A stretch of DNA of 64,000 nucleotides from the NCBI RefSeq assembly GCF_013307435.2, contig NZ_CP102845.1, forward strand, positions 868,001 through 932,000, in the 5' to 3' direction. Within the stretch, counting starts at the first letter, position 1; each line of letters starts with the position of its first letter. The notes below the pieces were generated by a model. The model was not told the DNA's origin. It made no database searches and saw only the letters and a program-made list of their open reading frames with translations. The position numbers and the translations under genes are program-made. The DNA comes from Microvirga terrae. GTDB taxonomy: Bacteria > Pseudomonadota > Alphaproteobacteria > Rhizobiales > Beijerinckiaceae. Positions 1-64,000 of this stretch are shown here, piece by piece.

Positions 1-21
1 GCGTTCTACGTGCTCGGCTAA
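1..21 (+). CDS. C-terminal tail of a gene entering from the left (partial)
   Basis: The first seven codons read Ala-Phe-Tyr-Val-Leu-Gly-stop in frame 1 and could be the 3' end of a plus-strand gene starting outside the window. Six residues are too few to identify a family, and the run could be chance. It is listed only because the window edge is the natural place for a cut gene. Confidence 0.3.
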   Translation, partial: AFYVLG

Positions 22-294
22 GCCCACCCGATTATCGATTGGCCGTCCCTTGCTGCCGATGGCGATGCTCGACGTCCTAAAAACGGCCGATGCGCGTAGT
101 TCGACTGCATGCCGGGATGGGGCGGCACGGGCTCCAGCACTGCATCCCAAAGCGAAGCGAGGCGGTACATCCGCGCCCCGTTCGCATTTGGGAGAGTGTC
201 GATCCGGCGAGGGATCAGCGGGAAGATCATCGCCCGGTGATGGTTAACAACGGGTTAACGGGCCTCCCGAGGAACGATGTGTCGCACTCGCCGC
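22..294. other. Intergenic stretch with no supported gene
   Basis: This stretch holds no open frame with convincing protein character. The overlapping frames are arginine/proline-rich shadows with no start-site context. Near 241-260 two GTTAAC hexamers lie close together, which may be chance. The only structured element nearby is the hairpin at 295-315. Confidence 0.5.
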
Positions 295-315
295 CCGTCC
301 GGGATCATCGGACGG
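295..315 (-). terminator. Hairpin downstream of the uxaA-family gene
   Basis: A perfect 7-bp inverted repeat (CCGTCCG / CGGACGG, 7-nt loop) lies 13 bases past the stop of the minus-strand UxaA-family gene. No T-run follows on that strand, so it would be a weak intrinsic terminator or a 3'-end stabilising stem. The position suits the end of the four-gene minus-strand operon. Confidence 0.35.
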
Positions 316-327
316 TCGGCGCTGCGC

Positions 328-1845
328 TTACATCGTTGCGCCGACCTGCCACGGGACGAACTCGAGATCGCCGTAGCCGAGATCCTCCGACTTCGTGTGC
401 TCCCCGGAGGCGACCCGGAGCAGGATCTCGAAGATTTCCTGGCCCTTCGTTTCCAGGGACACGCCGTCGAGAACATCGCCGCAATTGATGTCCATGTCGT
501 CGAGCATGCGACGGTAGATGTCGGAATTGGTGGCGAGCTTCAGGGACGGCACGGGCTTGCAGCCGAATGCCGAGCCGCGGCCGGTCGTGAAGGCGATCAG
601 GTTCGCGCCGCCGGCCACTTGGCCGGTCGCCGCAACAGGATCATAGCCGGGCGTATCCATGTAGACGAAGCCGTGGTCCTTCACGGGTTCGGCGTATTCG
701 TAGACAGCCCGAAGGGTCGAGCGTCCGCCCTTCGCGGCGGCGCCCAGGGATTTCTCAAGGATCGTCGTCAATCCGCCGGCCTTGTTGCCGGGTGAGGGAT
801 TGTTGTTCATCTCGCCGCCGTTGCGGGCCGTGTAATCCTCCCACCATCTGATCCGCGACACGAGCTTCTCGCCGATGTCCGGGGTGGCGGCCCGCCGGGT
901 CAGAAGATGCTCAGCACCGTAGATTTCAGGGGTTTCCGACAGGATCGACGTTCCGCCATGACGGACCAGCAGATCGGACGCGACACCCAGCGCCGGGTTG
1001 GCGGTGAGGGCTGAATAGCCGTCGGAACCGCCGCATTGAAGGGCCAGCACCAGTTCCGATGCGGGGCGCGTCTCCCGCTGAGCCCGAGCGACGATCGGGA
1101 GCATGTCCTTCACGGCCTCGACGATGGCCTGCACGGTGCGCCTCGTGCCGCCCGTCTCCTGAATGGTGAGGGTGCGGAAGGTTTCGCTTTCTGTAAGGCC
1201 GTATTCCTGCTTCATCCTGCCGATCTGAAACACCTCGCAGCCGAGACCGACCATGATGACGCCGGCGAAGTTGGGGTGGCTGGCATAACCCCATTGCGTA
1301 CGACGCAGGATGTCGAACCCTTCGCCGTAGGCGGCGTGGCCGCAACCCGTCCCGTGAACGATCGCAACGACGCCGTCGATGCCGGGATAGTCGCGAAGAA
1401 GACCTGAGCGCTCGACTTCGGCGGCTGCGAAGCGTGCGACGGACGCGGAGCAATTCACCGATGTCAGAATGCCGATATAGTTCCGCGTGCCCGTTCGACC
1501 GGACGCGCGGCGGTACCCCTGGAAGGTGGCGCGCAGTCCGGGCGCAAGCAGATCGTCTTCCCGGGCATCTGCGCTGAAGGCGTAGTCCCGCTCGAAGTCG
1601 TGCAGACCGACATTGTGCTCGTGCACCCATTCGCCGGGCGCGATGTGGGTCTTGGCGAAGCCGATGATCTGGCCGAACTTGCGGATCGGCTCGCCTTCCC
1701 GGATCGGCTGCGCGGCCATCTTGTGGCCGCGCAGGATACGTTCGCGGGCCGTCAGTCCAGCCGCGCTCGCGCCCTGGTTCACGAGGTCGATGGCGATGAC
1801 CACATTGTCATCGGGCGAGAGGCGGATGGTGCGGGGAGTGCTCAT
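328..1845 (-). CDS. UxaA-family altronate/galactarate-type dehydratase
   Basis: The 505-residue protein has the full-length architecture of altronate dehydratase (UxaA, about 495 aa) and galactarate dehydratase. An N-terminal SAF domain spans roughly residues 1-95 with a His-rich stretch (EWVHEHNVGLHDF). The UxaA/GarD catalytic region follows, with GRTGTRNYIGI, VHGTGCGH, GLGCEV and LQCGGSDGYS. Family members remove water from sugar acids such as D-altronate or D-galactarate to give 2-keto-3-deoxy acids, using a divalent metal. It is the last gene of a minus-strand operon 43 bp behind a TRAP transporter, so the substrate is probably the acid that transporter brings in. The exact sugar acid cannot be read from the sequence, so no symbol is assigned. 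Confidence 0.85.
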   Translation of the reverse strand: MSTPRTIRLSPDDNVVIAIDLVNQGASAAGLTARERILRGHKMAAQPIREGEPIRKFGQIIGFAKTHIAPGEWVHEHNVGLHDFERDYAFSADAREDDLLAPGLRATFQGYRRASGRTGTRNYIGILTSVNCSASVARFAAAEVERSGLLRDYPGIDGVVAIVHGTGCGHAAYGEGFDILRRTQWGYASHPNFAGVIMVGLGCEVFQIGRMKQEYGLTESETFRTLTIQETGGTRRTVQAIVEAVKDMLPIVARAQRETRPASELVLALQCGGSDGYSALTANPALGVASDLLVRHGGTSILSETPEIYGAEHLLTRRAATPDIGEKLVSRIRWWEDYTARNGGEMNNNPSPGNKAGGLTTILEKSLGAAAKGGRSTLRAVYEYAEPVKDHGFVYMDTPGYDPVAATGQVAGGANLIAFTTGRGSAFGCKPVPSLKLATNSDIYRRMLDDMDINCGDVLDGVSLETKGQEIFEILLRVASGEHTKSEDLGYGDLEFVPWQVGATM

Positions 1846-1888
1846 GAGTATCTCAATAATCGGTTAGGAATGTCTATCGAACGATCCA

Positions 1889-3295
1889 CTATCGTCCCAA
1901 ACCCATTTTCTGCGGGAGCCAAAGCGTCAGTTCCGGAATATAGGTGATCGCGATCAGCGCGAGCATCAAGGGGACGAGCCAGGGAAGGATCGCCACCGTG
2001 GTGCGCTCGACCGACAACCTGGAGACCCGCGCCAGAACGAAGAGCACCATGCCGAGAGGCGGATGGAGCAGGCCGATCATCAGATTGAGCGTCATGATAA
2101 GGCCGAAATGGATCGGGTCGATGCCAAGCTTGAGCACGATCGGCAGTAGGATCGGAACAAGGATCGTGATCGCCGCGATGGTGTCGATAAAGCAGCCGAC
2201 GAACAGGATGAGGATGTTGGCAAGCAGCAGGAACACCCACTTGTTCTGCGTGAAGCCCAGGATCGCATCCGAGAGGATCTGCGCCGCCTGGCTGACCGTC
2301 AGAAGCCATGCGAAGATCGACGCCGCCGTGACGATGAAGAGAACCGATGCTGTCGTTTCGATGGTGTCGAAGGTCGCTTTGGCCAGGCTCCTGAACGTCA
2401 TGGAGCGATAGCGGACGAGGCCCAAGAACAGCGACCAGATGACGGCAGCGACAGCCGCCTCCGTCGGGGTGAAAAGGCCGAGCGTCATGCCGCCGATCAG
2501 GATGACCGGCGCCATCAGGGCCATCACGGCCGAGAAGTCGAAATACCAGTCGAGGGCGAGCAGGACAGCGAGGGCGATCCCAATGGAGACGTTGGCGGAA
2601 AGTCCGGCCTGGATCATCAGCCAGACGGCGACCGGAAAGGCCAGAACGATGACGACCTCGATGGTGGCATTGCCCAGTTGAGCCCATGAGAAGGGAGTAT
2701 CTGCGCCCCATCCGTTCCGATAGGCGAAGTAGGCTACGGTCCCCATCATCAGCAGGGTCATCACGATGCCCGGAATGAGGCCTCCCAGGAAGAGGGCACC
2801 GATAGAGACATTGGCCATCATCCCGTAGATCACGAACGGCAAGGAAGGTGGGATGATCGGCCCGAGGGTCGCAGATGCCGCCGTGACGCCGACGGCGAAC
2901 TCCGTCGAATAGCCATGATCCTTCATGGCCTTGATCTCGATCGTGCCAAGGCCGGCCGCATCGGCGATGGCCGTCCCGGACATGCCCGAGAAGATCACCG
3001 ATCCGATGATGTTCACTTGTCCGAGGCCGCCCTTCATCCACCCGACGAGGGCAACCGCAAACGAGTAGATGCGGCCCGTGACGCCGGCGATGTTCATGAG
3101 GTTGCCGGCCAGAATGAAGAACGGAACGGCCAGAAGCGGAAAGCTCTCGACGCCGGCAATCATGCGTTGCGCAACAATGACGTCCGGCACCGTGCCGCTG
3201 GCGAGGATATAGAGCAGGGACGCGACGGCCATGGAGATGGCCACGGGCAGGCCGAGGACCATCAGAACGAGGAAAGAACCGATCAGGATGAGCAT
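1889..3295 (-). CDS. dctM: TRAP transporter large permease (DctM-type)
   Basis: The 468-residue protein is almost entirely hydrophobic, with about a dozen predicted membrane helices and family landmarks such as VPFFILAGNLMN, IFSGMSGTAIADAAG, IIPPSLPFVIYG and LFTPTEAAVAAV. It is the large sodium-coupled permease of a tripartite TRAP importer. The start chosen (MLILIGSF) has its ATG overlapping the stop of the small permease by one base (TAATG), which indicates translational coupling. An upstream in-frame extension reads arginine-rich nonsense and was rejected. Confidence 0.93.
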   Translation of the reverse strand: MLILIGSFLVLMVLGLPVAISMAVASLLYILASGTVPDVIVAQRMIAGVESFPLLAVPFFILAGNLMNIAGVTGRIYSFAVALVGWMKGGLGQVNIIGSVIFSGMSGTAIADAAGLGTIEIKAMKDHGYSTEFAVGVTAASATLGPIIPPSLPFVIYGMMANVSIGALFLGGLIPGIVMTLLMMGTVAYFAYRNGWGADTPFSWAQLGNATIEVVIVLAFPVAVWLMIQAGLSANVSIGIALAVLLALDWYFDFSAVMALMAPVILIGGMTLGLFTPTEAAVAAVIWSLFLGLVRYRSMTFRSLAKATFDTIETTASVLFIVTAASIFAWLLTVSQAAQILSDAILGFTQNKWVFLLLANILILFVGCFIDTIAAITILVPILLPIVLKLGIDPIHFGLIMTLNLMIGLLHPPLGMVLFVLARVSRLSVERTTVAILPWLVPLMLALIAITYIPELTLWLPQKMGLGR

Positions 3296-3879
3296 TATGT
3301 TTCCGCCACCAAGGGTGCATCGAATGCTTCGGGCCGCTCGAGCACGGAATAGCCACGGCGCCAGTTGGCGACAGCAACCTGAACGGAGCGGAAGAACATC
3401 AGGACGAACCCGATGAAGACAAAGGCGTAGCTGAGGTTTTTCGGGAGAGCGATGGTCGTCATCTGCTCGTCGCCGATGATGCTCATGAAGCGCCAGACCA
3501 GGAGGGCGCCATAAGCGAAGAAGGCGACGCGGATGACGTCGATCAGGGTTGCCAGCACGCGGGCGAGACCGGGTGATAGATAGCGATAGAGGAAGTCGAC
3601 CTGGATGTGGCGGCTCATGCGCACGCACATGGCCGACCCGATGAAGACGAGAGCGACCAGGAGATTGGTCGCGATCTCCTCCGTCCAGGCGAAGGAATCG
3701 TTCAGCACGTAGCGTGTGAAGAATTGAACGAAAACCGCGAGCGACATCGCCCAGAACAGGGCTAAAGACAGCCAGTCCTCGAAGGCATAGCCCGATAGAT
3801 CGACCGGTGCGTGCTCGCTCTCGTCGAAAGTCTGCGCCAGCTCCTCGGCGCTGACCTGGGTGTGAACCTCAGTCGTCAT
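3295..3879 (-). CDS. dctQ: TRAP transporter small permease (DctQ-type)
   Basis: The 194-residue protein has a hydrophilic N-terminus (about 35 residues) followed by four hydrophobic segments, the size and topology of DctQ small subunits. The F-x-RYVLNDSFAWTEEIA stretch after the first helix and the CVRMSRHIQVDF loop are typical of the family. It pairs with DctM in the inner membrane. Gene order is binding protein, small permease, large permease, dehydratase, and its stop overlaps the dctM start. Confidence 0.9.
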   Translation of the reverse strand: MTTEVHTQVSAEELAQTFDESEHAPVDLSGYAFEDWLSLALFWAMSLAVFVQFFTRYVLNDSFAWTEEIATNLLVALVFIGSAMCVRMSRHIQVDFLYRYLSPGLARVLATLIDVIRVAFFAYGALLVWRFMSIIGDEQMTTIALPKNLSYAFVFIGFVLMFFRSVQVAVANWRRGYSVLERPEAFDAPLVAET

Positions 3880-3956
3880 GTCTCAGTGAGCCTCGTTCCT
3901 GGAGGTCAGAAGTGATCCCTGCCGGGGCGGGCGGTGGGATCCTTGAACGGCGGAAA

Positions 3957-3981
3957 GGCGGGCCGCCGGAGACGGCCCGCC
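3957..3981 (-). terminator. Strong stem-loop between dctP and dctQ
   Basis: A perfect 9-bp inverted repeat (GGCGGGCCG / CGGCCCGCC, 7-nt loop) starts eight bases after the dctP stop and only a short T-run follows. In an intra-operon position it most likely acts as a partial terminator or 3'-end stabiliser that raises binding-protein expression over the permeases. Confidence 0.6.
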
Positions 3982-3988
3982 CGAAACC

Positions 3989-4984
3989 TCAAAGACCTTC
4001 CGACTTCAAGGCCTGGATCTTGTCGTAGTCGGCCTTGCGATAGCCCAAGGATTCCAGGGTGACGTTCTTCATCACGGCTTCCTTGAACTCGTCCTTGTTG
4101 ACCTCGGTGATCGTCAAACCCTTCTGCTTGAAAGTCTCGATCAGTTCCTTCTCCTTCGCCTGGATTTCCCCCGAGGCGCGGACGGCCGCTTCCTGGGCGA
4201 CTGTAGCGAAGATCTTCTTGTCCTCGTCCGAGAGCTTTGCCCAGAGCTGCTTGGAGACGATCGTCGCAAGATGATCGACGATATGGCCGGTCAGCACGAT
4301 GTTCTTCTGGACCTCGTAGAACTTCTTCGCCTCGATCGTCGTCAGCGGGTTCTCCTGCGCGTCGACCGTGCCGTTCTGAAGGGCCAGGTAGACCTCCGCG
4401 AAGGCGATGGGCGAAGTATTGGCGCCGCAGGAGCGCGGCATGGCCAAGTAGGCGGGGGCATCGGGCACGCGGATCTTGAGACCCTTCATTTCGGCACAGG
4501 TCTTGAAGGGCTTGTTCGTGGAACTGTGGCGCACGCCATAATAGGTGAGGGCCAGCATCTGGTGCCCTGTCTTTTCAGCGTAGCCGGCGCTGAGCTCCTT
4601 GAAGACGTCGCTCTTCGCGAAGGCGAGCAGGTGGGCGGAGTCGCGGAAGATGTAGGGATAATACCCAATGCCGATCGGCGGATAGCTGCGTGCGGCGAAG
4701 CTTGGACCGGAGATGATCATGTCGACCGTGCCGAGCGACAGGCCCTGATTGATGTCGCTCTCCTTGCCGAGCTGCGATGCTGGATAGACGTCGATCTGAT
4801 AGCGGTTGTTGGTGCGCTTCGCGATCTCCTGTGCCGCCCACACCGACTGGGTGTGGAAGGGCTCCGAGGTTTCGTAGACGTGAGCCCATTTCAGCTTCGT
4901 CTGGGCATTCGCCGGCAAGGTGGGAAGAATGGCGGCTGCGGCTGCGACGAGGCCGAACGCAAGGCGGCGGGTCAGAAATGGCAT
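3989..4984 (-). CDS. dctP: TRAP transporter solute-binding protein (DctP family)
   Basis: The 331-residue periplasmic protein begins with a clear signal peptide (MPFLTRRLAFGLVAAAAAI, cleavage near PANA-Q). The family body follows: KLKWAHVYETSEPFHTQ, the LKIRVPDAP segment with the conserved Arg that salt-bridges the ligand carboxylate, and FAEVYLALQNGTVDAQENP. The start at 4984 has a GGAG Shine-Dalgarno; an in-frame start 48 bases further out would put extra residues before the signal peptide and was not used. The Arg implies an organic acid ligand, consistent with the sugar-acid dehydratase in the operon. Confidence 0.92.
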   Translation of the reverse strand: MPFLTRRLAFGLVAAAAAILPTLPANAQTKLKWAHVYETSEPFHTQSVWAAQEIAKRTNNRYQIDVYPASQLGKESDINQGLSLGTVDMIISGPSFAARSYPPIGIGYYPYIFRDSAHLLAFAKSDVFKELSAGYAEKTGHQMLALTYYGVRHSSTNKPFKTCAEMKGLKIRVPDAPAYLAMPRSCGANTSPIAFAEVYLALQNGTVDAQENPLTTIEAKKFYEVQKNIVLTGHIVDHLATIVSKQLWAKLSDEDKKIFATVAQEAAVRASGEIQAKEKELIETFKQKGLTITEVNKDEFKEAVMKNVTLESLGYRKADYDKIQALKSEGL

Positions 4985-5091
4985 AGGCGTTTCTCCGAAT
5001 GCCGGCTCTGTGGCCGGTTGAAACATGATCACGAGCGGTGCCGCTCGTAGGAGCTATCCGACGAGACGGTGGCGTCCGCTCAACGGTTCGG

Positions 5092-5103
5092 CTAACATGT
5101 TAG
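5092..5103. promoter_or_regulatory. 12-bp palindromic operator candidate upstream of the gntR gene
   Basis: A perfect palindrome, CTAACATGTTAG, ends four bases before the ATG of the divergent GntR regulator and about 108 bp from the dctP start. FCD-type GntR proteins bind short palindromes of this kind, so it probably mediates autoregulation and control of the divergent TRAP operon. The same outer half-sites, CTAA-N4-TTAG, recur at 33853-33864. Confidence 0.55.
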
Positions 5104-5107
5104 GCAA

Positions 5108-5824
5108 ATGGACGCCGTGGACAAGAGAAAAAGTTATGTTTTCCTTGCTCCCCTCGAGCGAGGGAGCCGAGGCCATACGACGGATCTGGTGGAGCGCTCC
5201 TTGCGCTCGGCCATCGTGGCGCTCGACTTCGCCCCTGGCGAGTTCATCGACAAAGGTGCCGTCTGCAGCGCGCTCAGGGTGTCCCGGTTCCCGGTTTCGG
5301 AGGCGCTGACACGCCTGGCCGCGGAGGGGCTCGTCGAGATCCTGCCTCAGCGCGGGTCGAGAGCGGCGCGCATCCGTCTGGCGGAAATCAGGGAATCCAT
5401 GCTGATCCGTCAGGCTCTGGAAGGCATGGTGGCGGAGAATGCCGCACGGCATCTGTCCTGTCATGACATCGAGGCCCTGCGCGGCAACCTGGAGGCGCAG
5501 CAGGAGGCCGTCTTGAGGGGAGATCGTCCGGGCTTCCACGTGCTGGATCTCGAATTCCATACGATTCTCGTCGAAGGGCTCAAGCTGCCGCGGGTGGCCG
5601 CCGTGATCGACGCCTCCCGGGCGAACATCGATCGTGTGCGCCGTCTTCTCTCCTCGCCCCGCCGGCATATCGTGACCCTTGCCGAACATTGGGAAATTTT
5701 CCGGGCTCTCGAGGCCCACGATGCGCCGGCCGCGCGCCGGGCCATGGAGGCGCACCTGGAGGCCGTCGTTGAGGAGTTGGGCCGATTCTCCGTCGAGCAC
5801 GCGGAGGTGTTCGTGGAGGCTTGA
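5108..5824 (+). CDS. GntR-family regulator, FCD subfamily
   Basis: The 238-residue protein has an N-terminal winged helix (about residues 25-90; FAPGEFIDKGAVCSALRVSR, PVSEALTRLAAEGLVEILPQ) and a C-terminal all-helical FCD ligand domain (about 95-225). Candidate metal/ligand residues sit around LEFHTILVEG and AHLEAV. FCD regulators sense organic or sugar acids and usually repress the adjacent catabolic genes. It is divergent from the TRAP/UxaA operon with a palindrome in the shared intergenic region, so local control is the likely role. Confidence 0.88.
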   Translation: MDAVDKRKSYVFLAPLERGSRGHTTDLVERSLRSAIVALDFAPGEFIDKGAVCSALRVSRFPVSEALTRLAAEGLVEILPQRGSRAARIRLAEIRESMLIRQALEGMVAENAARHLSCHDIEALRGNLEAQQEAVLRGDRPGFHVLDLEFHTILVEGLKLPRVAAVIDASRANIDRVRRLLSSPRRHIVTLAEHWEIFRALEAHDAPAARRAMEAHLEAVVEELGRFSVEHAEVFVEA

Positions 5825-6102
5825 AACCGTCTCGCAGTCCAAGGTGCCGATCCGGTGCCTGCGACCTGCCGCGGACACGCAGCCGGTCCTGCTCCGGGCG
5901 CCACTTCACCGGCAACGCTCTGCGGTATATAAGGGGCAGATTGCTTGCTCGATGCCCGACGAAGGGGCCAGGACGATCGTTCCGCAACCCGAGGCCCGAT
6001 GGCCTTCCGTCCGCTGGTGGATGCCTGCGACCAGCGCCGCACCGCGTGCCGACTACAGGTTTGCGGCGACGCCGTCCGTTTTCGCCTCAAGGAGTGGAAG
6101 CC

Positions 6103-7023
6103 ATGAGCACAGCGGCTTATCCGCAAGCAGGACCGGATCGCTCGGCTGGTCCACCGCAGGTCGAGGCGTTCTTCGATCAACGGACCTGCAGCATCCAGTA
6201 TATCGTGGCCGATCCTGCAACGGGACGCTGCGCTCTCGTCGATCCCGTTCTCGACTATGACGAGAAGTCGGGATCGATCGCGACCGCGTCGGCCGATGCA
6301 CTGCTGGCTCACGTGAGCGAGAAGGGCCTCACCGTCGATTGGATCCTCGATACGCATCCCCATGCAGATCACATGTCGGCCGCGGGCTATCTCAAGGACA
6401 GGACAGGGGCAAGGACGGCCATCGGAGAGCGGATCGTCGACGTGCAGCGGCTCTGGAAGGAGATCTACAACCTGAAGGAGTTTGCGGCCGACGGCTCGCA
6501 ATGGGATCGCCTGCTCGCCGACGACGAGGTCTTTCAGATCGGAGACATGGATGCGCGAGTGATGTTCTCTCCAGGTCACACCCTCGCATCCATCACCTAT
6601 GTCGTCGGGGATGCCGCCTTCATCCACGATACGCTCTTCATGCCGGATTTCGGCACGGCCCGGTGCGACTTCCCCGGCGGGGATGCAAGAGCCTTATGGC
6701 ACACCATCCGGCGCATCCTGTCGCTGCCGGACGAGACCCGCCTGTTCTCGGGCCACGATTACAGCCCGGGAGGCCGGGACCCTGCCTGGGAAAGCACCGT
6801 CGCCAGCCAAAAGGCTTCCAACATCCACCTCGTCCGGGCTCGCACGGAGGACGCGTTCGTCGCCATGCGCCAGGCACGGGATGCCAAGCTGCCGATGCCG
6901 AAGCTGATCCTGCATGCCCTGCAGGTGAACATGGCAGGAGGACGGCTGCCGGCCCCCGAGAGCAATGGAATGCGCTATCTCAAGATTCCGCTCGATGGGC
7001 TTGCCGATGCCGTCTGGGAGTGA
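6103..7023 (+). CDS. ETHE1-like metallo-beta-lactamase fold protein (probable persulfide dioxygenase)
   Basis: The 306-residue protein carries the MBL signature T-H-P-H-A-D-H at residues 84-90, a third His in FSPGHTLAS, a bridging Asp in FIHDTLFMPDFGTARCDFPG and a final His in FSGHDY. The DFGTARCDFPGG segment is characteristic of the ETHE1/Blh branch, whose iron enzymes oxidise glutathione persulfide or sulfide-derived substrates. The ATG at 6103 is preceded by AAGGAG at good spacing; the longer frame from 5821 lacks protein character before it. It stands alone, with 279 bp of untranslated sequence upstream. Confidence 0.82.
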   Translation: MSTAAYPQAGPDRSAGPPQVEAFFDQRTCSIQYIVADPATGRCALVDPVLDYDEKSGSIATASADALLAHVSEKGLTVDWILDTHPHADHMSAAGYLKDRTGARTAIGERIVDVQRLWKEIYNLKEFAADGSQWDRLLADDEVFQIGDMDARVMFSPGHTLASITYVVGDAAFIHDTLFMPDFGTARCDFPGGDARALWHTIRRILSLPDETRLFSGHDYSPGGRDPAWESTVASQKASNIHLVRARTEDAFVAMRQARDAKLPMPKLILHALQVNMAGGRLPAPESNGMRYLKIPLDGLADAVWE

Positions 7024-7216
7024 CTTCGCCCCGTAGGCGGCGGAATGGCCACGGCCCGGAGTAGATCCGTTCCGGTCTGACGGCCTCCACTCGAGATCTG
7101 CGCTCTTCGCACGCCCGTCCCGGTGCTATAATGGGTTTCGCCCTGTAACGTTCTGACAAGAGCGCAAGCCTCCAGAACCGACCGGTGTCATCCGAGGGGG
7201 CCGAGGGAGCGCCGTC

Positions 7217-7942
7217 ATGCTGCCGCAGAACGATCCTGCGCCTGTCCAGGCCCTGCGCCCGCCCGTCGAGGCGCCAGCTTTTCCCAGCACCTCCAGCGAG
7301 TTCGTCACCGTTATGGCGCATTACCACCGCGCCGAGATCGCCCGCATGGCCGGGTGGCGCGATCGGATCGACCGAACGACCAACTGGGCCATTACCGTGG
7401 TGGCCGCCATGCTGTCGGTCTCGCTCTCCACGCCAACGGCCCACCATGGGGTGCTGATCTTCGCCATGGTGCTTGTCCTGCTGCTCCTGGTGATCGAGGC
7501 GCGCCGCTATCGCTTCTTCGACGTCTATCGCAATCGCGTGCGCCGGATGGAGCGCAACTACTTCGCCCAGATCTTCTCGCCCGAGGAGGGAACCACGGCC
7601 GACTGGGTCCAGAAGCTGGGCGACGACCTCAGGCGCCCCCTGTTCCTGACGAGCACCAGCCAAGCCCTCTCACGCCGCCTCCGCCGGAATTACTGCTGGA
7701 TGTTCCTGATCCTGCTGTTCGCCTGGATCGTCAAAACCACCTTCATCAGAATGCAGGAAAATGCCGTCGACGCCCACCTCGTCACGTCGATGGAAGAATG
7801 GGTCCGGAATGCGGCGATCGGGCCGGTTCCCGGATGGGCGGTGATCGCCGCTCTGGCGATCTTCTATGGCTGGATTCTCTACGCCACGTTGCGCAAGCAG
7901 ACAGGGGAAGGAGAGCTGGCCTTCGGCAACGTTCATGTCTGA
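7217..7942 (+). CDS. DUF2270 integral membrane protein
   Basis: The 241-residue protein matches the DUF2270 pattern: a charged N-terminus with MAHYHRAEIARMAGWRDRIDRTTNWAI, two closely spaced membrane helices (about 58-96), a cytosolic RYRFFDVYRNRVRRMERNYF segment, then two more helices near residues 160-178 and 205-225. Its function is unknown. A GAGGGAG Shine-Dalgarno precedes the ATG, and a TATAAT hexamer at 7127-7132 could be its -10 box, though no good -35 is visible. It sits next to a universal stress protein gene, which only weakly suggests a stress role. Confidence 0.75.
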   Translation: MLPQNDPAPVQALRPPVEAPAFPSTSSEFVTVMAHYHRAEIARMAGWRDRIDRTTNWAITVVAAMLSVSLSTPTAHHGVLIFAMVLVLLLLVIEARRYRFFDVYRNRVRRMERNYFAQIFSPEEGTTADWVQKLGDDLRRPLFLTSTSQALSRRLRRNYCWMFLILLFAWIVKTTFIRMQENAVDAHLVTSMEEWVRNAAIGPVPGWAVIAALAIFYGWILYATLRKQTGEGELAFGNVHV

Positions 7943-8067
7943 GGCCCAGTTCATGTCTGAGACCCAAGGCTCGACGAGGAGTGGAGAAGATTGGATGTGC
8001 CGAAAGCGGAGTTCGGGAGTATAATGTTCCCGGGGCATCGGCTCGCAGGCTGACCGAGGTGGTTGCC

Positions 8068-8901
8068 ATGAAGGCCATTCTGGTTCCGGTTGAGCAGCAC
8101 AGCTTCATTCGCTCGGTCCTTGACGCCGCCCTCCTGGTGGCCGGCCGCTTCGGGAGCCATGTGGAAGGCCTGGCGCTCGGTCCCGACATTCCTGACGTCA
8201 TCGCGTTCGATGTCCCGGTCGGATGGACGATCCTGAGCGAAAAGGAGCAGCGTGAGCTGGTGGAGCGCGCGCGCCACCTTTTCGAGGAGTTCATGCTCTC
8301 CTGCGCGGTGCCACGAAAGACGGAGGTGCCGGAGGAGGCCTCCTGTGGATGGATCGGCCCGCAGCTGTTTGGAGACAGCTACATCGGGAATTTCGGCAGG
8401 GTGTTCGATCTGATCGTCCTTGGTCGCCCGGGGGCAAGCGACGAGCCGCCGCGACTGGCTACCCTCGAGGCTGCCCTGTTCGAGGGAGGGCGGCCGGTGC
8501 TGATGGTTCCGCCCTCGACTCCGGCATCAATCGGCGAGACCATCGTGATTGCCTGGAACGGCAGTACGGAGACGGCTCGAACCGTGGCGCTCGCAATGCC
8601 TCTTCTGGCGAAGGCCGATCGCGTCGTCGTTCTGACCCTGGACGGATGGGGCGTGGATGGGCCGAGCGGCGCGGAACTGGCGCTTCGCCTCCAGCGGAAC
8701 GGCGTCCGGGCCGAGACGGCGGCACGCAGGCTGAACACGCGCGCTCCCGGCGAAGCCATCCTGGAGGACGCGGCCTCGTTCCATGCGGACCTGCTCGTCA
8801 AGGGAGCCTATACCCAGAGCCGCCTCAGGCAGATGATTTTCGGCGGAGCCACCAGCCATATCATTGCCCACGCGGGTTTGCCGGTCCTGATGGCCCATTA
8901 G
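8068..8901 (+). CDS. Universal stress protein (UspA family)
   Basis: The 277-residue length fits a tandem UspA protein. The N-terminal half starts MKAILVPVEQHSFIRSVLDAA and includes DLIVLGRPGA. The C-terminal half has IVIAWNGSTETARTVALAMPLLAKAD and ends DLLVKGAYTQSRLRQMIFGGATSHI, which holds the G-x-x-S-H-type ATP-binding loop. Such cytosolic proteins bind ATP and accumulate in stress. The start at 8068 follows GAGGTGG; the longer overlapping frame from 7354 is a shadow of the DUF2270 gene. Confidence 0.85.
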   Translation: MKAILVPVEQHSFIRSVLDAALLVAGRFGSHVEGLALGPDIPDVIAFDVPVGWTILSEKEQRELVERARHLFEEFMLSCAVPRKTEVPEEASCGWIGPQLFGDSYIGNFGRVFDLIVLGRPGASDEPPRLATLEAALFEGGRPVLMVPPSTPASIGETIVIAWNGSTETARTVALAMPLLAKADRVVVLTLDGWGVDGPSGAELALRLQRNGVRAETAARRLNTRAPGEAILEDAASFHADLLVKGAYTQSRLRQMIFGGATSHIIAHAGLPVLMAH

Positions 8902-9011
8902 CGGGGCCATGGTCGCCTGCAGCGATCGACGGCGGTCGTCGTCGCGGGAGTTGTCCAGAATGGCTCCCTTGCGTTTGGGGTTGTGCTCGTCTGCGAAAGA
9001 TGGAGGCATTC

Positions 9012-10662
<1,651 letters not shown>

Positions 10663-10665
10663 GCC

Positions 10666-11679
10666 ATGGCGCGCATGACGATGATCGAAGCCATCCGCGA
10701 CGCGATGGACGTGATGATGGCGCGCGATGAGCGCGTGGTCGTCTTCGGCGAGGATGTCGGCTATTTCGGCGGCGTCTTCCGCTGCACCGCCGGGCTCCAG
10801 CAGAAATACGGGAAGACGCGCTGCTTCGACGCGCCGATCAGCGAGGCCGGCATCGTCGGAACGGCGATCGGCATGGCGACCTACGGCCTGCATCCGTGCA
10901 TCGAAATCCAATTCGCCGATTACATGTATCCGGCCTATGACCAGATCGTGTCCGAGGCGGCCCGGCTGCGCTATCGCTCGAATGGCGAATTCACCTGTCC
11001 GCTGGTGATCCGCATGCCGACCGGCGGCGGCATTTTCGGCGGACAGACCCACAGCCAGAGCCCCGAAGCCCTGTTCACCCACGTGGCGGGGTTGAAGACA
11101 GTGGTGCCGTCCAATCCCTATGACGCCAAGGGCCTTCTCATCGCGGCCATCGAGGATCCGGACCCGGTGATCTTCCTGGAGCCGAAACGTCTCTACAACG
11201 GCCCTTTCGACGGTCACCACGACCGTCCTGTGACGCCATGGTCGAAGCACGACCTGAGCGAAGTCCCGAGCGGCCATTTCAGCCTGCCGCTCGGCAAGGC
11301 TTCCATCGTGCGCGAAGGCGCCACCGTCACCGTGCTGGCCTATGGAACAATGGTCTATGTGGCGCAGGCCGCTGCCGCCGAGGCCGGGATCGATGCGGAA
11401 ATCATCGATTTGCGGACGCTGATCCCGCTCGACATGGAAACGATCGCGGCATCCGTCCGGAAGACGGGCCGCTGCGTGGTGGTCCACGAGGCGACGCTGA
11501 CGTCCGGCTTCGGAGCAGAGCTGGCAGCTCTCGTTCAGGAGGCCTGCTTCTTCCATCTGGAGGCTCCCGTCGCGCGGGTCACCGGGTGGGACACGCCTTA
11601 CCCGCATGCTCAGGAATGGGATTACTTCCCGGGGCCGGCCCGTGTCGGACGCGCCCTCGTCGAGACGATGGAGGCCTGA
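10666..11679 (+). CDS. bkdA2: Branched-chain 2-oxoacid dehydrogenase E1 beta subunit
   Basis: The 337-residue protein has the transketolase-type pyrimidine-binding fold: VVFGEDVGYFGGVFRCTAGL at about residues 24-43, TPISEAGIVG-like APISEAGIVGTAIGMA, and the C-terminal IIDLRTLIPLD and VVVHEATLTSGFGAEL segments. It pairs with the alpha subunit to form the E1 heterotetramer in the cytosol. Only three bases separate it from the alpha stop, so the two are co-translated. Confidence 0.93.
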   Translation: MARMTMIEAIRDAMDVMMARDERVVVFGEDVGYFGGVFRCTAGLQQKYGKTRCFDAPISEAGIVGTAIGMATYGLHPCIEIQFADYMYPAYDQIVSEAARLRYRSNGEFTCPLVIRMPTGGGIFGGQTHSQSPEALFTHVAGLKTVVPSNPYDAKGLLIAAIEDPDPVIFLEPKRLYNGPFDGHHDRPVTPWSKHDLSEVPSGHFSLPLGKASIVREGATVTVLAYGTMVYVAQAAAAEAGIDAEIIDLRTLIPLDMETIAASVRKTGRCVVVHEATLTSGFGAELAALVQEACFFHLEAPVARVTGWDTPYPHAQEWDYFPGPARVGRALVETMEA

Positions 11680-11680
11680 C

Positions 11681-13006
11681 ATGGGCGAGCACCTGATCAA
11701 AATGCCCGATGTCGGCGAAGGGATCGCCGAGGCCGAACTCGTCGAGTGGCACGTCAAGGTCGGCGACCTCGTCCGCGAGGATGCCGTGCTCGCGGCGGTG
11801 ATGACCGACAAGGCCACTGTGGAAATTCCCTCTCCCGTTGACGGCGAGGTGTTGTGGCTCGGAGCCGAGATCGGCGATGTGGTCGCCATCGGTTCCCCTC
11901 TGATCCGCTTGAAGGTCGAGGGGGAGGAGCGCGCGTCTTCCGAGAGCAGCCCGCCGGAGAAGGCCGCCGAGGCGCCCGCTCGGACTGGGGAGATCGAAGC
12001 CCAGGCAGACGGCGCCGTCAAAGTTCCGGAAGCCATCGTCGAACGGCAGGCTCGCAGCACGCCGCCACAACCGGTGGAACGGCCGCCGGCACCGCCGGCG
12101 AGGATGCATCGCGCCCCGGCGATGCGCCCCGAGGGCGAGAGGCCGGTCGCATCGCCGGCCGTCCGGTTGCGCGCGAGCGAGGCTGGCGTCGATCTCCGGC
12201 AGGTTCCGGGTTCCGGTCCTGCGGGTCGGATCACCCATGAGGATCTCGATGCCTTCCTGACCCATGGCCGTCAGGTTTCCAAGGCACCGGGGCTCGCGCA
12301 GAACACGGGCGTCGAGCACATCAAGGTCATTGGGCTGCGGCGCAAGATCGCCGAGAAGATGGCGCTTGCGAAATCGCGCATCCCGCACATCACCTATGTG
12401 GAAGAGGTCGACGTGACGGCGCTCGAGGATCTGCGATCTTCGCTCAATGCGAACCGGCGGGGTGACCGGCCGAAGCTGACCCTTCTTCCCTTCCTGATGC
12501 GCGCGATGGTCAAGGCCATTGCCGAGCAGCCGCATCTGAATGCTATCTACGACGACGACGCGGGCGTCGTCCACCAGCATGGCGGCGTGCATATCGGCAT
12601 TGCGACGCAGACAGGTTCCGGCCTCATGGTGCCGGTGGTGAAGCATGCGGAAGCCCGCGATCTCTGGGATTGCGCCACCGAGCTGAACCGTCTGGCCGAG
12701 GCGGCGAAGTCGGGCCTCGCGAGCCGTGAGGAGCTGAGCGGATCGACGATCACCATCACGTCGCTCGGCGCCATGGGTGGGATCGTCACGACGCCGGTGA
12801 TCAATTATCCGGAGGTCGCGATCGTAGGGGTCAACAAGATGGTGGTGCGGCCGGTCTGGGATGGCTCCACCTTCATTCCCCGCAAAATGATGAACCTGTC
12901 CTCCAGCTTCGATCACCGGATCATCGATGGCTGGGACGCGGCCGTTTTCGTGCAGCGCATCAAGGCGCTTCTGGAGACGCCCGCCATGATCTTCGTGGAG
13001 ACCTGA
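11681..13006 (+). CDS. bkdB: Branched-chain 2-oxoacid dehydrogenase E2 (dihydrolipoyl acyltransferase)
   Basis: The 441-residue core enzyme has one lipoyl domain (about 1-78) with the modified lysine at K44 in VMTDKATVEIPSP. An Ala/Pro/Glu-rich linker follows, then a peripheral-subunit-binding domain near 160-195 (RASEAGVDLRQVPGSGPAGR) and a C-terminal acyltransferase domain ending SSSFDHRIIDGWDAA with the DHRxxDG catalytic motif. It transfers the branched acyl group to CoA. The ATG is one base after the E1beta stop. Confidence 0.93.
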   Translation: MGEHLIKMPDVGEGIAEAELVEWHVKVGDLVREDAVLAAVMTDKATVEIPSPVDGEVLWLGAEIGDVVAIGSPLIRLKVEGEERASSESSPPEKAAEAPARTGEIEAQADGAVKVPEAIVERQARSTPPQPVERPPAPPARMHRAPAMRPEGERPVASPAVRLRASEAGVDLRQVPGSGPAGRITHEDLDAFLTHGRQVSKAPGLAQNTGVEHIKVIGLRRKIAEKMALAKSRIPHITYVEEVDVTALEDLRSSLNANRRGDRPKLTLLPFLMRAMVKAIAEQPHLNAIYDDDAGVVHQHGGVHIGIATQTGSGLMVPVVKHAEARDLWDCATELNRLAEAAKSGLASREELSGSTITITSLGAMGGIVTTPVINYPEVAIVGVNKMVVRPVWDGSTFIPRKMMNLSSSFDHRIIDGWDAAVFVQRIKALLETPAMIFVET

Positions 13007-13011
13007 GACCG

Positions 13012-14409
13012 ATGAAGGACATTTCCTGCAAGCTTCTGGTCATCGGGGCCGGACCCGGCGGCTATGTCTGCGCCATACGGGCCGGTCAACTGGGGATCGA
13101 CACGGTCATCGTCGACGCGGGCAAGCCCGGCGGAACCTGTCTGAATGTCGGGTGCATTCCCTCGAAGGCGCTCATCCATGCGGCGGAGGAGTACGACAGG
13201 ATCGTCCATCTTTCGAACGGTCGCAATTCCCTCGGGATCAGAGCGACGAAACCGGAACTCGATCTCGCTCAGACAATCGCCTGGAAGGACGGCATCGTCG
13301 GGCGGCTCAACAGCGGGGTATCGGGCCTTCTCAAGAAGGCGAAGGTGAAGATCGTTCAGGGACATGCACGCTTTCGCGACGGCAAGACGATCGAGGTCGA
13401 GACGGAAACGGGCCGGCAGATCGTCCGCGCCGAGACCGTCGTGATCGCAACGGGGTCTGCCCCCGTCGCATTGCCGAACCTGCCGTTCGGAGGAGCCGTG
13501 ATCTCCTCCACGGAGGCGTTGGCACTGACTTCGGTTCCGGAGCGCCTTGTCGTGGTCGGGGGCGGCTATATCGGCCTGGAGCTCGGCACCGCCTTCGCCA
13601 AGATGGGAGCGAAGGTCACCGTCGTCGAGGCTCAAGGCCGCATCCTGCCGCAATACGACGCCGAGTTGACGCGTCCCGTGTCCAAGAGGCTGCAGGCTCT
13701 CGGCATCGACGTGATGACCGGGGCCAAGGCCAAAGGCTTGGCCAAGGCCGGCAGCACCCTGCTGGTCGAGGCGGAGGACGGATCCGAGACGTCGCTTACC
13801 GCAGACAGGGTCCTCGTCACGGTCGGGCGACGGCCCGTGACGCAGGGCTGGGGACTGGACGAGCTCGTCCTCGACATGGACGGGCCCTTCATCCGCATCG
13901 ACGAGCGGTGCCGGACATCCATGCGCGGGATCTATGCCATCGGCGACGTGACCGGGGAGCCGATGCTGGCTCATCGCGCCATGGGGCAGGGCGAGATGGT
14001 GGCCGAGATCATCGCCGGTCATAAGCGCGTCTGGGACAAGCGCAGTATTCCTGCCGTGTGCTTCACCGACCCCGAGATCGTGACCGTCGGCCTGTCACCG
14101 GAAGACGCTCGTCGAACGGGGATCGAGATCACGATCGGTCAGTTTCCGTTCTCGGCCAATGGTCGGGCGATGACCAAGATGGGTGAGGATGGATTCGTGC
14201 GGGTCGTTGCTCGCCTGGACAATCATCTGGTCCTCGGCATACAGGCCGTCGGTCATGGCGTCTCCGAACTGGCGGCAGCTTTCGGCCTCGCGGTTGAAAT
14301 GGGCGCGCGCCTCGAAGACATCGCCGGCACGATCCATGCTCATCCGACCCAGGGCGAGGCGTTCCAGGAGGCGGCTCTCAAGGCGCTCGGACAGGAGCTT
14401 CACATCTGA
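13012..14409 (+). CDS. lpdV: Dihydrolipoyl dehydrogenase (E3)
   Basis: The 465-residue flavoprotein has an FAD-binding GAGPGGYVCAIRAGQLG near residues 12-28, the redox disulfide GGTCLNVGCIPSK (C43/C48), an NAD-binding GGGYIGLELG near 184 and the C-terminal catalytic HAHPTQGEAFQE. It reoxidises dihydrolipoyl E2 with NAD+. Its place in the bkd operon suggests the dedicated LpdV form. Its 3' end overlaps the convergent cyclase gene by 10 bp. Confidence 0.93.
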   Translation: MKDISCKLLVIGAGPGGYVCAIRAGQLGIDTVIVDAGKPGGTCLNVGCIPSKALIHAAEEYDRIVHLSNGRNSLGIRATKPELDLAQTIAWKDGIVGRLNSGVSGLLKKAKVKIVQGHARFRDGKTIEVETETGRQIVRAETVVIATGSAPVALPNLPFGGAVISSTEALALTSVPERLVVVGGGYIGLELGTAFAKMGAKVTVVEAQGRILPQYDAELTRPVSKRLQALGIDVMTGAKAKGLAKAGSTLLVEAEDGSETSLTADRVLVTVGRRPVTQGWGLDELVLDMDGPFIRIDERCRTSMRGIYAIGDVTGEPMLAHRAMGQGEMVAEIIAGHKRVWDKRSIPAVCFTDPEIVTVGLSPEDARRTGIEITIGQFPFSANGRAMTKMGEDGFVRVVARLDNHLVLGIQAVGHGVSELAAAFGLAVEMGARLEDIAGTIHAHPTQGEAFQEAALKALGQELHI

Positions 14410-15476
14410 TCCGGTCCCGCGCTTCCGCGCGACCGAGCGGGGACGACCCGGTAGGCTTCCAGAACGCCTTTCCCTTTGATCGGCACCGGGCCCAGGGGGG
14501 AGGCGTCGATCCGGGTCTTCACCTGTTCCCATGCGGCTGCGCTGACATTGATGCTGGCGCTCGTGCCGTAGGCCGCCAGGCGAGCCGCGACGTTGACCGT
14601 GTCGCCCCAGATGTCGAAGCTGAATTTCTGACGGCCCACGACGCCGGCCACCACGGGGCCGACATGGATGCCCACCCGCACGTCCCACGGAATCGGCAGA
14701 CGGGATGCTGACGCGATGGTCGAGGCCGCGCATGCGATGCTGGACATCACCGGGTCCGGGTTGGACAGGAGAAGGCCAGCGGTGGCGAGAAGGCCGTCGC
14801 CGACCGTCTTGATCTTCTCGAGGCCATGTTCCGCCGCATTGTCCTCAAAGGCAGTGGCGAAGACGTGAAGGTTGGCGACGATCTCCTCGGGAGCGAGGAG
14901 GTCGCAATAGGCCGTGAAGCCCACCACGTCCGCGAAGAGCACGACGACGTTCTCATGCCGGCGCGGCGTGACGCTCTGAACGCTTTCGAGTTCCTCCACC
15001 GCCTGCGCCGGAAGGATGGCATGGAGAAGCGCCTCGGCTCGGGACCGCTGCCGCTCGATCTCCTTGAGGTAGCTCAATTCCTGATCGTGCAGCCTCTTCT
15101 TCTCCAGGCAGGCGCCGACCCTGGCCCGCAGGAGCGCCGGATTGAAGGGCTTCGGCAGGTAATCCTCCGCTCCGAGCTCGATGCAGCGGACGACGCTCTC
15201 GAACTCGGACAGGGCCGAGATCATCAACACAGGGATATCGCGGGTCGCGGGATTGGATTTCAGGTGCTTGAGAACCTCGTATCCGTTCAACTCGGGCATC
15301 ATGATATCGAGGAGAATGAGGTCGAACCGCTCCTCAGCGACCCTGTCGAGGGCCTCGCGCCCGTTCTCGGCGGTGACCACGTCCGCCCAGCCTTCCCGCT
15401 GCAGGCGCCGCGTCAGTGTGTACCGGTTGTCCTCGTTGTCATCGACGACCAGGATACGAACGCCAGTATCGATCAT
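14400..15476 (-). CDS. Receiver domain-class III adenylate cyclase fusion
   Basis: The 358-residue protein joins a receiver domain (about 1-120; ILVVDDNEDNRYTL, phospho-Asp in LILLDIMMPELNGY, Lys in YLPKPFNP) to a class III cyclase domain (about 165-345) through a helical linker. Metal-binding residues appear in VVLFADVVGFTAYC and KTVGDGLLA. The Lys of EKIKTVGDG and Asp of FDIWGDTVN favour ATP over GTP, and NVAARL supplies the transition-state Asn/Arg. Cyclic AMP production is therefore expected to depend on phosphorelay. The ATG overlaps the upstream receiver gene by four bases; the longer frame (to 15926) is a shadow. Confidence 0.88.
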   Translation of the reverse strand: MIDTGVRILVVDDNEDNRYTLTRRLQREGWADVVTAENGREALDRVAEERFDLILLDIMMPELNGYEVLKHLKSNPATRDIPVLMISALSEFESVVRCIELGAEDYLPKPFNPALLRARVGACLEKKRLHDQELSYLKEIERQRSRAEALLHAILPAQAVEELESVQSVTPRRHENVVVLFADVVGFTAYCDLLAPEEIVANLHVFATAFEDNAAEHGLEKIKTVGDGLLATAGLLLSNPDPVMSSIACAASTIASASRLPIPWDVRVGIHVGPVVAGVVGRQKFSFDIWGDTVNVAARLAAYGTSASINVSAAAWEQVKTRIDASPLGPVPIKGKGVLEAYRVVPARSRGSAGPDQM

Positions 15477-15850
15477 GGTGCCGTCCGATCCTGCAGAAGG
15501 CTGTCGATCTTCGCCAGGAGCCTCTCGAATGCGATCGGCTTCGCGTCGTATTCGTCGCAGCCTGCCGCCAGGGCCCGTTCTCTGTCTCCTGGCATCGTAT
15601 GGGCGGAGAGTGCGATGATCGGAATTCGCCGGGTGTCGGGTGCTCCCTTCAACAGACGGGCGGCGCTCCAGCCGTCGAGGGACGGCAGGCCGAGATCCAT
15701 CAGGATGAGATCGGGCTTTTCCCGACGGGCCGTCTCGACACCCTGCTCGCCGTCGCGGGCAACGAGAACGTCGAAGCCATGCCGCTTCAGGCGCTGAGAC
15801 AGCATGTACACATTGTCCTCGTTGTCCTCGACATACAGAATCCGGATCAT
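15473..15850 (-). CDS. Single-domain response regulator
   Basis: This 125-residue protein is a stand-alone receiver: IRILYVEDNEDNVYMLSQRL with the acidic pair, the phospho-Asp in LILMDLGLPSLDGW and the conserved Lys in YDAKPIAFERLL. It resembles DivK/CheY-type shuttles that carry phosphate between partners. It overlaps the kinase stop and the cyclase start by ATGA at each end, so it is the middle link of the phosphorelay operon. An upstream in-frame ATG at 15889 lies within kinase coding sequence and was rejected. Confidence 0.88.
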   Translation of the reverse strand: MIRILYVEDNEDNVYMLSQRLKRHGFDVLVARDGEQGVETARREKPDLILMDLGLPSLDGWSAARLLKGAPDTRRIPIIALSAHTMPGDRERALAAGCDEYDAKPIAFERLLAKIDSLLQDRTAP

Positions 15851-18800
15851 GCTCGCTCCCGATGCCCGGCATGTCCAGGCCGCATGCAATCGGCGATGAC
15901 CTCCCGCAGGCTGGACAGCACCTCATCCTTTCCGCCGAGCCGCTTGCGCAGGATTTTACGGATGCCGCCGCTGAGGCGGCGGTGGTCGTCGTCGCTGAGA
16001 TCCGCGGCCGTCAGCACGATCAAGGGGAGATGGCGGGTTTTCTCGTCTCGGCGAATTTCGTCGACGAATTCGAACCCGTCCATCTCGGGCATCATCAGGT
16101 CGAGAAGGACGATATCCGGACCCACGACGGGAAGCCTTTCCAGGGCGACCCTTCCATTCTCCGCCTCGGCCGTTTCCCATCCATCCTCCCGGAGGATGCG
16201 CGTCAGCCAGCCGCGGGTCTGGGCATCGTCCTCGATGACCAGGACACGCGGGTTCGCATGCTCGGGACGGCATGACGCAAGCGCCTTCAGGAGGCACTCC
16301 CGGTTGACCGGCTTCGTCAGATAGGCTGCGGCGCCAAGCGCGTAACCGCGGTTCTCTTCATCCACGATGGTGACCATGATGACGGGGATGTCCCTCAACG
16401 CGACATCCCGCTTCAACTCCTGAAGAGTGCTCCAGCCATCGGGATCCGCCATCAGCACGTCGAGCGTGATGACCGAGGGTCGAAAGTCCCGGGCCAGTTC
16501 GATTCCCCGACGACCGCTTTCGGCCGTTACGACCTCGAAGCCCTCCCGCGTCAGGAGCTGCCTCAGGATGTCGCGCGACGTGTCCTCGTCGTCGATGACC
16601 AGCGCGCGCTGCCCGCGTCCGACCGGGCGGGTGCCGATCGGCAGACGCTTCATGTCGGACCGCAGGCTGCGCATGCCTGGGGGACTTCGTCCAGCCGGCA
16701 GGGTGACGCTGAAGGTGCTTCCGCTCCCCGGGGAGCTGCGAACGGTGATATCCCCGCCCATGATCCGGCAGAGCCGGCGACTAATGGCGAGGCCCAGCCC
16801 GGTTCCTCCGTACTTCCGGGTGATCGAGCTGTCGGCTTGCGTGAATTCCTGGAAGAGATTGGCGCATTGAGCCTCCGTCAGGCCGATTCCCGTGTCGTGA
16901 ACGGAAAGAACCACCTGGTCGCCGCCTGGACCGGTCTCGCGCCCGGCACGGAGAGTGACCGTTCCGCTCCTGGTGAACTTGCAGGCATTGCTCAGAAGAT
17001 TGAGAACGACCTGACGGATTCGAACGGGGTCGGCATGGATGCTGCCGAGGTCCGCCGCGAGTTCGGTGACGAGACGGTTCTCGTTCTTGGCCGCAAGGGT
17101 CTCGGCCGTTCGAGCCGCGTCCTCCAACAGGCAGCCGAGCTCGATCTCCTCCGTATGGAGCTCGAGCTTGCCGGACTCGATCTTGGCGAGATCGAGAATC
17201 TCGTTGATGAGAGCCAGAAGATGCGCCCCGGCGTGGTGAATCCGGTCCAGCGGCTCGATCATGGCCGTCTCGCCCGTCTCCACCGCATCTTCCTTCAGCA
17301 TCTCGGTGATCCCGATGATGGCGTTGAGCGGCGTTCTCAGCTCATGACTCATGTTGGTGAGGAACTGGCTCTTGGCCCGGGTCGCCGCCATGGCTTGGTC
17401 GCGGGCCAGTTCGAGCTGCGCCGCATGTCGCTTGACCTCGGTGACATCCGTATAGACGGCAACGGTTCCGCCGCCGGCGATCCTGCGCTCGCTGACCTGG
17501 ATCCAGCGGTCGCCCTCCCGGTGCTGCACTTCGGCCACGACCGGATTCCGGTGGCGGGCCAGTCGCTCGACCACCCAGGGGTCGATCCGTCCTCGCGCCT
17601 CCTTGATGAGCCCGAGCTCCGCGGCACGCCGGATCACCGTCTCGAACGATGTCCCGGGGGCCATGGGGACGTTCGTCGCGGGATAGAGAAGCTCCTGATA
17701 GCGGCTGTTGCACAGGACGAGGCGGTCATCGGCATCGTAGAGCGCAAAGCCCTCATTGATGCTCTCGATGGCGTCGATCAGACGCTGCCGGGCGTTGGCG
17801 ACCTCGCGCAGGTTCTTCTCCTCGACCTCGATCGCCGTGTCGCGGAAGACGGCGAGCGCCTTGGCCATCTGTCCGATCTCGTCGCCGCTGTCGCCCGGCA
17901 GGGGAGCCCGCAGGTTGCCGCCGGCGATCGCCAGCATGCTGTCGCTCAGATTGCGCAGGCGTGCGACGAGGTTGCGGTCGACATAGAGCCAGACGATGAG
18001 AAGCGAGCTGAGGAGGCTCAACGCGACCACGCCGCGCAGCACGTTGTTGCCGACGCGCTGCGCCGTCAGCGCCTCCCGGCTGGCCGCCTGGATATCCAGC
18101 CGGGCCGCGGTGACGAGACCGTCGACGGCCTGGGTGAGCTGGGACGACAGGCCGGCGTTTTCCTGCAGGAGGCGCTCGGCATCCTCGATCAGGCCGAGTT
18201 CGGTCCTTCGCGCGGACAGTAGGCTGTCCGGTCCCTCGACGAGCTTGGCGAAGTCGGCGATGCGCTGCTCGAAGCGCGCGCGAAGGCGGGGATCCGCCAG
18301 GTCGGTGGAGATCTGGCGCAGGGCTGAGAGCGAGCGGTTCAAGGGGAAGCCGAGAACCGCGATGTCGGCCGCGTTGTCCGTCAAGGAGGCCTTGAGCAGG
18401 CCATCGCCGATCGCGGCGAATTCGAGCTGCGCCTTCTGCATCAGCAGATCGTCGGCGATCTCCTGAATGACCACCGCGGGAGGCTGCGGGGCCCCTTGTG
18501 TCGGTTGTTCGCGCCGTGAGGCGGCGAACTTGGAATCCAGCACGACGAGAGCCGGAGCAACCAGACGCTGCGCTGCGACTGTGGCGTTGGAAAGACGCCG
18601 CAGGAGCGCGTCCTTGTGCGTCGAGACGACGATCCGGCCGGCGACGAGGCCGGCGAGTGCCGTGAGATTGCGACGGAGCCGCTCGACGGCTGGCTCCATG
18701 GTGGTCCCTGTCGCGGGGTCGACATCGCTCTTGATCTCGGCGAGCAGAGCCTCGAGACGGTCGACCTCGGCCGTGATCGAGGCCGAGATCTCCCGGTACT

Positions 18801-19035
18801 GCATCTGTGAGCGCGCGCTCAGCAGAGTGGGGGCCGCCGCGACGATCCGTTCGGCCTGTCGGGACAAATCGAGAGCCGTGATGGCCGAGGGCACGCGCTG
18901 CTCCGTGATGCGCTCGATCACGAAGGCCATTTGGCGGAAGGCGTAGGTGCCCGCCGCGGCCGCCAGTAGCGCGAAGGCGCTGATTCCGAGAAACGCAAGA
19001 AGGAGGCGCCAACGGACGCTCAGCCAGACGGGCAT
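15847..19035 (-). CDS. TorS-like hybrid sensor histidine kinase with two receiver domains
   Basis: The 1062-residue membrane kinase has a first helix (about 9-31) and a roughly 300-residue helical periplasmic sensor of TorS type. A second helix (about 340-360), HAMP and PAS (about 425-535; ESINEGFALYDADDRLVLCN) follow. HisKA has His564 in SHELRTPLN, and HATPase has NLLSNACKF, DTGIGL and GGTGLGLAIS. Two C-terminal receivers carry ITLDVLMADPDGW and IVLLDLMMPEMDG. There is no histidine phosphotransfer domain, so phosphate may pass directly to the two downstream response regulators. The gene lies 24 bp after a periplasmic binding-protein gene, an arrangement like TorT-TorS. Confidence 0.9.
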   Translation of the reverse strand: MPVWLSVRWRLLLAFLGISAFALLAAAAGTYAFRQMAFVIERITEQRVPSAITALDLSRQAERIVAAAPTLLSARSQMQYREISASITAEVDRLEALLAEIKSDVDPATGTTMEPAVERLRRNLTALAGLVAGRIVVSTHKDALLRRLSNATVAAQRLVAPALVVLDSKFAASRREQPTQGAPQPPAVVIQEIADDLLMQKAQLEFAAIGDGLLKASLTDNAADIAVLGFPLNRSLSALRQISTDLADPRLRARFEQRIADFAKLVEGPDSLLSARRTELGLIEDAERLLQENAGLSSQLTQAVDGLVTAARLDIQAASREALTAQRVGNNVLRGVVALSLLSSLLIVWLYVDRNLVARLRNLSDSMLAIAGGNLRAPLPGDSGDEIGQMAKALAVFRDTAIEVEEKNLREVANARQRLIDAIESINEGFALYDADDRLVLCNSRYQELLYPATNVPMAPGTSFETVIRRAAELGLIKEARGRIDPWVVERLARHRNPVVAEVQHREGDRWIQVSERRIAGGGTVAVYTDVTEVKRHAAQLELARDQAMAATRAKSQFLTNMSHELRTPLNAIIGITEMLKEDAVETGETAMIEPLDRIHHAGAHLLALINEILDLAKIESGKLELHTEEIELGCLLEDAARTAETLAAKNENRLVTELAADLGSIHADPVRIRQVVLNLLSNACKFTRSGTVTLRAGRETGPGGDQVVLSVHDTGIGLTEAQCANLFQEFTQADSSITRKYGGTGLGLAISRRLCRIMGGDITVRSSPGSGSTFSVTLPAGRSPPGMRSLRSDMKRLPIGTRPVGRGQRALVIDDEDTSRDILRQLLTREGFEVVTAESGRRGIELARDFRPSVITLDVLMADPDGWSTLQELKRDVALRDIPVIMVTIVDEENRGYALGAAAYLTKPVNRECLLKALASCRPEHANPRVLVIEDDAQTRGWLTRILREDGWETAEAENGRVALERLPVVGPDIVLLDLMMPEMDGFEFVDEIRRDEKTRHLPLIVLTAADLSDDDHRRLSGGIRKILRKRLGGKDEVLSSLREVIADCMRPGHAGHRERA

Positions 19036-19059
19036 GATGGTAAGGGCATCGCCCCTCCC

Positions 19060-20160
19060 TTACTCCAGGGGAACATACCGGTCGCTCCGCCAGATGAACC
19101 ATTCGAAACCGGGCTGCCGGACATCGCCTTTGTCGTCGAATCCGACCCGGCCGAGGATCGTATCGAACTCGTTGCCGCGCAGGGCATCGATGACGGTCTT
19201 GGTTTCCGTGGATGCTGCCCTCATGACCGCTTGGGCCCAGGCCTGCACGGCGCCGTAACTGTAGAGCGTGTAGCCTTCGGGTTCGAAGCCCTGTCGGCGG
19301 AAGCGCTCCACCACCGGTGCGGCCACGGGGCTGCGCCGCGGATCCCGGAAGGACGTGAAGAGGGTGCCCGTGCCGGCTTCTCCCGTGACCTGCACGAAGG
19401 CTTCGCTGGCGATCCCGTCCCCGGATACCAGTTGCAACCGATAGCCGTCCTCGCGTGCGCCTCGGATGAGCAATGCGGCTTCACGGTAGTAGCCGCCGAA
19501 ATAGGCGACCTCGATCCCGGCGGCCCGCAATTTCGCGATCAGCGGAGAGTAATCGTTCTGTCCGGGGACGAGGGTCTCGAATACCGTCTCCATGACGCCA
19601 TGCCTGTGGAGCTGGCGGCTCGTTTCTTCGGCGAGGCCCTTGCCGTAGACGGAATCGTCGTGGACGATGGCGATCTTGCCGCTTTTCCAGCGCGCGGCGA
19701 GGAAGTCGCCGGCGATTGCGCCCTGCTGATCGTCGCGCCCGCAAATCCGGAAGGTATTGGTTCTCCCCTCTTCGGTGAGGCGCGGATTGGTCGAGGCGGG
19801 GGTCATCTGGATGATGCCGGCCCGCGCATAGATCGCGGCGGCCGGGATGGATGCGCCCGAGCACTGATGTCCGACGACAAACGACACCTTGGCGGCAACA
19901 AGGCGCTGTGCGGCGGCGATCGCTTGCGCGCTGTCGCATGCATCATCAACGGAGATGAGCTTGATCTGCTGGCCGAGAAGGCCACCCGCGGCGTTGATGT
20001 CGGCGATCGCCATCTCGACGCCCTGCTGCTGCTGCTCCCCCTGATAGGCGTTGGGGCCCGTCAGTGCGCCCGCCATGCCAATCAGGATTTCTCCATGAGC
20101 TGCGGCAGCGCACAGGGTGCAAACGACGACGATGGAAAGACCCCGCAGCAGCCCTCTCAT
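19060..20160 (-). CDS. Leu/Ile/Val-type periplasmic binding protein, probable sensor partner of the kinase
   Basis: The 366-residue protein starts with a signal peptide (MRGLLRGLSIVVVCTLCAAA, cleavage near AAAHG-E). It has the type I periplasmic binding fold of LivK/UrtA proteins: EILIGMAGALTGPNAYQGEQ, GVEMAIADINAAGG, VVGHQCSGASIPAA and IAIVHDDSVYGKG. No permease or ATPase gene is nearby. Instead the operon continues into a hybrid kinase, so the protein probably presents a ligand to the kinase rather than feeding a transporter. The start at 20160 has GGAGGG upstream. The ligand is unknown; amino acids, urea/amide-like or aromatic compounds are typical of the family. Confidence 0.85.
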   Translation of the reverse strand: MRGLLRGLSIVVVCTLCAAAAHGEILIGMAGALTGPNAYQGEQQQQGVEMAIADINAAGGLLGQQIKLISVDDACDSAQAIAAAQRLVAAKVSFVVGHQCSGASIPAAAIYARAGIIQMTPASTNPRLTEEGRTNTFRICGRDDQQGAIAGDFLAARWKSGKIAIVHDDSVYGKGLAEETSRQLHRHGVMETVFETLVPGQNDYSPLIAKLRAAGIEVAYFGGYYREAALLIRGAREDGYRLQLVSGDGIASEAFVQVTGEAGTGTLFTSFRDPRRSPVAAPVVERFRRQGFEPEGYTLYSYGAVQAWAQAVMRAASTETKTVIDALRGNEFDTILGRVGFDDKGDVRQPGFEWFIWRSDRYVPLE

Positions 20161-20616
20161 GGCGACCCTCCAACCCGGGAGCATCTTTGGAGTGTCGGCG
20201 GCTGACGGCGAGAGACAAGGTTACGTCAAGGCGGGGTTTGGCTTCTAGAAAGTCCTGACGGACCCGGCATCCTCCGCGAACCAAGAACGCCTTCCACCGG
20301 CAGCATCAAGTTACGCTCCAGTTTGCATATTAGACGATCTGTCCACGAGGGTCGATGCCATTCACCGTCTGCCAAAGGAGGTAAGCGAGAAGGATTGCAT
20401 GGCGGCGGCTCTATCTAGGCACCGCGAGCCGCGCGGCAATTCCCCGCAAGAGGTAAATCACACAATAGAAACATCCAAGCAAATCCCATGATAAAACTTG
20501 ATGTAGTTCCGACAGACGCGAGCTTGCTTTGAGTAATTGACGGCCATAACTCGCCGTGCCAGCATTCATTATTATAACGAATAACAATCCAGAACAGCTT
20601 CCATCGGGAGGATGCA
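20161..20616. promoter_or_regulatory. Divergent control region between signalling and polyol operons
   Basis: About 450 bp without a supported gene separate the minus-strand binding-protein/kinase operon from the plus-strand polyol operon. Short frames here have no protein character. A near-perfect 19-bp palindrome at 20564-20582 (ATTCATTAT-t-ATAACGAAT, one mismatched pair) lies 34 bp before the polyol binding-protein ATG, next to an AT-rich stretch suited to a -10 region. It is an operator candidate for an unlinked regulator. GGGAGGATGCA supplies the ribosome-binding site. Confidence 0.5.
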
Positions 20617-21933
20617 ATGCAGTTGAGGCAGCTTTCGCTAGTGTCTGCGGCAGTTTGGATTGCGGGCACGGGTCTGGCATTGGCACAGGGCCAGACCCTG
20701 ACAATCGCGACGGTCAACAATGCGGACATGATCATCATGCAGCGTCTGTCGCCCAAATGGGAGCAGGCGACGGGCAACAAGCTGAACTGGGTGGTGCTCG
20801 AGGAGAACGTGCTGCGCCAGCGTGCGACCACCGATATCGCCACCAAGGGCGGGCAGTTCGACATCATCACGATCGGTTCCTATGAGGCCCCGATTTGGGG
20901 CAAACAGAACTGGCTTGTTCCCCTGAATGATCTCGGCGCTGATTATGATTACGCCGATATCATTCCGTCGGTGATGAACGGCCTGTCCTACAACGGCAAG
21001 CTTTATGCCGTGCCGTTCTATGCCGAAAGCTCGTTCACCTTCTACCGAAAAGATCTGTTCGATCAGGCCGGCATCAAGATGCCCGACAAGCCCACCTACG
21101 ACCAGATCGCGGAATATGCCGCCAAGCTCACCGACAAGTCGAAGGAGCAGTACGGGTTCTGCCAGCGCGGAAAGCCCGGCTGGGGCGAGAACATGGCCTT
21201 CATCGGCCCCATGGTGAATGCCTTCGGCGGGCGCTGGTTCAACGAGAAGTGGGAGCCACAGCTGACGACGGAGCCGTGGAAGAACGCGATCAACTACTAC
21301 GTCAAGAACATGCGGGAATATGGCCCTCCGGGCGCGACGGCGAACGGGCATAACGAGAACCGGGCGCTGTTTGCCACCGGTCATTGCGCCATGTGGGTCG
21401 ATGCCACGTCGGCTGCGGGCTACATCTACAACCCGAAGGAAAGCCAGGTGGCGGACAAGACCGCCTTCACGGCTGCCCCGGTGGAGGTCACGAGCAACGG
21501 ATCGGGCTGGTTCTGGGCATGGGCGCTCGGCATCCCGGCATCCTCGAAGAAGGTCGATGCCGCCAAATCCTTCGTGAAATGGGCGACGTCCAAGGAGTAC
21601 ATCACGCTGGTGGGCAGCGAGGCCGGCTGGGTCGCAGCCCCTCCCGGAACGCGCAAGTCGACCTATGACAACCCGGAGTACCAGAAGGCGGCACCCTTCG
21701 CGAAGGTCGTGTACGACGCGATCGTCAATGCCGACTTGACCAAGCCGACCAAGGATCCCGTGCCCTATATCGGCATCCAGTATGTGGCCATTCCCGAGTT
21801 CCAGGGCATCGGCACGGCGGTCGGGCAGCAGATCGCGGCCGCCTTGGCCGGCCAGACAACCGTGGAGCAGGCCCTTGAAACGGCGCAGCGCTCGACCGAG
21901 CGCACGATGAAGCAGGCAGGCTACCCCAAATAA
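20617..21933 (+). CDS. smoE: Polyol ABC transporter substrate-binding protein (SmoE-like)
   Basis: The 438-residue CUT1 binding protein begins with a signal peptide (MQLRQLSLVSAAVWIAGTGL, cleavage near ALA-Q). It has the mannitol/sorbitol-binding features LTIATVNNADMIIMQRLSPK, FDIITIGSYEAPIWGKQNWL and YGFCQRGKPGWGENMAFIGP. It delivers sorbitol, mannitol or related polyols to the SmoFG permease in the inner membrane. It is the first gene of a six-gene plus-strand run and is followed by a small hairpin. Confidence 0.88.
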   Translation: MQLRQLSLVSAAVWIAGTGLALAQGQTLTIATVNNADMIIMQRLSPKWEQATGNKLNWVVLEENVLRQRATTDIATKGGQFDIITIGSYEAPIWGKQNWLVPLNDLGADYDYADIIPSVMNGLSYNGKLYAVPFYAESSFTFYRKDLFDQAGIKMPDKPTYDQIAEYAAKLTDKSKEQYGFCQRGKPGWGENMAFIGPMVNAFGGRWFNEKWEPQLTTEPWKNAINYYVKNMREYGPPGATANGHNENRALFATGHCAMWVDATSAAGYIYNPKESQVADKTAFTAAPVEVTSNGSGWFWAWALGIPASSKKVDAAKSFVKWATSKEYITLVGSEAGWVAAPPGTRKSTYDNPEYQKAAPFAKVVYDAIVNADLTKPTKDPVPYIGIQYVAIPEFQGIGTAVGQQIAAALAGQTTVEQALETAQRSTERTMKQAGYPK

Positions 21934-21950
21934 GCTGATCGCCATGCAAT

Positions 21951-21971
21951 CGGCGGGCCCCTGGTCCGCCG
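21951..21971 (+). terminator. Stem-loop after smoE
   Basis: CGGCGG (21951-21956) and CCGCCG (21966-21971) form a 6-bp GC stem in the 64-nt gap between smoE and smoF. No T-run follows. It fits a pattern seen after every operon-leading binding-protein gene in the window and may set expression ratio. Confidence 0.4.
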
Positions 21972-21997
21972 GTTGCTCTCCAGCCGCGAGGATCGCA

Positions 21998-22921
21998 ATG
22001 GCGAGCACCACCACGACCGTCTCCGTTACCGGCGCCACGGCTCCTGCCGGGAGACGCAGCCAGCGCAACGTCAAAACCCTTCCGCTGATTGCCCCGTCCG
22101 TGATCATCCTGTTCCTCTGGATGATCGTGCCGCTGGTGATGACGCTCTGGTTCTCGTTCCAGTACTACAACCTTCTTGACCCGTCGGTTGGCGGATTTGC
22201 GGGCTTCGAGAACTACACCTTCCTGCTCACCGATCCGTCCCTCTGGACGGCGATGGCGAATACCCTCTTTCTCGTCTTCTGGGTGCTTGTGATCACGGTC
22301 GGACTCGGCACGCTGCTGGCGGTGCTGTTCGACCAGGAATTCTACGGCCGGAGCATTGCCAGACTGCTCGCCATCGCGCCGTTCTTCGTCATGCCGACGG
22401 TGAGCGCCCTGATCTGGAAGAACATGCTGATGCACCCGGTCAACGGGCTCTTCGCATTCTTCGCTCGCTCACTGGGCCTGCCGGCCATCGATTTCTTCGG
22501 CAGCTTCCCGCTGACCTCCGTCATCATCATCGTCGCATGGCAATGGCTGCCCTTCGCCCTGCTGATCCTGCTCACGGCGATCCAATCCCTCGACAGCGAG
22601 CAGAAGGAGGCCGCGCGCATGGACGGCGCAGGTCCCTTCTCGATGTTCTTCTTCATCATCCTGCCCCATCTCGGCCGCGCCATCAGCGTCGTCATCATGA
22701 TCGAGACCATCTTCCTGCTGTCGGTCTTCGCCGAGATCTACGTCACGACATCGGGCGGCCCCGGGCTTGCCTCGACCAACCTGGCTTTCCTGATCTACCT
22801 GCGGGCCCTGCGCGAATACGACGTGGGCGGCGCTTCGGCGGCCGGCGTGATCGCCGTCATCCTGGCCAATATCGTGGCGATCTTCCTGGTCCGGTCGATC
22901 GCAAAGAACATCGCCGATTGA
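21998..22921 (+). CDS. smoF: Polyol ABC transporter permease (SmoF-like)
   Basis: The 307-residue inner-membrane protein has six hydrophobic segments and the EAA loop EAARMDGAGPFSMFFFIILP near residues 203-222, which contacts the ATPase. A hydrophilic Thr/Ala-rich N-terminus precedes the first helix (LPLIAPSVIILFLWMIVPLV). The ATG at 21998 is preferred to one 54 bases upstream because family proteins start close to this point. It pairs with the following permease. Confidence 0.88.
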   Translation: MASTTTTVSVTGATAPAGRRSQRNVKTLPLIAPSVIILFLWMIVPLVMTLWFSFQYYNLLDPSVGGFAGFENYTFLLTDPSLWTAMANTLFLVFWVLVITVGLGTLLAVLFDQEFYGRSIARLLAIAPFFVMPTVSALIWKNMLMHPVNGLFAFFARSLGLPAIDFFGSFPLTSVIIIVAWQWLPFALLILLTAIQSLDSEQKEAARMDGAGPFSMFFFIILPHLGRAISVVIMIETIFLLSVFAEIYVTTSGGPGLASTNLAFLIYLRALREYDVGGASAAGVIAVILANIVAIFLVRSIAKNIAD

Positions 22922-22930
22922 GGGTGAGCC

Positions 22931-23752
22931 ATGCATCCCAAAACCCGCGAGAAGCTCATCCTCACAGTCGTCGGATGGCTCGCCGCCGGACTGATCTTCT
23001 TCCCGATCTTCTGGATGATCCTGACGAGCTTCAAGCCGGAAGTGGAGGCGATCGCGACGCCGCCCAAACTGTTCTTCACGCCCACGCTTGAGAACTACGT
23101 CACCGTCCGCGAGCGGGCCGACTACATTCATTTCGCGATGAACAGCATCATCATTTCCGTGGGCGCGACCCTGCTGGCGACGCTGATCGCCGTTCCGGCC
23201 GCCTACGCCATGGCGTTCTTCCCGGGAAAGCGCACGAAGGATCTGCTGCTCTGGATGCTGTCCACCAAGATGATGCCGGCCGTCGGCGTCCTCATCCCGA
23301 TCTATCTGCTCTTCCGTGACACCGGCGCCATCGACACGCGCTGGGGCCTGATCGTCGTCTACACGCTCATGAACCTGCCGATCGTGGTGTGGATGCTCTA
23401 CACCTTCTTCAAGGAAGTACCCAAGGACATCCTCGAGGCAGGACGCATGGACGGCGCGAAGCCGAAGCAGGAGGTCTGGATGCTCCTCCTGCCCCTGTCG
23501 CTGCCGGGCATCGCATCGACGGCGCTCCTGTCCATTATCCTGTGCTGGAACGAGGCCTTCTGGAGCCTGAATCTCACCACCTCGCAAGCCGCGCCGCTGA
23601 CGACCTTCATCGCGTCGTTCTCGGCGCCGGAAGGCCTGTTCTGGGCCAAGCTCTCCGCCGCGTCGACGATCGCTATCGCGCCGATCCTGGTCTTCGGCTG
23701 GATGAGCCAGCGCCAGCTCGTACGCGGTCTCACCTTCGGCGCGGTCAAGTAA
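22931..23752 (+). CDS. smoG: Polyol ABC transporter permease (SmoG-like)
   Basis: The 273-residue permease has six hydrophobic segments, the EAA loop EAGRMDGAKPKQEVWMLLLP and the ILTSFKPEVEAIATPPKLFF entry segment of MalG/SmoG-type proteins. It forms the heterodimeric channel with the preceding permease. A GAGGGTGAG site sits just before the ATG, and nine bases separate it from smoF. Confidence 0.88.
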   Translation: MHPKTREKLILTVVGWLAAGLIFFPIFWMILTSFKPEVEAIATPPKLFFTPTLENYVTVRERADYIHFAMNSIIISVGATLLATLIAVPAAYAMAFFPGKRTKDLLLWMLSTKMMPAVGVLIPIYLLFRDTGAIDTRWGLIVVYTLMNLPIVVWMLYTFFKEVPKDILEAGRMDGAKPKQEVWMLLLPLSLPGIASTALLSIILCWNEAFWSLNLTTSQAAPLTTFIASFSAPEGLFWAKLSAASTIAIAPILVFGWMSQRQLVRGLTFGAVK

Positions 23753-23766
23753 ACGGGAAACGCAGC

Positions 23767-24900
<1,134 letters not shown>

Positions 24901-24923
24901 CGCCTTCCTGCGAGAGGCAGATC

Positions 24924-26606
24924 ATGGCCTCCAGGCAGTTCGATTATATTGTCGTGGGCGGCGGCAGCGCAGGCTGCGTCGTGGCGAGCCGCCTCGTGGC
25001 CGAGCACGATGCCCGCGTGCTGCTCGTTGAGGCAGGGCGTCGCCGGGTGAGCCCGATCCTGGCCATGCCGGCGGGTTACATGAAGTTTCTCGCCCGGGAC
25101 ACCTATCTCACGATGCACCACGTGCTCCCCCAGGAGCAGCTCGGCGGCCGCGCTCCCATCGTGCCGCAGGCGAGGGTGCTGGGCGGCGGAAGCGCCGTTA
25201 ACGCCATGGTCTACATCCGGGGCCAGACCGACGATTACGACGCATGGGACAGAGCCCTGGGCGGCGCCGGGTGGAGCTACAGGGATCTCCTTTCCCATTT
25301 CATCCGCCAGGAGGGCAACGATCACCTCGGCGCGCCCTATCACGGGGTGAGCGGTCCGTTGAAGGTGTCCCATCTGGGCCAGCACTGCGCCATGAGCCGC
25401 GCCTTCGTGCAGGCGATGCAAGAGATGGGCGTTCCCTTCACGCCCGACTTCAACGGCGCCAAGCAGAACGGCGTCGGGTTCATGCAGCACACGATCGACT
25501 GGACCACGCGCCGCCGGTGCAGCGCGGTCGACGCGTTCCTGCGGCCCGTGCTGTCTCACCCGAACCTGACGGTGCTGACGGACGCCACGGTCACCCGTGT
25601 TCGGCTCGAAAAGGCGCGGGCGGTCGGCGTGGATCTCGCCGGCGCCCCCGGATGGGAGAGCGCTTTCGCCGACGCGGAGGTGGTCCTCGCGGCCGGCACC
25701 TACATGACGCCGAAGCTTCTGATGCTGTCGGGCATCGGCCCGGCCGACGAGCTCTCGCGCCATGGGATCACGGTCTCCGTCGACCTGCCCGGCGTCGGCC
25801 GGAACCTGCAGGACCATCATGAAGTCCCCATCGTGGCCACGACCGCGGGGGACTTCGGCTATTTCGGCCAGGATCGCGGCCTCGCGATGCTGAGCAGCGG
25901 GCTGCAATTCGTGCTGTTCAAGTCGGGCGCCGTGACGACCACGGGAGTCGAGGCCTGCGCCTTCATCGATCCCGACGGCGGCGACCGGCCGACGATCCAG
26001 CTCTATTGCGTTCCGACCGTCTATCTCGATCGCGACGTCTCCGGAGTCGAGCCGACCCATGGCGTGACCATGAACCCTTGTCTGCTGCGGCCGAAGGCGC
26101 GCGGTTCGGTGCGGCTTGCATCCGCGGATCCCGCGGTATTGCCGCGGGTGGATCCGCAATTCTTCGGCCACCCCGACGACCTTCGCCTGAGCATTGCGGG
26201 ATTGCGCTATGCCCGGGAGGTCCTCGCGACGAGCCCCGTCCGGGAAATGGTGGCCCGCGAGATCTTTCCCGGACCGGGCACCGCGTCGGATGCGGATCTT
26301 GCCGATCACTGCCGCAGGACCGTGAAGACCAACTACCACCCGGTTGGCACATGTCGCATGGGAACAGACGAAGATCCCCATGCCGTCGTGACGCCGGATC
26401 TGTCGGTTCGCGGCATCGCTGGCTTGAGGATCGTCGACGCCTCCATCATGCCGACAATTCCTAGCGGCAACACCAATGCGCCCGTGCTCGCCATTGCCGA
26501 CAAGGCCGTTGACATCATCACGGGACATCGCGGCATAGTCCGTGACCCGGCGGCCGCTCCCGCAAACCGTATCTCTCCCGTGCCCGATCAGGTCCAACCG
26601 TCATGA
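24924..26606 (+). CDS. GMC-family FAD-dependent oxidoreductase
   Basis: The 560-residue flavoenzyme has the N-terminal FAD motif DYIVVGGGSAGCVVASRL and the GMC signature region LGGGSAVNAMVYIRG. The C-terminal catalytic segment has NYHPVGTCRMG, whose His is the base, and PSGNTNAPVLAIADKAVDII. GMC enzymes oxidise alcohols, including choline, glucose and polyols, passing electrons to oxygen or the respiratory chain. Its position between a polyol importer and a mannitol dehydrogenase-family enzyme implies a polyol or derived alcohol as substrate. Its stop overlaps the next start by four bases. Confidence 0.87.
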   Translation: MASRQFDYIVVGGGSAGCVVASRLVAEHDARVLLVEAGRRRVSPILAMPAGYMKFLARDTYLTMHHVLPQEQLGGRAPIVPQARVLGGGSAVNAMVYIRGQTDDYDAWDRALGGAGWSYRDLLSHFIRQEGNDHLGAPYHGVSGPLKVSHLGQHCAMSRAFVQAMQEMGVPFTPDFNGAKQNGVGFMQHTIDWTTRRRCSAVDAFLRPVLSHPNLTVLTDATVTRVRLEKARAVGVDLAGAPGWESAFADAEVVLAAGTYMTPKLLMLSGIGPADELSRHGITVSVDLPGVGRNLQDHHEVPIVATTAGDFGYFGQDRGLAMLSSGLQFVLFKSGAVTTTGVEACAFIDPDGGDRPTIQLYCVPTVYLDRDVSGVEPTHGVTMNPCLLRPKARGSVRLASADPAVLPRVDPQFFGHPDDLRLSIAGLRYAREVLATSPVREMVAREIFPGPGTASDADLADHCRRTVKTNYHPVGTCRMGTDEDPHAVVTPDLSVRGIAGLRIVDASIMPTIPSGNTNAPVLAIADKAVDIITGHRGIVRDPAAAPANRISPVPDQVQPS

Positions 26607-28084
26607 CCCAGTCCTTGAATCTCGCCAGTCTCCCCCGTCTGTCGTCCGAGGTCGCCACGCCTCGATACGCGCGCGACGAGCTTCGGGCGGGCATCCTGCA
26701 TATCGGCGTCGGCAACTTCCACCGGGCCCATCAGGCGGTCTACCTGGACGACCTCTTCAATGCCGGGAAAGATCGCGATTGGGCTCTAATCGGCGCGGGC
26801 ATTCGCGCTGGCGACAGGGCGATGCGGCAGGCGCTGGAGCCTCAGGACTGGCTCACTACGGTGGTGGAACTCGATCCCGGCGCCAACATCGCCCGCGTGA
26901 CCGGCGCCATGGTGGGGTTCGTGCCCGTGAACGAGGACGGACGTGCCATCGTGGCGGCCCTGGACGATCCGGCCCTGCGCATCGTGTCCCTGACCGTCAC
27001 GGAGGGCGGCTACTGCATCGATCCGGCGACGGGAGCGTTCAATCCGAACCATCCGGACATCGTCCACGACGCCGCCCACATGGATGCGCCGAAAGGGGTA
27101 TTCGGTGTTCTCCTGGCTGCGCTCCGGCGCCGCCGCGACCAGGGGCTTGCGCCCTTCACGGTGATGTCGTGCGACAACATCCCCCATAACGGGCAGGTGG
27201 CACAGGATGCGGTGGCGGGCCTCGCCGATCTCGTGGACCCGGCGCTCGCCGCCTACGTGCGGGAGCAGGTAGCCTTTCCGAGCAGCATGGTCGACCGGAT
27301 CACGCCCGCGACGACGGACCGGGAGCGCGCCATCCTGAAGGAGCGGTTCGGGGTTCAGGACAACTGGCCGGTCTTCTGCGAGCCGTTCCGCCAGTGGGTC
27401 CTGGAAGACAACTTCCCGACGGGTCGTCCAGCCCTGGAGGAGGTCGGCGTCACGTTCACGCCGCATGTGGCGGCCTTCGAGCTCATGAAGCTTCGGATCC
27501 TCAACGGCGGCCATGCCACGATCGCCTATCCGGCAGGACTCCTGGGGATCCATTTCGTGCACGACGCCATGGCCGACCCGCTCGTGCGCGGCTTTCTGGA
27601 CAAGCTCGAGACGGACGAGATCATCCCCTGCGTGCCGCCGGTGCCCGGAGTCGATCTTCAGGACTATTACGGTCTGATCGCCCGACGCTTCGCCAATCCG
27701 GATGTCGGAGACACGATCCCGCGTCTCGCTCAGGACGGTTCCAACCGGCAGCCCAAATTCATTCTTCCCTCCACGCGCGACCGACTGAAGATGGGCAGTG
27801 ACGTGACGGGACTGGCCCTCGAATCCGCCCTGTGGTGCAGGTACTGTGCCGGAACGACCGATTCAGGCGAGCCTTTCACGCTCGACGATCCCAATGCCGG
27901 CCGCCTGACCACCGCGGCTTTGGCCGCGAAGGACGATCCGACGTCGTTTCTCGATCTGCGCGACATCTTCGGCGATGTCGCGGATGCGCCGCAATTCCGC
28001 TCGCGCTTCGAAGCGTCTTTGAACAATCTGTGGCGCGACGGCGTCCGCGCCACGCTGCAGCGCTACCTGAACGGCGGCGCCTGA
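26603..28084 (+). CDS. mtlK: Mannitol dehydrogenase family protein (MtlK-like)
   Basis: The 493-residue polyol-specific long-chain dehydrogenase has the N-terminal NAD fold HIGVGNFHRAHQAVYLDDL. The catalytic Lys-Asn-His signature lies in ELMKLRILNGGHATIAYPA, residues about 293-311. Family members oxidise D-mannitol, D-arabinitol or D-sorbitol to ketoses with NAD+. It overlaps the GMC gene by ATGA and ends seven bases before the convergent zinc dehydrogenase. The exact polyol is not readable from the sequence. Confidence 0.88.
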   Translation: MTQSLNLASLPRLSSEVATPRYARDELRAGILHIGVGNFHRAHQAVYLDDLFNAGKDRDWALIGAGIRAGDRAMRQALEPQDWLTTVVELDPGANIARVTGAMVGFVPVNEDGRAIVAALDDPALRIVSLTVTEGGYCIDPATGAFNPNHPDIVHDAAHMDAPKGVFGVLLAALRRRRDQGLAPFTVMSCDNIPHNGQVAQDAVAGLADLVDPALAAYVREQVAFPSSMVDRITPATTDRERAILKERFGVQDNWPVFCEPFRQWVLEDNFPTGRPALEEVGVTFTPHVAAFELMKLRILNGGHATIAYPAGLLGIHFVHDAMADPLVRGFLDKLETDEIIPCVPPVPGVDLQDYYGLIARRFANPDVGDTIPRLAQDGSNRQPKFILPSTRDRLKMGSDVTGLALESALWCRYCAGTTDSGEPFTLDDPNAGRLTTAALAAKDDPTSFLDLRDIFGDVADAPQFRSRFEASLNNLWRDGVRATLQRYLNGGA

Positions 28085-28091
28085 GCCCGGT

Positions 28092-29129
28092 TCAACCCGG
28101 CATGTCGATCTGCACCTTCACGGAAGCGGGCGGCATGGCCTTGGCGAAATCGAACGCCTCGACGCTGTCCTTGAAGGCAAAGCGGTCGGTGATCAGAGGC
28201 TTCACGTCGATTCGTCCTGACGCGATCATCGCCACCGCCCGCGGGTAGACATGGGCGTAGCGGAAGATGCTCTCGACTCGGACCTCCTTGACCTGCGCCT
28301 TGCTCACATCGAAGGCGAAGGGCTCGAGCGGAATGCCAACCAAAGCCACTTTCCCCCCCGGACAGACGAGGTCGAACATGTCCGCCATGGCGGGCGGGTA
28401 GCCCGAGCATTCGAAGATGACGTCCGCTCCCCAGTCGTCGCTCTCGCGCCTGACAGCGGCCAACAGATCCTCGCTTCTCACATTCACCGGGATGACGGGA
28501 CCGAGCTTGCGGGCCATGTGCAGCTTCGGCTCGTGGATGTCGCTCACGATGACCCGGGAGCAGCCCGCAGCCAAGGCGGCCAGGATCGTCATCATGCCGA
28601 TCGGTCCCGCTCCGATGACGACAGCCAAGTCGCCGGGTTGGACCTGCACCTTGGTGGCGGCGTGGACCCCCACGGCCAGAGGCTCGACCATGGCGCCTTC
28701 GGCGTAGGAGACATGCCCGGGAAGCTTGAACGTGAAATCGGCAGGATGCACGACGGTCGGCCGCAGCACGCCGTGCACAGGCGGTGTTGCCCAGAAGCGA
28801 ACGGCCGGATCGAGATTGTATTTGCCGAGACGCGTCGCGCGGCTCGTCGGATCGGGAATGCCGGGCTCCATGCAGACGCGATCGCCCGGGCTCAGTTCCG
28901 TCACGGCCGATCCGACCTCGACGACCTGTCCTGCCGCCTCATGCCCGAGGATCATCGGCTCCCTGACGACGAACGGCCCGATGGCTCCATGAGTGTAGTA
29001 ATGCACGTCACTGCCACAGACGCCCACCGTTCGAAGGGCGATCCGCACGTCTCGAGGTCCCAAGGTTTCCTCGAGCGCAATGTCGCGCAAGTGGAGTTCG
29101 TCCTTGCGCTCCAGCACCAGCGCTTCCAT
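28092..29129 (-). CDS. Zinc-dependent polyol dehydrogenase (xylitol/sorbitol dehydrogenase-like)
   Basis: The 345-residue medium-chain dehydrogenase has catalytic-zinc ligands C38 ([12 protein letters not shown]) and H63-E64 (GHEAAGQVV) and an NAD fold with [10 protein letters not shown] near 171. An Asp follows the second strand (VIVSDIHEP), favouring NAD+. The structural-zinc cysteines are missing in the [13 protein letters not shown] lobe, as usual in bacterial xylitol dehydrogenases. It probably oxidises xylitol or sorbitol to the ketose, complementing the neighbouring polyol uptake operon. AGGAG precedes the ATG. Confidence 0.87.
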
Positions 29130-29592
29130 GACTCACTCTCCTCATCGAGAGGTCATTCTGCCTCATCATGGTCGGAGTGCATAGCGTCTCCGAATGCGTA
29201 TCCGGCGCTTCGATCGAGTGCGCCAAGATCGCGCGTGCCGCTCTCTCGCGCCGCCTGTGGAACAGGCGCATTCAACCTTCGGCAGGGGTTGTCGCGTGCC
29301 GCCATACGAGAGCGATGCAGTGTCTGGTAGGCATCCCATCAGCCATGGCTGCCTAAGCCTGAAGCGGGCTTCCAGCATAGACGGTGGCCTTCAGTCATAA
29401 CGGGGAGTCTGGAGAACGACCGACAATTCGAGCTGCTGCCTCGAGGGTTCCTGCTCCTTCTGCAGCGTCAAAGGGCCGGCAAGATGAACGGAACATGAAT
29501 AACGGCGGGATATATACTGTGGGATCAGAACGATGAACGTTTATTCATTCTGTCGGGCTCGCAAATCTTCCCCGACGTTCTGCAAGTTGCTT
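29130..29592. other. Long intergenic region with no supported gene
   Basis: This gap lies between the divergent xylitol dehydrogenase and DUF1236 genes. Short frames on both strands are arginine-rich and lack ribosome-binding sites. It must hold the dehydrogenase promoter, but I see no convincing -35/-10 pair. A weak inverted repeat, ATGAA-N6-TTCAT, is at 29533-29548. Confidence 0.45.
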
Positions 29593-29618
29593 GGAAACTA
29601 CTTGTTGGATGATGCGTT
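29593..29618 (+). promoter_or_regulatory. ECF-type promoter candidate for the first DUF1236 gene
   Basis: GGAAA (29593-29597), a 17-bp spacer and CGTTAT (29615-29620) give a -35/-10 layout like ECF sigma promoters, with the ATG 48 bp downstream. The same spacing and CGTT box occur ahead of the ECF sigma gene and the second DUF1236 gene. Confidence 0.5.
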
Positions 29619-29665
29619 ATCGGTTGCCGGGTGCGAAGCCCGAACGTTCATTCAGGAGTACGAAC

Positions 29666-30073
29666 ATGTCGAAGAAGATCCTTGTTGCCGGTATCGTTCT
29701 TGCCTCCCTGGCCCCTGCGGCTGCCTTCGCCCAGTCGGGCGGCGCTGCTGCCGGTGCGGCCACGGGTGCCGTCGGCGGCGCGATCGTCGGTGGTCCGGTC
29801 GGCGCTGCCGTGGGCGGCGTGACGGGCGCCATCGTGGGCGGCATCGCCGACCAGCAGCAGCCGGAATTCCGCCAGTACGTGACGACCCAGTCCGTGCCGT
29901 CCTACAGCTACAAGGAAGAGGTGCGTGTCGGCGCGACCCTGCCTGAGTCCGGCGTGACCTATTACGAGGTTCCGGCCCAGTACAAGGTGAAGGGCTACAA
30001 GTACACGGTGGTGAACAACACCCCGGTGCTGGTCGAGCCGGGCAGCCACAAGATCGTGCAGGTCATCCGCTAA
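29666..30073 (+). CDS. DUF1236 periplasmic protein with glycine-zipper segment
   Basis: The 135-residue secreted protein has a signal peptide (MSKKILVAGIVLASLAPAAA, cleavage near AFA-Q). A Gly/Ala-rich zipper of GAVGGAIVGGPVGAAVGGV type covers about residues 27-60. The C-terminal DUF1236 module has YYEVPAQYKVKGYKYTVVNN and ends KIVQVIR. Function is unknown; these proteins are common in Hyphomicrobiales and often linked to general stress. CAGGAG gives a clear start at 29666; the longer frame begins within the promoter region. Confidence 0.82.
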   Translation: MSKKILVAGIVLASLAPAAAFAQSGGAAAGAATGAVGGAIVGGPVGAAVGGVTGAIVGGIADQQQPEFRQYVTTQSVPSYSYKEEVRVGATLPESGVTYYEVPAQYKVKGYKYTVVNNTPVLVEPGSHKIVQVIR

Positions 30074-30099
30074 CAACCGCTCTTTCCCGAGTGCGGCAT

Positions 30100-30129
30100 G
30101 GGCGGCCCATCAGGGCCGCCCTTTTTCTT
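30100..30129 (+). terminator. Rho-independent terminator of the DUF1236 gene
   Basis: A perfect 9-bp stem (GGGCGGCCC / GGGCCGCCC) with a 4-nt loop is followed directly by TTTTTCTT, a textbook intrinsic terminator 26 bases past the stop codon. Confidence 0.9.
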
Positions 30130-30135
30130 GGACAT

Positions 30136-30166
30136 GGGCGGCCCCGCCTGGGCTGCCTTTTTTCTT
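30136..30166 (+). terminator. Second, duplicated terminator
   Basis: GGGCGGCCC (30136-30144) pairs with GGGCTGCC (30150-30157) over 8 bp including one G-U pair, followed by TTTTTTCTT. It repeats the arrangement of the terminator just upstream, including the CATGGGCGGCCC lead-in and CTTGGA after the T-run, so it looks like a tandem duplication. Confidence 0.8.
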
Positions 30167-30260
30167 GGAGAGGTGGAAAGCTCTGTCCTGGACGATATCT
30201 TGTCCAGCAGGTGGAGCCGTCGACTTCCCATTCGGTCCGAGGGCTCTTCTCACGTGGTCG

Positions 30261-30286
30261 GGAATAAATCGGCTCGTTCCTTCGTT
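30261..30286 (+). promoter_or_regulatory. ECF-type promoter candidate for the sigma gene
   Basis: GGAAT (30261-30265), a 17-bp spacer and CGTT (30283-30286) lie 29 bp before the sigma-factor ATG. The first eight bases, GGAATAAA, are identical to the element before the second DUF1236 gene, suggesting that the sigma factor controls itself. Confidence 0.55.
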
Positions 30287-30315
30287 ATGATGCGAAGAGT
30301 CCATGCGGAGCAGGA

Positions 30316-30807
30316 ATGCCGGCAGCCATAGGACAGGAACTGGTGGCGCTTCTGCCCCGGCTCAGGCGCTTTGCGCTTGTGCTTTGCCGTTCGCAACCCC
30401 TGGCGGATGATCTCGTTCAGGGGGCCTGCGAGCGCGCCCTTGCCAATGCGGGCAGCTGGACGCCGGGGACCAAGTTCGATGCGTGGATGTTCCGCATTCT
30501 CCGCAACCACTGGATCGATCACCTCAGACGGATGAAGGCCGAAGGCATGACGGAAGATGTATCCCTGCAGACGCAGCTCATCGGGGATCCGGGAGAGGGG
30601 CCTGTCCTGAACAGGCTGGTCCTGTCGCAGGTTCAGCGCGCCATCGACAGCCTGCCGCAGGAGCAAAGGGAGGTTCTCGTTTTGGTCTGCGCCGACGATC
30701 TCAGCTACCGGGAGGCTGCCGAGGTCCTGGGGGTTCCCATCGGGACGGTCATGAGCCGGCTCGCACGGGCGCGCAGGCGATTGATGGAGATGACGGACGC
30801 CGCCTAA
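30316..30807 (+). CDS. ECF RNA polymerase sigma factor
   Basis: The 163-residue protein has sigma region 2 (about 10-75; LPRLRRFALVLCRSQPLADD, FDAWMFRILRNHWIDHLRR) and region 4 (about 105-158; LPQEQREVLVLVCADDLSYR, EAAEVLGVPIGTVMSRLARA). No region 3 is present, as expected for extracytoplasmic-function sigma factors. It directs RNA polymerase to a small regulon; the candidate targets are itself and the two flanking DUF1236 genes. GGAG lies five bases before the ATG. Its probable anti-sigma gene follows on the same strand after a palindromic repeat. Confidence 0.9.
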   Translation: MPAAIGQELVALLPRLRRFALVLCRSQPLADDLVQGACERALANAGSWTPGTKFDAWMFRILRNHWIDHLRRMKAEGMTEDVSLQTQLIGDPGEGPVLNRLVLSQVQRAIDSLPQEQREVLVLVCADDLSYREAAEVLGVPIGTVMSRLARARRRLMEMTDAA

Positions 30808-30937
30808 AGCATCGGACCCAAAAGTGGACCCACTTTTGGGATCGGGTCCGATGCTTCGTCATTGATGTGTGCATCGTTGATGCGGAAAACCGGGTCCACT
30901 TTTCGCTGACGCGGCCCTCTGGGTCCGCACGATGCAC
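30807..30937. repeat. Compound palindromic repeat between sigma and anti-sigma genes
   Basis: Unit one (30807-30856) has 13-bp outer arms, AAGCATCGGACCC / GGGTCCGATGCTT, and inner arms CCCAAAAGTG / CACTTTTGGG. Unit two (30869-30937) is bounded by GTGCATCGT / ACGATGCAC and has a related interior (GGGTCCACTTTTCGC). GCATCGGACC-type palindromes are dispersed intergenic repeats in Hyphomicrobiales genomes. It begins at the last base of the sigma stop codon and would form a large RNA hairpin. Confidence 0.75.
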
Positions 30938-30972
30938 TAGGCGCCGACGAAAGGACCAGGGGAGCGATTGTG

Positions 30973-31728
30973 ATGTCTCAGCTACACCTCAGTGATGAGA
31001 TCCTGATGGCCTTTGCCGACGGCGAACTCGAGGAACCCACGGCTGCTGCGATCGCCAAGGCGATGGCGGAGGATCCGGTCGTGGCCAGGCGGATCATGGA
31101 ATTTCAGCAGAGCCGCCGCCTGACCCGGTCGGCCCTCTCGGATGCCCTGTCGCCCGATGTGCCGGCGCACTTGCGGTCCGCCGTTTCGGCCCAGATCAGG
31201 GCGTATGAGGCCGCAGCTGGATCGACATCGGGACCGCGCGTCAAGGCGTCGTGGAGCGAACGGCTGAGATCGAACCAGGCGCTCGGGCAATGGGCCCTGG
31301 CCGCGTCCGTCGCCGCGATCGCGCTTGCGCTGGGCTACTTTGCGGGGTGGTGGAACAGGCCCGAAGCGCATGGGCTGCTGGCTCAGTTGGACAGCCCCAT
31401 CCTCCATCGTGAACTGGACAGAACGGGCTCGGGACAGGACGTGGACCTGCCGTTCGGCCGCCTGCGGGTGATCTCGACCTATCGCGTTGCGGACGGGTCC
31501 CTGTGCCGTGAATTTCGTCTGCATGCTCCTGCCGAGGCCGCCGAGGCGGTCGCGTGCCGCGATGGCGAGTGGAAGGCGACCTTCGCCCTCGCAACGCCCG
31601 TCGGCCAGGACGCGTACGTGCCGAGCGGCGGAGGCGATCCGACGGCGGCGTATCTGCAGACGATCGGGGCGGGTGAGCCTCTTGCCGAGGAGGCGGAGGC
31701 CAAGGCTCTCGCCGAGACCTCTCCGTGA
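30973..31728 (+). CDS. Membrane-anchored anti-sigma factor, zinc-free type
   Basis: The 251-residue protein has an N-terminal anti-sigma region (LSDEILMAFADGELEEPTAA, then ARRIMEFQQSRRL), one membrane helix near residues 113-131 (ALAASVAAIALALGYFAGWW) and a C-terminal periplasmic part of about 120 residues. The His-Cys-Cys zinc motif of ZAS anti-sigmas is absent. It probably holds the ECF sigma at the membrane until a periplasmic signal is sensed. ATG 30973 is chosen over the GTG one codon upstream because GGGGAG is then ideally spaced. Confidence 0.78.
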   Translation: MSQLHLSDEILMAFADGELEEPTAAAIAKAMAEDPVVARRIMEFQQSRRLTRSALSDALSPDVPAHLRSAVSAQIRAYEAAAGSTSGPRVKASWSERLRSNQALGQWALAASVAAIALALGYFAGWWNRPEAHGLLAQLDSPILHRELDRTGSGQDVDLPFGRLRVISTYRVADGSLCREFRLHAPAEAAEAVACRDGEWKATFALATPVGQDAYVPSGGGDPTAAYLQTIGAGEPLAEEAEAKALAETSP

Positions 31729-31792
31729 GGTCGTTCCGCGAGGGGCAGCCTTCGTGGAGCCCCGGGTACTTGAGAATTTTTCTAGAAAAGGT

Positions 31793-31818
31793 GGAATAAA
31801 CCCGCGGGCTCTTCCGTT
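31793..31818 (+). promoter_or_regulatory. ECF-type promoter candidate for the second DUF1236 gene
   Basis: GGAAT (31793-31797), a 17-bp spacer and CGTT (31815-31818) sit 34 bp before the chosen ATG. The element begins GGAATAAA, exactly as ahead of the sigma gene. Confidence 0.55.
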
Positions 31819-31852
31819 CTCTGTCCAATCTGGCGAGTGATAGAGGATGAGT

Positions 31853-32206
31853 ATGAGAGTCGCGTACCATCTGGCTTTTGCCGTCTTCTCCGTTGGGACC
31901 ATTGCAACCCCCACCACGGCGCCGAATGCAACGGGCCCGCTTGCGACGGCCTCGGTCAACCCATCGCACGCCATCCCGGAGGCCGTTCGCACCATTGCGG
32001 CTGACCTGTCGGCCCGGCTGGCGGTCGGTCTGGAGCGGTCCCCGACGACCTCCGTCGCCCAAGGAACATCTGTCGGCGACAGCCTGTCCGAGACCGTCGA
32101 GCTGCACCCGATTCCGAAGCATGAAACCTATCGTTACGCGATGGTCGATGGCCGCCGCGTGATCGTCGATGCGACATCCCGCAAGATTGTCTACGTCATC
32201 CAGTGA
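31853..32206 (+). CDS. Small secreted DUF1236-like protein
   Basis: The 117-residue protein begins with a short hydrophobic leader (MRVAYHLAFAVFSVGTIATP) and ends with a DUF1236-type module: LHPIPKHETYRYAMVDGRRV then IVDATSRKIVYVIQ, parallel to the end of the DUF1236 protein at 29666. The middle is low-complexity. Function is unknown. The start at 31853 is preferred to the ATG six bases earlier because GAGG then has six-base spacing. It shares an ECF-like promoter with its paralogue and the sigma gene. Confidence 0.68.
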   Translation: MRVAYHLAFAVFSVGTIATPTTAPNATGPLATASVNPSHAIPEAVRTIAADLSARLAVGLERSPTTSVAQGTSVGDSLSETVELHPIPKHETYRYAMVDGRRVIVDATSRKIVYVIQ

Positions 32207-32275
32207 CGGCTGAGCCTGCATGACCAGAAAACATATTTGGAAAACACATTTGCGCAAAGAAAAGGCGAACACGAC

Positions 32276-33022
32276 ATGTCGTTACAAAGCGCCGGCGAAA
32301 CCCGCTTGACCTATAACGATCGTGCCTGCTCATCGGCGATCGTCTTTCCGGTCTGCACAAATCCGCTGCTTCGCCTCGGTCTGGAAAACGTCCTGTCGGA
32401 GGCAGGCTTCATCGTCTGGCACGACATCATCGACGGGTTTTCAAGCCTGCCCCGGATCGAGGACGAGGCGTCCGTACTCTTCATCATCGATGGAAGCAGC
32501 TTCACGGACGGCACCATCGACCTAGTGAGACGGCTGAAGGCCCATGCTCCCGATGCACGAATGGTGATGCTGGCCGATTCCTTCGATCCGGGCGTCGTGC
32601 ACGCCGCGTGGAGCGCAGGAGTGCATGGCTTCTGCCTGTCAAATCAGCGGCAGGATGTGCTGGTCAAGTCGCTCGAACTGGTGATGCTGGGGGAGATCGT
32701 CCTTCCGGCCACCATCGTGCTGCCGATCGCACGGCTGGGGCTGAACGACGCCGAGGGCGATGCGGGCGAAGGTCTGGTTCCGATGAGCGTCAATGGCCAT
32801 CAGAGCCGGAAGCTGTCCAGCCGGGAGGCCCAGATCCTCACCTGCCTGAGGGATGGGGCGCCCAACAAGGTCATCGCCCGCAGGCTGAACCTGTCCGAAG
32901 CCACGGTGAAGGTTCACGTCAAGGCGATCCTGAAGAAGATCGGAGCCTGCAATCGCACGCAGGCCGCGCTCTGGGCGGCGCGGTATGTCCGGACGGAGCC
33001 GAAGCCTCTGCAGTCCGTCTAG
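32276..33022 (+). CDS. LuxR-family regulator with degenerate receiver domain
   Basis: The 248-residue protein has a receiver-like N-terminal domain and a C-terminal LuxR helix-turn-helix (about 180-240; LSSREAQILTCLRDGAPNKV, LNLSEATVKVHVKAILKKIG). The receiver keeps an Asp at the phosphorylation position (D72 in FIIDGSS). It lacks the N-terminal acidic pair (FPVCTNP instead) and the conserved Lys (GFCLSNQ instead). It is therefore likely controlled by something other than ordinary phosphorylation. The frame can be extended 39 bases to a TTG, but ATG 32276 has an AAGG site. Confidence 0.8.
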   Translation: MSLQSAGETRLTYNDRACSSAIVFPVCTNPLLRLGLENVLSEAGFIVWHDIIDGFSSLPRIEDEASVLFIIDGSSFTDGTIDLVRRLKAHAPDARMVMLADSFDPGVVHAAWSAGVHGFCLSNQRQDVLVKSLELVMLGEIVLPATIVLPIARLGLNDAEGDAGEGLVPMSVNGHQSRKLSSREAQILTCLRDGAPNKVIARRLNLSEATVKVHVKAILKKIGACNRTQAALWAARYVRTEPKPLQSV

Positions 33023-33073
33023 CGCCGCCGGCGCGATGGCCGATGACCCGGCCGAGATCTGCGGCTCCGCCGC

Positions 33074-33796
33074 CTAGCCTCGGACATAGCCGGGATACTT
33101 CGCCCGGATCTCGTCCACGTAGGACAGGGTCCCGGAGAGGTGGTGGCGCAGATGCTCCTGGGCGTCCTCGGGGCATCCATCGGCGATCGCCTGCACGATC
33201 AGCCTGTGATGCCGCACGATGTCCTGAGCCTTGCCCGGCGTGGGAAGATGGAGGCGGCGCAGGCGGTCGATATGGCCGCTGCGGCTGCGCACGAGACCCC
33301 ACAGGTCGTTCATCCTGGCGGCTTCGTAGAGATGCTGGTGGAAGGCCTGGTCGGCCAGGGAGAAGGCTTCGAAATCGGCCGCCTCCATCAGGGCCTGCTG
33401 CTGGGCCAGGAAGCCCTGAAGCCTGGCGACGAGCCTGGGGTCGCGGGCGAGCGCCAGGTCGCGGACGATCTCGAGCTCCAGGGAGCGGCGCAGGAAATGG
33501 GCCTGCTGGGCGAGCCTCAGGTCGATCGGGCTGACGACGGTCGCATGCTGCGGGAAGATGTCGACGAGTCCGTCCTCCTGGAGCCTCAGGAGCGCATCCC
33601 GGATCGGGGTCGAGCTGAGCCCGAATTCCTGCTGCAGGGTAACCCGGTTCAGGACTGTTCCGGGAGCCAGGGCCAGGGAGATGATCATCTCCCGCAGCTG
33701 CTCGAAGACCTGGGGGGCGGCCTGCCGGCCACGTTCGAGCCGATCCGTGGCGGGAATCGCGGGTCGTGGAGCGGAAGCGGTGCGGGATGGCGGCAT
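33074..33796 (-). CDS. GntR-family regulator, FCD subfamily
   Basis: The 240-residue protein has a winged helix at about 30-95 (LAPGTVLNRVTLQQEFGLSS, TPIRDALLRLQEDGLVDIFP) and an FCD domain with AFHQHLYEAA, SGHIDRLRRLH and HHRLIVQAI, containing the usual metal-coordinating His residues. The start at 33796 avoids an N-terminal extension that would run through the operator and into the divergent gene. It faces the NitT/TauT transporter operon across an intergenic palindrome and probably regulates it. Confidence 0.87.
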   Translation of the reverse strand: MPPSRTASAPRPAIPATDRLERGRQAAPQVFEQLREMIISLALAPGTVLNRVTLQQEFGLSSTPIRDALLRLQEDGLVDIFPQHATVVSPIDLRLAQQAHFLRRSLELEIVRDLALARDPRLVARLQGFLAQQQALMEAADFEAFSLADQAFHQHLYEAARMNDLWGLVRSRSGHIDRLRRLHLPTPGKAQDIVRHHRLIVQAIADGCPEDAQEHLRHHLSGTLSYVDEIRAKYPGYVRG

Positions 33797-33850
33797 CGGA
33801 AGGAACCTGAACTTTCGTCGGCCCTGTCTATACCACACTTGTGCCGAATG

Positions 33851-33866
33851 CACTAATGCATTAGTG
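33851..33866. promoter_or_regulatory. 16-bp palindromic operator in the gntR/ABC intergenic region
   Basis: CACTAATGCATTAGTG is a perfect 16-bp palindrome midway between the divergent regulator (start 33796) and binding-protein gene (start 33942). Its core, CTAA-TGCA-TTAG, shares both half-sites with the operator candidate at 5092-5103. Confidence 0.65.
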
Positions 33867-33941
33867 TATGAGCTATCGGCTGATGGGCCGAGCTTGGCCA
33901 TCGAGGCTCCCGACAAGAGGGGCCCACCATGAGGAAGCACC

Positions 33942-34961
33942 ATGAAGAAGCAGATGAGGCGCCTGTGCGCCGGTATCGCGGCCGCCGTCGGGCTCGCCGC
34001 TCTCGCGAATCCGACCCTCGCGCAGCAGAAGAATGAGGTCTCGATCACGCGGCAGCCCGGCATCATCTACCTGCCGACCCACATCATCGAGAAGCAGCAC
34101 CTCATCGAGAAGCACGCCGCCCGCCTCGGACTGCCCGACCTGAAGACCAAGTGGATCACCTTCAGCGGCGGCGGCGCGCAGACGGACGCGCTCCTGTCGG
34201 GTGGCGTCGACATGGTGAATACCGGCGTCGGCAACCTGCTCCTGCTCTGGGACCGGACCAAGGGCGGCGTGAAGGGCATCGTGGCCTCGTCGGCCCTGCC
34301 GCTCGCCTTCGTGACGCACGATCCCAAGATCAAGTCGCTGAAGGATTTCGGCCCGGGCGACAAGATCGCCGTGCCGACCGTCAAGGTCTCGACCCAGGCG
34401 ATCCTGCTCCAGATGGCGAGTGCCAAGGAGTTCGGCGCCGACCAATGGTCGAAGCTCGACGCCAACACGGTGCAGCTCGGCCACCCCGACGCCGTCGTGG
34501 CCATGACCAATCCGCAGCACGAGGTGAAGAACCACTTCGCGGCGCCGCCCTTCCAGTACATCGAGATGAAGACCGTTCCCGGTGCCCGCATTATCCTGCA
34601 ATCGCCCGACATCATCGGCGGGCCGCTCACGCAGGGCCAGTTCTTCACGACCACGAAGTTCGCCGAGGCCAACCCGAAGGTCATCGAGGCGGTCCGGGCC
34701 GCGTCGAAGGAGGCGCAGGACTTCATCCGCAGCGACACGAAGGCGGCGGTCGACATCTACAAGGAGATCACTGGCGACAAGACCAGCCCGGACGACCTGC
34801 TCGCATGGCTCAAGGAGCCCGGCATGATGGAATGGAACCTCGAGCCGCAGGGCACGATGAAGTTCGCCGACCACCTCTACAAGATCGGCACGCTCAAGAC
34901 CCAGCCCAAATCCTGGAAGGACTTCTATCTGCCGATCGCGCACGATCTCAACGGCAGCTGA
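33942..34961 (+). CDS. ABC transporter substrate-binding protein (NitT/TauT type)
   Basis: The 339-residue protein has a signal peptide (about 1-27, cleavage near TLA-Q) and the NMT1/SsuA-like type II binding fold: EVSITRQPGIIYLPTHIIEK, DALLSGGVDMVNTGVGNLLL and IAVPTVKVSTQAILLQM. Such proteins bind nitrate, sulfonates, taurine, thiamine precursors or aromatic acids. Here the operon neighbours are sugar-acid-type catabolic enzymes, so a carboxylic acid ligand is more likely. It is followed by a strong hairpin. Confidence 0.85.
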   Translation: MKKQMRRLCAGIAAAVGLAALANPTLAQQKNEVSITRQPGIIYLPTHIIEKQHLIEKHAARLGLPDLKTKWITFSGGGAQTDALLSGGVDMVNTGVGNLLLLWDRTKGGVKGIVASSALPLAFVTHDPKIKSLKDFGPGDKIAVPTVKVSTQAILLQMASAKEFGADQWSKLDANTVQLGHPDAVVAMTNPQHEVKNHFAAPPFQYIEMKTVPGARIILQSPDIIGGPLTQGQFFTTTKFAEANPKVIEAVRAASKEAQDFIRSDTKAAVDIYKEITGDKTSPDDLLAWLKEPGMMEWNLEPQGTMKFADHLYKIGTLKTQPKSWKDFYLPIAHDLNGS

Positions 34962-34973
34962 CGAATCGCGCCT

Positions 34974-34999
34974 GGCGCCCGGCGCATAGGCCGGGCGCC
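34974..34999 (+). terminator. Stem-loop after the NitT/TauT binding-protein gene
   Basis: A perfect 10-bp GC stem (GGCGCCCGGC / GCCGGGCGCC) with a 6-nt loop starts 12 bases after the stop and is followed shortly by CCCTTTT. In this intra-operon position it is probably a leaky terminator or mRNA 3' stabiliser. Confidence 0.65.
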
Positions 35000-35028
35000 C
35001 CATCCCTTTTCATGTCAGGTATTGATCG

Positions 35029-35790
35029 ATGTCCGCTCTTCTCGACGTCAGTGGCGTCACGCTGCGCTACAAGACTCCCAGCGTTCTCGTAACGGCGACC
35101 GATCGGGTCAGCTTCCAGGTCAACCAGTCGGATCGCTTCGTTCTGCTCGGCCCGTCCGGATGCGGCAAGTCCACGCTCCTCAAGGCGGTCGGCGGCTACC
35201 TTAGCCCGAGCGAAGGGCGCATCCGTATCAAGGGTCGCGACGTCACCGAGCCCGGCGCCGACCGCATGATGGTGTTCCAGGAATTCGATCAGCTGCTGCC
35301 GTGGAAGACCGTTCTGGAGAACGTGATGTTTCCCCTGCTGGCCGCGCGAAAGCTGCCGCGCAAGGAGGCGGAGGACCGGGCCCGTGCCTATATTGAGAAG
35401 GTCAATCTCACGCGCGCCGTCAACTCCTACCCGCACACGCTGTCGGGCGGCATGAAGCAGCGCGTCGCGATCGCCCGCGGCATGGCCATGGAGCCGGACA
35501 TCCTGCTCATGGACGAGCCCTTCGCAGCCCTCGACGCGCTCACACGGAGGACCTGCCAGGACGAGCTTCTGCAGCTCTGGGAGGACACGAAGTTCACCGT
35601 GATGTTCGTGACCCATTCCATCGCGGAAGCGATCAAGATCGGGAACCGCATCCTGCTTCTGTCGCCCCATCCCGGTCGCGTGAAGGCCGAGGTCAACGAC
35701 GTGGACCGCGTCTCGCCCACGGACGGCAGCGCCGGGCAGCTCGAGAAACACATTCACGAACTTCTGTTCGCCGACGAAGTCGCACATTAG
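35029..35790 (+). CDS. ABC transporter ATP-binding protein (NitT/TauT type)
   Basis: The 253-residue ATPase has Walker A GPSGCGKST (about 41-49), Q-loop VFQEFDQLLPWKTV, signature LSGGMKQRVAIARGM, Walker B ILLMDEPFAALDA and switch His in FVTHSIAEA. Length and the Q-loop wording match SsuB/TauB ATPases. It powers the importer formed with the next gene. Confidence 0.92.
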   Translation: MSALLDVSGVTLRYKTPSVLVTATDRVSFQVNQSDRFVLLGPSGCGKSTLLKAVGGYLSPSEGRIRIKGRDVTEPGADRMMVFQEFDQLLPWKTVLENVMFPLLAARKLPRKEAEDRARAYIEKVNLTRAVNSYPHTLSGGMKQRVAIARGMAMEPDILLMDEPFAALDALTRRTCQDELLQLWEDTKFTVMFVTHSIAEAIKIGNRILLLSPHPGRVKAEVNDVDRVSPTDGSAGQLEKHIHELLFADEVAH

Positions 35791-35801
35791 GGATGACGCT
35801 C

Positions 35802-36665
35802 ATGAGCCAAGCACAGATCGTGATGCGCGCCGAGACGGCAGCAGCGCAAACGCATACGGGCGAGGTCGAGCGCAGGCTCAGCACCTTCGAGCTGGCCTGG
35901 GGAAACGGCTTCGTCCGCAAGACCGTGATCATTATCTTTCTCGGCATCGTCTGGGAGATCTACGGCCGTTACCTGGATAATCCGCTTCTCTTCCCGACCT
36001 TGAGCGACACGCTATCGACCATGGTCGACCGGATCGCCGACGGCACGCTCCCGGCGAGGGCCTGGACTTCGCTCAAAGTGCTCCTGATGGGCTACGCGTC
36101 CGGCGTCACCATCGCGTCGATCCTGACCATCCTGGCGATCAATACCCGCATCGGCACCGATTTCCTCGAAACGATGACGGCGATGTTCAACCCTCTGCCG
36201 GCCATCGCGCTGCTGCCCCTGGCCCTGATCTGGTTCGGCCTCGGCAACGGCAGCCTCGTCTTCATCCTGATCCATTCGGTTCTCTGGGCCGTGGCGCTCA
36301 ACACCCATTCCGGATTCCTCGGCGTGTCGCAGACCCTGCGGATGGTGGGGCGCAACTACGGCCTGAAAGGGCTGTCCTACGTGTTCAAGATCCTGGTTCC
36401 GGCCGCCTTCCCGTCGATCCTGACGGGCCTCAAGATCGGCTGGGCCTTCGCCTGGCGCACGCTGATCGCCGCGGAGCTCGTCTTCGGCGTGTCGTCGGGC
36501 CAGGGGGGACTGGGCTGGTTCATCTTCGAGAACCGCAACCTGCTCGACATCCCGTCCGTGTTCGCGGGACTGCTGACCGTGATCATCATCGGTCTGGTGG
36601 TCGAGAACCTGATCTTCAGGACCATCGAGCGCAAGACCATCCGGAAGTGGGGCCTGCAGAGCTGA
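35802..36665 (+). CDS. ABC transporter permease (NitT/TauT type)
   Basis: The 287-residue permease has six hydrophobic segments and the ATPase-contact loop GLKGLSYVFKILVPAAFPSI with the SsuC-type TGLKIGWAFAWRTLIAAEL. The start at 35802 is preferred because AGGG is nine bases ahead; the in-frame ATG at 35793 directly abuts that site. It completes the binding protein, ATPase, permease importer. Confidence 0.88.
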   Translation: MSQAQIVMRAETAAAQTHTGEVERRLSTFELAWGNGFVRKTVIIIFLGIVWEIYGRYLDNPLLFPTLSDTLSTMVDRIADGTLPARAWTSLKVLLMGYASGVTIASILTILAINTRIGTDFLETMTAMFNPLPAIALLPLALIWFGLGNGSLVFILIHSVLWAVALNTHSGFLGVSQTLRMVGRNYGLKGLSYVFKILVPAAFPSILTGLKIGWAFAWRTLIAAELVFGVSSGQGGLGWFIFENRNLLDIPSVFAGLLTVIIIGLVVENLIFRTIERKTIRKWGLQS

Positions 36666-36716
36666 GCTGCCATCGGCTCCGCCCATCCTTCCTCTCAATC
36701 GACGAGTGTTCGCACC

Positions 36717-38453
<1,737 letters not shown>

Positions 38454-38468
38454 CAGATGGAGACAATC

Positions 38469-39188
38469 ATGACCACGCTCAAACCGGACACCCGCGAGAA
38501 GCTCAAGGCCGTCAGCACGGCGACCCTGTGCACGGCCCTCTTCAAGCGCGGATTGCGCAACCAGTTCATCCAGGACGTTCGCCCGCTCAACCCGAATCTC
38601 GGCAACATGGTCGGCGAGGCCTTCACCCTCCGCTACATCCCGGCCCGGGAGGACCTGAACCCGATCGGCGTGTTCCAGGATCGCGCCCACCCGCAGCGCA
38701 AGGCCGTCGAGGAGTGCCCGCCCGGCGCCGTCATGGTGATCGACAGCCGCAAGGATGCCCGCGCGGCTTCGGCGGGCGGCATTCTGGTCTCCCGCCTGAT
38801 GAAGCGCGGAGTCGCCGGCGTGGTGACCGACGGCGGCTTCCGGGACTCGCCCGAGATCGCGCGGCTCGACATCCCGGCCTATCACAACCGCCCCTCGGCG
38901 CCGACCAACCTGACCCACCATCAGGCCCTCGACATCAACGTTCCCATCGGATGCGGTGACGTGCCCGTGTGGCCCGGCGACGTCGTGGTGGGCGACGGCG
39001 AGGGCGTGGTGGTGATCCCGGCGCATCTGGCCGACGAGATCGCCGCGGAGGCCGTCGAGATGACGGCGTTCGAGGACTTCGTGCAGGAGGAGGTGCTGAA
39101 GGGCCGCTCGATCCTGGGCCTCTACCCGCCGACGGATGAGCGGACGCACGGCGACTTCGCAGCCTGGCGCAAGGCGAACGGACGCTGA
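38469..39188 (+). CDS. RraA-like protein (HMG aldolase/oxaloacetate decarboxylase family)
   Basis: The 239-residue protein has the RraA/HMG-aldolase core: SAGGILVSRLMKRGVAGVVT then DGGFRDSPEI, where the Arg-Asp pair binds the substrate and metal, and PIGCGDVPVWPGDVVVGDGE. Catabolic members cleave 4-hydroxy-4-methyl-2-oxoglutarate or decarboxylate oxaloacetate, while RraA itself inhibits RNase E. In this operon a metabolic role is more likely. ATG 38469 has TGGAG six bases ahead, better than the ATG 12 bases upstream. Confidence 0.82.
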   Translation: MTTLKPDTREKLKAVSTATLCTALFKRGLRNQFIQDVRPLNPNLGNMVGEAFTLRYIPAREDLNPIGVFQDRAHPQRKAVEECPPGAVMVIDSRKDARAASAGGILVSRLMKRGVAGVVTDGGFRDSPEIARLDIPAYHNRPSAPTNLTHHQALDINVPIGCGDVPVWPGDVVVGDGEGVVVIPAHLADEIAAEAVEMTAFEDFVQEEVLKGRSILGLYPPTDERTHGDFAAWRKANGR

Positions 39189-39196
39189 GCCTGAGG

Positions 39197-39232
39197 GGCC
39201 GGCGCAGGCATCTGGCGCCGGTCTCTTCTTTT
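39197..39232 (+). terminator. Intrinsic terminator-like hairpin after the RraA-like gene
   Basis: GGCCGGCGC (39197-39205) pairs with GCGCCGGTC (39215-39223) over 9 bp including one G-U, followed by TCTTCTTTT. It would end, or partly end, the transporter-dehydratase-RraA transcript before the aldolase gene. Confidence 0.7.
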
Positions 39233-39297
39233 GACGGCGGCGGGCTCCGCGCGCTACACGATCAGGACGGTCATTTGCCAGCGGGCCAGGAGGCGGG

Positions 39298-40077
39298 ATG
39301 GAGCCGAACAGAATCAAGTCTCTCTGGGCGGACGGGAAGCCCGTCCTGAACGGCTGGCTGTCGATCGCCAATGCCTTCACGGCCGAGATCCTGGCGGAGC
39401 AGGGCTACGATTCCCTCACCATCGACCTGCAGCATGGCGTCATCGACTACCAGGCCGCGGTCGGCATGCTGCAGGCCATGCGCTCGAGCGACGTCACGCC
39501 CCTGGTGCGTGTGCCGTGGCTCGATCCTGCGGCCATCATGAAGGCGCTCGATGCCGGGGCCTATGGGGTGATCTGCCCCATGATCAACACTCGTGCGCAG
39601 GCGGCGGAGCTGGTCTCCTATGTCCGCTATCCGCCGGGCGGAACCCGCAGCCTGGGGCCAACCCGGGCCAATTTCTCGGCCGGGTCGAACTATGCGGGCG
39701 AGGCCGACGACAACATGCTCTGTTTCGCGATGATCGAAACGGCGGAGGCCTTCCGCAACCTCGATGAGATCGTCGCGACGCCGGGGCTCGACGGCGTCTA
39801 TATCGGTCCCGCCGATCTGACTCTCGGGCTCACCGGCAAGCGCTATCCCGTCGGCTTCGACCGCGAGGAGCCGGAGATGGTCGAGGCCATTCAGACCATT
39901 CTGGCGAAGGCTCATCAAGCCGGGATCCGTGCGGCGCTCCATTGCGGCTCGCCGGGCTATGCGGCCAAGGCCATCGGCTGGGGCTTCGACCTCGTGACCC
40001 TGCCCAATGACGTGCGCCTCCTCGCCACGGCGGCCGGCGCCAGCGTCGCCGAGGCCCGCAGGCTCATGCGGACCTGA
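39298..40077 (+). CDS. HpcH/HpaI-family class II aldolase
   Basis: The 259-residue protein has the family motifs LTIDLQHGVIDY (catalytic His), LVRVPWLDPA (substrate Arg), CFAMIETAEAF (metal Glu) and VYIGPADLTLGL (metal Asp). Such enzymes cleave 2-keto-3-deoxy-L-rhamnonate, 2-keto-3-deoxyglucarate or 4-hydroxy-2-oxoheptanedioate to pyruvate plus an aldehyde. It can act on the product of the upstream dehydratase. AGGAGG is six bases before the ATG. It converges on the QuiC gene with ten bases between. Confidence 0.88.
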   Translation: MEPNRIKSLWADGKPVLNGWLSIANAFTAEILAEQGYDSLTIDLQHGVIDYQAAVGMLQAMRSSDVTPLVRVPWLDPAAIMKALDAGAYGVICPMINTRAQAAELVSYVRYPPGGTRSLGPTRANFSAGSNYAGEADDNMLCFAMIETAEAFRNLDEIVATPGLDGVYIGPADLTLGLTGKRYPVGFDREEPEMVEAIQTILAKAHQAGIRAALHCGSPGYAAKAIGWGFDLVTLPNDVRLLATAAGASVAEARRLMRT

Positions 40078-40087
40078 CGGCCCGTCG

Positions 40088-41974
40088 TCACATCTCGGGC
40101 GGAGCCGCCATGGACGTGAGAAGCGTCTGCGACGCCAGCCGGATCGGCGCGTTCGTCGCGCCGTAGCCCTGGTAGCCGCGCCGTTCGACGATCTCGAAGA
40201 AGAACCCGCCCTCGAGGGTTCCGGTATAGACCTGGAAGTATTCGGCCGCGCCCTCCCGGTCATACAGGATGTGGCAGGCGCGCAGCCGCGCGACCTCGTC
40301 CGCGGAGAGGTCCGTTCTCACCTCGAGATCGTCATAATAGTTGTCCGGAATGGGCAGGAGATCGACGCCGTTCGCCCTGAGTTGCTCGACCGTCGCGAAG
40401 ATGTCGTCGGTCGACAGGGCGATGTGCTGGACGCCCGATCCGAAGAGATCGTTCAGGAAACGGGACGACAGCGTGCGCTGGCTCTGGGATGCGTTGAGGA
40501 TGAACCGCAGCGCGCCGTCGGCGGTCTCGATGGCTTGGCTCTGCACCACGCCGCCGGGATCGATCACCGCCTGAACGGGCGTTTTCCGCACCTCCAGCAG
40601 GGAGGTGTAGAACAACAGCCACGTCAGCACCTCCTCGTAATGCATCGATTGCGACACGTGGTCGACCGCCTTTAGGCCAGCTCCTGCGGCGTCATCGGTG
40701 TCGACGGCCTGGAAATCCACATCCCAGAGCCGGTCGAGACCGGTCTTGTTGTCGACGAAATACAGAAGGCTTCCGCCGAGGCCGCGCACGGCCGGGATGG
40801 TCATCTCGCCCGGACCGACCGGCTGCTGGAACGGCTGATCCAGCAGGGCGACCGCCCGGTCGACCGCCCCCGGAGCGTCGTCGACGCGCAGGGCCAGGGC
40901 GCAGACGGCGGTGCCGTGCGTGATGTTGAAGGAATGGGCGAAGCCCTCCTTGTCCGCATTGACCACGATGTTGATCCCGCCCTGTCGCCATCGCGTCACG
41001 GCCTTGGAGCGGTGGATGCCGGCCTTCCGGAAGCCGAGCCGGCCCAAGGTGCGCTCGAACTCCACCGCACCCCGTTCGTCGATGGCGAACTCGACGAACT
41101 CCACCCCGGAGCAGATGGCCTTCGGCGGCAGCGCCGGCAGATCCGGGGAGGCGGTGCCCGTGCGCCGGCGCAGCTCGTCGAGCATGACGATCAGGGACCT
41201 GTGCCCGTCGACCGCGACGCTGCGCGCCGAGCCCGCCCGGAACCGGTCGTTGAAGATCTCCAGGGACAGGAGCCCATTGAAGCCGGTCGCGTTCAGCGCG
41301 AGCATGAACTCGTCGACAAGCAGGTCGCCCTGTCCGGGGAAGCACCGGTAATGCCGGCTCCAGGACAGGTAATCCATGGCGAGCCTCGGCGCATCGGCCA
41401 TCTGCACCAGGAAGATCTTGTCGGCCGGAATGGACCGGATCGCCGCGAGGTCCGTCCCTCGCGCGAGGATATGGAAGGAATCCAGCACGAGCCCGACCGC
41501 AGGATGATCGGCCCGGCGGACCACCTCCCAGGCGTCGCGGTAATCATGGATGTGGCGCCCCCAGGAGAGCGCTTCGAACGCGACGCGCACGCCGCGCTTT
41601 TCCGCCCGTTCGCCGAGTTCCCGGAAATCGGCGGCCGCCCGCTCGATCCCGCCGAGGGAATCCGGAGAGACGTTGCTGCACACCATGAGGAGATCGCAGC
41701 CGAGCTCCTGCATCACGTCGAACTTGCGCTCGGCCCGGGCGAAGACCTTGGAGCGCTGCGGCTCGGGCATGCCTTCGAAGTCGCGGAACGGCTGGAACGT
41801 GATCGTCTCGAGCCCATGGCCCTCGACCATGCGCCGCACATCGGCCGGTGTGCCGTTGAAGGACAAGAGATCGTTCTCGAAGATCTCCACGCCCTTGAAC
41901 CGTGCGGCCGCGATGGCCTCGATCTTTTCGCTGAGGGTCCCGCTCAGGCAAACGGTGGCGATGGCTGTGCGCAT
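40088..41974 (-). CDS. quiC: 3-dehydroshikimate dehydratase, QuiC-type TIM barrel-HPPD fusion
   Basis: The 628-residue protein matches QuiC1 in length and layout. An N-terminal xylose-isomerase-like TIM barrel (about 1-285) has metal ligands in VAFEALSWG, GLVLDSFH, FLVQMADAP and LLSLEIFND. A C-terminal 4-hydroxyphenylpyruvate-dioxygenase-like VOC region (about 300-620) has NITHGTAV, VQHIALSTDD and GFFFEIVER. The first domain dehydrates 3-dehydroshikimate to protocatechuate; the second is usually non-catalytic or structural. The start at 41974 gives MRTAIATVCLSG; the longer frame is nonsense. Quinate/shikimate genes AroQ, AroE and a TRAP importer are nearby. Confidence 0.9.
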   Translation of the reverse strand: MRTAIATVCLSGTLSEKIEAIAAARFKGVEIFENDLLSFNGTPADVRRMVEGHGLETITFQPFRDFEGMPEPQRSKVFARAERKFDVMQELGCDLLMVCSNVSPDSLGGIERAAADFRELGERAEKRGVRVAFEALSWGRHIHDYRDAWEVVRRADHPAVGLVLDSFHILARGTDLAAIRSIPADKIFLVQMADAPRLAMDYLSWSRHYRCFPGQGDLLVDEFMLALNATGFNGLLSLEIFNDRFRAGSARSVAVDGHRSLIVMLDELRRRTGTASPDLPALPPKAICSGVEFVEFAIDERGAVEFERTLGRLGFRKAGIHRSKAVTRWRQGGINIVVNADKEGFAHSFNITHGTAVCALALRVDDAPGAVDRAVALLDQPFQQPVGPGEMTIPAVRGLGGSLLYFVDNKTGLDRLWDVDFQAVDTDDAAGAGLKAVDHVSQSMHYEEVLTWLLFYTSLLEVRKTPVQAVIDPGGVVQSQAIETADGALRFILNASQSQRTLSSRFLNDLFGSGVQHIALSTDDIFATVEQLRANGVDLLPIPDNYYDDLEVRTDLSADEVARLRACHILYDREGAAEYFQVYTGTLEGGFFFEIVERRGYQGYGATNAPIRLASQTLLTSMAAPPEM

Positions 41975-42036
41975 GCTCCTCGTCCATGTCCTCTCGGGGC
42001 CGGGAGCAGGGCTGATCCCGCCGGCCGCGTCCGATG

Positions 42037-42717
42037 TCATCTGATGGTGCCGGTGGCGAGGGCGTGTTCGACGCCGCCGGCGACGTGTTGCGTGAGGACT
42101 TCGCAGGCCCGCTTCGCGTCCCGCTTCAGGGCGCATTCCATGAGTTGTGCATGCTCCCGTTCCGCGATGTCGCCGCGATAGCTCAAGGCGATCATCTGAT
42201 AGCGAAGGTACTTGTCGAAGACGGCCGCATGGGTGTCGATCAGCATCTTCGATCCGCAGGCCGAGATCAGCGCCTGGTGGAACTGCCAGTCGTACCGCTT
42301 CCACTCCTCGGAATGCGTTCTGTCGCCATGAGCCATCCGCTCCTCCATGCGGGCCAGCCGGTGATGGGCGGCGACGACCCGGCCTTCCCACTCCATGTCG
42401 CCGGCCCGGAACGACTGCTCCAGGGCCCGACATTCGAGGAGCTGGCGCAGGGCAGCGATCTCCCGCAGGTTCGCGATCGACACGGGCGCGACCTCGAATC
42501 CCTTCTGGCCTTCGGCGACCACCAGACGTTCCGATTGGAGCCGGTTCAGAATTTCCCGGAGCGTGCTGATGCTGGCACCGTAATCGGCCTTCAGCCCGTC
42601 GAGCCTCAGCTTCTTGCCGGGCGGAAGGCGACCGAACACGATGTCGGCGCGGACCTTCTGGTAGGCGGTTTCTCCAACTGTCGAAGGCTGTGGAGTTTCC
42701 TGTCCGTGATCTGTCAT
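42037..42717 (-). CDS. GntR-family FCD regulator, second of a tandem pair
   Basis: The 226-residue protein has a winged helix (about 18-82; GRLPPGKKLRLDGLKADYGA, STLREILNRLQSERLVVAEG) and an FCD domain (DWQFHQALISACG, EREHAQLMECAL). It is clearly paralogous to the gene just upstream and overlaps it by ATGA. It lies 62 bp before quiC on the same strand and likely shares its transcript. It may regulate the quinate/shikimate genes. Confidence 0.87.
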   Translation of the reverse strand: MTDHGQETPQPSTVGETAYQKVRADIVFGRLPPGKKLRLDGLKADYGASISTLREILNRLQSERLVVAEGQKGFEVAPVSIANLREIAALRQLLECRALEQSFRAGDMEWEGRVVAAHHRLARMEERMAHGDRTHSEEWKRYDWQFHQALISACGSKMLIDTHAAVFDKYLRYQMIALSYRGDIAEREHAQLMECALKRDAKRACEVLTQHVAGGVEHALATGTIR

Positions 42718-43382
42718 TTCAAGGCCCCGCTCTCCAGGGTGAAGGCCACGCATCCGTTCACATGCCCGGTCAGTACCTGGCAGGCCCGGTCCGCATCGCG
42801 TGCAAGGGCGCAGTCGAGCAACGCCTTGTGTTCCTTGGCGGCAATCTCACCACGGAACACGACCGCTACCATCTGGTACCGGAGATACTGGTCGAAAACG
42901 CCGCCATAGAGATCAAGCAGGGTCTGAGAAGCGCAGGCCCCAATGAGAGATTGGTGGAACTCCCTATCATATCGTTTCCAGAGCTCCGTGCCGCCCTGAT
43001 CCCCGGCCAGCATCCGCCGCTCCAGGGAAGCGAGCTTGTGATGGGCGGCGACGACGCGACTCTCCCATTCCAGGTCGCCGGCCGCAAAGGACAGAGGCAG
43101 CGCATAGGTTTCAAGGAGAAGCCGCATCGCCGCGACATCCTCGAAACCTTGAGGGGAGACCGGAGCGACCCGAAAGCCGCGCTGGCCTTCGGCGATGACA
43201 AGCCCCTCGGACGACAAGCGACTGAGAATCTCGCGCAGGGTGCTGACTCCCGCCCCGTACAGGCTCGAAAGCCGGTCCAGCCGCAGCTTGGTTCCAGGGG
43301 AGAGGCGCCCGAAAATAATATCGTCCCGGATTCGGGTATGGGCTTGGTCGGCAATAGACGTTGCCACCAGTTCAATGCTCAT
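42714..43382 (-). CDS. GntR-family FCD regulator, first of a tandem pair
   Basis: The 222-residue protein has a winged helix (about 15-80; GRLSPGTKLRLDRLSSLYGA, STLREILSRLSSEGLVIAEG) and an FCD domain (DREFHQSLIGACA, AKEHKALLDCAL). Over the 62-residue DNA-binding stretch 42 positions match the downstream paralogue by hand alignment. It is divergent from the TRAP-AroQ-AroE operon across 188 bp and is the obvious candidate for its control. Confidence 0.87.
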   Translation of the reverse strand: MSIELVATSIADQAHTRIRDDIIFGRLSPGTKLRLDRLSSLYGAGVSTLREILSRLSSEGLVIAEGQRGFRVAPVSPQGFEDVAAMRLLLETYALPLSFAAGDLEWESRVVAAHHKLASLERRMLAGDQGGTELWKRYDREFHQSLIGACASQTLLDLYGGVFDQYLRYQMVAVVFRGEIAAKEHKALLDCALARDADRACQVLTGHVNGCVAFTLESGALK

Positions 43383-43481
43383 TCAGCCACTTCCCCATGA
43401 TCGAGCCTGAGCTTCCTCCGACAGTGCCGCGTTCTACATGCATTCGAAAATAACTGCTGAAATCCAGATTATCAGAGATTT

Positions 43482-43491
43482 TCGATATCGA
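43482..43491. promoter_or_regulatory. Short palindrome in the gntR/TRAP divergent region
   Basis: TCGATATCGA is a 10-bp palindrome in the AT-rich middle of the 188-bp divergent intergenic region. It is a modest operator candidate. A lone ACTAATGC half-site like that in the 33851 operator occurs near 43539. Confidence 0.3.
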
Positions 43492-43570
43492 CTATTGATT
43501 CTTGGTTTCTCAAAGCAGATAGTACGGCAAAGACGCAGACTAATGCGCAACACGAAGAGGAGAGGGAACT

Positions 43571-44563
43571 ATGACATTCACGACCAATCGTCGCTTCCTG
43601 GTGGGTGCGTGTGCGGCCCTTTTGGCTTGCGGCATGAGCGGCAGCACCCAGGCTCAGGCCCCGACTAATCTCAGATTCTCGGCGGTCTTCTCGGAGCAGG
43701 ATATCCGGGCCGAGATGATGAAGCGGTTCGGAGAAGAGATAAAAGCGCAGGGGTTTGCTCTCCAACCGTATTATGGTGGCACCCTGTTCAAGCAGGGAAC
43801 CGAACTCGTCGCGATGCAACGCGGCAACCTCGAGATGGGCAATATCGCCCCACAGGACATCTCCAACCAGATCCCGGCCTGGTCCATCGTGACATCCGCT
43901 TACCTCTTCCGCGACGCCGATCACTTGAAGAAGGTGTTCGCGAGCGATGTTGGCCAGCAGCTCAAAAAAATGGCCTCCGACCAGCTTGGTATTCACATCC
44001 TCGGCCCAACTTATTTCGGCGCCAGGCACGTGGGTCTCAAGCCAAGCAAGAAGATCAGCAAGCCTGAGGACCTTGCCGGCATCAAGCTTCGAATGCCTGG
44101 AGGCGATGCCTGGCAGTTCCTGGGTCAATCACTCGGTGCAAACCCGACGCCCATGGCCTATGCCGAAGTTTATACAGGGTTGCAGACCGGCGCCATCGAC
44201 GGTCAGGACAATCCGCTCCCGAACGTACAGAACATGAAGTTCTATGAGGTCATGTCTCAGGTCGCTCTGACCTCGCACCTTGTGGGGTTCGACGTTCTGG
44301 CCGTATCCAACAAGGTTTGGAATGCTATGTCGCCTGAAAAGCAGGCAGCCTTCCAGGCCGCTGCCGACAAGGCCATCGAATGGAGCACGCAGGAGCATCT
44401 GAAAAAGGAGGCTGAGCTCGCGACGTTCTTCAAGGAAAAGGGCTTGGATGTCTATACACCCGACCTGAAAGCCTTCCGCGAATATGCACAGAAGAAGTAC
44501 CTGGCGTCCGACCTGGCGAAGGGTTGGCAGCCTGGCATGCTCGACAAGATCAACGCGATGTAG
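43571..44563 (+). CDS. dctP: TRAP solute-binding protein, probable quinate/shikimate uptake
   Basis: The 330-residue DctP-family protein has a signal peptide (about 1-29, cleavage near TQA-Q) and family segments LEMGNIAPQDISNQIP, IKLRMPGGDAWQFLGQ (ligand-carboxylate Arg) and YAEVYTGLQTGAIDGQDNPL. It binds a carboxylate in the periplasm. Since aroQ, aroE and quiC share the locus, shikimate, quinate or dehydroshikimate is the likely ligand. GAGGAGAGGG gives a strong start. Confidence 0.88.
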   Translation: MTFTTNRRFLVGACAALLACGMSGSTQAQAPTNLRFSAVFSEQDIRAEMMKRFGEEIKAQGFALQPYYGGTLFKQGTELVAMQRGNLEMGNIAPQDISNQIPAWSIVTSAYLFRDADHLKKVFASDVGQQLKKMASDQLGIHILGPTYFGARHVGLKPSKKISKPEDLAGIKLRMPGGDAWQFLGQSLGANPTPMAYAEVYTGLQTGAIDGQDNPLPNVQNMKFYEVMSQVALTSHLVGFDVLAVSNKVWNAMSPEKQAAFQAAADKAIEWSTQEHLKKEAELATFFKEKGLDVYTPDLKAFREYAQKKYLASDLAKGWQPGMLDKINAM

Positions 44564-44571
44564 CGAGAACC

Positions 44572-44606
44572 TGCAGTCGTCGGTGCGCAATCGTCCGGCG
44601 ACTGCA
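44572..44606 (+). terminator. Long stem-loop after the second dctP gene
   Basis: TGCAGTCGTCGG (44572-44583) pairs with CCGGCGACTGCA (44595-44606) over 12 bp with one G-U. It starts eight bases after the dctP stop and lacks a T-run. It probably protects the binding-protein mRNA or attenuates the permease genes. Confidence 0.65.
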
Positions 44607-44649
44607 CTTCCCCATCGGCTCGGTGCCTCCTTAGGAAGCGGTGGCTTTC

Positions 44650-45168
44650 ATGACTTTATCCTTGCGATTGCTTGGTGCCTGGCTCGCTCGCCGTGCCGAG
44701 AATGTGGCGGCCGCTATGCTGGGTGCGATGTTCCTGGCCTTTCTATTGCAGATCGCATTCCGGTATCTCCTCGGCCTCCCGATCGGATGGACCCATGAGA
44801 TCAGTGTCGTCCTCTGGATCTGGCTCGTCCTCTGGGGGGCCTCGTTCGTCGTCACCGAACGCGAGGAAATCCGGTTCGATATCATCTACGGTGCAGTCGG
44901 TCCCCAGGCCCGCAGGGTCATGTGCGTCATCACCGCCATAGCGCTCATCGCACTGTATCTCATCTCGCTCCCGGCAGTTTTCGACTATGTCACCTTCATG
45001 AAGGTAGAAAAGACCAGCTATCTCAAAATCCGGTTCGACTGGTTGTTTTCGATTTATCTCGTTTTCGTCGTTGCAACCATCATCCGCTACATCTGGCTTG
45101 CGTGGCAGGCACTGCGCGGCGTCGCGCCGGATGATTTTGATCCCACCAAGGCGAGTTCCGGCGTATGA
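44650..45168 (+). CDS. dctQ: TRAP transporter small permease (DctQ-type)
   Basis: The 172-residue protein has four membrane helices and the family stretch IAFRYLLGLPIGWTHEISVV with EREEIRFDIIYGAV in the following loop. ATG 44650 is preferred to the GTG at 44641 because AGGAAG would be only two bases from the latter. Its stop overlaps the large-permease start by ATGA. Confidence 0.88.
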   Translation: MTLSLRLLGAWLARRAENVAAAMLGAMFLAFLLQIAFRYLLGLPIGWTHEISVVLWIWLVLWGASFVVTEREEIRFDIIYGAVGPQARRVMCVITAIALIALYLISLPAVFDYVTFMKVEKTSYLKIRFDWLFSIYLVFVVATIIRYIWLAWQALRGVAPDDFDPTKASSGV

Positions 45169-46466
45169 ACCTGACCAGCCCCTTCTCGCTGTCGCTCGTC
45201 GCGATCACCGCTCTTGCATTTCTGGGGTTGCCGATCGGGCATTCGATGATTGCAGGGTCGATCTTGTATCTGCTCTTGGCCGGCCAGGACATGGGCACTG
45301 CTGCCGAGCAACTCCTCAACGGAATGTACTCCAACTACGTCATTCTCTCTGTTCCTTTATTCATCCTTGCCGCCGAGTTCATGAATATCGGCAGCATGAC
45401 CGACCGACTCATGGCCTTCTGCAATGCCCTCGTTGGCCGTTTCCGCGGCGGGCTTGCACAGGTCAACATTCTACAGAGCATCATCTTCGCCGGGATGTCG
45501 GGATCGGCCATCGCCGATGCTGCCGGCACGGGTCGCATGATGCAGGTCATGATGACCCGGGACGGGCGATACACGCCGAGCTATGCCGCCGCCGTAACGG
45601 CAGTATCCTCCGTCATCGGCCCCATCATCCCGCCGTCCATCCCGATGGTGCTGTATGCACTTGTTTCCGATGCCTCCATCGGATTTCTGTTCCTTGGTGG
45701 GGTCATCCCGGGATTACTCATGGCGCTGAGCCAGATGATCATTGTCGCCATCACGGCCCGCCGCAAGAACTTCCCGGTCGAAAAACCGGTCCCTCTGCGA
45801 AAAATTCCACGCATCACGTGGGAGGCACTTCCATCGCTCATGATGCCAGTCGTTCTCCTCGGCGGCATCTATAGCGGCGTCATGACGCCCACAGAGGCCG
45901 CCGCGGTCGCTGCAGCGTATGCCCTTCTCATCTCCGCCGGGCTCTACCGCAGCGTGAGTTGGCGCGATTTCTATCAGTCGCTTGCAGTCAGTGCGCGTAC
46001 CACGTCGTCGATCGGAATGCTGATCGCAGGCGCGCTCGTTTTCAATTACGTGGTCACTGTCGAAAATATTCCGGAAGGGGTGAAGGCGCTGCTGGCCGGG
46101 TGGGACCTCTCCCCGGTCGGATTCCTGATCTTCGTGAACATTCTTCTCCTGCTCCTCGGTTGCGTCCTGGAAGGAACCGCAATCCTGCTCATCGTGGTTC
46201 CGGTCTTCATTCCGACGGCTCAGGCTCTCGGCATCGACCTTGTCCATTTCGGGGTCGTGGTCGTCGTCAATATCATGATCGGGCTGATCACCCCGCCGTA
46301 CGGCTTGCTTCTCTTCATCATGGCGAACATATCAGGCGAGCCCCTGCGGGACATCGTTCGGGACACTCTGCCCTTTTTGTTCGCCATGATCGTCGCCCTG
46401 GCCATCCTGACATTCGTTCCTGAAACCGTGCTCTGGCTGCCGCGCCTGTTCGGCTACCAGGGATAA
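45165..46466 (+). CDS. dctM: TRAP transporter large permease (DctM-type)
   Basis: The 433-residue polytopic permease has the family landmarks VPLFILAAEFMNIGSMTDRL, IIFAGMSGSAIADAAGTGRM, IIPPSIPMVLYALV and MTPTEAAAVAAAYA. It forms the membrane unit with DctQ and takes the ligand from the DctP protein, driven by a sodium gradient. It is translationally coupled to dctQ, and aroQ follows 28 bp later. Confidence 0.92.
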   Translation: MNLTSPFSLSLVAITALAFLGLPIGHSMIAGSILYLLLAGQDMGTAAEQLLNGMYSNYVILSVPLFILAAEFMNIGSMTDRLMAFCNALVGRFRGGLAQVNILQSIIFAGMSGSAIADAAGTGRMMQVMMTRDGRYTPSYAAAVTAVSSVIGPIIPPSIPMVLYALVSDASIGFLFLGGVIPGLLMALSQMIIVAITARRKNFPVEKPVPLRKIPRITWEALPSLMMPVVLLGGIYSGVMTPTEAAAVAAAYALLISAGLYRSVSWRDFYQSLAVSARTTSSIGMLIAGALVFNYVVTVENIPEGVKALLAGWDLSPVGFLIFVNILLLLLGCVLEGTAILLIVVPVFIPTAQALGIDLVHFGVVVVVNIMIGLITPPYGLLLFIMANISGEPLRDIVRDTLPFLFAMIVALAILTFVPETVLWLPRLFGYQG

Positions 46467-46494
46467 GCCTGCTCCAATCGCGAGAAGCACCTCA

Positions 46495-46944
46495 ATGAGC
46501 AAGCCGATCTACATCCTCAATGGGCCCAATCTCAATCGTCTCGGAACGCGAGAACCGGAGATTTATGGGCGCACGACCTTGGATGGAGTCGAGGCCCTGT
46601 GCCGGGGCGCCGCAGGCGACCACCCGTTGGTGTTCCGACAGTCCAACCGGGAATATGAGCTTATCGAGTGGGTTCATGAAGCCATCGACGAGGGATGTGG
46701 GATCATCATCAATCCGGCGGCCTTCACTTTCACTTCCATGGCGATCATGGACGCCTTGAAGATGTTTCCGGGTCCGATTATCGAGCTTCATATCTCGAAC
46801 ATCCATCGGCGCGAACCGATCTATCACAAATCCTATGTTTCTCCGGTGGCGACCGCTGTTATTGCAGGCTTGGGCACTGACGGCTACCCGACGGCTGTGC
46901 GCTCCCTGCTCGCCATGATCTCGAAATCAACGAAGGCTGGTTGA
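46495..46944 (+). CDS. aroQ: Type II 3-dehydroquinate dehydratase homologue with altered active site
   Basis: The 149-residue protein is a full-length AroQ: YILNGPNLNRLGTREPEIYG with R19 and catalytic Y24, IINPAAFTFTS with N73, and ELHISNIHRRE with H99. Two substrate-binding residues conserved in characterised enzymes are replaced: the His of the THTS motif is F79, and the Arg normally three residues before the HSY/KSY motif is Y110. The enzyme would dehydrate 3-dehydroquinate to 3-dehydroshikimate in quinate catabolism, but the substitutions could shift its substrate. It lies between dctM and aroE. Confidence 0.85.
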   Translation: MSKPIYILNGPNLNRLGTREPEIYGRTTLDGVEALCRGAAGDHPLVFRQSNREYELIEWVHEAIDEGCGIIINPAAFTFTSMAIMDALKMFPGPIIELHISNIHRREPIYHKSYVSPVATAVIAGLGTDGYPTAVRSLLAMISKSTKAG

Positions 46945-46948
46945 GTTC

Positions 46949-47851
46949 ATGGAGAGCGAAGATCTGATGGAACTGAAGTCTCATGGTGATGAAGGCTTGG
47001 GCTCTTGGAAACGACCGTCTGTCCTTGCTGGCCTCGTAGGCACCGGTATTCAGGCGTCGCGAACACCCAGCTTGCACGAGCGGGAAGGGGCACGTCAGGG
47101 TTTTCGATACATTTACAAGCTGATTGATTTCGAAGCGCTCGGTCTAGACCATCATTCGCTTCCGGATATCGTGGCCGCTGCCGAACATTTCGGGTTTGCA
47201 GGACTCAACATCACCCATCCGTTCAAGCAGGCTGTAATCCCGCTGGTTGGCGAACTGGCACCCGACGCGGCGGCGCTCGGCGCCGTCAACACGGTTGTGC
47301 TGAAGGATGGGCATCGCATTGGGCACAATACTGACTGGTGGGGGTTCGCACAAAGCTTTCAGCGCGAACTGCCCGACGTCGAACGCGACCGAGTGGTTCA
47401 GTTCGGGGCCGGCGGAGCAGGGGCCGCCGTTGCCCACGCACTTCTGACACTGGGGACAGGTCAGGTAATCGTGATCGATACTGATAGGGCTAGGGCTGAT
47501 GTTCTCGCGGCAGATTTGTGCAACCGCTTCGGTCCTGAGCGCGCTTTTTCCGGCGTGTCTCCTGCGGAGGCGCTTGCGACTGCTCACGGCGTGGTGAACA
47601 CGACTCCGCTCGGCATGGCCAAGTATCCTGGCATGGCCTTCTCCGCGGACCTGCTGCATCGCGATTTATGGGTTTCCGACATTGTCTACTTTCCGCTGGA
47701 AACGGAATTGCTGCGGCAGGCCCGGGCGCGAGGCTGCCGCACCATGTCTGGTGGAGGAATGGCGGTCTTTCAAGCCGTTGGCGCTTTTCGCCTCTTCACC
47801 GGGATTGAACCGGACGCGACTCGAATGCTTCAGCATTTCAGCGAGATGTGA
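46949..47851 (+). CDS. aroE: Shikimate/quinate dehydrogenase, probably NAD-dependent
   Basis: The 300-residue protein has the shikimate-binding SRTPSLHE (S37/T39), catalytic Lys K93 in NITHPFKQAV and Asp D129 in HNTDWWGF. Its dinucleotide-binding loop is GAGGAG at 153-158. The second strand ends VIDTDRAR (D177/D179), and acidic residues there favour NAD+ over NADP+, unlike the biosynthetic enzyme's Asn-Arg-Thr. It would oxidise shikimate or quinate in catabolism. A roughly 25-residue N-terminal extension is unusual, and an internal ATG at 46967 is possible. Confidence 0.88.
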   Translation: MESEDLMELKSHGDEGLGSWKRPSVLAGLVGTGIQASRTPSLHEREGARQGFRYIYKLIDFEALGLDHHSLPDIVAAAEHFGFAGLNITHPFKQAVIPLVGELAPDAAALGAVNTVVLKDGHRIGHNTDWWGFAQSFQRELPDVERDRVVQFGAGGAGAAVAHALLTLGTGQVIVIDTDRARADVLAADLCNRFGPERAFSGVSPAEALATAHGVVNTTPLGMAKYPGMAFSADLLHRDLWVSDIVYFPLETELLRQARARGCRTMSGGGMAVFQAVGAFRLFTGIEPDATRMLQHFSEM

Positions 47852-47912
47852 GCCTCGATTGATCATTTCTCCCGGCACTGAGCAGACACGGCAGAAACGG
47901 TATGCGATTGGT

Positions 47913-48578
47913 TCAGGAGGCTAGCCGCTTCTGAGAAAGGTGATTGGATGCCACAAGAGCGGCTTCCACCCTGTTCCGGACATGCAGCTTTTGAAGAATG
48001 TTCGTCAGATGATGTTTGATGGTCTTCTCGCTCAATTCGAGTTTGCTGCCAATCTCCTTGTTGCTGCGGCCTTGAGCGAGAATCGACAAGATCTGCTGTT
48101 CGCGCGGTGTCAGGTGTGACAGATGACCTGATCCCGTTGCCTCGCTTGTCGCTTCAGGGCCAGTCCGCATGAGCAGCTTCGCCGCGAGACTTGGCGAGAT
48201 GAAGCACTGTCCTTGGCTCAGCGCCCGCACGGTTTCGGCCAACTCGCCGGCGCTGCTACCTTTCAGCAGGTAGCCCCGCACGCCACGCTTCAAAGCTGCG
48301 CGGATATGGTCCTCGGATGCCTCATCAGCAAGAATAAGGATCCGGATTGAGGGATGCTGCTGGAGGATCGACTCGACCGCTCCCATGCTGCAATCCAAAG
48401 TGCCGGCATCAACCACGATCACGTGCGGTTGAGACTTCTCCGCCAGGTCGATCGCGTCCCAAATCGAAGCCCCTTGGCCAACGACCTCTATGTCCTCCTG
48501 AGTGCGCAGCGCGAGGACTACACCATCCCGAAAGAGAGGGTGCTTGTCGATCACGCCCACCCGAATTCCTGCTGTCAT
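47913..48578 (-). CDS. NarL/FixJ-type response regulator
   Basis: The 221-residue protein has a receiver domain (about 5-120; VGVIDKHPLFRDGVV, phospho-acceptor D57 in VIVVDAGTL, Lys in GYLLKGSSAGEL) and a LuxR helix-turn-helix (about 150-215; LTPREQQILSILAQGRSNKE, LELSEKTIKHHLTNILQKLH). The start at 48578 has a G-rich site ahead; the longer frame upstream is nonsense. No histidine kinase is adjacent, so its partner is unlinked. It converges with aroE. Confidence 0.85.
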   Translation of the reverse strand: MTAGIRVGVIDKHPLFRDGVVLALRTQEDIEVVGQGASIWDAIDLAEKSQPHVIVVDAGTLDCSMGAVESILQQHPSIRILILADEASEDHIRAALKRGVRGYLLKGSSAGELAETVRALSQGQCFISPSLAAKLLMRTGPEATSEATGSGHLSHLTPREQQILSILAQGRSNKEIGSKLELSEKTIKHHLTNILQKLHVRNRVEAALVASNHLSQKRLAS

Positions 48579-48931
48579 TGGAGCCCCCCAGTTCCAATCT
48601 CGGTCGCCGTTTAGAGGTTCGGCGGATATTCTTGAGTTCAGTAGTCTACGTACAGAGCTCTTGCCTGTATTTAGGATATCGATCTTAGATCGGACGTAGC
48701 AATATCTACGAAGTGCGAGTGTGCCTTCTTCCAGGCGCTTCAGTGTTATCTCCAAAGGGGTAGGGGCCGTGTCTCCATCGACCGCGCAGCACCTCCGTCC
48801 CTTGTAAGAAGCCGAGGTTAAGGATGAGCGCTTGGGGAGCAAATCTCAGGGCGCGATCATCGGCGTGTGAGCGCCAAGCGCCTGAAATCGGCAGATCGGC
48901 CTGGAGAAGCCGTCTCTGGAGAGATTGGCAC
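48579..48931. other. Intergenic region upstream of the NarL-type regulator
   Basis: About 350 bp with no supported gene. The part nearest the regulator is more AT-rich than its surroundings and has a CGATC-N3-GATCG inverted repeat near 48679, which may belong to its promoter. The frames crossing the region are short and lack start sites. Confidence 0.4.
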
Positions 48932-49642
48932 TCAGCGGGTTTCACCCGGTCGCTGATGCTGCTCGAGATATGTCCGCAGCGATTTCCCGACGTCCTCGAT
49001 ATGTGCCCTCAAAAGATCGCAGGCCGCTGTGATCTGCCCGGTCTCGCAGAGATGAAGGAGATCAGCATGCTCTGCCTCTGCGCGCTTCATGCCATCCGTG
49101 AGGGAGAGCTGGAGGCGAGTATGCCGGTCGCATTCCTGAAGGAGATTAACCACGATCGCTAATGTACGAGGCTGTTCTGCGTGACGGTACAAAAGCACGT
49201 GAAACTGTGTATTCAATTCGCCCCAGCGCCTGACATGGTTCGCCCGGAGTTCAGCGCTGTACTCCTGAAGGATCTGTTTGAGCGTCTTGTAATCATCCTG
49301 CGTGAGACGGTTGGCGGACGCCCCTAAAAGTCGCGGCTCAAGCAAGGCTCTGAGCTCAAAAAGCTCCTCGACTTCCTCTGTCGAAAGCTCCGAGACTATG
49401 GCTCCCCGGTGAGGGTGAATCTTGACGAGCCCTTCTGCCTCAAGTTGCATCAATGCTTCGCGAATGGGGATTCGGCTCACGCCAAACTCGTTTGCCAAGG
49501 CGTCCTGCCGCAGGGGAAATCCGGCCTTGAAATCGCCGTCCAAAATTCGCTCTCGCAGACTTTCTGCTACCGCAGCAGCGATTGTCCGATGCTGAAGGGA
49601 TTTTTGTGTCGGCTTGGCGACTAATTTTGTTTCAAGGCCCAT
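48932..49642 (-). CDS. GntR-family FCD regulator of the hydroxyproline genes
   Basis: The 236-residue protein has a winged helix (about 20-90; GDFKAGFPLRQDALANEFGV, SRIPIREALMQLEAEGLVKI) and an FCD domain (NTQFHVLLYRHAEQ, RAEAEHADLLHL). It is divergent from the hydroxyproline-type operon, whose promoter contains an inverted repeat placed between -35 and -10, so repression of that operon is the likely role. Confidence 0.87.
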   Translation of the reverse strand: MGLETKLVAKPTQKSLQHRTIAAAVAESLRERILDGDFKAGFPLRQDALANEFGVSRIPIREALMQLEAEGLVKIHPHRGAIVSELSTEEVEELFELRALLEPRLLGASANRLTQDDYKTLKQILQEYSAELRANHVRRWGELNTQFHVLLYRHAEQPRTLAIVVNLLQECDRHTRLQLSLTDGMKRAEAEHADLLHLCETGQITAACDLLRAHIEDVGKSLRTYLEQHQRPGETR

Positions 49643-49709
49643 TGGATCGCCGCTGATGAGGTCAGTGCTCGTGAGTCATCGCCGCTAAAGCAACATACCC
49701 CCGTCTGAC

Positions 49710-49740
49710 TTGACAAGGTAGATTTTATACAATCTACAAT
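49710..49740 (+). promoter_or_regulatory. Promoter and embedded operator of the hydroxyproline operon
   Basis: TTGACA (49710-49715) and TACAAT (49735-49740) form a -35/-10 pair with a 19-bp spacer. The spacer and -10 are covered by a perfect inverted repeat, GTAGATT-TTATAC-AATCTAC (49718-49737). Repressor binding there would block RNA polymerase. The implied transcription start supports translation from 49776. Confidence 0.65.
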
Positions 49741-49775
49741 AATGCCCATCAATGTCCAGTATCGGAGAAGGCGGA

Positions 49776-50702
49776 ATGGCCAAGATCGGATGGGAGGGGG
49801 TTTTCCCCGCGGTTACCACTCAGTTTAAATCGAACTACGAGCTGGACCTCGAGGCCACGGCCCAGGTGATAGATGGGTTGATCAGAGACGGTGTCTCCGG
49901 GCTGATCGTCTGCGGAACGGTGGGGGAAAACACGTCACTAAGCCGAGCCGAAAAGGTGGCAATCATGGAGACTGCCAAAGGGGTCGCTCGGGGACGAGTT
50001 CCGGTGATCGCCGGGATCGCTGAGTTTACGACGGCCTTCGCCTCGGAGGTTGCCAGAGAAGCCGAGCGGGTAGGGCTCGATGGCGTCATGGTCATGCCGG
50101 CACTGGTCTATTCCTCCAAGCCGCACGAGACCGCCGCACATTTCCGGGGCGTCGCCAAAGCGACCGACCTACCTGTGATGGTTTATAACAACCCTCCGAT
50201 CTACAAAAATGACGTGACCCCCGACATCCTGGTCTCTCTCGCCGATTGTGAAACGATCGTCTGCTTCAAAGATTCGTCAGGGGATACCCGCCGGTTTACC
50301 GATACGAAGAACATGGTTGGTGATCGCTTCGTTCTGTTCGCCGGTCTTGACGATGTCGTGGTTGAGAGCGTGATGCTCGGCGCTGCCGGCTGGGTCTCCG
50401 GCATGTCGAATGCCTTTCCTCAGGAAGGCGAAACCCTGTTCAGGCTGGCAAAGGCGGGTCGCTATGAAGAAGCGAAGGCGCTCTATGAATGGTTCATGCC
50501 GCTGCTTCACCTCGACGCTCGTCCGGATCTCGTGCAATGCATCAAGCTCTGTGAGGCAATCATGGGCCGTGGAACGGAACTAACTCGCCCGCCGCGCCTC
50601 CCTCTGAACGCCCACGAGCGCGCAGAGGTGGAGGCGATCATGGACAAGGCCCTGAGAAGCCGTCCGACTCTTCCGGACGTCGGCTTGAAATCAGCTGCCT
50701 GA
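49776..50702 (+). CDS. DHDPS-family deaminase (probable pyrroline-4-hydroxy-2-carboxylate deaminase)
   Basis: The 308-residue TIM-barrel lyase keeps the family's key residues: CGTVGE (about 46-51), Y137 in VMVYNNPP and the Schiff-base K165 in VCFKDSSGD. Next to a 4-hydroxyproline epimerase and a FAD oxidase, it fits the enzyme that deaminates 1-pyrroline-4-hydroxy-2-carboxylate to 2-oxoglutarate semialdehyde. ATG 49776 has GGAG at eight-base spacing and is preferred to the ATG at 49752, which is too close to the promoter. Confidence 0.85.
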   Translation: MAKIGWEGVFPAVTTQFKSNYELDLEATAQVIDGLIRDGVSGLIVCGTVGENTSLSRAEKVAIMETAKGVARGRVPVIAGIAEFTTAFASEVAREAERVGLDGVMVMPALVYSSKPHETAAHFRGVAKATDLPVMVYNNPPIYKNDVTPDILVSLADCETIVCFKDSSGDTRRFTDTKNMVGDRFVLFAGLDDVVVESVMLGAAGWVSGMSNAFPQEGETLFRLAKAGRYEEAKALYEWFMPLLHLDARPDLVQCIKLCEAIMGRGTELTRPPRLPLNAHERAEVEAIMDKALRSRPTLPDVGLKSAA

Positions 50703-50781
50703 GGAAGTCGCGGCGAAGGACTGACGATATCCTTCGCCGCTTCGATGGAAGTTGGCAATATCTCTGATCAGCGAGCGAGCG

Positions 50782-51804
50782 ATGGCGCGTCACACCTTCT
50801 TTTGCATTGATGGCCATACCTGCGGCAACCCGGTTCGGGTGGTGTCCGGCGGTAGCATTCCCCAGTTGAAGGGGGAGACGATGTTCGACCGCCGGCAGCA
50901 TTTCATTGCCGAGTACGATTGGATTCGCACAGGTCTGATGTTCGAACCTCGCGGACACGACATGATGTCCGGCTCGATCCTTTACCCGCCTACGCGCTCC
51001 GATTGCGACGTGGGCATTTTGTTCATTGAGACGTCCGGCTGTCTCCCAATGTGTGGGCACGGGACGATCGGGACCGTCACCATTGCGCTTGAGAACGGTT
51101 TGATCCATCCCAGGACGCCGGGCCTCCTGCGGCTCGACACGCCGGCAGGGGTGGTCGAGGCGCGCTATGAGCAGAATGGCCCCTTTATCGAACGGGTTCG
51201 GATCACCAACATTCCGTCTTTCCTCTATGGCACAGGATACGAGGTCGAGGTGGAAGGGCTCGGTTCTCTAACCATGGACGTCGCTTATGGCGGCAACTTC
51301 TACGCCATCGTCGAACCGCAGGCTCTCTACTCCGACTTGGCGGACATCAATCCATCCGATGTCCTGCGCTGGAGCCCCAGGCTGAGGGAAGCCTTCAACG
51401 CCCGTTATCGGATTGCGCATCCCGAAAACCCGGAGATCAACCGCCTGACTCATGTTCTGTGGACGGGACGGGCGCAGACGAAGGGCGGAACGGCTCGGAA
51501 CGCCGTGTTCTATGGCGACAAGGCCATCGATCGATCGCCGTGTGGCACGGGGACATCGGCCCGAATGGCGCATCTCGCGGCGCGGGGGGATCTGAAAGAA
51601 AGCGATGAGTTCGTTCATGAGAGCATCATCGGCTCCACCTTCATTGGGCGCGTCGAAGGGCGCACGAAGGTCGGAGACCGCGACGCCATCATTCCCTCCA
51701 TCGAGGGATGGGCGCGGGTCACAGGCTTCAACACCATCGTCATCGACGATCGCGATCCCTTCGCGCACGGATTCCAGGTTGTGGATCGAACTGTGCGAGC
51801 CTGA
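50782..51804 (+). CDS. 4-hydroxyproline 2-epimerase (proline racemase family)
   Basis: The 340-residue enzyme has both catalytic cysteines of the epimerase: C91 in GCLPMCGHGTIG and C254 in DRSPCGTGTSAR, with the first preceded by the family's H-D loop (GHDMMSGSILYPP). A Cys rather than Thr at the second site indicates a racemase/epimerase rather than a dehydratase. It interconverts trans-4-hydroxy-L-proline and cis-4-hydroxy-D-proline. The start at 50782 drops ten residues of non-family sequence. Confidence 0.88.
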   Translation: MARHTFFCIDGHTCGNPVRVVSGGSIPQLKGETMFDRRQHFIAEYDWIRTGLMFEPRGHDMMSGSILYPPTRSDCDVGILFIETSGCLPMCGHGTIGTVTIALENGLIHPRTPGLLRLDTPAGVVEARYEQNGPFIERVRITNIPSFLYGTGYEVEVEGLGSLTMDVAYGGNFYAIVEPQALYSDLADINPSDVLRWSPRLREAFNARYRIAHPENPEINRLTHVLWTGRAQTKGGTARNAVFYGDKAIDRSPCGTGTSARMAHLAARGDLKESDEFVHESIIGSTFIGRVEGRTKVGDRDAIIPSIEGWARVTGFNTIVIDDRDPFAHGFQVVDRTVRA

Positions 51805-51850
51805 TGCCCCGGTTGTCGGGGCGTGTGTATTCAAGTGAACAGGATGCAGG

Positions 51851-53086
51851 ATGCGGATCGCAATCGTCGGTGCTGGAATCGTCGGCCTAACGGCCGCGCA
51901 TGCCCTCCTCGACAGAGGTCATCGGGTCACTCTCATTGACCCGGGCAATCAGGCGAGGCGGCCGACGGACGGCAATGCCGGCTGGATTGCCCATACCGAC
52001 ATCATGCCACTCGCGTCGCCGAAAGTCTGGCGGAATCTTCCAGGCTGGCTCGTGGATCCGCTGGGACCCCTTACCATCAGGCCAACCTATCTTCCGGCGC
52101 TGATGCCATGGCTCATCCGTTTCGTGCTATCCTCATCGCCCATGCGGATCAAGGCGAGCATGGCGGCCATTCGTGCCATCAACGCGGAAGCGCTACCGTC
52201 TTGGAAGGCGCTTCTATCCTCGTTGAATCTGAGCACGCATCTGCGAGAGAACGGAATCATGTCCGTGTGGAGGCGTCAGGAGGCCTTTTTGCGGGCCAGG
52301 GATGTCCTCGATCACCAGCGTGAACTCGGCATTGAGATCGATGTGCTTGATGGCAACGATCTCAAGCGACTGGAGCCTGCGCTTCAAAACATCGAAGCTG
52401 GTGCTCTCTATCCGGATGCGTGCCACATCTCCGATCCTGCCGATTTGGCGTCCGATCTTATGAGGCTCGTTCAGGAGCGAGGTGCAGTGCGTGTAGTCTC
52501 CCGCGCTCTAGCGGTGGAGGCAGAGGACAGCGGAATCCATGTGCGAACGAACGATTCCGAAAGAAGTGTCTCTGCCGACAAGGTTGTCATTGCAGCTGGG
52601 ATATGGTCACGTCCGATCGCAAGGATGCTGGGAGATAGGATCCCTCTCGACACGGAGCGCGGCTATAATGCCACCTATCCCAAGGGTGCTTTCGGTCTCA
52701 ACCGTCCGATCATGTTCGAGGGCGAGGGTTTTGTCACCACGCCCCTTGATACCGGTGACAGGGTTGGCGGCGCCGTCGAGTTCGCCGGACTGGACTCCCA
52801 TCCCAATCATGACCGCACATCGGCGATGATCTCTCGCCTGAAGCGCTTCCTTCCCGACTTCGATGCGACACAAAATGCAAGACTCTGGATGGGCTTTCGG
52901 CCGTCCATTCCCGACTCTCTTCCCGTCATCGGCGCATCCAGACGAGACGCCCGCGTGGTCTATGCGTTCGGTCATGGTCATCATGGTCTGACCCAGGCGG
53001 CGATCACATCACTGCTGGTCGCAGACTTGGTCGATGGAAGGCCTAGCTCGATCGATCTAAAGCCTTATTCGGCGCAGCGCTTCTGA
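51851..53086 (+). CDS. FAD-dependent D-amino-acid (D-hydroxyproline) dehydrogenase
   Basis: The 411-residue DAO-family flavoprotein begins with the FAD motif IAIVGAGIVGLTAAHALLDR and has the second FAD segment KVVIAAGIWSRPIARMLGDR. The C-terminal signature is WMGFRPSIPDSLPVIGASRR, followed by YAFGHGHHGLTQAA. With the epimerase and deaminase upstream it would oxidise cis-4-hydroxy-D-proline to the pyrroline. The pathway's final 2-oxoglutarate semialdehyde dehydrogenase is not in the window. Confidence 0.87.
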   Translation: MRIAIVGAGIVGLTAAHALLDRGHRVTLIDPGNQARRPTDGNAGWIAHTDIMPLASPKVWRNLPGWLVDPLGPLTIRPTYLPALMPWLIRFVLSSSPMRIKASMAAIRAINAEALPSWKALLSSLNLSTHLRENGIMSVWRRQEAFLRARDVLDHQRELGIEIDVLDGNDLKRLEPALQNIEAGALYPDACHISDPADLASDLMRLVQERGAVRVVSRALAVEAEDSGIHVRTNDSERSVSADKVVIAAGIWSRPIARMLGDRIPLDTERGYNATYPKGAFGLNRPIMFEGEGFVTTPLDTGDRVGGAVEFAGLDSHPNHDRTSAMISRLKRFLPDFDATQNARLWMGFRPSIPDSLPVIGASRRDARVVYAFGHGHHGLTQAAITSLLVADLVDGRPSSIDLKPYSAQRF

Positions 53087-53143
53087 AGAGGCACATCGTC
53101 AGGGCTTCCGCGCAGTCCATAGCAGTCTAGGCGCCGATACCCA

Positions 53144-53371
53144 TCATGCGGTCGGTTGAGGCGTAGTCGGCGTGACAGGGATCTCTGGTGGTGATGTGGG
53201 AGGCACTCCGATCGGTTCACCCGGCGGTGGTATATCGCCCGGCGTCGTAGGCGGAACGCCGATAGGTTCGGGCTGAGGAGCCTCTGGCGGAGTAGGGGGG
53301 CTCACCGGCGCTGGATTGGGGTCAGACGGCGTCGGTTCGGGGTAAGGCTGGTTGGGCAAAGGAATGGGCAT
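53144..53371 (-). CDS. Small proline-rich protein
   Basis: The 75-residue frame starts MPIPLPNQPYPEPTPSDPNP and is mostly Pro with Glu, Thr and Gly. It contains two copies of a PIGVPPT(T/S)P motif about 16 residues apart. No signal peptide or known domain is visible. A GGAG lies 10-11 bases before the ATG, and the in-frame ATG at 53422 is an alternative start (92 aa). Similar short Pro-rich proteins exist in Hyphomicrobiales, but whether this is expressed is uncertain. Confidence 0.45.
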   Translation of the reverse strand: MPIPLPNQPYPEPTPSDPNPAPVSPPTPPEAPQPEPIGVPPTTPGDIPPPGEPIGVPPTSPPEIPVTPTTPQPTA

Positions 53372-53665
53372 CCAGGCGGCGCTCCACTGTCTGATGCGTT
53401 TGTCAGAGTCCGTAAAAGGCAATCACCAGCCAAGCACTAGGTTCCGCTCGCAGGGAATCAAGATCCGGTCAGTCCACGTAAAATGTGATGCTATAGCAAT
53501 AATCGACGATTTAGGAACGCCTAGATGTCCTTGCCGGGCACATTCCATCTGCAGGCTTAGGGAAGGTTCCAAGCCATGAAGTCGTCCGGTTCTGGTAGAG
53601 ACGTTCGAAGTTGAACTGATCCACGGAGACGAACTCAGCGCCATTCAACGTCGATCGCTGAGGCG
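53372..53665. other. Intergenic stretch with no supported gene
   Basis: About 290 bases between the proline-rich frame and the end of the interrupted dgoK homologue. The overlapping frames are shadows without start signals. No hairpin with a T-run was seen. Confidence 0.4.
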
Positions 53666-54586
53666 TCAATTTCGGGAAGCAGATTCTACCGTGCCGCTGA
53701 AACACGGGCTGCTGACGCAAAGTGCTTGAAAGGCCCTCAGAGCGGCATTGTCGGTTACCGACGACCTCATCCCGGCTTCCTGCAATGCCAAACCGTAGCG
53801 CCGGCATAAGGCAGGAGCGCCGATCAGCGTAACATGGTTGTCAGGAGCGCTGAACTCCGCGATCGCCTCCCTCACCTCCGCGCCAATCAACAGGCCCGAA
53901 AGGTAATCGCTGATCTCTGCGGGAGATAGTTCTCCACACAGAGCGCCGCTGCGTGCCGAGAAAATGCGCCGCAGGACGTGGCCTCCAATGCAGCGGTCCT
54001 GCGCAAGCCTGACACCGCGCAGGAAAGCCTCCTAGCTGTCGATTGATTGTTCCGGAATCAGCTTGCTGACGAGGGAGCTCGACTTCAGCAATGTGGCAAT
54101 CTCCCCCGACATATAAGTGGCGAAATGTTCGATCCGACCCTTCTTGACGGAGACCCACTTGCTGTGAGCGCCGGGAAGGACGACAAGGCCGCTGTTTAGT
54201 CCCATCGCGCCGAAAATCTTGAGTTCCTCGCCTCGCATCATGTCGGGCAGGGGATCGCGTACTGAGACGCCCGGAAGAAACACGAGGGACGGCAAGCCGT
54301 CCATAAGCTTTATGACTGCTTGCGCAGCGACGTCATCCAGAGAGGCAGGCGCCTGCGCATAAGGTGTCTCCACCCAGCCATTGCGGCTGGTGATCATGCC
54401 GGAGAGATAGATGCGGCTGGCCTTTGTCGTCCAATCTCCGACGATGTCGCGGAGAGTCTTTTCAAAGGCGCCACCACCGATATGGTTGATACCTTTCGCC
54501 TCCTGCCGCTCTCCCCGAAGGGACCCGTCATTGGACAAGAGGAAGGCGTGGAAGGTCATCGAGGTCCATTCGATCGCAATGAACAT
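53666..54586 (-). pseudogene. dgoK: 2-dehydro-3-deoxygalactonokinase homologue interrupted by an in-frame TAG
   Basis: The frame encodes a full DgoK-length product of 306 codons plus stop, but codon 185 (54034-54032) is TAG. Reading continues in the same frame after it with clear kinase sequence: EAFLRGVRLAQDRC, EISDYLSGLLIGAEVREA and VTLIGAPALCRRYGLALQ. A single C-to-T change of a CAG codon explains it. The N-terminal phosphate loop is also degenerate: the usual D-W-G-T-T is E-W-T-S-M at residues 6-10. The enzyme would phosphorylate 2-keto-3-deoxygalactonate. The 184-residue product alone is unlikely to work. It follows an enolase-superfamily gene by 11 bases. Confidence 0.85.
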
Positions 54587-54597
54587 GCTGGATCCCT

Positions 54598-55749
54598 CTA
54601 GTAGGCTGGCTTGACCGGAAACCAGTCTTTGCGCTCCTCGTCGAGGTAGGCGCCCACGATGCTGTCGACCGCATAGCGTCGCACCGCCTCTTCGTCGACC
54701 TCGACGCCAAGGCCTGGCGTGTCTGGGACCTGAAAACGTCCGAGCAGCAAAGCAGGAGGAGCGGCGGAAATGTCTCCGCCGAGATAAGCACGTTCCGTAT
54801 CGATGGCGAGGCTCATGTTGGGGATCGATGCTGCGAGGTGGATGTAGCCCGCCTGGGACAGCGCCAGTTCTGCGCCCGAGTGCAGCGTCACCGGGATTCC
54901 GACGGCCTCGCAGATGGCCGCGGCCTTGATCGTCTGCCACAGCCCACCTTCCTCGTGCGGATCGAGCAGCACCACGTCTGCGGCATCGGCACGCACGATG
55001 TTGCCGATATCGGACAGAGTGTAGGCACTCTCGTCGAGGGCGATTGGAACCGGCGTCGATCGCCTCAGGAGCGCATGGCCTGCAAGATCATCGAGTTCCA
55101 GGGGCTGCTCCACATAGGCCGGGTCGAAGGCTCGCAGCTTTTCCAGTTGCCGCTTGGCGGTGCCGGGTGTCCAGGCGCCGTTCACGTCAAGGCGCAGAGC
55201 CCGTGTGCCGATGGCCTCACGGGAGGTCGCTGCCAATTCGATATCGCTCGGCTCGTCGAAGCCAATCTTGACCTTGAAGGTCTCGTAGCCAGCGTCGAGG
55301 AACCTTCCGATCCTCTCCTTCAGCTGTTTCACGTCCTTTGTGAACAGATAGGCGGCTGCTTCCACATCCTTGCGCCACCGCCCACCCCAGAGGCTTGACA
55401 AGGGAAGCTTCGCCTGCTTGCCGAGAGCATCCCACATGGCCATCTCGAGCGCAGCAACCGCCATCACGGCCGCTCTCTTGTGGTGGTAGTAGCCAGAGCC
55501 CAGAACATGCCGGTGCAGGCGCTCCACGTCGGCCACAGGATAGCCTAATCCTACCTTGGCAACGATATCGGCGAACACTGCCGGTACGGTTGTGATCAGC
55601 GAGATCGTCTCGCCCCATCCGACGATCCCAGCATCGGTCTCGATCCGGCAGATGAGCCGGGTCGTTCCGATCCTGCGGCCCGACCCCCAAAGAATATTTT
55701 CCGTGAACGGGATCCGCACAAGAGCATGGTGAATGGCTGTGATTCTCAT
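54598..55749 (-). CDS. Enolase-superfamily (mandelate racemase/muconate lactonizing) enzyme
   Basis: The 383-residue protein has the catalytic K-x-K motif K159/K161 (TFKVKIGF) and metal ligands D188 (LDVNGAW), E214 (YVEQPL) and D239 (ALDESAY). After these, where muconate enzymes have a second Lys, the sequence is VVLLDPHEEGGL, so the subgroup is not a standard one. With a DgoK homologue in the same operon, a sugar-acid dehydratase or a lactonizing/racemizing enzyme is plausible. The start at 55749 gives MRITAIHH, the usual family beginning. Confidence 0.83.
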   Translation of the reverse strand: MRITAIHHALVRIPFTENILWGSGRRIGTTRLICRIETDAGIVGWGETISLITTVPAVFADIVAKVGLGYPVADVERLHRHVLGSGYYHHKRAAVMAVAALEMAMWDALGKQAKLPLSSLWGGRWRKDVEAAAYLFTKDVKQLKERIGRFLDAGYETFKVKIGFDEPSDIELAATSREAIGTRALRLDVNGAWTPGTAKRQLEKLRAFDPAYVEQPLELDDLAGHALLRRSTPVPIALDESAYTLSDIGNIVRADAADVVLLDPHEEGGLWQTIKAAAICEAVGIPVTLHSGAELALSQAGYIHLAASIPNMSLAIDTERAYLGGDISAAPPALLLGRFQVPDTPGLGVEVDEEAVRRYAVDSIVGAYLDEERKDWFPVKPAY

Positions 55750-55778
55750 TGGGGCGGACCTCTTCAACGAAAGGCGAG

Positions 55779-55806
55779 TTGACTTGGAACTCGGTTCCAA
55801 CATAAT
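55779..55806 (+). promoter_or_regulatory. Promoter and IclR-type operator of the fusion gene
   Basis: TTGACT (55779-55784) and CATAAT (55801-55806), 16 bp apart, form a promoter on the plus strand. The spacer is almost entirely filled by a perfect 17-bp inverted repeat, TTGGAAC-TCG-GTTCCAA (55784-55800), the form of an IclR-family operator. It lies between the divergent enolase and IclR-fusion genes and could control both. Confidence 0.65.
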
Positions 55807-55863
55807 TCCACCCATCCGGAAGGGTCAATTGGACAAGAGGCTCATCCTTTCGACGGAGCTGTG

Positions 55864-57594
55864 ATGGGACGCATGCAGGCGGAGCTGAGAATCGACGATG
55901 AGGTCGAAAGCGGCCCTTCTGGGCCAGTTCCAGGCGTGCAGGCGCTCACGCGAGGCATTCAGCTCATCGAGCTCGTGGCTTCGGCTGCAGTGCCGCCCCG
56001 ATTTACGGATCTTCTTGACGGCTCCGGCATGCCCAAGGGCACACTGCATCGCATCCTTCAGGCACTTGTTGATGAGCGGCTTCTGAAGCTCGATGGCCGG
56101 GATCAGACTTATCGCCTTGGCTCGCGCCTGTTCCAATGGGCACACCGGGTCTGGGACGATTTCGACCTGCGCGGCGCGGCCGAGCCGGAGCTCGAGCGCC
56201 TGCGGGACCTCACAGGCGAGACGGTGCGACTCGGAATCCTTGATAGGGATGAGATCCTCTACATCGATCAGCGCGAGGCCCCGCAGCCGGTACGCCTCGG
56301 CAACGGCGTCGGAAGCCGAGCCAAACCCTATGCAAGCGGTCTCGGCAAGGCGATCCTTGCGCATCTCTCGCTCGAAATGCGACGCAGGCTCCTGGGTGAG
56401 GCAGAGCTGCAGCGCCTGACCCCTCACACGATTGCGGATTTCAACGAACTCCTCAGTCAGCTCGATCTCACCAAGGCTCGCGGTTACGCGGTTTCCATCG
56501 ACGAGCAGAATATCGGCATCAGCTCAGTGGCCGCGCCCATTCTGGATCATGAGGCCAAGCCATTGGGTGCGATCGGGGTTATCGGCCCGTCCTTCCGGTT
56601 GCCGCCCGAGCGCCTCCATGCTCTCGGACGTGACGTCATCGAGGCTGCCCGGCGAATTTCCGGCAATATCGGCGAGGTGGCAATGTCGTTGAATATTAAC
56701 CCCCGGCCGCTCGGTGCCGACCGGGACGACGTGCGATGCGCCATTCCCGCGAGTCTCTTCCTGGGTGAAGGGCCGCATTGGTCTATTCACGACCAGCAGC
56801 TCTACTTCGTCGACATTCTCGCGCCGTCCGTCTGCATTGGCGACCCGATCAAGGGGACTTACCGCTCCTGGCCGATGCCCGAGCTGACGAGCTTCCTGAT
56901 CCCGCGCAAGGCAGGTGGATTCATTGCCGGCATGCAGAACGAGGTGCGAGCCATCAATCCGGAATCGAACGAGAGCATGGTGCTTGCCCGACCCGAGATC
57001 GGCCGTCCGGGGAACCGGTTCAATGATGGAAAGTGCGATCGCCATGGCCGGCTATGGGCCGGTACGCTCGCCATCGACACGACTCCGGGGCAAGGCTCGC
57101 TCTGGCGGCTTGATCCCGACGGGAGGGTTCATGAAATGGACCGGGGCTTCCACGTCTCGAATGGCCTAGGCTGGAGCCCCGACGATCGTCTCTTTTATTT
57201 CACCGATACCGCGAAGCAGACAATCTACGTCTATGATTTCGACAGTACGACCGGATCCATAGAGAACAGGCGCATTTTCGTGACCGTGCCGGAGAGCGAA
57301 GGCAAGCCGGACGGCTTGACCATTGATGGCGAAGGGTTCGTATGGAGCGCACATTGGGACGGCTGGTGCGTCACGCGGTATGATCCGGAAGGGCGTGTGG
57401 AGCGCGTCATCAACTTGCCGGTGCCCCGGCCGACCAGCTGCGTATTCGGCGGCGCGGAGATGCACACCCTCTTCGTGACTTCGGCCCGCATTCGCCTGTC
57501 TGCGGGACAAATCGCCGATGCTCCGCTGTCGGGCAGCGTTTTTGCCATTGAGACCGGCATCAAGGGGCTACCGGAAAACGTCTTCGGCGGGTGA
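55864..57594 (+). CDS. IclR-family regulator fused to an SMP-30/gluconolactonase domain
   Basis: The 576-residue protein joins two complete units. Residues about 25-270 are an IclR regulator: a helix-turn-helix with RFTDLLDGSGMPKGTLHRIL, then an effector domain with GKAILAHLS, ARGYAVSIDEQNIGISSVAA and GAIGVIGPS. Residues about 290-565 are a six-bladed SMP-30 lactonase with metal residues in LFLGEGPHWS, RFNDGKCDRHGRLWAG, VSNGLGWSPD and KPDGLTIDG. The second half would open sugar lactones. GGAG lies five bases before ATG 55864; ATG 55873 is also possible. No frameshift or gap separates the halves. Confidence 0.88.
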   Translation: MGRMQAELRIDDEVESGPSGPVPGVQALTRGIQLIELVASAAVPPRFTDLLDGSGMPKGTLHRILQALVDERLLKLDGRDQTYRLGSRLFQWAHRVWDDFDLRGAAEPELERLRDLTGETVRLGILDRDEILYIDQREAPQPVRLGNGVGSRAKPYASGLGKAILAHLSLEMRRRLLGEAELQRLTPHTIADFNELLSQLDLTKARGYAVSIDEQNIGISSVAAPILDHEAKPLGAIGVIGPSFRLPPERLHALGRDVIEAARRISGNIGEVAMSLNINPRPLGADRDDVRCAIPASLFLGEGPHWSIHDQQLYFVDILAPSVCIGDPIKGTYRSWPMPELTSFLIPRKAGGFIAGMQNEVRAINPESNESMVLARPEIGRPGNRFNDGKCDRHGRLWAGTLAIDTTPGQGSLWRLDPDGRVHEMDRGFHVSNGLGWSPDDRLFYFTDTAKQTIYVYDFDSTTGSIENRRIFVTVPESEGKPDGLTIDGEGFVWSAHWDGWCVTRYDPEGRVERVINLPVPRPTSCVFGGAEMHTLFVTSARIRLSAGQIADAPLSGSVFAIETGIKGLPENVFGG

Positions 57595-57621
57595 CAGATA
57601 CTTCAGGGACACGCAATCGAT

Positions 57622-58719
57622 ATGGCCAAACTAGAGCTTCATCAGGTCCGGAAGTCGTTCGGAAGTGTCGACGTGCTCAAGGGGATCGACCTGACGGTCG
57701 AAGACGGTGAGTTCGCCGCCTTCGTTGGGCCGTCAGGATGTGGCAAGTCCACACTTCTGCGCTTGATCTGCGGTCTCGATGAGATCTCGTCCGGTCAGAT
57801 GATCATCGACGGTCACGTGGTGAATGACGTGCCTCCGGCCAAGCGCGGGATCGCCATGGTGTTTCAGTCATATGCCCTGTATCCGCACATGACCGTCGCC
57901 GACAATATGGGCTATGCCTTGAGACTGGCAGGAACACCGCGCGAGGAGATCCGCCGTCGGGTTGAGGCGGCCGCCCGGGTGCTGCGGATCTCCGAATACG
58001 TGGACCGCAAGCCCCGCCAATTGTCGGGCGGCCAACGTCAACGCGTCGCGATCGGTCGTGCCATCGTTCGGGAGCCGAAGATCTTCCTGTTCGACGAGCC
58101 CCTCTCCAATCTGGATGCGGCACTCCGGGTCGAGATGCGCATTGAGATTGCGCGCATGAAGGAACGTCTCGGCACCACAATGATCTATGTCACTCACGAT
58201 CAGATCGAGGCCATGACGCTGGCCGACAAGATCGTAGTGCTCAATGCCGGTAAGGTCGAGCAAATCGGGTCTCCGCTCGATCTTTACAACACCCCGGCCA
58301 ATCGTTTCGTTGCAGGCTTCATAGGAAGTCCGCGGATGAACTTCTTAATCGTCCAGGGGCACCGCCTCGATGGCGGACGGGTGAGAATGCCCGGCGGGTC
58401 CATCTCGTTGAACACGTCGGCGCCTGAAGCTGCCCACGAGATTGGTGTGCGGCCAGAGCATCTTGAACTCTGCGCACCGGGGACCAGCAATGCTCTCGAC
58501 GGTCGCGTCGCCATGACAGAGCATCTCGGCAGCGATACCTACGCCTATGTGGCACTTGATGGCACCGACGAGATGATTGTCGTTCGTCTCGATGGAGAGC
58601 GCCCCATCAGCCAGGGCGAACGGGTAGGCGTCTTGGTCAATCCAGATGCCGTCCATGTCTTCTCGAAAGACGGACGGACGCTGGCTTCCGCAAAGCCGAT
58701 GGCGAGGAATGCGGCATGA
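57622..58719 (+). CDS. Sugar ABC transporter ATP-binding protein (CUT1, UgpC-like)
   Basis: The 365-residue ATPase has Walker A GPSGCGKST, Q-loop FQSYALYPHM, signature LSGGQRQRVAIGRAI, Walker B IFLFDEPLSNLDA, switch YVTHDQ and a C-terminal TOBE region with VRPEHLEL. It energises the sugar importer encoded by 59594-62731. Its stop overlaps the SDR start by ATGA. Placing the ATPase before the binding protein is a less common order in CUT1 operons. Confidence 0.92.
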   Translation: MAKLELHQVRKSFGSVDVLKGIDLTVEDGEFAAFVGPSGCGKSTLLRLICGLDEISSGQMIIDGHVVNDVPPAKRGIAMVFQSYALYPHMTVADNMGYALRLAGTPREEIRRRVEAAARVLRISEYVDRKPRQLSGGQRQRVAIGRAIVREPKIFLFDEPLSNLDAALRVEMRIEIARMKERLGTTMIYVTHDQIEAMTLADKIVVLNAGKVEQIGSPLDLYNTPANRFVAGFIGSPRMNFLIVQGHRLDGGRVRMPGGSISLNTSAPEAAHEIGVRPEHLELCAPGTSNALDGRVAMTEHLGSDTYAYVALDGTDEMIVVRLDGERPISQGERVGVLVNPDAVHVFSKDGRTLASAKPMARNAA

Positions 58720-59522
58720 GCCTCCATCCTGAGCTCATCCCACGCGTGACGGTGGATTGCGCCACCTATCCGAGCTTGAGGGAAAAAGGCGTTCTGATTA
58801 CGGGAGGCGGGTCCGGAATCGGAGCATCCCTGGTTGAGCACTTCTGCGGACAGGGCGCACGCGTTGGCTTCATTGATCTGAGCCAGGACTACGCACATGA
58901 GACGGCTCGGCGTGTTGCGGCGGCGACGGGCAACCAGCCGCATTATGAGGCGGCAGATCTGCGCGACATCCGGGCGCTTCGATCTGCCATCAGGTCACTT
59001 TCGGAGCGGATCGGGCCAGTTCGGATCCTGATCAATAATGCCGGCAATGACGACCGCATGCCGATCGAAGACGTAACGCCCGAATATTGGGACGAGCGCT
59101 TCCAGACCAACCTGCGACACCAGTTCTTTGCCGCGCAGGCCGTGATCGGTGAGATGACCCGGGCAGGGGGCGGCTCCATCATCAATATGGGATCGATCTC
59201 CTGGATGCGAGGAGCCTCCGGCCTGATTTTTTATACGACAGCGAAATCTGCCGTGATGGGTTTGACCAAATCGCTCGCGCGAGAGCTCGGCGAGCGCAAC
59301 ATCCGAGTCAATTCCATCGCACCGGGCTGGGTCCTGACAGAGCGCCAGGTCGAGCGGGCAAAGCGCATCTATCAGGGGAAGTTTTCAGAATACCTCGAAG
59401 TACAGTGCCTAAAGGAACATCTCTTGCCTCCGGACATCGCCCGGATGGCGCTCTGGCTCGGCGCCGACGACTCGCGTCTCGTTACGGCGCAGATGTTCAT
59501 CGTCGACGGAGGGGTGGTCTAG
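58716..59522 (+). CDS. SDR-family sugar dehydrogenase
   Basis: The 268-residue short-chain dehydrogenase has the cofactor loop TGGGSGIGASLVEHF, NNAG at about 108-111, the catalytic Ser in NMGSISWM and Y-x-x-x-K in FYTTAKSAVMG. The second strand ends GFIDLSQD, where the Asp favours NAD+. In this operon it probably oxidises an aldose to its lactone (as galactose, arabinose or fucose dehydrogenases do), giving a substrate for the SMP-30 domain of the fusion protein. Confidence 0.87.
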   Translation: MSLHPELIPRVTVDCATYPSLREKGVLITGGGSGIGASLVEHFCGQGARVGFIDLSQDYAHETARRVAAATGNQPHYEAADLRDIRALRSAIRSLSERIGPVRILINNAGNDDRMPIEDVTPEYWDERFQTNLRHQFFAAQAVIGEMTRAGGGSIINMGSISWMRGASGLIFYTTAKSAVMGLTKSLARELGERNIRVNSIAPGWVLTERQVERAKRIYQGKFSEYLEVQCLKEHLLPPDIARMALWLGADDSRLVTAQMFIVDGGVV

Positions 59523-59593
59523 CGCACGGCCATCCTCGGTCAAAGCACGTGCGCAGAAATATGGGGCTTTGCTCCGTATCGGGAGGAAGAACG

Positions 59594-60880
59594 ATGAAAC
59601 GATTCGCACCGGTTGCGTCCGCCGCTATATTGGCAGCGAGTCTCGCTCTATCGGGTCAGGCCGCGAAGGCCGCCGATGTCAGCTTCATGAGCTTCAGCTA
59701 TGCGGAAGAGGCCGCCAAGCCATCCGTTGACGCATTGCTCAAGGGCTTCGAGGCTCAGACCAAGCTCACGGTCGAGCCCCTGGGCTATGCCTGGGGCGAC
59801 ATGCAGAAGAACATCTTCTTGAGGGCGCGTTCCAAAACTCTGCCGAGTGTCGCTCAACTGTCCGAGCGCTGGCTGCCAAGCTTTGCCAACGTGGCTGGTC
59901 TCGTCGATCTGAACGAGGTCTATGGCAAGGACAAGCTGGCTGCGATGTTTGCTCCCGATGCTCTCGCCATGGGACAGGTCGGCTCGAAGCAACTGGCTTT
60001 GCCGCTCATCTCCGGTTCCATCGGCCTCATTGCCAACAAGGCGGTGCTGGAGAAGGCCGGCGTCAGCAAGACGCCGACGACTATCGAGGAGTTCCGGAGC
60101 GCCCTGGTGGCGGTACGTGACAAAGTACCGAACTCGGTGCCATACACGATGGCAACCAAGAATAACGGCTCGATCCTGCTCGACTTCATGATCTGGACCT
60201 GGACCTTCGGTGGTGAAATCATCGACGAACAGGGAAAGGTGAAGATCGGGAACGCGGATGCCGGCAAGCAGGCGCTTGGCTTCATGGTTGGGCTGATGAA
60301 AGATCGTCTAGCCGCCCCCGAGATCGATCGACCCGATGCTCGTCGCCTTGTGGCGCAGGGAGCCTCCGCCTTCCTCTTCGATGCACCGCAGGCCAGGACC
60401 CACCTGCGCAGCTTCTCCGGCCAGGGGTCGGCCTTCGATGCGAACGTCCTGCCTCTTGCGACGCCGATCGCTATCGCCGGCCTGGAGCCCGCCTCGATTC
60501 AGTGGGGTCATCTGCTGGTGCAGTTCTCATCCACCGGCAAGGCCAATGCCGATGCGGCGGCTAGCCAGTTCATTACCTATCTGACGTCCGACGAGGCGCA
60601 ATCCAAGTTCCCGCTTGAACAGAGCGCTCTTCCTGTCACGAAATCCGCACGCGCCAATCCAAAGGTAGCAGGCGACGCGTTCCTGACGGCTTGGGCAAAG
60701 GCTGCAGGCAACCCGCGCCGTAACGAAGTCGGTATTTGGCCGAACGCTGCCGAACTCACGCAGATTATCGGCGAGGAGGTGCAAGGCGCGTTGCTGGGCC
60801 AGAAGAGCATCGACGATTCGATCCAGTCGATGCAGAAGCGACTTGAGACATCCATGGCGAATGTCATCAAGCAGAACTGA
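59594..60880 (+). CDS. Sugar ABC transporter substrate-binding protein (CUT1)
   Basis: The 428-residue protein has a signal peptide (about 1-27, cleavage near AKA-A) and the extracellular solute-binding family 1 fold: DVSFMSFSYAEEAAKPSVDA, LPLISGSIGLIANKAVLEKA and TMATKNNGSILLDFM. GGGAGGAAG precedes the ATG. The frame beginning at 59405 overlaps the SDR gene and was rejected. The ligand is presumably the sugar oxidised by the neighbouring dehydrogenase. Confidence 0.86.
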   Translation: MKRFAPVASAAILAASLALSGQAAKAADVSFMSFSYAEEAAKPSVDALLKGFEAQTKLTVEPLGYAWGDMQKNIFLRARSKTLPSVAQLSERWLPSFANVAGLVDLNEVYGKDKLAAMFAPDALAMGQVGSKQLALPLISGSIGLIANKAVLEKAGVSKTPTTIEEFRSALVAVRDKVPNSVPYTMATKNNGSILLDFMIWTWTFGGEIIDEQGKVKIGNADAGKQALGFMVGLMKDRLAAPEIDRPDARRLVAQGASAFLFDAPQARTHLRSFSGQGSAFDANVLPLATPIAIAGLEPASIQWGHLLVQFSSTGKANADAAASQFITYLTSDEAQSKFPLEQSALPVTKSARANPKVAGDAFLTAWAKAAGNPRRNEVGIWPNAAELTQIIGEEVQGALLGQKSIDDSIQSMQKRLETSMANVIKQN

Positions 60881-60889
60881 CCGGCATGG

Positions 60890-60913
60890 CTGGCTGCCTT
60901 TGAGGGCAGCCAG
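60890..60913 (+). terminator. Stem-loop after the sugar binding-protein gene
   Basis: A perfect 9-bp stem (CTGGCTGCC / GGCAGCCAG) with a 6-nt loop begins nine bases after the stop. There is no T-run, so a 3'-stabilising or weak attenuator role is likelier than full termination. Confidence 0.6.
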
Positions 60914-60951
60914 TCGCGATTCACACGCATCTCTTTGCACGCGATGATCCT

Positions 60952-61893
60952 ATGACCCTTGCCGCCGAGATCCCATCAAGTCCTGCACCTGCCCAGGTGT
61001 CACCGCATGCCGTCCGCGGCGGTCTTAAGGCCGGTCAGCGCCGAGTTGGACTGATGCTCCTCCTTCCGGCGGCGATCGCCTTTGGAGGCATCATCCTCTA
61101 TCCCTTCCTCCAGGCGCTGGCGCTCTCACTCTTCGAATACACGCTTGAGACGCCCGCACCTCGATTCGACGGCCTGGGGAATTTCACCAAGATCGCCGCA
61201 ACACCAGACGTATGGCAGGCTTTCCTGACGACTGCCATTTACGTGTTCTTCACAACCGCTGGGACGCTCGTCCTGGGACTCGCATGGGCGCTTATTCTGA
61301 ACCAGCCCTTCCGCGGCCGTGGGTTCCTGCGCTCCATGTCGCTCCTTCCCTGGGTGTTGCCGAGCACGGTGAGTGCCTTCATCTGGGGTTGGATCTTCAA
61401 CAGCCGCTACGGGGTGCTGAATGCGTTTCTGCTGGAGATGGGCTTTATCGAGATGCCACAGGCTTGGCTTTCCACCTCAGCCGGAGCCATGGTCGCCGTG
61501 ATTATCACCAAGATCTGGTTGTCGATCCCGCTCTTCATGGCGTTCTTTCTGGCGGGGTTGCAGAACCTGGATCGGGAGCAGGTTGATGCCGCCCGAGTCG
61601 ATGGCGCCAATAACTGGGCGATCCTACGCGATCATGTTCTTCCTCACCTTCGTCCGGTGCTGATCGTCGTTGTAGTGCTCGGCGTCATCGGGAACCTGCA
61701 GCAATTCGACACGATCTATGCCTTGACCGGGGGCGGACCGGTGCGCGCGACCGCCGTTCTCTCGGTCGAAGTCTACCGTCGCGCCTTTGAACAATGGGAT
61801 GTCGGCTTGGCGTCGGCAATCGGCGTCCTGTGGGTGGCGACTCTGCTGCCGCCCGCGTTCCTGTATCTGCGTATGCTGGTGAAAGGCGCCTGA
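60952..61893 (+). CDS. Sugar ABC transporter permease (CUT1, MalF-like)
   Basis: The 313-residue permease has six hydrophobic segments after a hydrophilic N-terminus, with the EAA-type loop VDAARVDGANNWAILRDHVL and the PWVLPSTVSAFIWGWIF segment. It forms the channel with the next gene. No strong Shine-Dalgarno is visible, so the exact start is less certain. One base separates its stop from the next start. Confidence 0.87.
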   Translation: MTLAAEIPSSPAPAQVSPHAVRGGLKAGQRRVGLMLLLPAAIAFGGIILYPFLQALALSLFEYTLETPAPRFDGLGNFTKIAATPDVWQAFLTTAIYVFFTTAGTLVLGLAWALILNQPFRGRGFLRSMSLLPWVLPSTVSAFIWGWIFNSRYGVLNAFLLEMGFIEMPQAWLSTSAGAMVAVIITKIWLSIPLFMAFFLAGLQNLDREQVDAARVDGANNWAILRDHVLPHLRPVLIVVVVLGVIGNLQQFDTIYALTGGGPVRATAVLSVEVYRRAFEQWDVGLASAIGVLWVATLLPPAFLYLRMLVKGA

Positions 61894-61894
61894 C

Positions 61895-62731
61895 ATGTTT
61901 GATCTTTCCAGCACCGTCTCGAAGGTGGTCTTCAGCCTGACGCTCGCGCTGATCGGCCTGTTTCTGTTCTTTCCGCTCTATTGGCTAGTGATATCCTCTA
62001 TGAAATCGAACGCTGAGCTTTACAGCGTCGTTCCGACTCCGTTTCCGACGACTCCGACTTTGACGCATTTCGTGACGGCGCTGACGACAGGCAAGCTGCC
62101 GATGTATTTGTTCAACAGCCTGATCGCCTCGGGATCGAGTGCGGCCCTCAACACGCTTCTGGCGCTTTACGCGGGCTACAGCGTTGCAAAGTATCGCTTT
62201 GCCGGGCGGCAGCCGGCAATGCTCTTCATGCTGTCCGCGCAGATGTTTCCGTTCGGCCTGCTTCTCATCAGCATCTATCCACTGATGAGCGAGGCTGGGC
62301 TCCTGGACACCCGTCCTGGTCTAATTCTGAGTTACATCGTTTTTGCCCTGCCCGTATCCACCTATATGCTCTATAGCTATTTCTCGCAGGTGCCCGACGA
62401 ATTGATCGAAGCTGCGCGGGCGGACGGCGCCAGTGATCTGCGCATCCTCCACACAATCGTCGTCCCGATCTCGATCCCGCCCATCGTGACAGTCTTCCTC
62501 TACTCGTTCATGTGGTCATGGAACGATCTTCTCTATTCGATGACACTTATCGTCTCGGACGACAAGCGAACCATCGGGCCCGGCCTGCTGCTCACGTATC
62601 TGAACGAAGTCAATTCTGATTGGGGTGGCGCGATGGCAGCATCCTTACTGGCGTCGGCTCCCATCGTGGCGGCTTTCCTTTTCCTCCAGCGATACTTTAT
62701 CCAGGGCGTTACGGCAGGAGCTGTCAAATGA
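61895..62731 (+). CDS. Sugar ABC transporter permease (CUT1, MalG-like)
   Basis: The 278-residue permease has six hydrophobic segments and the EAA loop EAARADGASDLRILHTIVVP. It also has the entry segment LYWLVISSMKSNAELYSVVP and ends RYFIQGVTAGAVK, typical of MalG-like subunits. Its stop overlaps the start of the DHDPS-family gene by ATGA, tying uptake to catabolism. Confidence 0.88.
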   Translation: MFDLSSTVSKVVFSLTLALIGLFLFFPLYWLVISSMKSNAELYSVVPTPFPTTPTLTHFVTALTTGKLPMYLFNSLIASGSSAALNTLLALYAGYSVAKYRFAGRQPAMLFMLSAQMFPFGLLLISIYPLMSEAGLLDTRPGLILSYIVFALPVSTYMLYSYFSQVPDELIEAARADGASDLRILHTIVVPISIPPIVTVFLYSFMWSWNDLLYSMTLIVSDDKRTIGPGLLLTYLNEVNSDWGGAMAASLLASAPIVAAFLFLQRYFIQGVTAGAVK

Positions 62732-63639
62732 AGACCCCGCTTTCAGGTGCTTTCCCCGTCCTTGCGACTCCCTTCCGTTCAAATGGCGCTATCGATGAAA
62801 CGGACTTTCTGTCGATCATCCGCTTTGCACTTGAGAGCGCCGTCGATGGAGTCGTCTATCCGGGTGTGGCCAGCGAAGTGGAGACTCTGAGTGAGGAGGA
62901 GCGGCGTAATCAAGTCAATCTTCTCGCCAGAGAAATCAATGGGCGCGTTCCCATCATCATCGGCGGCAGTGATCCCGATCCCGCCGTGGCCGCCCGTCAT
63001 GTGGCCCATGCGGCGGAGATCGGTGCTGCCGCCGTGATGGTGATGGCTCCGGGGCATCTCGGAAACTCAATCGAAGCCCAGACCGAGTATTTTCAGCAGG
63101 TAGCGGCGAATGCCACCGTCCCGCTTATGCTGCAAAACCAGCCCAAGCCAATCGGTGCCGGATTGACGCCAGAGGAAGTGGCGGCCGTAGCGTCTGCCGT
63201 CGACATGGTACGGTACATCAAGGAGGAAACGCCACCTTGCGGACAACACCTCACGCGGATTAAGAACGCAGTGGGCGGTTCAGTGGATGCAATATTCGGC
63301 GGGGCTGGCGGACGCTATGTCATGGACGAGATGGCCCGCGGCGCAGCCGGCACCATGCCCGCTTGTGAGTTCGCCGACATCCACGCCATGATGATCGGGT
63401 CATGGCACCAGGGCGATGTCGCAACCGCGCGGAGGCTGTACTCCGCCTCGCTACCTCTTCTCACTTTTCAGGCGATTTTCCGCATGCATATGACCAAGGA
63501 AGTTCTGCGTCGGCGTGGAGTCGTTCGCAACACCTTCGTCCGCGCCAAAGGGCCAAAACTCGACGATGGCGATCGAGCCGAGCTCACTCTCCTGCTTCAG
63601 GAAGCATCGCTTCCGTACAAGCATCATCGTCCGGTCTGA
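62728..63639 (+). CDS. Divergent DHDPS-family aldolase/dehydratase
   Basis: The 303-residue TIM-barrel protein keeps the Schiff-base lysine K165 (VRYIKEETPP) but departs from the family elsewhere. The GTTGE loop is GVASE (46-50), and the catalytic Tyr position is Q136 (LMLQNQPKP). Family members in sugar operons cleave or dehydrate 2-keto-3-deoxy acids. Here it would finish a non-phosphorylative route after the dehydrogenase, lactonase and dehydratase. The altered residues leave the reaction open. The frame upstream of 62728 belongs to the permease. Confidence 0.82.
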   Translation: MKTPLSGAFPVLATPFRSNGAIDETDFLSIIRFALESAVDGVVYPGVASEVETLSEEERRNQVNLLAREINGRVPIIIGGSDPDPAVAARHVAHAAEIGAAAVMVMAPGHLGNSIEAQTEYFQQVAANATVPLMLQNQPKPIGAGLTPEEVAAVASAVDMVRYIKEETPPCGQHLTRIKNAVGGSVDAIFGGAGGRYVMDEMARGAAGTMPACEFADIHAMMIGSWHQGDVATARRLYSASLPLLTFQAIFRMHMTKEVLRRRGVVRNTFVRAKGPKLDDGDRAELTLLLQEASLPYKHHRPV

Positions 63640-63645
63640 CCAATC

Positions 63646-64000
63646 ATGAACAAGTCAGTCGATGCCATTGTCCAGGTCGAGACCTACATCATATCGATTC
63701 CGCGCGAGGTTCCCTATCTCGGGCCGTTAAAGGATGGAGAGCGCGTCAACGAGCGTGGTTACCTAATCCGCAAAGGCAATCGTACGATCTATCCGTCGAC
63801 GGATATGACCCTGCTCATCAAAGTAACCGGCGAAAGCGGACACGTGGGGTGGGGGGAATGCTATGGGATCGTAGCACCCGAGGCGACGAAGGCGATCATC
63901 GACGATATTCTTGGACCCGTCATCATTGGACGCGACCCGGGCGACGCTGTGGTGATCCACGAGGATCTTTACGACCTCATGCGGGTGAGGGGATTCTTCG
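63646..64000 (+). CDS. Enolase-superfamily enzyme, N-terminal part (cut by window end)
   Basis: The first 118 codons show the enolase-superfamily capping domain: VDAIVQVETYIISIPREVPY, TLLIKVTGESGHVGWGECYG and a helical run through ILGPVIIGRDPGD. The catalytic barrel lies outside the window, so the subgroup is unknown. It is a plausible sugar-acid dehydratase acting between the lactonase and the aldolase. The ATG at 63646 follows the DHDPS-family stop by six bases. Confidence 0.75.
   Translation, partial: MNKSVDAIVQVETYIISIPREVPYLGPLKDGERVNERGYLIRKGNRTIYPSTDMTLLIKVTGESGHVGWGECYGIVAPEATKAIIDDILGPVIIGRDPGDAVVIHEDLYDLMRVRGFF

Follow-up and report, generated by a model that had tools for sequence, protein, structure and literature searches.

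A candidate cassette coupling a periplasmic binding protein to cAMP through a TorS-fold hybrid kinase in Microvirga terrae

To our knowledge, no signal is known for most of the dozens of cyclases in rhizobia and their kin. Microvirga terrae itself has 33 PF00211 cyclase matches, and passages of a published account of S. meliloti give 28 annotated cyclases (PMC13001267). Four adjacent genes in the window analysed here (a stretch of 64,000 nucleotides of M. terrae) raise the question of whether one such enzyme is controlled from the periplasm, as a sequence-only reading had proposed. A periplasmic ligand acting on cAMP synthesis is the best reading, because the kinase has a TorS-fold sensor, a solute-binding protein (SBP) is nearly always encoded beside that sensor and the output is often an adenylyl cyclase; we put at about 0.7 the probability that the operon is a nutrient-sensing cassette in which a periplasmic binding protein for small amino acids is coupled to cAMP.

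Layout of the operon

All four genes lie on the minus strand, in the order SBP, hybrid kinase, lone receiver and receiver-cyclase; two domains are listed under their genes:

19060..20160, minus strand: periplasmic SBP of the Liv type (366 aa; signal-like N-terminus; PF13458, 171 bits)
15847..19035, minus strand: membrane hybrid histidine kinase (1062 aa; Pfam: TorS-type sensor, HAMP, PAS_7, HisKA, HATPase_c, REC, REC)
18100..18894, minus strand: TorS-fold sensor region of the kinase (residues 48-312)
15473..15850, minus strand: lone receiver (125 aa; PF00072, 81.7 bits)
14400..15476, minus strand: predicted receiver-adenylyl cyclase (358 aa; PF00072, 105 bits; PF00211, 123 bits)
14445..14966, minus strand: class III catalytic domain of the receiver-cyclase (six catalytic residues, named below)

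The ATG start codon of the SBP gene is preceded by GGAGGG, a gap of 24 bases separates this gene from that of the kinase, and ATGA overlaps mark the kinase/lone receiver and lone receiver/receiver-cyclase junctions. This same-strand arrangement, first claimed from the letters and their open frames, is confirmed by sequence and Pfam together, as are a LivK-like secreted protein (the PF13458 match) in an operon holding no permease or other transporter gene and the lack of an Hpt match in all four proteins (Pfam scan; kinase at E 0.1). A promoter and terminator scan returned shuffle-level counts (promoter-like, 0 vs 0.9 expected; terminator-like, 4 vs 3.5).

The binding protein and its putative receptor

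The SBP scores 171.3 bits against PF13458 (Peripla_BP_6; cut-off 31.7) and, at 326.3 bits, falls below the curated cut-off of 477 for PRK15404 (branched-chain amino acid transporter SBP). Its nearest solved relatives are 3ipc (E 4e-101) and 3ip5 (E 6e-101), both of which we take to be Atu2422 of Agrobacterium; the residues at 3ip5 positions 79, 102, 150 and 226 (S, T, Y and D) are identical in 3ip5, the operon SBP and 15 orthologs.

The kinase sensor sits, as judged by eye, between two hydrophobic segments and shows the fold of solved TorS sensor domains, which bears out its earlier description as TorS-like; against PF21689 (TorS-type sensor; cut-off 27) it reaches 38.2 bits over profile positions 1-108 of 275 only. 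The kinase as a whole scores below the cut-offs of TIGR02956 (TMAO sensor TorS equivalog; 407.9 of 676.5 bits) and of the NCBIfam LuxQ model (260 of 1200 bits). With TorT-TorS, which senses TMAO, the operon shares a helical two-bundle sensor fold, a binding protein and a hybrid kinase; it differs in the Liv type of its SBP, in a kinase with two receivers and a PAS domain but without the C-terminal Hpt domain that TorS carries, and in its output, a receiver-cyclase rather than a DNA-binding regulator such as TorR. LuxP-LuxQ likewise pairs a hybrid kinase with an SBP that acts as its co-receptor, as proposed here, although the LuxQ sensor adopts a double PDC fold, unlike that of the operon kinase, as described in passages of one article (PMC8534201).

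The SBP would probably resemble TorT and LuxP in use, or else it could feed a shared Liv-type permease encoded elsewhere, with the helical domain of the kinase sensing something else directly and the adjacency of the two genes reflecting co-regulation only. One permease can be shared among SBPs, the genome holds 40 PF02653 (Liv-type) permease matches, some possibly able to accept the operon SBP, and of the 19 chromosomal genes for SBPs of this family, five, the operon's and four others, lack a permease match within 5.2 kb. Adjacency of SBP and kinase can also mislead, since the P. aeruginosa SBPs encoded beside AgtS and AruS failed to bind those sensor domains, according to passages of the report (PMC11113362). 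Nevertheless, a transport role of this kind seems improbable to us: the other 14 SBP genes of the family do have a permease match within that distance, the sensor retains an SBP neighbour even where the SBP family switches, and the sensor shares its fold with one known to bind an SBP. The closest permease matches found in a genome scan lie 27 kb from the operon and have an SBP of their own.

A proposed path from the kinase to cAMP

The receiver-cyclase has all six catalytic residues of class III cyclases: a pair of metal-binding Asp, the Lys and Asp that mark ATP as substrate, an Asn and an Arg. Across 56 homologous rows they are conserved in 56 (D), 44 (K), 53 (D), 44 (D), 53 (N) and 56 (R). 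Judged by these residues, the protein is a class III adenylyl cyclase predicted to make cAMP. Its AlphaFold2 model (pLDDT 89.8) links receiver to cyclase by a single 42-residue helix. CyaC of Arthrospira, a receiver-controlled adenylyl cyclase, is like the predicted operon pathway in feeding a two-component signal into a class III cyclase; unlike the operon, it holds kinase, receivers and cyclase within one protein and works with no SBP. Solved CyaC matches a sensor-cyclase fusion protein, P0042, at 112 bits and is absent from the 60 best matches listed for the operon receiver-cyclase.

In the mechanism that we favour, the SBP would serve as a dedicated co-receptor rather than as part of a transporter, and would bind the TorS-fold sensor of a dimeric kinase and, when loaded, alter its activity, as fold, adjacency and the TorT-TorS precedent suggest. 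The kinase would phosphorylate the receiver of the receiver-cyclase, either directly or via its own receivers and an outside Hpt protein. The structural model suggests that phosphorylation may rearrange the receiver dimer and that the continuous helix may in turn set the cyclase dimer, altering the conversion of ATP to cAMP, which would then act on CRP-like proteins; the lone receiver may be an optional modulator or phosphate sink.

An acid pair, the phospho-acceptor Asp, a Ser/Thr and a Lys are kept in all four receivers (in the second kinase receiver, the usual Pro does not follow the Lys), and the acceptor Asp is kept in 34/34, 34/34, 43/43 and 56/56 aligned homologs of the four. The proposal that up to four receivers compete for one kinase agrees with these residues; an indispensable part for the lone receiver in that competition is not supported, because its gene has decayed at 4 of 13 Microvirga loci (L012, L014, L018 and L019) where kinase and receiver-cyclase persist.

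Overlapping with the favoured mechanism is a variant in which a full His-Asp-His-Asp relay runs from the kinase through its own receivers to an Hpt protein from elsewhere and on to the receiver-cyclase, and for which the intact phosphorylation residues of both kinase receivers speak. Direct transfer from kinase to receiver-cyclase is uncertain, since a related kinase in G067 bears an Hpt domain; among 18 further kinases of such loci that were scanned, nevertheless, only that of L171 has one. The genome has four Hpt matches, all of them in open frames of 763-936 codons and none in a small one. The receiver-cyclases of sister cassettes (pSymB L109, L048, L057, L059 and L101-L103) have an extra HisKA-like segment with an H-box that could serve as phosphotransferase (46 bits to Pfam HisKA and no ATPase domain in that of L109, the only one scanned), but the operon receiver-cyclase has no Pfam HisKA match. 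We regard the full relay as possible, if on the unlikely side.

Distribution, fusions and trees

The sequence-only reading had pointed to conservation of the gene order as a check, and the order is indeed kept, with all four genes at 11 of 78 compared loci and SBP, kinase, receiver-cyclase and a mere remnant of the lone receiver gene at four more; as judged from these comparisons, it is conserved more than chance would give. Among 37 genomes of the genus (own included), SBP, sensor and receiver-cyclase all occur in the same 12, and at the identity level applied all three are absent from the remaining 25; the unit also occurs in Ruegeria (L021), in Phyllobacterium (L032) and on plasmids of Rhizobium T136, R. 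sullae and Pararhizobium A13. On the A13 plasmid, the kinase is seen as two ORFs.

These patterns bear on whether the receiver-cyclase is uncoupled from the kinase and the four genes are mere neighbours, which we consider highly improbable. The cassette core is indeed combined with various outputs (SpoIIE or cyclase) and various inputs, and no kinase or lone receiver was found directly upstream at 13 cyclase loci, by counts that rest on simple ORF rules (contig ends truncate some of these loci, both genes are on the other strand at L055 and L056, and L031 does have a lone receiver). Against this stand the presence or absence of SBP, sensor and receiver-cyclase as a unit within the genus, the ATGA overlaps, and 19 further cyclase loci without a match to the operon sensor, in records titled Alphaproteobacteria to Deltaproteobacteria, at which kinase, lone receiver and receiver-cyclase are contiguous.

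Counted at loci of this sensor type only, an SBP gene lies directly upstream on the same strand in 56 of 57 plasmid sensor records (the 57th has a divergent SBP alongside) and is adjacent in 10/10 testable cases (8 genomes) among the 11 sensor loci that class and order draws gave outside the own genome. Neighbouring SBPs at the drawn loci belong to the Pfam families Peripla_BP_6, DctP, SBP_bac_3 and NMT1, with DctP-type genes at L063 (one place with L166) and L077. The receptor is rare (4/385 and 6/397 genomes in the two draws, own included), and seven of the 11 drawn loci lead to a cyclase and four to something else: the output at L166 is a SpoIIE phosphatase, L167 is a kinase alone with two divergent cyclase genes next door, L180 has a kinase with a convergent NarL-type regulator gene alongside, and L181 has a receiver protein with no output class assigned. 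Among the 120 listed sensor homologs, the best of 1096 matches, 15 are kinases that have this receptor type but no receivers, some of which may be truncated frames. P0068, a candidate natural SBP-sensor fusion, was rejected as a sequencing or assembly artefact because an out-of-frame stretch, seen by eye, separates its two parts.

A sensor-PAS-cyclase fusion adjoins an SBP gene in Sinorhizobium, NGR234, G801, G697, G645, G067 and G007. The Sinorhizobium pair (S. meliloti pSymA, pNGR234b), for which no published description was found in the passages searched, has the cyclase output in common with the operon, along with a homologous SBP (~55%) and a homologous sensor (~43-45%); it has no kinase or receivers, and its cyclase comes from a different lineage. 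In a cyclase tree of 71 rows (10 near-copies removed beforehand), 15 fusion cyclases form one clade (support 95) separate from the 36-row clade that holds the operon cyclase (98); of the fusions, two were checked, and both have P. aeruginosa CyaB as their closest relative. Twelve of 48 cassette receiver-cyclases fall outside the operon clade, of which eight form a long-branched sister group to the fusions (96), and the cassette cyclases are therefore not a single lineage. A single clade of cyclase-attached sensors was rejected (p-AU 1e-44; 70 of 140 rows kept), and one of their PAS parts was not (p 0.157; 60 rows). Exchange of sensors between kinase and cyclase backbones is thus likely and no firmer, since the trees were quick, the tested group was picked only once the first tree had been seen, and part of the rows come from metagenomes.

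Passages of a 2022 overview list chemoreceptors, sensor kinases, c-di-GMP enzymes and Ser/Thr kinases, and no adenylyl cyclases, as SBP-stimulated receptors (PMC9602780), and abstracts and passages of the open-licence literature yielded no description of a TorS-type adenylyl cyclase or of this operon. S. meliloti CyaD1, CyaD2 and CyaK are rhizobial receptor cyclases, like the sensor-coupled cyclases here, with CHASE2 sensors and, in the passages of the source, no mention of an SBP (PMC13001267). We lean towards the view that adenylyl cyclases are a so far unlisted output of SBP-driven receptors, and that one TorS-fold module, acting with whichever SBP adjoins it (Liv, TRAP DctP, SBP_bac_3 or NMT1), has on several occasions been coupled to cAMP, both by way of the hybrid-kinase/receiver-cyclase cassette and by direct fusion with a cyclase from a different lineage, the sensor having been swapped repeatedly between kinase and cyclase backbones. 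Together, the operon and its short-circuited Sinorhizobium relative would point to a probable class of ligand, a co-receptor and a pair of outputs, with the natural sensor-cyclase fusion as a control that takes the kinase out of the pathway. A second SBP-cyclase neighbourhood of the M. terrae genome (L182) is not counted as another instance, since its two genes are 388 bases apart and no periplasmic sensor domain was seen in it.

Operon layout and the receiver-cyclase

Four genes of the window, read from 20160 to 14400 on the minus strand, form an operon with the following products (domains by Pfam scan):

20160-19060 (-): periplasmic solute-binding protein (SBP; Peripla_BP_6), 366 aa
19035-15847 (-): hybrid kinase, 1062 aa; a partial match to the TorS sensor profile, followed by HAMP, PAS_7, HisKA, HATPase_c and two receivers
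15850-15473 (-): lone receiver, 125 aa
15476-14400 (-): receiver joined to a class III cyclase (receiver-cyclase), 358 aa

The kinase stop and the lone receiver start have ATGA in common, as do the lone receiver stop and the receiver-cyclase start. At its far end, the receiver-cyclase gene overlaps tail to tail, by 10 bases (14400-14409), a convergent frame at 13012-14409 (+) that resembles dihydrolipoamide dehydrogenase (judged by eye). The receiver-cyclase is the top-scoring of the 33 PF00211 matches in its own genome (6.13 Mb, four contigs).

By alignment, the cyclase retains all six expected catalytic residues: two metal Asp, an ATP-type Lys, an ATP-type Asp, an Asn and an Arg. The ATP-type Lys and Asp are each kept in 44 of 56 aligned cyclase homologs. 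The phosphorylation residues of the receivers are kept in nearly all homologs, with the acceptor Asp in 34/34, 34/34, 43/43 and 56/56 of the rows caught by domain labels, to which these counts are limited. In a model of the receiver-cyclase (pLDDT 89.8, built from 31 sequences), the last helix of the receiver carries on unbroken into the cyclase as helix 112-153. Superposed on the bacterial cyclase 5o5k, the cyclase part fits at 2.1 A across 211 residues; 5o5k and its kin are also the closest solved relatives of the cyclase. Together, the modelled helix and the superposition suggest that receiver dimer geometry would control the cyclase.

Inheritance of the set

Across 61 genomes (the window's own and 60 relatives; 37 of the 61 are same-genus, the own genome included), the receiver-cyclase (at least 81%), sensor (at least 77%) and SBP (at least 74%) coincide in the same 12, all within the 37, while the remaining 25 same-genus genomes have none of the three at those identity levels. 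All 25 carry Liv-type paralogs (best 45-49%), and three carry more distant receiver-cyclases (G018, 55%; G007, 54%; G032, 50%), with distant sensors in G007 (49% and 45%). A receiver-cyclase search of genome contigs found the SBP, TorS-type kinase and receiver-cyclase in that order at 15 of 78 loci (13 in Microvirga, Ruegeria L021 and Phyllobacterium L032); the 13 closest named receiver-cyclase loci all belong to Microvirga (81-96% in that protein), which makes the window's genome very probably a member of this genus. Rhizobium T136, R. sullae and Pararhizobium A13 also carry the set, on plasmids; in A13 the kinase appears as two ORFs. Judged from these loci, the lone receiver is no obligatory step, because at four of the 13 Microvirga loci (L012, L014, L018 and L019) the gap from kinase to receiver-cyclase is just 55-121 bases and contains scraps of the lone receiver gene (by eye), with the kinase and receiver-cyclase retained.

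Pairing of the binding-protein and sensor genes

By gene neighbourhood, the most constant element is the SBP and sensor pair. Among 57 sensor-bearing plasmid records, 52 of them Sinorhizobium and the counts hence non-independent, the SBP lies upstream on the same strand in 56 (141-284 bases between match edges) and is divergent in the last, Bradyrhizobium CB82. Draws at class level (385 genomes, sensor in four) and order level (397 genomes, sensor in six), each including the window's own genome, yielded 11 sensor loci outside that genome at E <= 1e-25; L171 is cut at a contig end, and at all of the other 10, which lie in eight genomes, an SBP gene of one of several Pfam families adjoins the sensor gene. 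As a base rate, the window's own genome holds about 20 Peripla_BP_6 genes (21 matches) per 6.1 Mb.

SBP genes beside the sensor gene at the draw loci
Liv-type: L167, L169, L170, L177, L178, L179
DctP: L166; L180 (divergent)
SBP_bac_3: L181
NMT1: L168

Two remote relatives outside the 11 also fit the pattern: in G036 an SBP_bac_6/SBP_bac_1 gene overlaps the kinase gene, with an NtrC-type regulator, and in G045 a Peripla_BP_4 gene is divergent. Seven draw loci lead to a cyclase (L168-L171 and L177-L179) and four do not (L166, with SpoIIE, L167, L180 and L181). At L171:420-6422, the hybrid kinase combines a related sensor with an Hpt domain, and genes for two lone receivers and a receiver-cyclase come next; at L167:3984-10984, two TPR-cyclase genes lie divergently next door to the SBP and a receiver-less TorS-sensor kinase.

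The comparisons establish the gene content, the modelled fold, the residues, inheritance as a unit, the adjoining SBP genes and the naturally occurring sensor-cyclase fusions. We infer that the SBP binds the sensor as a co-receptor of the kinase and, as the sequence-only reading had proposed, that its ligand would control cAMP synthesis by a phosphate route to the receiver-cyclase, in one direction or the other. TorT-TorS, LuxP-LuxQ and XylFII-LytS (PMC6321045) serve as precedents; against the binding step, SBPs encoded beside two P. aeruginosa sensor proteins, whose sensor domains belong to other types, failed to bind those domains (PMC11113362). In its available portions, a survey sorts SBP families overall into two clans and names no adenylyl cyclases among SBP-stimulated receptor types (PMC9602780).

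The nearest solved structures to the SBP are 3ipc and 3ip5 (341 bits), 4n0q, and the E. coli Leu and Leu/Ile/Val proteins. We take 3ipc/3ip5 to be Atu2422 of Agrobacterium, a binder of GABA, proline and alanine. S, T, Y and D at 3ip5 positions 79, 102, 150 and 226, positions of a kind that presumably holds the ends of an amino acid ligand, are identical in 3ip5, the SBP and 15 orthologs, and position 77 is Phe in 3ip5 and Gln in 14 of the 16 others. A small amino acid or GABA-like solute is the natural first guess as candidate ligand. On a second contig of the same genome (L182:2726-5747), where a profile search gave no PF02653 permease match, another 3ip5-like SBP gene lies 388 bases upstream of a same-strand gene for a 465-aa cyclase, whose N-terminal segments are hydrophobic (by eye).

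Other outputs and inputs

On pSymA of S. meliloti, a gene annotated as a branched-chain amino acid SBP precedes that of a protein of 819 residues, in which the same sensor, HAMP and PAS are joined to a cyclase instead of a kinase. Such sensor-PAS-cyclase fusions likewise accompany an SBP gene in NGR234, G801, G697, G645, G067 and same-genus G007, which holds three wirings.

Wirings in genome G007
L153: divergent Liv-type SBP gene and sensor-PAS-cyclase fusion
L154:37-3543: three DctP genes (TRAP type) in tandem, divergently adjoining a TorS-sensor kinase gene that a receiver and a receiver-cyclase follow; kinase part distant from the window's (26 bits), receiver-cyclase of another cyclase lineage
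L155: distant Liv-type SBP, TorS-sensor hybrid kinase, receiver and receiver-cyclase of the window's kind

The best 120 of 1096 sensor proteins comprise 91 hybrid kinases, 15 receiver-less kinases, 12 cyclase fusions, one other and one artefact. The fusion cyclases form one group (95*) in the tree, separate from the clade holding the window cyclase, and P. aeruginosa CyaB is the closest relative of the two checked. Cyclase-fused sensors are scattered: across 140 sensors the label changes 11 times or more, six of these changes being forced by starred branches, and a tree test rejected their being a single clade. The simplest account is that kinase and cyclase backbones exchanged sensor modules, with this receptor gaining cyclase output via at least two cyclase lineages.

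The two-receiver kinase, lone receiver and receiver-cyclase also recur with other inputs, further partner proteins adjoining this core at other loci.

Partner proteins adjoining the core cassette
Tll0287-like: L022, L026, L033, L109 (pSymB)
ABC_sub_bind: L051, L054, L078 (at L078 the receiver output gave no cyclase match)

SpoIIE replaces the cyclase in the last gene at L063 and L077. The Pfam scan found no HisKA-like segment in the window's receiver-cyclase; in sister cassettes (L101-L103, L048, L057, L059 and L109), one with an H-box is fused ahead of the receiver-cyclase and is possibly the missing phosphotransferase there, built in. The parallel cassette on S. meliloti pSymB (L109:2570-8038) comprises a Tll0287-like (DUF3365) protein, kinase, receiver and HisKA-receiver-cyclase.
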